23,780 nt of DNA from positions 1 to 23,780 of the IMG/VR virus record IMGVR_UViG_3300009151_000392; one strand, given 5' to 3'. The notes under the pieces are model-generated. The model did no database searches and had not been told where the DNA came from. It saw only the letters and a list, made by a program, of their open reading frames with translations. Below are positions 1-23,780 of this stretch, one piece after another; within the stretch, counting starts at the first letter, position 1, and each line of letters opens with the position of its first letter. Position numbers and translations under genes: made by a program. The stretch comes from a virus.

Positions 1-3000
1 TTAATGCTCCAGTTGTATTATTATATCCAGAAGCATATCCAAAAAATGAATTTACAGAAGCTATTGAATTAAAATATCCAGAATTAGTACCAGTAAATGT
101 ATTTTGATTTCCTGTTGTATGAAATTGCCCAGCACTTGTTCCAAAAAAAGCATTACTATTTCCAGTTGTAACTTTTCTTCCTGCATTTAATCCAATAAAG
201 GTATTAGATGTATCACTACTTGCCCTTACTTCTATATTGGATGTACCTGCACTATTTGCAAAAGTACTCGATGCAGAACTTGTACCAATACTCTTAATAC
301 TTAATACAACCGTACCGTCAAAATCAGTAGTTGGAGTTATAGTAAGTGCAGCAGTTGAACTTGCTTTCGGTCCTGTATTTCCTGTCGAAGTTATACCACT
401 TGTAGATGTACCACCATAAGCAATTGTAATTGAACCTGTAGTTCTACTTGTGATGGTATAAGTTATCTGATAATAGGTTCCTGATACCGCAGCTAAGGAA
501 GTAGTTAAAGGGGTTACATCTCCTGTGGTATGGGAATAACCTCCCACATTAAGGTTTGTTCCTGCCAAAGTCCAAGAAGTACCTGTACCTGTTACGGCAG
601 CAAGTTCTGAACCTAAAGGAGCAGTATCAGAAGCAGTAGTACCAATGAATTTATTTAATCCATTTATTGTAACTAAAGAACCATCATCTGTAATATTACT
701 GTTACCTATTGCAGTAGAAGATGTGAACTTAGCAACTGCGTTAGTTGTGCCACTTAAAGCATTTGCCTTATTATTAAACGTAGTCCAATCAGTACTTGAT
801 AGGTAACCACTAACAGATGTAGTTGCTACAGGAATAGATATAACCCCTGTAGTATTGGTATATACAATTGGAGATGTAGCTGATAAAGATGTTAGCGTTA
901 TATAGTTTGCACCATTAGTAAGTTGTGATGTATTAGTTGGGATTGTTATAACACCTGTTGTGCTATTATATGCCCCACTTCCTGCCGTGAAACTTAAAGA
1001 TGCCCTTGCTAAAGCATCTGTATATTGGGTAATTGTTGTTGCAATACTAATAGAACCATTACCATTTGTAATAGTAATTCCTGTACCTGCTGATAATGTA
1101 GCTTTAGATAAGGTATTACCACTTGAGTTACCGATTAATAGTTGCCCATCTGTATAAGTAGATTGCCCTGTACCGCCTCTATTGGGTTGAACTACGTTAC
1201 CATTCCAAGTAGCAGATGTAATACTACCTGCATAATCAAATGTATTTGTAGACCAAGATACGTTTGCGGGAGCCGCAAAATGCCTATCGTAACTTCCTGC
1301 CGCAGTAGTATTATCAATCAAAATAACTTCGCAATATCCACCCGAAGGAACAGATACTACTAACGTATTGCTATTGTTGTTGACTAATAAAGCTCCACTA
1401 CTCTGATTGTTGTTAAAAGAAAAAGTTGCTCCATTAGATAATGTTGTTGCATCAGGTAATTTAATTGTTTGCCCACCACTTCCGTTTACTACAATTTCGG
1501 GTGCAGATGCAACCGTTAAAACTACTTGAGTTCCCGAAGCAGTAATATTACTAAAAGCATTTAAGAAATTATTAGCACTTATATTATTTGTTCCTAAATT
1601 AACATTTCCTGATGCTCCTGTATAAGGTACATAAGTTGTTGTTGCAGAACTTGATGTTAAGTAACCCGCTCCATTAGTTAATTGATTGTTATTTGTAGGG
1701 ATTGTTATAACACCCGTTGTGTTATCGTATGCACCACTTCCTGCAACAAAACTTAATGAGGTTAAGGATATATAAGCCGAAGGATTTGTTGCGTTATAAG
1801 GAGTATACCCTAAAGCACTTATTACGTTAGCACTTGTAATAGAAGATATATAACCTGATGGATTCGAAGCGTTGTAGGGGGTATACGTTAACGCAGTTGT
1901 AACATCTGAACTTGATAGTACGATAGCACCAGTTCTTGTATTAAAGCTCGTTACACCGCCTATATAAGAAGGGATATTTAATATACCCGTAGCGTTGTCA
2001 TAAGTAGCTGCACCACTTGTTCCTGTAGTAGTTAGACTTATAGAAGTTCTAGCTCTTGCACTAGTAAAGTATAAATTTGTATTCTCAGGAACATTTGCAG
2101 TATTTAATGTGGCTAATGTTCCCGCTCCTGTGATGTATTGAGAGGACATCCCTGTTGTAGTAACAGTAAGTGTGCCCGAAGTAGTTACAGGAGAGTTTGA
2201 TACACTAAATGCACTTGGCATTGAAATACCTACACTTGTAACAGTACCTACGTTAGCAGTAGCACCTGAAGCAATACCATCTAACTTAGTCTTGTCAGAC
2301 GCAGTCATCGCTCCTGCACTACCTGAAGTAGCCGCAGCTAATGACAACGCTTGCGTAGAGATACTTAGTCCATTAGCAGTACCAATCGTTACAGGGTTAT
2401 GAAACCTTGAATCATTACCTTGAGCAAATGTATTTAAAGCAGTGCCAAACGTAGGAGAATAAGTAACAATGTTATCTGTGACAATAGGCAACAAAGCACT
2501 ATTCCCTGAAGCAAATGTTAATGTAGAGCCTAAAGGTATTGTATCAATATTTGTTCCATCCGATATAATAAATGAGTTACTACCTGAAACACTTAACGCA
2601 AAAGGTAACATCTTAGTAGCTTGGTAGCTATAAGTTCCTGCGTAAGGTTCTAATATGGACAACAACTCCCTTAGGATAGGTTCAGAGCCATCTTGAGTAG
2701 ATGTATTGTACCTTGCAATCAAATGAGAATATAAAGAGATTACTATATCATACTGATTACTTAGTATATTAAACTGAGTATCATTAGTTAATTTATAGGC
2801 ATCTATAATTGCTCTATAGCTATTAATCTTAGTAACCAACTCTAACTGACTTGGGCATTTCTTAATAGCAAAGGTGCTTGAGAAAGTTCTTGTATATAAG
2901 ATTGTTAGCCAAGAATTAGAGCTATGGGTATACGCTACAGAAACATTACTTGTAGGAGTGTAAACCCCCTCGTAATAATTAGTTGCTGAGATAACTCTAA

Positions 3001-3499
3001 TCGTATTGCTTACTGTAGATGTTATAGGAGCATTCCCCGATACCTCAGAAGTACTTGGAAAACTACTTGATAAAGTTCTTGTAAGCGTTCCTGTAAAGCT
3101 ACCAATAGGAGAGTAAGACGTAAGGTCTTTAAATACTACCTCGGGAATAATAACATCTGAGAAGTTAGTAATTCCATTAGTAGGTTCAATCCAATTAAAA
3201 TCAAATGTTCTTACTAATGGAGTCTGTCCATTACCTGCGTTATCTATAGCAGCAAAAGATATAACATAACTCCCTGTGATTACACTTCCATTTACATCTA
3301 CCTCACAAGGGATATCTATATAGTTGATTGATGTAGTAATATCAGGGGTGCTAAAGTCGGGTAGGTTTCTAACAACTCCATTAGGGAATTGTACTTTAAA
3401 GCACCCTTTATTGAAAGTAAACCCTGATGAGGTATTTGTTAAGCGGATAACTTTTGTTGAAACGCTTATTGTAAATTGTATATCGAATGTTACTGCCAT
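1..3499 (-). CDS. Giant phage tail fibre / receptor-binding protein, C-terminus beyond the window
   Basis: Reading the minus strand from the ATG at 3499 gives a frame with no stop for 1166 codons down to base 2, so the gene is cut by the left edge. The N-terminal ~300 residues (start MAVTFDIQFTISV) look like a unique virion-attachment part. Next come repeats typical of phage tail fibres: AGAMTASDKTKLDGIASGAT, FNTRTGAIVLSSSDV, two GYTPYNATNPSAYIS-like units, GGTGQSTYTDGQLLIGN and GYLSSTDWTTFNNK. The last visible part has TGNxNTFxGxxxG units resembling the YadA-head left-handed beta-roll. Ser, Thr, Gly, Asn and Ala dominate. It is the last late gene in view and follows a terminator-like hairpin at 3547-3581. 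The role, host-surface binding by a trimeric fibre, is inferred from repeats and position. A folding chaperone or peptidase domain, common at the C-terminus of such proteins, would lie off the left edge. Confidence 0.88.
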   Translation of the reverse strand, partial: MAVTFDIQFTISVSTKVIRLTNTSSGFTFNKGCFKVQFPNGVVRNLPDFSTPDITTSINYIDIPCEVDVNGSVITGSYVISFAAIDNAGNGQTPLVRTFDFNWIEPTNGITNFSDVIIPEVVFKDLTSYSPIGSFTGTLTRTLSSSFPSTSEVSGNAPITSTVSNTIRVISATNYYEGVYTPTSNVSVAYTHSSNSWLTILYTRTFSSTFAIKKCPSQLELVTKINSYRAIIDAYKLTNDTQFNILSNQYDIVISLYSHLIARYNTSTQDGSEPILRELLSILEPYAGTYSYQATKMLPFALSVSGSNSFIISDGTNIDTIPLGSTLTFASGNSALLPIVTDNIVTYSPTFGTALNTFAQGNDSRFHNPVTIGTANGLSISTQALSLAAATSGSAGAMTASDKTKLDGIASGATANVGTVTSVGISMPSAFSVSNSPVTTSGTLTVTTTGMSSQYITGAGTLATLNTANVPENTNLYFTSARARTSISLTTTGTSGAATYDNATGILNIPSYIGGVTSFNTRTGAIVLSSSDVTTALTYTPYNASNPSGYISSITSANVISALGYTPYNATNPSAYISLTSLSFVAGSGAYDNTTGVITIPTNNNQLTNGAGYLTSSSATTTYVPYTGASGNVNLGTNNISANNFLNAFSNITASGTQVVLTVASAPEIVVNGSGGQTIKLPDATTLSNGATFSFNNNQSSGALLVNNNSNTLVVSVPSGGYCEVILIDNTTAAGSYDRHFAAPANVSWSTNTFDYAGSITSATWNGNVVQPNRGGTGQSTYTDGQLLIGNSSGNTLSKATLSAGTGITITNGNGSISIATTITQYTDALARASLSFTAGSGAYNSTTGVITIPTNTSQLTNGANYITLTSLSATSPIVYTNTTGVISIPVATTSVSGYLSSTDWTTFNNKANALSGTTNAVAKFTSSTAIGNSNITDDGSLVTINGLNKFIGTTASDTAPLGSELAAVTGTGTSWTLAGTNLNVGGYSHTTGDVTPLTTSLAAVSGTYYQITYTITSRTTGSITIAYGGTSTSGITSTGNTGPKASSTAALTITPTTDFDGTVVLSIKSIGTSSASSTFANSAGTSNIEVRASSDTSNTFIGLNAGRKVTTGNSNAFFGTSAGQFHTTGNQNTFTGTNSGYFNSIASVNSFFGYASGYNNTTGAL

Positions 3500-3546
3500 A
3501 TCAAAGCCAAGTATAATTTGTGTAAATATACTATAATTTATTAACC

Positions 3547-3581
3547 TATAAAAAAAGAAAGGAGCTACAATATGCAGCCCC
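3547..3581 (-). terminator. Intrinsic terminator between the 271-aa gene and the tail fibre
   Basis: On the minus strand GGGGCUGCA (3581-3573) pairs with UGUAGCUCC (3569-3561) across a 3-base loop: nine pairs including two G-U wobbles, followed by a U-rich tract (3560-3547). On the plus strand the wobble positions become A-C mismatches, so the signal is specific to leftward transcription. A weaker hairpin with a U-run (AATCC/GGATT, 3615-3630) sits just upstream, at the stop codon of the preceding gene. Confidence 0.7.
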
Positions 3582-3629
3582 TTCTAATTAACCTAAACCA
3601 AACAAAAAAATGCCAATCCTGTGACGGAT

Positions 3630-4445
3630 TTAACCTAATCGGTTCTTGATAGCTTCTAGCTCATCTGGGGCATTCTCTTCTAGGTAGTCGGTTAATTCCT
3701 TTATGTAATTTTTATTAGGAGCTTTCTTATACTTCATTAACTCCTTCCCCGTCTCAGTCCAAGTAAATACTTGTGCATTAACATCATTCTTAATCACACC
3801 TTTTTTAATAGCTTCTTTGATCATTGTTTCTAAACTTAAAGAAGCTCTTTCAACAATATCCATAAACTCTTCGGGATTCTGCTCTGAGAAGTCCTCCAAT
3901 TGGTTACGAATCTCTTCAATTGTATCTGCATCAATTCCTAATGCCATTGCAACTTCTTTTGCTCTCTTGTCATCTAATTCTAAAGCTGTATTAACTGCTT
4001 TAACAATTAACTTCCGTAAAGTACGTTCTTCCATTGCATCTTTCTTAGTATCTACGCGATAAAAAAAAGCTTCTGCTTCTGTATTTCTATCTTTGTTAGA
4101 TTCATTAAAATTACACAATTCAATGAACTGATATATTTTTTGATGAAGAGGATTTTTCCCGTTTAGAAATAAATACCCTAAATTAACTGATGAAAATACA
4201 ATGTTTGCAAACTCTGCTGCTCCATTTATATCTTGTCGTTCAATAGCTGCAATATTTACAAATTCTCCTTTTTTCTTATCATAAATAATGTCTGTAGAAG
4301 GAATCTGCAATGCTGCCGGGACTAACCATTTCCCAAAATTATCTGGATCTTGCCTTACGTTCATTACTCGATACGTTGCACTTTCTTCGGGTTTTAACTT
4401 GCGAATTAATGTTTCGCTAAATTGATTAAAATCTGATGCTTTCAT
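3630..4445 (-). CDS. Conserved-looking structural-cluster protein of unknown function (271 aa)
   Basis: I do not recognise this protein. It lies between the major capsid gene and the tail fibre, each boundary marked by a terminator-like hairpin, so it may be dosed separately. The N-terminal ~120 residues are mixed alpha/beta (start MKASDFNQFSETLIRKL). The remainder is strongly helical and charged, with segments such as TLRKLIVKAVNTALELDDKR and a short acidic helical C-terminus (ELTDYLEENAPDELEAIKNR). There is no signal peptide or membrane segment. The position just downstream of the capsid gene is where head-tail connector, head-completion or decoration proteins often sit, but nothing in the sequence proves that. 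The start ATG at 4445 has the leader AAACGATAAAAAAATG, the A-rich type used throughout the window. Confidence 0.8.
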   Translation of the reverse strand: MKASDFNQFSETLIRKLKPEESATYRVMNVRQDPDNFGKWLVPAALQIPSTDIIYDKKKGEFVNIAAIERQDINGAAEFANIVFSSVNLGYLFLNGKNPLHQKIYQFIELCNFNESNKDRNTEAEAFFYRVDTKKDAMEERTLRKLIVKAVNTALELDDKRAKEVAMALGIDADTIEEIRNQLEDFSEQNPEEFMDIVERASLSLETMIKEAIKKGVIKNDVNAQVFTWTETGKELMKYKKAPNKNYIKELTDYLEENAPDELEAIKNRLG

Positions 4446-4480
4446 TTTTTTATCGTTTGGTTTTAAAATTATTTTTTTTT

Positions 4481-4514
4481 AAAAAAAAGGAGGGATTTTT
4501 AGCCCCCTCCCTTT
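4481..4514 (-). terminator. Strong intrinsic terminator after the major capsid gene
   Basis: The minus-strand RNA has GGAGGG (4510-4505), loop GGCUAAAAAU (4504-4495) and CCCUCC (4494-4489), followed by eight U residues (4488-4481). The preceding AAAG can extend the stem into the U-run. It lies about 20 bases after the capsid stop codon and would cap the abundant capsid transcript. The loop is identical to that of the hairpin at 14754-14779 on the other side of the genome. Confidence 0.85.
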
Positions 4515-4533
4515 AAACTATTCTTATCTAAAA

Positions 4534-5862
4534 TTAGATAGAATATTTCACAAAGTGCTCATTACCAACAGTTTCCAAACCTTCGATGCTGCTATAAACA
4601 ATATCAAGTGTGTCTGTATCACTAGTTGGAGTTGGGGCTAAACCACCAAGCATTTTTTCACGGAATCTTGAGTTGATACCATCAGCCATTTCTAAATAAC
4701 GCATTTGCATACGATCAATTTGTCCACCACCTTGCTCAACTTTAACCTTACCAGCAGGAACTAAATATGCCTCCTTAGAGAATACTGTAGCACCACCAAT
4801 AGAAGAAACTAAAGGATGAGACAATGCTTGTAAACGCTTCTTGTGAAGAGTACGTCCGTAAGCATATAAAGAAGAGATACCTAAACCAGTAGCAACTTCT
4901 TTGCTTCCGTTGAATGAACCGTAGCTAATACCACCGTTAACAAATTGATTCAATGCAGATATGTTAGTATCAAATTGGTTATCAAAGTCAGCGCCAGCCC
5001 ATAACAAATACTCAGAAGGGCAACGGTTAGCATCCATCAAACGAGATAAAGAAGCTAAGTCAGACAAAGCAATTGTACCAGCAGAAGCTACAGAAGAAGT
5101 AATACCACCTGCGTTTACGATAGTGTCACGCAATCCACGAGTTGTGTTAATAGCGTTACCATTAGCATCAGTCAAACCAGCTGACTCACGTCCAAATAAT
5201 ACTGAATAAAGAATATCCATTCTATGCTTCAAATAAGCATCATGTTGTTGCTTTAAGAAGTAGTAAGGTTTTCCTTTAAACTCAACTTCAACCTTAGAAC
5301 CGTAAGCAATATCTGTGATAGAAGTTTTAGTTTTGAAAATCTGCAACTTGTTTGAACGCTTAACCAAATCTGATTTACGCATTTGGTTAGAAGCAGTTCC
5401 TTCAGCGTATGCGTTAGAGAAGAAAGGGATCTTCTGAGCAACAGTAGTCGAAGGAATGATGTCAGCAGAGTTAACAGGTTTAACTGTTAAAGTAAAATCA
5501 GTAGCTGAATCAGCAGCTGATACATAACCAACGATACCGTTAGGGAATAAGATTAATTCTCCAACTAAAGGCTTAATTGAAGTGGATCCTGTAAATACAA
5601 TTGATGCAGAAGCGCCAGCAGAACCAGCAGTAGTTGCTGTCTTAACTGTAGCTGTAGCATACAAAAAGTTGTTCTGAACAGTAAAGTATTCAGTTTGAGC
5701 AGAAACTTTTGATTTTCCTGTCCAATCCAATATATCTAGCATAGACGCTTCTTCATCATAGATGTCAAGAACGTCTTTTAAAATTTCACGCTGTTCTAGC
5801 GTGTTTGTGAACGATACCGTTGATAAAAAGGTACGATCAATATTACCTGCTGCAATAGCCAT
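4534..5862 (-). CDS. Major capsid protein (probable HK97-fold)
   Basis: A 442-residue protein immediately downstream of portal and scaffold-like genes and followed by a strong terminator, the usual place and expression logic for the major head protein. Length, lack of cysteine clusters and mixed composition suit an HK97-fold capsid subunit. The N-terminal ~50 residues are helical and charged (EILKDVLDIYDEEASMLDIL), like an N-arm. Residues ~60-150 are Ala/Thr/Ser/Gly-rich strands. A Lys/Arg-rich segment at ~160-230 (RKSDLVKRSNKLQIFKT, KHRMDILYSVLFGRESAG) is followed by an alpha/beta core with GLRDTIVNAGGI and DFDNQFDTNISALNQFV. The leader before ATG 5862 contains AAAATTTTAGAAAAAATG. Identification rests on gene order and overall character rather than a diagnostic motif. 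It resembles capsid proteins of Bacteroidota podoviruses in general shape, but no family can be named from sight. Confidence 0.82.
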   Translation of the reverse strand: MAIAAGNIDRTFLSTVSFTNTLEQREILKDVLDIYDEEASMLDILDWTGKSKVSAQTEYFTVQNNFLYATATVKTATTAGSAGASASIVFTGSTSIKPLVGELILFPNGIVGYVSAADSATDFTLTVKPVNSADIIPSTTVAQKIPFFSNAYAEGTASNQMRKSDLVKRSNKLQIFKTKTSITDIAYGSKVEVEFKGKPYYFLKQQHDAYLKHRMDILYSVLFGRESAGLTDANGNAINTTRGLRDTIVNAGGITSSVASAGTIALSDLASLSRLMDANRCPSEYLLWAGADFDNQFDTNISALNQFVNGGISYGSFNGSKEVATGLGISSLYAYGRTLHKKRLQALSHPLVSSIGGATVFSKEAYLVPAGKVKVEQGGGQIDRMQMRYLEMADGINSRFREKMLGGLAPTPTSDTDTLDIVYSSIEGLETVGNEHFVKYSI

Positions 5863-5888
5863 TTTTTCTAAAATTTTAAAAGTAAAAA

Positions 5889-6989
5889 TTATTTTCTAAT
5901 AACTTTCATCTCCTTTAGAAAACCAATTTTATCATCATATGGATTGTCGGAACTTTCCACCTGAGGCATATCTTTTGATTTTAATTCCGGAGTTGCGTTT
6001 TTTAACTCCGATTCTATCATCTTTTTACCTAAAGATTTTCCGTGTTTAATTAATTCACTAATAAATAAAGTAGGGTTTTCTGCAAACGCTACTACCTTTG
6101 TCCATTTAGCCCAATCAACTTGTCCGTCTTTAGTAAAGGTTGACAAAAACTTAGCTTGATCTAATGCATAATCAACAACTTTATTAGAATCATCAATTTG
6201 AAAGTTAATACCTTCCCCATTTGCTTCAACTTTAATCAAGTTATTTTTTATTACATTTGAAATCCCACTTTGAACAATTTCTCGGCTTTTGCGCATATCT
6301 GCCTCTTGTTGTTCTGATGAAATTTCGGGTACTTCATTTGTAGGTTTGACAGATTCCAAAAATTCTTTTTGGTTTTCTTTAAGAGAAACCCTAAGCTTAT
6401 TCGCATCTCGCTTTAATAAAGCTTGGCCTATCTCAACGTCTTCATCGTCAAATGACTCCAAATTATATTTTTCAAGTTCCTTTTCAAATAAACGAGCTTG
6501 TGCTTTGGGGCTTAAATCAGAATTTTCTTTTTCAAAATTCATTTTTAAAACATCCACATCGGACACATTATCGTAATTTGTTTTGGTGGCTTCTAAAAAT
6601 GGCTGTAACGTCCCAAACTTCTCGTAGTAGTCTACAGCTTTTTTTATAAAGTCATCCTTGAATTTATACTCAACCTTCTCAGTATTTACTTCTTCTTTTT
6701 TTGAATCTGATTCATCAAATAATTCCGTATCGGATGTTTGATCTTCAGCATTAGTTTCAGTTTCAAAAGTTGTATTTTCTGATTCAGTATTTGTACTCTC
6801 GTTTAGTTGAGATCCATCTTCCTGAAGCTCATTATTTTCAATATTTTCAACACCTCCATTATCTTCAGAATTAATATCTTCCGCAATAACTTCCTGGGAA
6901 GTCTCTGTTGTTGTTGAATCTGTTGTTTCTTCAATTATAGTTTCACCTTTATTTAAAAGTTCATCTAAGTTTATTGGGCTTTCGCTCAT
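5889..6989 (-). CDS. Acidic scaffold-like head assembly protein
   Basis: A 366-residue protein between portal and major capsid genes, where phage scaffolds usually lie. The first ~110 residues are a low-complexity acidic tail dominated by Glu, Asp, Thr, Ser and Asn, with almost no hydrophobic residues. From ~110 onward it is predicted helical with alternating charges (for example KAQARLFEKELEKYNLESF). The extreme C-terminus is short and basic (FLKEMKVIRK), as in scaffolds whose C-terminal helix docks on the capsid subunit. No protease motif is evident. The expected role, inferred from context and composition, is nucleating procapsid assembly around the portal and then leaving before DNA packaging. 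A protease could instead be encoded elsewhere, with this acting purely as a minor head protein. Confidence 0.7.
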   Translation of the reverse strand: MSESPINLDELLNKGETIIEETTDSTTTETSQEVIAEDINSEDNGGVENIENNELQEDGSQLNESTNTESENTTFETETNAEDQTSDTELFDESDSKKEEVNTEKVEYKFKDDFIKKAVDYYEKFGTLQPFLEATKTNYDNVSDVDVLKMNFEKENSDLSPKAQARLFEKELEKYNLESFDDEDVEIGQALLKRDANKLRVSLKENQKEFLESVKPTNEVPEISSEQQEADMRKSREIVQSGISNVIKNNLIKVEANGEGINFQIDDSNKVVDYALDQAKFLSTFTKDGQVDWAKWTKVVAFAENPTLFISELIKHGKSLGKKMIESELKNATPELKSKDMPQVESSDNPYDDKIGFLKEMKVIRK

Positions 6990-7021
6990 GTTAATTATGT
7001 TTGGTTGTGCAAATCTATAAA

Positions 7022-9319
7022 TTATTTATTTAATTCTTTGTTTTTTTCTGAGCCTTTCTTTATTTGAGCAATATATTCCCTTGAAGATGCTTCTATCTGG
7101 CTCATATTAATCTTACCATTTATTACCATTTGTTGTATTTGTGCTTCTAATTGCAACTTGGTAGTAATAACTTGAGCTTCCAATTCTTTTTCTTTTTGAA
7201 TCAATTGCAATTTAGCTTGCGTCTCAACTTGAATAGTCTGTTGTTTTGCTTGTTCTGCTGCCATTGCTGACTGTTGCTGAACTTGCGCGTTTGCTTGTTG
7301 TAATTCTAAGCTTCTCTTTTGTGTTTCTTCTTGGTTCTTTCTAATCTTACTACCAAGTAATGCTTCAGCGTATTTTAGATTGCTAACATTTTCTAGCATC
7401 ATTGCGTCAGCCAAATTAATTTGTTGCGTTTGAATAGCTAAATCAATCCTTTGTGCAAATTTTTCTTTTTCATATTCGTTAGGTTTTTGTTGGATAACTA
7501 AACCACATTCATATGCAGAAACATTTGGATCTAATTTAAAGAAATTAACACTATTCGTTCCTAATGCCCTAGTAAAGCCTTCAATGGTTCCATTTACTGC
7601 GGCATCTTGAATTCTTAATGTTAACGAATAACACAACCTTTCTAATATTTTTCTTTCTGCTCTACGCAAGAAATCTAATGAATTATTAGTTGATTCAGAC
7701 GCATATTTTGCAACTCCTTTTAATGTTCTTGGATCCGGAGTAGATCCGTCAGTAATCTCATTAAATCCTAATATGTCGCGCAACAACTGAATATTGTTTG
7801 TAATTATTCCAAAATATTCTTGAGCTTCACTACCAATTCCATTATTTAATTCTTCAATAGGCTTATAATTACTAGCTTGCCCCTCTTCAGATAGTCTTCT
7901 ATAAACAAGGTTACCTGTTTGATTATACAAATCAATAATCTCCATGGGCTTTAATGCTTGCCCGCCTCTGCCTAATGGAACTCCTTCTAACGCACCAAGC
8001 TCAATCATTATACCCCTTGGCCTAGCTCTTAACATTACATTTTGTAATTTATACCAAGCCATTTGTATTTGATCGGCAATTGCCTTCATCTGATCTCCTA
8101 ATGAATAAGTACTCATTTGGTAAATATTAGGAGCAACTATATGATAAGATAATGAAGTGTCCGTCATTGATGACTTAGCGCGCTTCATATTTGTAGCTAA
8201 CTTGCAATCAAAGAATGCATCTGAATCAATAACCCACTTCCCTTGATAAACAACCTTATAATTAGTTTTCGTGTATTTCTTTTCTTTTTTTGCGTCTTTA
8301 ACTTTAGATGCCCTGCCAACAACAATGTTTCCTTTTGAATTAACTCTTTCTTCTAAAACTAAACTATTGGTAGAGTAAAATTCTAAATCCAATACGCGAA
8401 TTCTAAATCCATCATAATTTCTATTTTGATTAGAATTCATATTTCGAAGTAATCCGGGATTTCCTAATTTGTTAACATATTTCTCTGCTAACATTTCGTA
8501 TTCTGCTTCAGTAATTTGATCTCCAGCTAATTGTTTTAAATCAGAAATAGTTATTTCAATAACCTCTCCTATATACTGAACATCTTCAAAATGGGGATCA
8601 ATCGAATAAGATGTAACCATGTTAGATGGATTAACTCTTCTTATTTTAATATTGCCTTCTCCGTCAAAATATTCTTTGTAACCAGTGATACCTAAGTCGT
8701 GTAAATCCTCAATTGCTTGTTCTCTGATATTATCAAACTTATTAAGGTTCATAATTAATTCAAGAGCTTGTTCCATTTCAACTGCCATCCTATGCTTATA
8801 TGAATAATCCATATAAGTATCTAATTCCTTAATGCTTTCAGCATCAACTTCTGCATCTGGAATCATTGAAGGATCTAACCCTTGTTTTGCAAACTCTTCT
8901 TTTAATAAAATCTTTGCGGCATTCTGAGCATAAAATTCTTTTTTATCGTCTTGAGCTAATGGATCAATTGCATCTATTGAAATATTATAATCAGCTTTAA
9001 TTAATGTTGCTAATGCAATTCTTCTAAACTTTGGGATGATTGGAAGGATATCCCAGTTAATGTTAATCCAAGATTGATCTTCGTTAGCAGTCTGATTAGG
9101 TTGAAACAGTTTCTTATACCTTGTGATTGATTGTTTTCCCAACATATATAATTTTATCTCATGATATCTATCCCTCCCGTTATATAATTGATTAGGATAA
9201 TAAGTTGAGAAATCTGTCCACGCAGATTTTATATATTGAGAAATCCAAGACTTATCTTTCTTAGAATTTTCAACTAAGTGACTTGGAAAACCAAGGGTTT
9301 GTTTTACGTTATCTTCCAT
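7022..9319 (-). CDS. Portal protein
   Basis: A 765-residue protein separated by 2 bases from the large terminase gene upstream and 32 bases from the scaffold-like gene downstream, the standard terminase-portal-scaffold-capsid order. The N-terminal part (~1-200) is helical and rich in Trp/Tyr (WISQYIKSAWTDFSTYYPNQ). The middle contains beta-rich wing-like stretches (IKIRRVNPSNMVTSYSIDP), and residues ~400-560 contain the stem/crown-type segment with GDQMKAIADQIQMAWYKLQN and LRDILGFNEITDGSTPDPRT. From about residue 662 to the end is a long Gln/Ala/Glu/Lys-rich predicted coiled coil, an extension also seen in large portals of Bacteroidota podoviruses. Twelve copies would form the DNA gate at one capsid vertex. 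The assignment comes from order, length and architecture; no single catalytic motif exists for this family. Confidence 0.85.
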   Translation of the reverse strand: MEDNVKQTLGFPSHLVENSKKDKSWISQYIKSAWTDFSTYYPNQLYNGRDRYHEIKLYMLGKQSITRYKKLFQPNQTANEDQSWININWDILPIIPKFRRIALATLIKADYNISIDAIDPLAQDDKKEFYAQNAAKILLKEEFAKQGLDPSMIPDAEVDAESIKELDTYMDYSYKHRMAVEMEQALELIMNLNKFDNIREQAIEDLHDLGITGYKEYFDGEGNIKIRRVNPSNMVTSYSIDPHFEDVQYIGEVIEITISDLKQLAGDQITEAEYEMLAEKYVNKLGNPGLLRNMNSNQNRNYDGFRIRVLDLEFYSTNSLVLEERVNSKGNIVVGRASKVKDAKKEKKYTKTNYKVVYQGKWVIDSDAFFDCKLATNMKRAKSSMTDTSLSYHIVAPNIYQMSTYSLGDQMKAIADQIQMAWYKLQNVMLRARPRGIMIELGALEGVPLGRGGQALKPMEIIDLYNQTGNLVYRRLSEEGQASNYKPIEELNNGIGSEAQEYFGIITNNIQLLRDILGFNEITDGSTPDPRTLKGVAKYASESTNNSLDFLRRAERKILERLCYSLTLRIQDAAVNGTIEGFTRALGTNSVNFFKLDPNVSAYECGLVIQQKPNEYEKEKFAQRIDLAIQTQQINLADAMMLENVSNLKYAEALLGSKIRKNQEETQKRSLELQQANAQVQQQSAMAAEQAKQQTIQVETQAKLQLIQKEKELEAQVITTKLQLEAQIQQMVINGKINMSQIEASSREYIAQIKKGSEKNKELNK

Positions 9320-9321
9320 AA

Positions 9322-11331
9322 TTAAAACGGAAATACATCTCGTATTTCGTATAAAGTTTGTTTTTGTTCAATCCTTTGTGCAAATTTTGATTTGCTTGAG
9401 GCAATTAACGTGTAACCACTTGCCATTGTTGCATCAAATTTAGTTGTTTTATTAATATCAAACATCAACCAATCCTTTAAAAGATTTATAAAAATTACTT
9501 TATGTACATTGTCTGTTACATAAGCTTCAATCTCTTCAGCTATTTGCTGATGCGTTTTAACTGTAGCCGATATCCCATATTTATTGGCACCCGGCATCTT
9601 TGTTAAAAATCTATCATAACCCCTATATTCAAAGTACTTAATTAACCCAACCTTGTTATCTTCTGGAAGTATTTTGCATCCAAAAAAATGAGCAAGCTTA
9701 ATTATATCTTCATAAAATATCTCCGCTTTTTCTGGGCGATTTAAATATTCTACTAAAAATGTTTCACTCAATTCATCCATAGCATCAAACTTACGATAAA
9801 CATAAGCCGCGCCATCAGATCTATTTGTTCCAGTTGTGATACTATGATCAAAAGGATCAGATCCAATTGCATACTTTCTATCACTGTCTGGTTCTTTTTT
9901 ACTTCCGTATTGTTTTACTTGGTTGTAAAAATCTGTGTCAAAAGGATTAACTTTTTTATGAACAAGAAACTTTCCATTAGACGTTTCTTTAAAAACAACC
10001 CTAGAATCTCGTTCACCCTTTTCCCACATAAATTCACCTTGCAAATATAATTCTTTTTTATCAATCCAAGTAACACTTTCTATCTGACGGTTCAATGCCA
10101 TTGCATCAAACAAGCAACTTTCTGCTTCGCTGAAAAAAGCCTCCTCAATAGTAAATGGATTCTTTCGTATATAAGATGCTAAAGCTCTGTGGTCCGACTC
10201 AAGAGCTTGTCTTGCATTTAAATAATATTCTTTTGCTTTTTCTTCGTCACCATATCCAAACTTATCATAGAACAATGTTTTATAAGCAGGCATAAAGTAT
10301 TGGTACAACCCAGACATCGTCCTTCCATTACCATCCCTAACAGATTGATTTGAAGCTTGCCACAAATTCTTAAATGACTCTCCTCCATCTTCCATCTCTT
10401 CAACAGTTGTAGTATAAAGAGCCTTACCAATTATCATTTCTTCTTGTTGTAAACAAAACTGAACAACCTGGTGCCTGTCATATACGTTTACATTCTTTGT
10501 TTTCCCGGCTTCATCAGCAAGGTATCTATGTAACTTTGTCCCATCATAAGCAAACTTGTCAGCAGACTTAAATGTAATCATTGACTCTAACTCAACCTTC
10601 TTTTCAAAATCAAAATCTGAAGCACCCCTTTTATTTGTTTTAAAGAAACGAAGCTCTCCCTTGGGTGTCATCCCTTTTTCAGTATCATATATTGGAACAA
10701 AGAAATCAACTAAATATTTAAATGGCATAATAACACCCTTTGCAAATACGTTATCCCTTGCATCATCAAAAGTCTTACTCTGAATACCTGCATTCTTATT
10801 TTTACTTCTAGACGTTAACTCAAACAAAAAAGCTCCTGCCCTCATTGTCTTCCCTTGGCGACGCTTGGTTACCTCAATCATCCCCAAGCAATTAGGATCT
10901 TGCATACAGTACTCTAAGAAATAAAAGAAATGCAAATCAGTCATCCTAAAGTCAGGATACCCTACATCAATCTTCCAGTGAACCAAATAAAAATAATGCA
11001 ATCCAGTAACATAAGTTCCTTTACCATTATTCATAAACCAAAATCCATTAAGTCTTCTATCCCATTCCTGATTTCGATACGATTGTAATTCAGGGTTGTA
11101 GTAATCGGGATTAGATTTTTGTGCCAATATTTCTTTCTTACGTTTAAGCTCGTAATCTGCTGGCGGTAGAGGACGCTCCCAGTATTGGTAGGCAGGCTTT
11201 GCAGAACGTTGGATAATTTCTCTAGTCTCCCATTCACTAGTTACAATATTCCAAACAACTCCATTAGGAGCAAGATTAACCGTTATCCCATTAATCTCAA
11301 TCTCTCTATTTCTTTTATGTTTACGATACAT
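9322..11331 (-). CDS. terL: Terminase large subunit (packaging ATPase/nuclease)
   Basis: The 669-residue protein has both halves of a phage packaging motor. In the ATPase part a Walker-A-like EVTKRRQGKT lies at residues 153-162 and a Walker-B-like YLADEA at 270-275. The C-terminal RNase-H-like nuclease has an acidic triad in the expected order: D492 (in AIGSDPFD), E557 (in ILPEDN) and D633 (in KFDATMASGY). The Walker A has lysine/arginine residues before QGKT rather than the textbook GxxxxGK, as in many TerL proteins. The N-terminal ~130 residues contain an unusual Tyr/Trp-rich extension. One base separates it from the gene upstream and two from the portal gene, indicating a tightly coupled operon. 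It pumps phage DNA into the procapsid through the portal and cuts the concatemer. Confidence 0.95.
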   Translation of the reverse strand: MYRKHKRNREIEINGITVNLAPNGVVWNIVTSEWETREIIQRSAKPAYQYWERPLPPADYELKRKKEILAQKSNPDYYNPELQSYRNQEWDRRLNGFWFMNNGKGTYVTGLHYFYLVHWKIDVGYPDFRMTDLHFFYFLEYCMQDPNCLGMIEVTKRRQGKTMRAGAFLFELTSRSKNKNAGIQSKTFDDARDNVFAKGVIMPFKYLVDFFVPIYDTEKGMTPKGELRFFKTNKRGASDFDFEKKVELESMITFKSADKFAYDGTKLHRYLADEAGKTKNVNVYDRHQVVQFCLQQEEMIIGKALYTTTVEEMEDGGESFKNLWQASNQSVRDGNGRTMSGLYQYFMPAYKTLFYDKFGYGDEEKAKEYYLNARQALESDHRALASYIRKNPFTIEEAFFSEAESCLFDAMALNRQIESVTWIDKKELYLQGEFMWEKGERDSRVVFKETSNGKFLVHKKVNPFDTDFYNQVKQYGSKKEPDSDRKYAIGSDPFDHSITTGTNRSDGAAYVYRKFDAMDELSETFLVEYLNRPEKAEIFYEDIIKLAHFFGCKILPEDNKVGLIKYFEYRGYDRFLTKMPGANKYGISATVKTHQQIAEEIEAYVTDNVHKVIFINLLKDWLMFDINKTTKFDATMASGYTLIASSKSKFAQRIEQKQTLYEIRDVFPF

Positions 11332-11332
11332 A

Positions 11333-11893
11333 TTATAAATTAGCTATAGACTCAGGTGTAATATTTATAATATCACTTTTCTTTTCTTTGTTATCCCCAA
11401 AGATTTTATCTTCATAAGCATCAATCCTTTTAATGATTGCATCGCACTCGTTCATTAACTTACTTTTAATCTCAAGTGCTTGTAATTTATCCTTGTCATT
11501 TTTAAAATTAACAATAGGAGTTAATAATTCTCGTTGGTATTGCCACAATACTTCCTCGTTAGCCGTCAATATAGCCCACACCTTGGACGATTGGAACCTT
11601 AGGTAGGAGTTTATATATCCCAGTATATTATCGTGGCTTAAATCAAAGATTTTATCAGTACCTGTTTTTAATTCAGCCATCTCAGCACACTCCTCTTTTC
11701 TCAAGTTTATATCAGGGATCTTTAATCTCATAGGAGATTTTAAATCATACAACAAAACAACATACTTAATAATAGGTACCTCAGAAATATTAATGCTCCC
11801 AAAGATCTGTTTAACCATAACATTGTTTTGAAAATTCTTATCGTTAATAGGTAACGCTAAATCATCAAATTCCTTCTGCGTAAATGTTGCCAT
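11333..11893 (-). CDS. Unknown 186-aa protein, candidate terminase small subunit
   Basis: It is encoded one base upstream of terL and probably co-transcribed, the usual place for the small terminase. The protein is mostly helical: an N-terminal segment (MATFTQKEFDDLALPINDKN), a central helical section with KTGTDKIFDLSHDN-like charge pattern and a C-terminal Lys/Asp-rich helix pair (LMNECDAIIKRIDAYEDKIF). I see no clear helix-turn-helix, so the assignment is by position and size only. Immediately upstream are the GC-rich island at 11909-11927, the AT-rich tract and the iteron array, any of which could hold its packaging recognition site. If it is not the small terminase it is a terminase-adjacent protein of unknown role. 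Confidence 0.75.
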   Translation of the reverse strand: MATFTQKEFDDLALPINDKNFQNNVMVKQIFGSINISEVPIIKYVVLLYDLKSPMRLKIPDINLRKEECAEMAELKTGTDKIFDLSHDNILGYINSYLRFQSSKVWAILTANEEVLWQYQRELLTPIVNFKNDKDKLQALEIKSKLMNECDAIIKRIDAYEDKIFGDNKEKKSDIINITPESIANL

Positions 11894-12138
11894 ATGTATT
11901 ATTTTTTAGCGGGCGCCGGCGAGGCCGTAATCCCTTATTTTTTTCTTTTATCAACTAAGGGAAAAATTCTTTTTCCTTTTTTTTAAAAATAATTGATAAT
12001 ATATTTTTTATTATTAAATCTATTATTATATTCTATTATTATGTGGTGAGATCTAGAGGGAGGGTGTAGTGAGATCTAGAGGGAGGGTATGCCTAAATCT
12101 CACTAGGGGGTATAGTGAGTTCTCACTAGGGGGTATGA
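11894..12138. other. Repeat-bearing gap between candidate terS and the GroES-like gene
   Basis: This 245-base gap holds, left to right, a GC-rich island of 18 G/C in 19 bases (11909-11927), a pyrimidine- and then A/T-rich tract (11935-12043, almost pure A/T from 11979) and a 23-bp tandem repeat array that runs on into the end of the neighbouring gene. A clear TAnnTTTG promoter for the leftward packaging genes was not found. GC island, unwinding-type tract and iterons side by side suggest a replication origin, a packaging site or both. Confidence 0.6.
11979..12043. other. Nearly pure A/T tract next to iterons, candidate DNA unwinding element
   Basis: Sixty-five bases with only about four G or C residues directly border the first iteron. 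A/T tracts abutting iterons are the usual melting site in iteron-type origins. The interpretation depends on the array being an origin rather than an operator. Confidence 0.5.
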
Positions 12139-12163
12139 CTAAATCTCACTAGGGGGGTACCCC
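12051..12163 (+). repeat. Array of five 23-bp iterons, candidate origin or operator
   Basis: Units start at 12051, 12074, 12097, 12120 and 12143, an exact 23-bp period. The first two read ATCTAGAGGGAGGG, and the last three read (A/T)TCTCACTAGGGGG. Unit ends alternate between AGTGAG (units 1, 3) and (G/A)(C)CTAA-type (units 2, 4), giving a 46-bp higher order. Junctions create the inverted repeat TAGTGAG-TT-CTCACTA (12113-12128). The last unit overlaps the 3' end of the GroES-like gene and encodes its last residues, and the gene's stop codon falls in the end of unit 4. The same sequence elements recur inside the initiator gene at 19633-19730. Confidence 0.9.
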
Positions 12164-12810
12164 ATTCTTTTTCCTAAAATGTCCTCTTGGCGTACCGTGT
12201 AGTAGTATTTTCCTTCAATCTTATTTTTGAAGTGTGCATTCTTTGCTAAAACAATTTCATCATTTTGTTTTACATCAAGTTCTTTTTCCCCAATAAATGT
12301 TTTTCCAATAAATTTTAATTTTGCAACTCTAATTGATGAAGTTTTATGCAAACTTGTTACAATTCCGGAAGCACTTACTGTTGCATTTATTTTTTTTGAA
12401 AAAACATCCACTTGATCAAATTCATTTTCTTTTTCAACCACTTCTTCACAAAGTGTCCATGCGCCAACAGGTATAATGCGAGTATTCCTGACAGCACAAA
12501 AGATCCAATAATAAGGTACTTTATAATAGTTCCCATAAATACAATTTGTTTCATTGTTCGTTACTAAGTAATGGAAATAAATTTTATCCCCCATTTCTAC
12601 TTCTTTCTCAATTTCTAATCCGGATTCATTTACACACTTTCCCTTAGGTACCGCAATAACAGTACCATATATTTTAGCATGCTCTGTGGGGTTGAATAAT
12701 GGATCAATATGGAGTTTCATACTACCATATTCTACGGTGTCTTCTAGCGCAGAATCTACCTTAACTATGACAGTGTTTACGGGTGATTGTTTAAGCTCGT
12801 ATGTAAGCAT
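12139..12810 (-). CDS. Tandem two-domain GroES-like co-chaperonin
   Basis: The 223-residue protein looks like two GroES folds in a row. Domain 1 (about 1-108) has VNTVIVKVD (beta-1), YGTVIAVPKG, EVEMGDKIYFHY and the end YYKVPYYWIFCAV, matching the GroES series RVIVK / GEVLAVG / VKVGDIVIF / EVLIMSESDILAI. Domain 2 (about 110-216) has IPVGAWTLCEEV, a mobile-loop-like SASGIVTSL, KLKFIG, ELDVKQNDEIVLAK and YYYTVRQEDILG. A GIV tripeptide, the GroEL-contacting type, is visible only in domain 2; domain 1 has GSMKL there. It is probably the first late gene, so it may help the host GroEL fold the capsid protein as T4 gp31 does. The -7-like box at 12837-12844 is close upstream. Its C-terminal residues GYPPSEI are encoded by an iteron. 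Confidence 0.8.
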   Translation of the reverse strand: MLTYELKQSPVNTVIVKVDSALEDTVEYGSMKLHIDPLFNPTEHAKIYGTVIAVPKGKCVNESGLEIEKEVEMGDKIYFHYLVTNNETNCIYGNYYKVPYYWIFCAVRNTRIIPVGAWTLCEEVVEKENEFDQVDVFSKKINATVSASGIVTSLHKTSSIRVAKLKFIGKTFIGEKELDVKQNDEIVLAKNAHFKNKIEGKYYYTVRQEDILGKRMGYPPSEI

Positions 12811-12836
12811 TTTATTATATGTTTGGTTTGTAAACT

Positions 12837-12844
12837 CAAAGATA
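12837..12844 (-). promoter_or_regulatory. Candidate -7 box for the late (GroES-like) operon
   Basis: The minus strand reads TATCTTTG, matching the Bacteroidota TAnnTTTG box, 27 bases before the GroES-like start codon. No TTTG lies at the proper -33 distance. The leader would be short and A-rich. Confidence 0.4.
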
Positions 12845-13188
12845 TACGATAAAAAGTAATTTTCATAGCGTAGGCTTATGAGTCAAAGGTTATAGATTAA
12901 AACCCACGGGCGCGCGACGCAAAAAAGAAACGACAAAATTTCCCTGGGTGGCATTACCTTTTCAAATCCAAAATCCTAATTTCCAGGTCCTAGAGCGTGT
13001 TTTCCTTCAGCATAAATATGTTAAAACATATATTTTTCCCATAGATCTAATTTTCCCAGGATAGATATGCAAAAAAGAAAAAACGCTCCCAGGATTTATG
13101 CAAGAAAAATAACCGCAAAAGGGGTGAATGGCCTAGGACTTCTATACTCTTTGCATACACTATTTTTCAAAGGTCCTAAAAAATTACT

Positions 13189-13270
13189 ATTCACCAGGTA
13201 AAACCATTCACCTGGAAGCATTCACCAGGTTAAAACCAGGTTTTACCCAGGACGTAAAACCCAGGTAAAA
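13189..13270 (+). repeat. Cluster of ATTCACCWGG and TAAAACC(C)AGG repeats
   Basis: ATTCACCAGG occurs at 13189-13198 and 13220-13229, ATTCACCTGG at 13206-13215. They are followed by AAAACCAGG, TTTTACCCAGG and AAAACCCAGG to 13270, with an inverted repeat TAAAAC-CAG-GTTTTA at 13231-13245. Six CCWGG sites lie within about 75 bases. It sits 145 to 225 bases upstream of the first rightward gene and looks like an operator cluster. Confidence 0.6.
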
Positions 13271-13317
13271 AAGGTAAAATCATATAACTTTTTTTATAAT
13301 TCATTGTATTCTCATTT

Positions 13318-13359
13318 TTTCGTCGACACAATTACCCTATTTCGTCGAGATTATTTTTG
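13318..13359 (+). promoter_or_regulatory. Early rightward promoter with two TTTCGTCGA repeats
   Basis: TATTTTTG at 13352-13359 fits TAnnTTTG and lies 55 bases before the ATG at 13414. Direct repeats TTTCGTCGA at 13318-13326 and 13340-13348 are 22 bases apart (two helical turns) and cover the -33 region, where no TTTG is present. An activator- or repressor-controlled promoter is likely but inferred. Confidence 0.5.
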
Positions 13360-13413
13360 ATACAAAAATCCTATAGTATTACTTCGGCCTATCATTTAAA
13401 CAAAAAAAAAATC

Positions 13414-13620
13414 ATGAAAGCAATTAAAACGTTATTTTTATCAATTTTATTTATTTTATCCTTTTTAGCCTTAGGACAAATTTTTTACTTAGTATTTACT
13501 AGGCACTATGATAGCTCAAATTTGGTGGCTATTATGGTTTTTACATTTCCTGTATTAATGGCCCTAGTTTTGTCTTTTACCTTATTAATAGAAAAAAGGT
13601 ACCCATGGAAGCATTTATAA
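13414..13620 (+). CDS. Small two-helix membrane protein (68 aa)
   Basis: The start chosen is the ATG at 13414, preceded by CAAAAAAAAAATC, an A-rich leader like those of its neighbours; the upstream TTG at 13357 that would extend the frame lies inside the -7 box. The protein begins MKAIKTLFLSILFILSFLAL, a strong hydrophobic helix that could also act as a signal anchor. A second hydrophobic segment (about residues 38-58, NLVAIMVFTFPVLMALVLS) is followed by a charged tail EKRYPWKHL. It is the first gene after the control region and so likely among the earliest expressed. Inner-membrane location is inferred from hydropathy; the function is unknown. Membrane-active early proteins of phages often affect superinfection or host physiology, but nothing here shows that. 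Confidence 0.7.
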   Translation: MKAIKTLFLSILFILSFLALGQIFYLVFTRHYDSSNLVAIMVFTFPVLMALVLSFTLLIEKRYPWKHL

Positions 13621-13802
13621 TATTTTTCGCGTCTTTTTATTTATCATTTATTTATCTAACTGCCTGGAACTATTCCCAGGATAAAACCCAAAAAAATGAA
13701 ATTTACAGCTATTTGCAAAGAAAAAAACCAATTTACGGGCTTTATTGCTCAATTAGATTTTTCAAAATATCAATGTCATGTTTTACAATTCTACAAAAAT
13801 GA
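13605..13802 (+). CDS. Possible overlapping membrane protein (65 aa)
   Basis: The ATG overlaps the last codons of the preceding gene, a typical coupled arrangement, and the N-terminus (MEAFIIFFASFYLSFIYLTA) is a convincing membrane helix. However, the last ~107 bases overlap the next frame at 13696, whose product looks more like a normal protein. Either both are made, or this is a short membrane protein with a tail of chance sequence, or it is a chance frame. I give it low confidence. Confidence 0.35.
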   Translation: MEAFIIFFASFYLSFIYLTAWNYSQDKTQKNEIYSYLQRKKPIYGLYCSIRFFKISMSCFTILQK

Positions 13803-13959
13803 AAAATTTATTTCAGTTGATATTGCGGGCGTTTCATCAAATAATTTATTTTACTTTAATCCTAAAAGGGACCAGGTAAAACAAAATAAGTTTTTTATAA
13901 ATCGCTACGTTTTGTCATGCGAAAATTCAAACGAAATTTTAACCCATTTTAATAACTAA
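13696..13959 (+). CDS. Small protein of unknown function (87 aa)
   Basis: Its ATG follows ACCCAAAAAA, in keeping with the A-rich leaders here. The sequence is basic and aromatic with an apparent beta pattern (GFIAQLDFSKYQCHVLQFYK, EKFISVDIAGV) and no membrane segment. I do not recognise the family. The gene lies between the early membrane protein and the GP88-like gene, 32 bases before the latter, so they are probably co-transcribed from the promoter at 13352. Confidence 0.65.
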   Translation: MKFTAICKEKNQFTGFIAQLDFSKYQCHVLQFYKNEKFISVDIAGVSSNNLFYFNPKRDQVKQNKFFINRYVLSCENSNEILTHFNN

Positions 13960-13991
13960 TTTTTAATCATTTAAAACAAAAAAAAATACCC

Positions 13992-14738
13992 ATGAAAACA
14001 ATAATAGCACCAAACGGAAACGAATTACAAATTTCAAATAATCTTTTGAGCAAAGGAGACACAAACGCGAAATTGATTAAAAACTTTTTAGAATCGCATA
14101 TTTTATACCTTAACCCCTGGAAGCAAAATTCACTAGGTATTAATCTTTGTGCCGGGGCTTCCGATAATTGTATTCTAGATTGTATTTATACAACCGGGCG
14201 CGGAGTAATGGCACCCGTACAAGAAGGAAGGACCCGCAGAACGGAGCTTTACATACAGCATAGAAATTATTTTTTAAACATGTTATTAAATGAACTAACA
14301 AAGCTTAATAAAAAAGCTTTAAAGGAAGGTAAACAAATCGCAGTGCGGTTAAATGGAACCTCGGACCTGGATTTTATAGCTATCCTTAAAAACCGTTTTA
14401 ATCTTAATATCCTGGACGCATTTCCTGGCCTTGAATTTTACGATTACACAAAGATTCTAGGCAAGGTAAAAAAATACGCGGGGACCAGGTATAAACTAAC
14501 TTTTTCGCGTAGTGAAACAAACGAATCGGAATGTATTGAAGCTTTAAGCCTGGGCGCTCCCGTTTCTGTAGTATTTGACGATAAAAAGCCTATGCCTATA
14601 GTTTACCTGGGCGCGAAAGTTATTGACGGCGATCTAGCCGACGATATTATGCTAACTGCTGAACCTGGGACCATTATAGGCTTAAAAGCTAAAGGGAAAG
14701 CGCGCAAAGATAAAACGAGTGGATTTGTAGTAATTTAA
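13992..14738 (+). CDS. GP88-like phage protein with a three-cysteine cluster
   Basis: A 248-residue protein with the layout of the phage gene-product-88 family, known from actinobacteriophages and others. A Cys cluster C53-x6-C60-x3-C64 in LCAGASDNCILDC precedes an Arg-rich helix (EGRTRRTELYIQHRNYFL). Then come RLNGTSDLDF (residues ~119-128), FPGLEFYDYTK, YKLTFSRSETNES and a C-terminal strand series ending KARKDKTSGFVVI. Cysteines followed by a TIM-barrel-like strand series suggest an iron-sulfur or metal site, but that is inference and no activity is established that I know of. The start ATG follows AAAAAAAAATACCC. The gene carries eight CCWGG sites, far more than the late genes. A hairpin at 14754-14779 follows it. 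Confidence 0.75.
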   Translation: MKTIIAPNGNELQISNNLLSKGDTNAKLIKNFLESHILYLNPWKQNSLGINLCAGASDNCILDCIYTTGRGVMAPVQEGRTRRTELYIQHRNYFLNMLLNELTKLNKKALKEGKQIAVRLNGTSDLDFIAILKNRFNLNILDAFPGLEFYDYTKILGKVKKYAGTRYKLTFSRSETNESECIEALSLGAPVSVVFDDKKPMPIVYLGAKVIDGDLADDIMLTAEPGTIIGLKAKGKARKDKTSGFVVI

Positions 14739-14753
14739 TTAATTAATAAACCA

Positions 14754-14779
14754 GGCCCAGGGGCTAAAAATCCTGGGCC
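14754..14779 (+). other. GC-rich hairpin with loop GGCTAAAAAT between genes
   Basis: GGCCCAGG (14754-14761) pairs perfectly with CCTGGGCC (14772-14779) around the loop GGCTAAAAAT. There is no U-run after it, so it is not an ordinary intrinsic terminator. It could be an mRNA processing, stability or protein-binding site between the GP88-like gene and the next. The loop equals that of the capsid terminator at 4481-4514. Confidence 0.7.
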
Positions 14780-14795
14780 ATAAACTCAAAAAAAA

Positions 14796-15248
14796 GTGGA
14801 AACAAAAGAAATTTTAACCCAATTAAATGAAGCTTCTGCCTGGATAGATTCAGTACTTTATACTGATATAGACAATGAAGAGAATGCGCATGTTAAAGAA
14901 ATGATTGAAGGTATTGATAATGCCATGCAGTTAATTTTTGAATTCGAAGCTAGGGAACAAAGATTAAGTAAGCTAGTCCAGGACCTGGCCCAGGTTACAA
15001 GCTTTGAAAATTACCAGGAGACGGACGAAGAGACGGACGAAGTTACTACCTGGAAGCTAGGCGAAGTTTATTACAATTTAACGGACCTGGCTATCTGCGA
15101 TTTTAACGAAGCTAGCGAAATAATGGACTCTATGAATTTGGAACCTGGTGAATTACTCGGAAGCAATTTAGACTTAATCACTATTTTCCAGGACTACATC
15201 ACCCCAATCCTAAACGAATTAAATTATTTGACGGAAGAAATTTCCTAG
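14796..15248 (+). CDS. Acidic helical protein of unknown function (150 aa), GTG start
   Basis: The GTG at 14796 follows eight A residues and is the only plausible start before METKEILTQLNEASAWIDSV. The protein is very acidic and helical, with a short internal repeat ETDEETDEVTTW (encoded by a duplicated GAGACGGACGAA) and a Leu/Asp-rich C-terminal helix. It has no cysteine cluster, signal peptide or membrane segment. Acidic small early proteins can mimic DNA or bind host factors, but no family is recognised. Nine CCWGG sites fall within it. Its stop codon lies inside the left arm of the hairpin at 15239-15268. Confidence 0.75.
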   Translation: METKEILTQLNEASAWIDSVLYTDIDNEENAHVKEMIEGIDNAMQLIFEFEAREQRLSKLVQDLAQVTSFENYQETDEETDEVTTWKLGEVYYNLTDLAICDFNEASEIMDSMNLEPGELLGSNLDLITIFQDYITPILNELNYLTEEIS

Positions 15249-15268
15249 GGCTAAAATCCTAGGAAATT
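15239..15268 (+). other. Perfect 11-bp hairpin with loop GCTAAAAT at a stop codon
   Basis: AATTTCCTAGG (15239-15249) is the reverse complement of CCTAGGAAATT (15258-15268), with loop GCTAAAAT. The stop TAG of the preceding gene is in the left arm. No U-run follows, so RNA processing or protein binding is more likely than simple termination. The sequence CCCGCTCTCAAC follows directly. Confidence 0.7.
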
Positions 15269-15329
15269 CCCGCTCTCAACATTACTACCCAATTCGCAAA
15301 AATAAATCAATCAATTAAATATTTTAAAA

Positions 15330-15602
15330 ATGACAAATCAAATAAAAGATTTAAGTAATTTCTCGGACATGGAATTGCTTAACGAACTAGAAAAGCGCGG
15401 GCACTACATAGAAGACACGCCGAGCGTTATCGACGTAGAAGTCGCCATGAGTTATTACAAAATAGGATATAATGAGCTTACATTTAATGAGAAACATGAA
15501 ATCCTAATGACTTCAGTTAAGAAATCAAAACTTTCAAAAACTAGTGTTTTCGATCAAATGAGTATAGAATTAGAAAATTGGATATCATATATTAAAAACT
15601 AA
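15330..15602 (+). CDS. Small phage protein of unknown function (90 aa)
   Basis: The leader ATATTTTAAAAATG is A/T-rich and typical here. The N-terminus LSNFSDMELLNELEKRGHYI resembles the 'SDeeLleELekRG' helix pair found at the start of many small phage proteins of unknown role. The rest is helical and Lys/Glu-rich. It is preceded by the CCCGCTCTCAAC element at 15269-15280 and followed after two bases by the next gene, so they form an operon. Confidence 0.75.
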   Translation: MTNQIKDLSNFSDMELLNELEKRGHYIEDTPSVIDVEVAMSYYKIGYNELTFNEKHEILMTSVKKSKLSKTSVFDQMSIELENWISYIKN

Positions 15603-15604
15603 TC

Positions 15605-15940
15605 ATGAAAAACATAAATGCGAATCATGTAATTCATTTGAGAAATGAATACATCACAAAGATTTTTAACATAGTCAAGGAGCAAAATCTAGGCGGGACT
15701 CTCTTAAGCTTAAAGGAAGCCGACGAATTTAGGTGCTTTCAGTTGGTGCCTACATACGGAGAAGATAGCGACATAATTAGATATGAGCAGTTTGAAGCCA
15801 ATGAAATAGAGATAGCAGAAAACGTATATATTTTAGGCAATAATTCGGAAGGTAGTTCTGACTGCATATTATTAATGGATTTAGATATTAACGAAATAGC
15901 TATAGTCCTGGACATATTAGAGAACAAAAAATATTTTTAA
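15605..15940 (+). CDS. Acidic protein of unknown function (111 aa)
   Basis: It begins two bases after the previous stop (TAATCATGAAAAAC). The protein has one helical N-terminal part, then strands with acidic residues (RCFQLVPTYGEDSDIIRYEQ) and a C-terminal hydrophobic/acidic helix (LMDLDINEIAIVLDILENKK). No membrane or signal segment is present, and no family was recognised. Overall charge is strongly negative, as for several genes in this block. Confidence 0.75.
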   Translation: MKNINANHVIHLRNEYITKIFNIVKEQNLGGTLLSLKEADEFRCFQLVPTYGEDSDIIRYEQFEANEIEIAENVYILGNNSEGSSDCILLMDLDINEIAIVLDILENKKYF

Positions 15941-15959
15941 CTAAAATCCAAAAATTAAC

Positions 15960-16502
15960 ATGAAAAAGCATTTTTTATTTGGCAAACATGCCATCAACGT
16001 TTACAAAACCAAAGGCATTAACGCGGTTACTGAAATATCTCCAAATGGATACGAGTTATTCACCTGGGTTGACAATCATAGCAATCCCGAAAAATTAATG
16101 GATGCATTCGTTCCCTGGGGCGACTACGTTGAAATTAAGGAAGATGAAATAAAATACATCAATCTAAAAAATAACGTATCAAAATGGAGAGAATTTATAA
16201 ATACAACCATTTTTGCAAAAGATTTAAATGACGGAGAATTACTCGATTATTTAATGGAAAATTTTCAGATCCCCAAACCTAGAATAAAGTTTGAGTTATA
16301 TGCATCAGACTATGTGTTATTTAGCCATGTAAGGGAAGAATTTGAAAGGTTTAGCGACGGTGATATTGCCATTTATGGAGTTAAAGAAGATGCAATACTG
16401 CACTCCAAAGGAACTGATTATTCACCAATTAGTTGTACGGACCTTAGTGAAGAAAATAAAGAAATATTATTAACTCAAATAAATAGAATCGAACATGACT
16501 AA
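15960..16502 (+). CDS. Unknown protein (180 aa) in the early operon
   Basis: The start ATG is preceded by CCAAAAATTAAC. The N-terminal part is strand-rich (FGKHAINVYKTKGINAVTEI). The middle contains WGDYVEIKEDEIKYINLKNN, and the C-terminal half is mixed (FELYASDYVLFSHVREEFER). It is acidic, with no transmembrane helix or cysteine cluster. Its last codons overlap the next gene's start (ATGACTAA), showing translational coupling. The function is unknown. Confidence 0.75.
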   Translation: MKKHFLFGKHAINVYKTKGINAVTEISPNGYELFTWVDNHSNPEKLMDAFVPWGDYVEIKEDEIKYINLKNNVSKWREFINTTIFAKDLNDGELLDYLMENFQIPKPRIKFELYASDYVLFSHVREEFERFSDGDIAIYGVKEDAILHSKGTDYSPISCTDLSEENKEILLTQINRIEHD

Positions 16503-16713
16503 CAAAATGAATCTAACAGCCTTGTATTTCGCAAAGTATAACATTGACGAAATAGCCGAAGAAAACGGTATTAAAACATTCATATCTGGTTCCAATGATT
16601 TATATATCGAACTTAAATCGGGAAGAAATTTTAAGTTGTCGGAAGATGAAGTAAAATACCAGGCAATTGAATACCTAAAAAATCAAATATCAAATATTGA
16701 AAACAATTTTTAA
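16495..16713 (+). CDS. Small unknown protein (72 aa)
   Basis: The ATG at 16495 overlaps the stop of the previous gene; an alternative ATG at 16507 follows ACTAACAAA and would remove four residues. It has a short helix, a strand pair around GIKTFISGSNDLYIELKSGR and a C-terminal helix. The segment FKLSEDEVKYQAIEYLKNQI resembles IKEDEIKYINLKNN in the preceding protein, hinting at a shared small module. The function is unknown. Confidence 0.7.
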   Translation: MTNKMNLTALYFAKYNIDEIAEENGIKTFISGSNDLYIELKSGRNFKLSEDEVKYQAIEYLKNQISNIENNF

Positions 16714-16729
16714 TAAATAGAATCCAAAA

Positions 16730-17002
16730 ATGAAAGACTTAACAAAAGAACAGCAATTATTGATAGAGCCGCCAATAAAAGATAGAAAAGGCAAAGAATT
16801 GCTTATAGGAGATTTAGTAATGCTTATGAATACAGATTATTTGAATAACTATGATGTTAATCATAACAAAGGTGATATACTGCAATACATAGGAGGAAAA
16901 GACGATAACATTGGATGCTTTATGCATTGTGCCACTAAACAGAGAACAGATTTTTTTGCAGATAGAACTTTAAAGATAAATAAAAACAGAATAATAAAAT
17001 GA
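16730..17002 (+). CDS. Small SH3/KOW-like protein of unknown function (90 aa)
   Basis: After an acidic N-terminal helix comes KDRKGKELLIGDLVMLMN, then NKGDILQYIGGKDDNIGCF and CATKQRTDFFADRTLKI. Small beta-barrel-like proteins with 'D..G..l..GD.V' starts are common in phages and may bind nucleic acid or protein, but no activity can be assigned. Start leader GAATCCAAAAATG. The stop overlaps the ATG of the next gene by four bases (ATGA). Confidence 0.72.
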   Translation: MKDLTKEQQLLIEPPIKDRKGKELLIGDLVMLMNTDYLNNYDVNHNKGDILQYIGGKDDNIGCFMHCATKQRTDFFADRTLKINKNRIIK

Positions 17003-17400
17003 AAGAAATAACACAAGAAAATTTAGAATATTGGCTGTCGGGCGCGCTCGAAGGCGGTTCAAATTATTGGTACTTAATAATTAATGACTACGATAAAAGT
17101 GGTTTTGATAAGAAGCTTTGTACTATAGATAACTTTGCCAAATCATTACTTCAAACGCCTAATTTTTCGATCAAAATATATGACATCGAAAACTTTAGTG
17201 AAGATGAAGAAGATTTAGATTTAGATCCGAGCGGTGCATTACTTGGAGAAATATCTTTGGCAAATATTGTTAGGGGTATGCACCTAATGAAAGAAAATTA
17301 TAGCGACATGCATGATAGACTTTTTAGTGGTGATTATGACGCAGATGATTGCGATGTATGGCTACAGCTGATAGTAATGGGCGACGTAGTATTCTGCTAG
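16999..17400 (+). CDS. Widespread phage protein of unknown function (133 aa)
   Basis: It has the signature of a family I recognise as common in phages of many hosts but without known function. The N-terminal motif LSGALEGGSNYWYLII is followed by an acidic middle (NFSEDEEDLDLDPSGALLGE), a helix LANIVRGMHLMKENYSDMHD and the C-terminal block DVWLQLIVMGDVVFC. It is soluble and very acidic. It begins at an ATGA overlap with the preceding gene, and its stop is followed by a 126-base gap with a promoter-like box and a terminator. Confidence 0.75.
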   Translation: MKEITQENLEYWLSGALEGGSNYWYLIINDYDKSGFDKKLCTIDNFAKSLLQTPNFSIKIYDIENFSEDEEDLDLDPSGALLGEISLANIVRGMHLMKENYSDMHDRLFSGDYDADDCDVWLQLIVMGDVVFC

Positions 17401-17458
17401 CACGTCTATAAATTGCTCTCGTTTGTCTACAAATTAAGACTAATTAAAGCATTTAAAT

Positions 17459-17466
17459 TACCTTTG
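17459..17466 (+). promoter_or_regulatory. Candidate -7 box before the 17497-17526 attenuator-like hairpin
   Basis: TACCTTTG fits TAnnTTTG, but no TTTG lies about 19 bases upstream, so it is weak. Transcription would start near 17473 and run into the terminator hairpin. Confidence 0.35.
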
Positions 17467-17489
17467 AATTATAAATAACTTAACAATTA

Positions 17490-17526
17490 GCCACCTCCTG
17501 GTGATATAGGTTAACCAGGCTTTTTT
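17490..17526 (+). terminator. Terminator or attenuator abutting the next start codon
   Basis: CCTGGT (17497-17502) pairs with ACCAGG (17514-17519) and is followed by C and six T residues that run straight into the ATG at 17527. An alternative pairing, CACC/GGTG (17492-17495 with 17500-17503) inside TTAAC/GTTAA (17480-17484 with 17510-17514), uses the same bases and excludes the terminator, as in an attenuator. The gene downstream has no other room for a leader. Confidence 0.65.
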
Positions 17527-17895
17527 ATGTTAGCAAGAGATTATTTTGAGTATTATTTAACTGATGAAGAGCAAGATGCTTTCAAAAGTAATTTGCTTAA
17601 ACAAATGACTGAAGATTATTTATGGGAATATTTAGATAGGGATTTTGATTCCTTTAAAGACTTTCTTAACCAGGCATTTTGGTTTAAGGAAACCCCCGAA
17701 GGAAATGATTATTGGGTTTTATTATGTAGCATTAGGAATGATATGTATGAAAAGAAAATAGAGATAATTAAAGACTTTATTAGGCATTATTTTTCTGATG
17801 AGCATGAGCGTAATAAATTATTTTTTTTAGCAAAAAAGCATGTCGATCAAGTTGGCGTTAACGAATTTATAAATTTTATTAAAGATGAAAAATAG
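17527..17895 (+). CDS. Acidic aromatic helical protein of unknown function (122 aa)
   Basis: The start codon directly follows the T-run of a terminator, so translation should need readthrough transcripts or an unusual leaderless start; no other in-frame ATG lies nearby. The protein is rich in Asp, Glu, Phe, Tyr and Trp (ARDYFEYYLTDEEQDAFKSN, LWEYLDRDFDSFKDFLNQAF) and predicted all-helical. It is coupled to the next gene by an 11-base overlap. Strong acidity plus aromatics recalls DNA-mimic or host-inhibitor proteins, but there is no direct evidence. Confidence 0.72.
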   Translation: MLARDYFEYYLTDEEQDAFKSNLLKQMTEDYLWEYLDRDFDSFKDFLNQAFWFKETPEGNDYWVLLCSIRNDMYEKKIEIIKDFIRHYFSDEHERNKLFFLAKKHVDQVGVNEFINFIKDEK

Positions 17896-18130
17896 AAAAA
17901 AAATAATCAATGCAATCAAGGATTGTACATTAGACAAGTTAGATATCGATGTGGTATTTGAAATGGCAACGCTCGATGATGAGGAGTTAACACAATACCT
18001 GGGCCTGGAATTATATTCATTAAGATATTCATATGATAATCTTTTGAATCAAGCGCAAGAAGATCAGAATAAAATGTTAGAGAAAATTAAGGAATTAGAA
18101 ATCAAATTAGCCATCAAAGAGGTATGTTAA
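17885..18130 (+). CDS. Small helical / coiled-coil protein of unknown function (81 aa)
   Basis: Starts inside the end of the previous gene (GATGAAAAATAG). The basic N-terminus MKNRKKIINAIKDCTLDKLD is followed by an acidic centre and a C-terminal coiled coil (NKMLEKIKELEIKLAIKE). It ends in an ATGTTAA overlap with the next gene. It may pair with its coupled neighbours; the function is unknown. Confidence 0.7.
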   Translation: MKNRKKIINAIKDCTLDKLDIDVVFEMATLDDEELTQYLGLELYSLRYSYDNLLNQAQEDQNKMLEKIKELEIKLAIKEVC

Positions 18131-18396
18131 ATTTCAATGTTTTAGTAAATCCTTTTACGCGTAAGATGTTAGTGTCAGCGCGGATTAATAAGATAAGTCA
18201 TGAAGCGATTATTGAATACGGAGATTTAGACGAATGGCATACATTTATGTTTGATGATGAAGTGTTTGATATACGCCTTTTATATGATGGAGAATTAGAA
18301 ATCGATATCTATAGGGCAACAGAAAGTAATACTTTGATAAATAAAGATGATTCAATCCATGTTAAATATAAAATTATTAGCAAAGATGAGTTTTAA
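18124..18396 (+). CDS. Small beta-rich protein of unknown function (90 aa)
   Basis: The ATG overlaps the previous stop by seven bases. The sequence alternates strands (LVNPFTRKMLVSARINKI, EAIIEYGDLDEWHTFMFDD, FDIRLLYDGELEIDIYRA) and looks like a small all-beta barrel or sandwich with an acidic face. No membrane segment is present and no family was recognised. Its last codons overlap the start of a 31-residue membrane protein. Confidence 0.72.
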   Translation: MLNFNVLVNPFTRKMLVSARINKISHEAIIEYGDLDEWHTFMFDDEVFDIRLLYDGELEIDIYRATESNTLINKDDSIHVKYKIISKDEF

Positions 18397-18481
18397 AGAA
18401 AAGCCAACTAAATCAGAATACTTTTGGGCGATCTTATCTTATGTAATTTTATTTATAGTGTATAAATTAATCGTCCCATAA
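18386..18481 (+). CDS. 31-residue single-span membrane protein
   Basis: The ATG sits inside the end of the upstream gene (GATGAGTTTTAA), in another frame. The product starts MSFKEKPTKSEYFWAILSYV and ends in a hydrophobic run with final residues VYKLIVP, that is, a charged head plus one membrane helix. The coupled start and clean hydrophobic pattern support it, and it fills an otherwise empty gap. The function is unknown; tiny membrane proteins of phages can act as lysis, exclusion or regulator proteins. Confidence 0.5.
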   Translation: MSFKEKPTKSEYFWAILSYVILFIVYKLIVP

Positions 18482-18484
18482 TAA

Positions 18485-18505
18485 TGCGGAAATTCCGCTG
18501 TCAAC
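18485..18505 (+). promoter_or_regulatory. Inverted repeat and CCGCTGTCAAC element before 18522
   Basis: GCGGAA-A-TTCCGC (18486-18498) overlaps CCGCTGTCAAC (18495-18505), which recurs as CCGCTSTCAAC at 15270-15280, 20493-20503 and 22625-22635. It is 17 bases before the ATG at 18522 and could be an operator or RNA hairpin. Confidence 0.4.
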
Positions 18506-18521
18506 AATTAAATTAAACCAA

Positions 18522-18749
18522 ATGAAAAAAATATTCGTAATCAAGGCTATTGCTATAGCTATTTTAGTCACATGTTTATTAGTAATATGGATTAACCTTA
18601 CCATTAAAGAGAAAGATGTTTATATCAAAGAGAATGTGCCGTATGAAGAGTTTGGCATAGAAACATCTAGTGACATTTATGTAGATAACATGCTTAAAAG
18701 GCCCTACACTAAAAGTGGCAAAGTAATTAAATACAAAGGAGAAGAGTAA
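18522..18749 (+). CDS. Single-pass membrane-anchored small protein (75 aa)
   Basis: N-terminus MKKIFVIKAIAIAILVTCLL is a clear signal-anchor or membrane helix (about residues 5-27), followed by an acidic, Tyr-rich soluble tail (EKDVYIKENVPYEEFGIETS) and a Lys-rich end. A lipoprotein lipobox with cysteine is not convincing: one Cys lies within the helix. Leader AAATTAAACCAAATG. It could sit in the inner membrane with the tail outside. The function is unknown. Confidence 0.7.
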   Translation: MKKIFVIKAIAIAILVTCLLVIWINLTIKEKDVYIKENVPYEEFGIETSSDIYVDNMLKRPYTKSGKVIKYKGEE

Positions 18750-18774
18750 TTAAAATTTTAAATATAAAATAAAA

Positions 18775-19062
18775 ATGGAAAAAAGAATTGAGTCGACGGT
18801 TATTTCCCGTCATGGGAACATTATCAATATTTATGCAGTAGAAAACCCTCTTGTTAGAAAAGATCTGCTTACACCTTATAGCACTTATGAAGTAGTGTAT
18901 AGATTTGGGCAAAATAGTTCAGAGACTTTTGTCGCAGAATACATTGATTGCACCCCTGACATGAGAAGTTTGATCTTCACTCATCCAAGCAAAGGAGAGG
19001 GTAGGAGAATTATTGTACCAACAAACAATATTTCCAAATTACGTCATTTGTTTGATAAATAA
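18775..19062 (+). CDS. Small beta-rich protein of unknown function (95 aa)
   Basis: Start ATG after AATATAAAATAAAA. The strand-rich pattern (RIESTVISRHGNIINIYAVE, YSTYEVVYRFGQNSSETF, VAEYIDCTPDMRSLIFTHPS) ends in a basic helix ISKLRHLFDK. There is no membrane segment. The promoter at 19047-19077 overlaps its 3' end, so the RNA/initiator unit begins inside this gene. Confidence 0.72.
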   Translation: MEKRIESTVISRHGNIINIYAVENPLVRKDLLTPYSTYEVVYRFGQNSSETFVAEYIDCTPDMRSLIFTHPSKGEGRRIIVPTNNISKLRHLFDK

Positions 19063-19077
19063 TTTGAGTTATATTTG
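19047..19077 (+). promoter_or_regulatory. Near-perfect Bacteroidota promoter
   Basis: TTTG (19047-19050), 19 bases, then TATATTTG (19070-19077): exactly the TTTG-N19-TAnnTTTG form described for Bacteroidota primary sigma factors. Transcription would begin near 19083, at the foot of a long hairpin. This is the best promoter in the window. Confidence 0.8.
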
Positions 19078-19082
19078 TGAGT

Positions 19083-19180
19083 AGTATTTTGAATTGCATT
19101 GAGGGATGCGATTCAAAGTATAGGCTAAAATCCTATCGCCCAAGTTTCTTCCCTCAAGGACTTGGGCATTTTTATCTTTA
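19083..19180 (+). ncRNA. Candidate structured small RNA or attenuating leader with kissing loops
   Basis: Hairpin 1 pairs 19084-19099 with 19106-19121 (16 pairs, three G-U) and has the six-base loop UGAGGG (19100-19105). Hairpin 2 is AUAGG/CCUAU (19120-19136) with loop CUAAAAU; its outermost pairs compete with the base of hairpin 1. Hairpin 3 pairs GCCCAAGU (19138-19145) with ACUUGGGC (19160-19167), and its loop holds CCCUCA (19151-19156), the exact complement of loop 1. UUUUU follows at 19169-19173, so hairpin 3 is an intrinsic terminator. The strong promoter just upstream gives a transcript of about 90-100 bases. It could be a free regulatory RNA, or a leader controlling readthrough into the initiator/helicase operon whose first ATG is at 19181. 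I recognise no known RNA family. Confidence 0.7.
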
Positions 19181-19375
19181 ATGGATCTGGAATTAATGGC
19201 ATTCATGTCGGTGGTAAAAGTTAAGTTAGTTCATACTCAAATGAACCTGGCTGACTATCAAAAAGCATTATCGTTTGCCACACCCGAAATGAAAGCATTC
19301 GATAAGTTGTTAGAAATTGTAGAAGAATTAGTCAAAGAGATTAAATTTTACGAAAATAAATTAAAAGAAATATGA
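19181..19375 (+). CDS. Small helical protein of the replication operon (64 aa)
   Basis: Its ATG at 19181 lies a few bases after a terminator's U-run; later in-frame ATGs at 19196 and 19205 are alternative starts. The product is all-helical with a Lys/Glu C-terminal coiled coil (LLEIVEELVKEIKFYENKLK). It overlaps the initiator gene by four bases (ATGA), so the two are coupled. It may be a partner or regulator of the initiator; no family is recognised. Confidence 0.68.
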   Translation: MDLELMAFMSVVKVKLVHTQMNLADYQKALSFATPEMKAFDKLLEIVEELVKEIKFYENKLKEI

Positions 19376-20061
19376 GTTGGTTTGCGGTGATTTCTTCGGA
19401 GATATTGGTGCGAAAAGATTTGTCTGCTAATGAGAAATTATTGGTTGGATTAATACAAAGTTTATCGCATCAAAAAGGACATTGCTTTGCAAGTAATTCT
19501 TATATGGCTGAATGTATTGGAATATCAGCAAGTTCGGTTAGACAATACCTAAAATCTTTAGAGGATAAGGATATTATTTCCAGGGATTTAAAGAAAAAAG
19601 AGTCTGGAGAGGTTGAAATAAGGGAAATCAAGTTGACTACCCCTCTGCCTAATTCTCACCATACCCCTAGTGAGAACTCACTATACCCTCTGCCTAATTC
19701 TCACCCCCCCTCTGCCGAGAACTCACTACATAATAAGAGAGTTAATAATAAAGAGAATAAAAAAGAAGAAATAGTTAATAATCGATTTGAGGAATTTTGG
19801 GAATTGTATGGGAAGAAAGTAGGTAAGGAAAAAGCAAAGATTAATTGGATTAAGCTAAAAGAAAAAGAAAAAGATGATTGCTTATTGGCGATCCCGAAGT
19901 ACACCCAATCCAGGCCCGATATAATTTATCGTAAGGACCCGGAGCGTTATTTAAAAAATAGAGTTTGGGAAGATGAGATTGTAGGTTCCAATCTGAATGT
20001 TAAATTAGAACCAATTGATCAAAAACAATTTGAATTAATTATACCAGACAAATGGCTTTAA
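19372..20061 (+). CDS. Lambda-O-like replication initiator / helicase loader
   Basis: Residues 1-75 form a winged helix-turn-helix of the type in phage initiators (SANEKLLVGLIQSL, CFASNSYMAECIGISASSVR, YLKSLEDKDIIS). Residues ~88-121 are a low-complexity Pro/Ser/Asn/His linker with two 15-residue repeats, PLPNSHHTPSENSLY and PLPNSHPPSAENSLH. Residues ~138-203 form a C-terminal domain (FEEFWELYGKKVGKEKAKIN, RPDIIYRKDPERYLKNR) of the kind that pairs with the replicative helicase. It is coupled by overlap with the helicase gene, as O/P- or DnaC-like partners are. The linker DNA itself is the iteron array at 19633-19730. Expected role: bind iterons, melt the adjacent AT-rich DNA and load the phage helicase. 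Confidence 0.82.
   Translation: MSWFAVISSEILVRKDLSANEKLLVGLIQSLSHQKGHCFASNSYMAECIGISASSVRQYLKSLEDKDIISRDLKKKESGEVEIREIKLTTPLPNSHHTPSENSLYPLPNSHPPSAENSLHNKRVNNKENKKEEIVNNRFEEFWELYGKKVGKEKAKINWIKLKEKEKDDCLLAIPKYTQSRPDIIYRKDPERYLKNRVWEDEIVGSNLNVKLEPIDQKQFELIIPDKWL
19633..19730 (+). repeat. In-gene iterons, candidate replication origin
   Basis: Units of 22, 22, 23 and 22 bp start at 19633, 19655, 19677 and 19700, and a partial unit follows at 19722. They share CTCAC or GTGAG edges and (A/C)CCC(C)T cores. Units 2-3 contain TAGTGAGAACTCACTA (19668-19683), the reverse complement of the intergenic array's 12113-12128. A purine- and A/T-rich stretch follows (about 19728-19790). This mirrors the lambda origin inside gene O: iterons, then AT-rich DNA, within the initiator gene. 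Confidence 0.8.
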
Positions 20062-21485
20062 ATAAAAAAATAGTAATTGAAGATTTTTTCCTGGAGGAGG
20101 ATGTGATTGCATACTTGTTAGAGAATTCTCACATGGTACAAGATGCTTCTAAAATTGTAACTGACAATTGTTTCGTAGACTCTTTATTTAAGGCGTCATT
20201 TAACGCGATGGTTGAATTATCTATTGACAATAAGGTATTCAATCGTTACGATGTTTTTAGATTGCTTAAATCAAAGAATTTAGATTTAGGTGTAGATCCT
20301 TCAAACTTGTTAAGTTTATTACCTAAAGGAAAGGTAGAGCTAACCAAGGTTTGTGGGGAGCTTAAAGAATTAGAAGTTAAACGGATTGCTAATGACTTAT
20401 CAATATCTATTCAACAAAGTCTAGCTAATGGCGACGACATAACAAAACTTTCAAGCGTAATAGAACTAGGGTTGGCTGAAATTCAAAATGGTCCGCTGTC
20501 AACTGAAATATATTCCCTGGACAATGTTTATGAATCTGTCATGGATAAAATGGAAGCTACCGCTGGGGTGCTTAAATTTTCGGGCGTTGACACTGGTTCG
20601 CGTAAACTTAATTACGTCCTGGGAGGATGGCAACCAGGAGTAACAATCATTGCAGCTCGTCCTGGTATGGGTAAGACTATTGCAGGATTAGAGCATGCAA
20701 AGTCCGCGTCAAAGACGGGCGTTAAAGTATTATTTCTTTCGTTAGAGATGCCTAAAGAATCTTTGGTTTACCGATATATATCTAGTGAATTTGAGGATTA
20801 TAAGTATTCTGATTTAAAAGCAAATCGTATTAGTAAAGAAGATGTAACTAAGATTAGAAATTCTAATGCTAGGGTCCTTAAGCAATTACCTATTTCATTT
20901 TACGATTCTGATAATAGAGACGTTAACTATTTAAATTTGCTATTAATTAAGGAGTGTAGGAAGAATGGCATAAGACTAATTGTTATTGACTATCTGCAAT
21001 TAATACGCGACAATCAAATCAAAGATCAAAGTGACTTCGCCCAGGTATCATCCGTATCAAATAAAATTCAAAAGCTTACTCGTAAGTTGGGGATCCCAAT
21101 TATAGCATTATCTCAATTATCTAGGAGCGTTGAATCCAGGGCCAACAAACACCCAATGTTATCCGATTTAAGAAGCAGTGGTAATATTGAGCAAGATGCA
21201 ATTGTGGTTATTCTATTGTACAGAGACGACTATTACAAATATGTTGAAGCTAAAGAATCAAATCAGCCCGTAGCTCAAATGGATAATAAGTTATTGTATA
21301 TCGTTGCCAAGAATAGAGACGGAGAAGTTGGCGATGTTAACAGAATTGTTGACGTTAAAACAAATAGGATTGCCGATGAAGAATCAGAATTGTTTGGATT
21401 TAAGGAACCCCAGGTAGCATTTAAAGAGTCAGCAATTAATAAGATTCAACCTAATTTTGATGATATAACAATTAAACCATTTTAA
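20052..21485 (+). CDS. Replicative DNA helicase (DnaB family)
   Basis: The 477-residue protein has an N-terminal helical primase-interacting domain (~1-150) and a RecA-like ATPase domain. Walker A is ARPGMGKT at 202-209, the catalytic-glutamate segment SLEMP is at ~230-234, Walker B VIDYLQL is at 311-317, and the DnaB signatures SQLSRSVESR (354-363) and DLRSSGNIEQDA (372-383) follow, then YRDDYY. Family members are usually 440-480 residues. It unwinds phage DNA at the fork as a hexamer. Its start overlaps the initiator's stop by ten bases (AAATGGCTTTAA), so the two are made together. Confidence 0.93.
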   Translation: MALNKKIVIEDFFLEEDVIAYLLENSHMVQDASKIVTDNCFVDSLFKASFNAMVELSIDNKVFNRYDVFRLLKSKNLDLGVDPSNLLSLLPKGKVELTKVCGELKELEVKRIANDLSISIQQSLANGDDITKLSSVIELGLAEIQNGPLSTEIYSLDNVYESVMDKMEATAGVLKFSGVDTGSRKLNYVLGGWQPGVTIIAARPGMGKTIAGLEHAKSASKTGVKVLFLSLEMPKESLVYRYISSEFEDYKYSDLKANRISKEDVTKIRNSNARVLKQLPISFYDSDNRDVNYLNLLLIKECRKNGIRLIVIDYLQLIRDNQIKDQSDFAQVSSVSNKIQKLTRKLGIPIIALSQLSRSVESRANKHPMLSDLRSSGNIEQDAIVVILLYRDDYYKYVEAKESNQPVAQMDNKLLYIVAKNRDGEVGDVNRIVDVKTNRIADEESELFGFKEPQVAFKESAINKIQPNFDDITIKPF

Positions 21486-21486
21486 T

Positions 21487-21699
21487 ATGACACCAAAAGA
21501 AAAAGCAATTGAATTAAGATTTCGATATTGGAGATGTATAGATATTGATGGCATTGATGCCAAACGATGTGCATTAATTGCAGTTGAGGAATTAATAGAA
21601 CAATGCGAATTTGATGTGATACATGATATAGGTAATGAAAGATATATTGATAAACTAAACTATTGGGACAAAGTTAAGGAAGAAATAAAAAAATTATAA
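21487..21699 (+). CDS. Small Bacteroidota-phage protein, 'MTPKEKA' family (70 aa)
   Basis: Begins MTPKEKAIELRFRYW, contains AKRCALIAVEELIE and ends NYWDKVKEEIKKL. This start/centre/end pattern (MTPkeKA... kqCALiaVdEii... YWxeVkxEI) recurs in small proteins of many Bacteroidota phages and prophages, with unknown function. A paralogue is at 23541-23771. It begins one base after the helicase stop, so it belongs to the replication operon. Probably a short helical bundle. Confidence 0.75.
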   Translation: MTPKEKAIELRFRYWRCIDIDGIDAKRCALIAVEELIEQCEFDVIHDIGNERYIDKLNYWDKVKEEIKKL

Positions 21700-21711
21700 A
21701 ACAACAAGACA

Positions 21712-21927
21712 ATGGACAATAAAGAATATATTTTATCAAAATATACTATCATGAAAAATTGGCGACATCCTTTAGATGGCAGTTCCTATTCAAAACAAAA
21801 ACGAATTATTGCGATGACATACATCTTGACTGATGACTTTAGATATAACAATTTTTCTAATGAAGATAAATTGTTAGCAAATAAATGTATTGAAATGATT
21901 TTAAACGAACAAGACAATGATAATTGA
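21712..21927 (+). CDS. Small protein of unknown function (71 aa)
   Basis: Start after AAAACAACAAGACA. Basic, aromatic N-terminal half (KYTIMKNWRHPLDGSSYSKQ) and acidic helical C-terminus (NEDKLLANKCIEMILNEQDN). It overlaps the next gene's start by 11 bases. No membrane segment or family recognised. Confidence 0.7.
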   Translation: MDNKEYILSKYTIMKNWRHPLDGSSYSKQKRIIAMTYILTDDFRYNNFSNEDKLLANKCIEMILNEQDNDN

Positions 21928-22240
21928 AACCAAGTTTAACATAGGAGACTGCGTATATTATGAAAACGGTTTGTCTTTTGATAAAGGGAGAATAGATGAT
22001 ATTATTATCCATTTTTTCATTGATACATATTTTGTCAACTATAAAGTAGATAAAGACTATTATACTTCGTTTAGGAATCGAGACAGCAAACTTAAATACC
22101 AAGAATTTTCAGAGGGAAGGTTACATAGTTCAGAAGCTCATTTTCTTAAAGAAGAAATAATTAGAGCTGAGAAACATATAGAAAGCCTTAATGAAAAAAT
22201 AGATGAATTAAAAATCAAACTTAAATCATTACCCGAATGA
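21917..22240 (+). CDS. SH3-like plus coiled-coil protein (107 aa)
   Basis: The N-terminal half (TKFNIGDCVYYENGLSFDKG, YTSFRNRDSKLKYQEFSEGR) reads like a small beta barrel that in many Bacteroidota proteins begins 'f..Gd.Vyy'. The C-terminal ~40 residues are a helical coiled coil (RAEKHIESLNEKIDELKIKL). It overlaps the next gene by four bases (ATGA). A binding or adaptor protein is likely; the function is unknown. Confidence 0.72.
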   Translation: MIIETKFNIGDCVYYENGLSFDKGRIDDIIIHFFIDTYFVNYKVDKDYYTSFRNRDSKLKYQEFSEGRLHSSEAHFLKEEIIRAEKHIESLNEKIDELKIKLKSLPE

Positions 22241-23010
22241 ATATATACAAAGAGTTAGCCAAGTTTAAGAACGTTAAGTACCACGACGAATTCCACAAAT
22301 ACTTTATAGGCGAGCAAGAGCTTACATCTGGAACTGCATTTATTGGTAAGTTTAAGGAGAAGTTTGATTCTGAAAATATGGCAAAGTCATCTGCTAAAAA
22401 GAAGGGTGTTCCCGTAGAAGAGATCCTTTCCGATTGGGCTTTTAAAGGTAACTTCTCCAGGACCAAAGGGACTCTTTTACATAATTATGCTGAAAACTAT
22501 TGGCAGAATAAAGTGTATCCTATTGACTACAAATTATATGAGCAAGAGTTTGGCGAAGGATTAATGGAGGGCAGACTTAAAGAATGTCTTAGGATGTTTC
22601 ATCAATTCTACCAAGACTCAAATTCCGCTCTCAACCCTATAGCATTAGAACTTGTGGTAGGAGACTCTAACATAGGGATAGGTGGCATGGTAGATGGATT
22701 ATTTTGGAATCAAAAGATGGGAGAACTTCAGATATGGGACTATAAAACTAATAAGGAGATTGCAGAATTCTCAAAGTATAGGAAAAGAATGCTTGCACCA
22801 ATTAATTTCTTACAAGAATGTGAGCTTGAGACTTATTCTATTCAATTAAATCTTTATAAATATATTATTGAGAAGAATACAAATTTGAAGATCGGCAGAT
22901 GCTACCTGGTTCATATTCACGAAGAGCAAGAAAAATACAATGTTATCGAATGCAAAGAATATCAATACATCATTGATATGTTAATTAACCATAAATCAAA
23001 ACAAAAATGA
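22237..23010 (+). CDS. PD-(D/E)XK nuclease of the RecB/Cas4-like type
   Basis: The 257-residue protein shows the RecB-family nuclease motif series: H82 in GTLLHNYAENYW, E138 in ALELVVGD, D153 in IGGMVDGLF, D168-Y-K170 in IWDYKTN and the QLxxY motif Q203-LNL-Y207. There is no helicase domain and no four-cysteine iron-sulfur set, so it is a stand-alone nuclease. In phages such proteins act in recombination, replication-end processing or host DNA breakdown. The gene is coupled to its neighbours by ATGA overlaps on both sides, within a replication-associated operon. Its N-terminus is charged and helical with no signal sequence. Confidence 0.85.
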   Translation: MNIYKELAKFKNVKYHDEFHKYFIGEQELTSGTAFIGKFKEKFDSENMAKSSAKKKGVPVEEILSDWAFKGNFSRTKGTLLHNYAENYWQNKVYPIDYKLYEQEFGEGLMEGRLKECLRMFHQFYQDSNSALNPIALELVVGDSNIGIGGMVDGLFWNQKMGELQIWDYKTNKEIAEFSKYRKRMLAPINFLQECELETYSIQLNLYKYIIEKNTNLKIGRCYLVHIHEEQEKYNVIECKEYQYIIDMLINHKSKQK

Positions 23011-23282
23011 AAGAAGAAATTATTGATTTAATTACAGATGTAGGAAGCTCCGTAGAGGAGGCTTACAGAAGAGGACTTGAGAATGGTGGCTTAAAAAATA
23101 AAGCTATTCTTGATTCTAAAAAAGATATGTTATCAAAGTTTGATTCATATATTCACAAGAATTATAAAAGAATTGAGGATGCAGAATTTGTTTTATTTAT
23201 AGATAAAAACGACAAATGGGAAAGAGCACACTACAAAGAAAAAATAATCAAAACCCTTTTATTATCATACGACGATGAATAA
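23007..23282 (+). CDS. Small helical protein of unknown function (91 aa)
   Basis: Starts in the stop of the nuclease gene (AAAATGAAAG) and ends in an eight-base overlap with the next gene. Helical and charged (DVGSSVEEAYRRGLENGGLK, LDSKKDMLSKFDSYIHKNYK) with a small strand pair EFVLFIDKNDKWERAHY near the C-terminus. It may be a partner of the nuclease by coupling alone; the family is not recognised. Confidence 0.7.
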   Translation: MKEEIIDLITDVGSSVEEAYRRGLENGGLKNKAILDSKKDMLSKFDSYIHKNYKRIEDAEFVLFIDKNDKWERAHYKEKIIKTLLLSYDDE

Positions 23283-23535
23283 ACAAATTAAAGCAAGCAA
23301 GGAGATACAGAAGTATCTAAACCTTCACGGGATACCATATCTAAAATTAGATGGTACAATAAATCTGCTAATAATGAGAGCCAATAGCAGTTCTCATTAC
23401 GCAGTCATTGAATTCTTTGAATTAAGTGACGAGTATTACAAATCAGATAAAATGAAAACGTTCACGTTCACTAGGTTATGGGGTGATACCAAAGAGAAAA
23501 TAACTAATAAATTAAATAAATATTTAAATAACTAA
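23275..23535 (+). CDS. Small VRR-NUC-like or hypothetical protein (86 aa)
   Basis: Starts in the stop of the preceding gene. N-terminal KQIKASKEIQKYLNLHGIPY-like helix followed by LKLDGTINLLIMRANSSSHY and a strand-rich rest (AVIEFFELSDEYYKSDKMKT). The 'E.qkYL...GIp..K.dG' beginning faintly recalls small phage nucleases of the VRR-NUC type, but the conserved acidic and lysine core is not convincing, so I leave the function open. Confidence 0.65.
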   Translation: MNKQIKASKEIQKYLNLHGIPYLKLDGTINLLIMRANSSSHYAVIEFFELSDEYYKSDKMKTFTFTRLWGDTKEKITNKLNKYLNN

Positions 23536-23540
23536 AAACA

Positions 23541-23771
23541 ATGACACCAGAAAGCAAAGCATTACAACTACTTGACAGATTTGATTTCAATAACAAATCC
23601 AATGATTTTCATAACAAACAATGTGCATTAATGTGCGTATACGAGATAATGGAAACTCTCATTGAGTTAAACCAAGACATAACGTATTGGAAAGAAGTCA
23701 GGATGCATCTCACTTATATTGGTACAGATGAATTTGAGGCAAAGGCAGACAAGTTTAATTTAAATGCATAA
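23541..23771 (+). CDS. Second 'MTPKEKA'-family small protein (76 aa)
   Basis: MTPESKALQLLDRFDFNNKS, then NKQCALMCVYEIMETLIELN and TYWKEVRMHL match the start, centre and end of the protein at 21487-21699. The extra C-terminal tail (YIGTDEFEAKADKFNLNA) is absent from the other copy. Leader AACTAAAAACAATG. The gene ends nine bases before the window edge. The function is unknown; the pair suggests duplication followed by divergence. Confidence 0.72.
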   Translation: MTPESKALQLLDRFDFNNKSNDFHNKQCALMCVYEIMETLIELNQDITYWKEVRMHLTYIGTDEFEAKADKFNLNA

Positions 23772-23780
23772 TCAATAAAA

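Follow-up and report, generated by a model that had tools for sequence, protein, structure and literature searches.

A predicted kissing-loop RNA with its own terminator, conserved at the head of replication operons in uncultured phages

What does a short RNA do when it has a promoter and a terminator of its own and sits directly in front of the genes that start phage replication? The window analyzed here, the whole 23,780-base stretch of one virus record, raises this question near its position 19,100. The portal and large terminase proteins encoded in the window fall in phage families, and the terminase is ~25–34% identical to those of Flavobacterium Elemovirus, Cellulophaga Callevirus and Baltivirus, and Tenacibaculum Gundelvirus; the terminases of crAss-like phages are more distant. 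The leader RNA is intergenic and on the sense strand: the preceding gene ends at 19062, the next open reading frame (ORF) begins at 19181, and the genes upstream run in the same direction as the replication operon. A Bacteroidota-type promoter spans 19047–19077 (plus strand, as are all features below), with TTTG at 19047–19050, a 19-nt spacer, and TATATTTG at 19070–19077. A pattern search found no other perfect TTTG-N19-TAnnTTTG match in the window, and this type of promoter is a known Bacteroidota consensus (PMC7366714). An earlier note on this DNA had read TTTG-N19-TATATTTG as a promoter ahead of several hairpins, which the perfect match at this site bears out. Transcription is predicted to start near 19082–19085. 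Among relatives, the TAnnTTTG box lies upstream of the element in 81 of 104 distinct cases.

The operon that follows is well defined. Its first entry in the ORF list (19181–19375), beginning 13 nt past the terminator stem, encodes a 64-aa protein that matched no PHROG and no Pfam family. An O-like replication initiator follows at 19372–20061 (PHROG 270, E = 4e-27; Pfam HTH_36, E = 1.4e-11), and then a DnaB-like replicative helicase at 20052–21485 (PHROG 19, E = 4e-64; Pfam DnaB_C). Every feature first proposed from the letters lies at the position given for it there. A repeat search also found two 43-nt direct repeats, 84% identical, within the initiator gene (19641–19728), which are candidate origin iterons; the initiator genes of relatives L023 and L015 hold similar repeats.

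The RNA itself is built from three hairpins. Hairpin 1 (19084–19121) has a 16-bp stem, formed by 19084–19099 with 19106–19121, and a UGAGGG loop at 19100–19105, across which the ViennaRNA fold adds a U·G pair. The terminator hairpin (19138–19167) carries CCCUCA in its loop at 19151–19156, the exact complement of the hairpin 1 loop, and is followed by a T-tract at 19169–19175 (Ts at 19169–19173). Both hairpins, which had been described earlier from the sequence with these same loops, are reproduced by the letters and the fold and are supported by covariation, which for the terminator involves both stem and loop. Relatives also carry a T-rich tract, and the RNA is predicted to end there, giving a transcript of ~90 nt. 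The terminator of the window is missing from the output of a simple terminator scan; its stem is bulged. The small middle hairpin, hairpin 2 (AUAGG...CCUAU, 19120–19136), fared less evenly: it recurs in all three groups of relatives described below, and a pattern search for it returned eight stretches, two of them new, but in the window two of its bases also belong to the foot of hairpin 1, which ViennaRNA extends in preference to forming hairpin 2. Because of this overlap, hairpin 2 is weakly supported in the window itself. Overall, the leader folds at -36.9 kcal/mol compared with -21.1 kcal/mol for shuffled sequences (z = -4.9), and none of 200 shuffles was equally stable. The apical loop of hairpin 1 is almost certain, on comparative grounds, to pair with the apical loop of the terminator over 6–8 bases, a kissing fold that would span the whole transcript. 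The predicted energies of the kissing duplexes range from -5.6 to -10.7 kcal/mol.

To place this structure among related phages, DnaB relatives were taken from IMG/VR and the regions upstream of dnaB were read. Of the 34 long phage records, 28 have the same architecture, with one copy each at the model threshold, and in the loci that were read it heads the initiator/DnaB operon. It was also recovered in ~80 contigs by a pattern that described the terminator alone and kept the loop center open. Approximately twelve different complementary loop pairs occur, in three groups that share almost no primary sequence. In group A, which comprises the window and its relatives on contigs of ~62–66 kb that look complete, the pair is GAGGG/CCCTC, with GGGGG/CCCCC in L076. 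Group B, also of ~62–66 kb, has GTTGCG/CGCAAC, GTTGAG/CTCAAC, and GTCGCG/CGCGAC. Group C (contigs of ~27–34 kb) has GTGAGAG/CTCTCAC as well as GTAGGAG, GTGGTAG, GTGGAAG, and GTCAGAG, each with its exact complement; the pattern search of IMG/VR added GTCGTAG/CTACGAC and GTCGGAG/CTCCGAC. In 102 of 104 distinct elements, the first ATG lies 8–20 nt past the terminator stem. The operons of relatives open with initiators of several N-terminal types, namely Lin1244_N, a divergent relative of Lin1244_N, HTH_36, and others, the Pfam check covering the three named types. A small ORF or an HNH gene sometimes precedes the initiator, as with the HNH endonuclease-like genes between the element and the initiator gene in L237, L294, L307, L070, and L072. 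After the initiator comes either DnaB or a 199-aa protein of unknown family, which occupies the second operon position in L242, L241, and their relatives and matched neither a Pfam family nor anything in the phage collection.

Several relatives depart from this arrangement. Some lack the element (L007–L013, L032, and L079), and it is therefore inessential to the operon. In L079, the operon's first ORF directly follows a promoter. In L012 (4032–4080) and L013 (4043–4085), a promoter and a covarying hairpin precede the same operon but no terminator is present; this arrangement may represent a reduced version of the element. At L071:412–510, a hairpin and a terminator follow a TAGATTTG box and have loops CTACAAC/GTTGTAG, in which purines and pyrimidines have traded places; the middle hairpin is missing, and this structure may be a chance occurrence or another class. 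Downstream of dnaB, a group C-type kissing element also lies between an exonuclease gene and a NUMOD4-HNH gene, which it heads (L023:4942–5056 and L021:3458–3560), and the main element of L023, upstream of its initiator, belongs to group B, unlike this second copy. One contig of 59,277 bases (IMGVR_UViG_3300027969_000114) contains two elements, L242 and L311. Two ~29.6-kb contigs from another sample (L244 and L263) together have nearly this length; the contig is either two phages joined during assembly or a genuine double genome.

How secure is the pairing between the two loops? A lone 6-nt match between two loops, spotted by eye, would carry little weight. A strict scanner that allowed no bulges missed most elements, and the first list of relatives was filtered on loop complementarity and so cannot prove that complementarity. 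Three covariance models (R1, R2, and R3) were built from the nested stems only and are blind to kissing. Their strong matches upstream of dnaB keep the loop complementarity, including L059, L063, L068, L070, L072, and L078, which the filter had missed; in L004 it is reduced. The models also detect elements across groups at the right place (R3 in L044, 5e-7; R2 in L027, 5e-5; R1 in the window, 0.005). None of the three found an unrelated site in 695 kb, and R1 gave no significant match in 806 kb of control sequence. A loose GAGGG...CCCTC pattern run on viral contigs returned matches that, among those listed, were mostly unrelated and were used solely as control sequence.

The group C terminator pattern, with the loop center set to NNN, was run over all of IMG/VR, and the distinct matches were counted with 62 bases of upstream sequence. 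In 45 of the 47, an upstream hairpin presents an exactly complementary loop of 7–8 nt. One exception, L291, is cut by the contig end; the other, L282, is an unrelated chance match, and both were left out of the covariation set of 35 distinct group C elements. Every one of the 245 kissing-helix cells in this set is paired; 16 of them carry changes in both partners, and neither one-sided changes nor mismatches occur. The terminator loop is partly fixed by the pattern, which limits the independent evidence to three free positions; two of these three vary, always with compensation. Shifting the partners by one to three columns lowers the pairing of the whole group C structure from 99% to 33–55%. 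The group B kissing helix is 100% paired with two covarying pairs, and in group A the variation between L076 and the other members replaces both loops together. The stems covary as well: 10 of 14 hairpin 1 pairs in group A, 8 of 14 in group B, and 9 of 12 in group C, with 16 covarying stem pairs in group A as a whole and a covarying terminator stem in all three groups.

Compensatory changes in both loops across related phages had been named at the outset as the decisive test, and they are present in groups B and C. The opposite outcome, hairpins kept and complementarity lost, was encountered in weakened form only: the L004 element (787–881) has a natural 8-nt deletion in the terminator loop that leaves five complementary bases (UUGAG/CUCAA). 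In 84,980 cellular genomes, the group C terminator pattern produced 13 matches, none with a hairpin 1. Covariation in dozens of phages refutes chance or a reading artefact as the origin of the loop match. The element is real and strongly conserved, with a secure structure from which we infer a function below.

This architecture has no counterpart in the catalogues searched. The window gave no Rfam match above the gathering threshold (best E = 3.4 in a relaxed search), and the loci of 12 relatives gave tRNAs only. Nine related named phage genomes, among them Elemovirus, Callevirus, Gundelvirus, Baltivirus, MW202828, and one crAss-like phage, lack the element; of the weak matches there, W03 and W04 are tRNAs, and W07 is an ordinary terminator. 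A search of 396 Bacteroidota genomes with R1 only and strict filters gave three borderline matches, about the number expected by chance and none convincing, such as L406, which combines a 6-nt loop match with a poor hairpin 1. Searches of open-access papers, a weak guide to absence, turned up no description of this architecture. The element is a new, uncatalogued structured-RNA family.

We propose, with a probability of about 0.5 and from sequence evidence, that the element acts as an attenuator, a leader RNA that controls how often polymerases pass its own terminator into the replication operon. After leaving the promoter, the RNA would fold into hairpin 1, hairpin 2, and the intrinsic terminator, where most transcripts would end. 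The initiator and the helicase, or its substitute, would be made solely by polymerases that read through. Kissing would become possible only after the terminator loop exits the polymerase, and it would set the frequency of termination. In the simplest case, it would fix the terminator in position; conceivably, it could instead hold the strand of the terminator loop and delay closure of the stem. The outcome would be a metered dose of initiator and a metered onset of replication. The spacing in front of the operon supports this proposal: the downstream ORF starts 8–20 nt past the terminator stem, so that no internal promoter fits and operon transcripts must cross the terminator. No second promoter was found between the terminator and the ORF. 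Modulated termination is favored over a free small RNA because of this anatomy. A classical antiterminator was rejected, since the longest pairing with the 5' arm of the terminator (4.5–4.7 nt) equals that of shuffled sequences. Antisense-RNA control was rejected as well, a promoter-like site on the opposite strand being present in 1 of 104 elements. Kissing class and initiator type assort largely freely, and recognition of the leader by the initiator protein through the loops is unlikely because the class does not track the type.

The same terminator could also be a plain strong stop, with the RNA as the product and the operon fed by weak leakage. A free, terminated RNA of ~90 nt acting in trans, in dose sensing, P4-like immunity, or binding of a host RNA, is possible but doubtful. 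Loop 1 of one molecule would pair with the nascent terminator loop transcribed from other genome copies or from co-infecting relatives. The CI RNA of P4 is a precedent, as it pairs with its own leader and thereby halts transcription of the replication genes of P4 (PMC4825925). The compact unit with its own promoter and terminator fits such a product, and so do the ~12 kissing specificities, of which near-identical phages carry different alleles. Among the ~30-kb contigs, whose DnaB proteins are very similar, the alleles barely track the DnaB tree (8 changes for GTGAGAG compared with 9.6 when shuffled), and L077 and L074, which share 95% identity overall across one stretch, differ within it over the whole element. 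This pattern is consistent with exchange of the element as a cassette, whether through selection for different specificities or through recombination alone; the shuffling of alleles may be no different from ordinary mosaicism. The loops that kiss are less variable than the stem of hairpin 1 (2 of 7 pairs against 9 of 12 in group C), an argument against strong diversifying selection. There is likewise no excess of loop targets in phage genomes, the loop sequence occurring elsewhere at about chance level in seven long records and, in G027, solely within the element. A further reading, which we hold to be unlikely, treats the kissing pair as a self-recognition code: the terminated RNA would recognize the nascent leaders of kin in trans and shut off initiator synthesis, and each loop pair would define an immunity or copy-control group, passed among related phages as a cassette.

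An unregulated terminator or stabilizer, providing either a nuclease-resistant RNA end or an efficient stop against upstream transcription at constant read-through, is similarly improbable. The upstream genes are indeed co-directional, the stems are stable, and a T-tract is present, but an insulator would not need a promoter immediately upstream. Ordinary terminators, moreover, have no known upstream hairpin conserved as a partner through covarying loops. Very unlikely is a role as a replication primer or in transcriptional activation of a nearby origin, perhaps within the initiator gene. In lambda, the origin lies inside gene O, and the 43-nt repeats in the window's initiator gene, ~470 nt downstream, offer a parallel; the RNA stops that distance short of them, however, and the element precedes initiators of several N-terminal types and, in one copy, an HNH gene.

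The element is an RNA family widespread in uncultured phages with Bacteroidota-type promoters, and it joins a group for which little has been learned about phage RNA biology. It is also a clear example of a conserved kissing pair with a terminator loop as one partner, located at the switch point of phage genome replication. With ~12 natural sequence-swapped versions, the tuning of termination by loop-loop pairing is directly testable; L004 is a natural test case for a weakened kiss, and the set of loop pairs could supply orthogonal RNA regulators.

Among known systems, purine and lysine riboswitches have intramolecular kissing loops, often together with an intrinsic terminator. Their kissing lies inside the aptamer, whereas here the terminator's own loop takes part in the contact, and the groups have almost no primary sequence in common. 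The put RNAs of HK022 are structured antitermination RNAs at the start of early phage operons, where they affect termination. They resemble the element as structured RNAs that open a phage operon and differ in that they are not known to have a terminator of their own or kissing loops. The OOP RNA of lambda is, as here, a short terminated RNA adjoining an O-like initiator gene, but it is transcribed against its neighbor. The RNA described here is a sense RNA in the operon's own leader, between 19062 and 19181, with a covarying kissing pair. The earlier note was right that it is not antisense to the initiator, and its comparison with OOP and plasmid copy-control RNAs is an analogy only.

In P4 immunity, the CI RNA, through seqA and seqC, couples pairing in the leader to premature termination of the replication operon (PMC4825925). 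Pairing between RNA segments in the leader of replication genes is common to both systems, here in the form of kissing covariation. In P4, a lysogenic satellite, a processed RNA pairs with sites upstream and downstream of itself, whereas here the apical loops of hairpin 1 and the terminator pair. The 396 Bacteroidota genomes (R1, strict filters) yielded no convincing copy, so this search gave no sign of a prophage state. We class the element apart from P4-type RNA immunity, with trans action as a possible, hypothetical addition. The attenuators of plasmids pT181 and pIP501 control transcription of a replication initiator through antisense RNA (PMC5703833). As in those systems, an untranslated leader ends in a terminator directly before the operon, in which the initiator comes first or after small ORFs; leader RNA pairing sets the initiator dose there. 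In the plasmids, a counter-transcribed antisense RNA provides the partner; in the element, the two loops belong to one transcript, no conserved antisense promoter is present, and no antiterminator was found. Because antisense RNA and an antiterminator were looked for and not found, the element is not classed as pT181/pIP501-type. By analogy, the pT181/pIP501 attenuators and P4 RNA immunity are its nearest working analogues.
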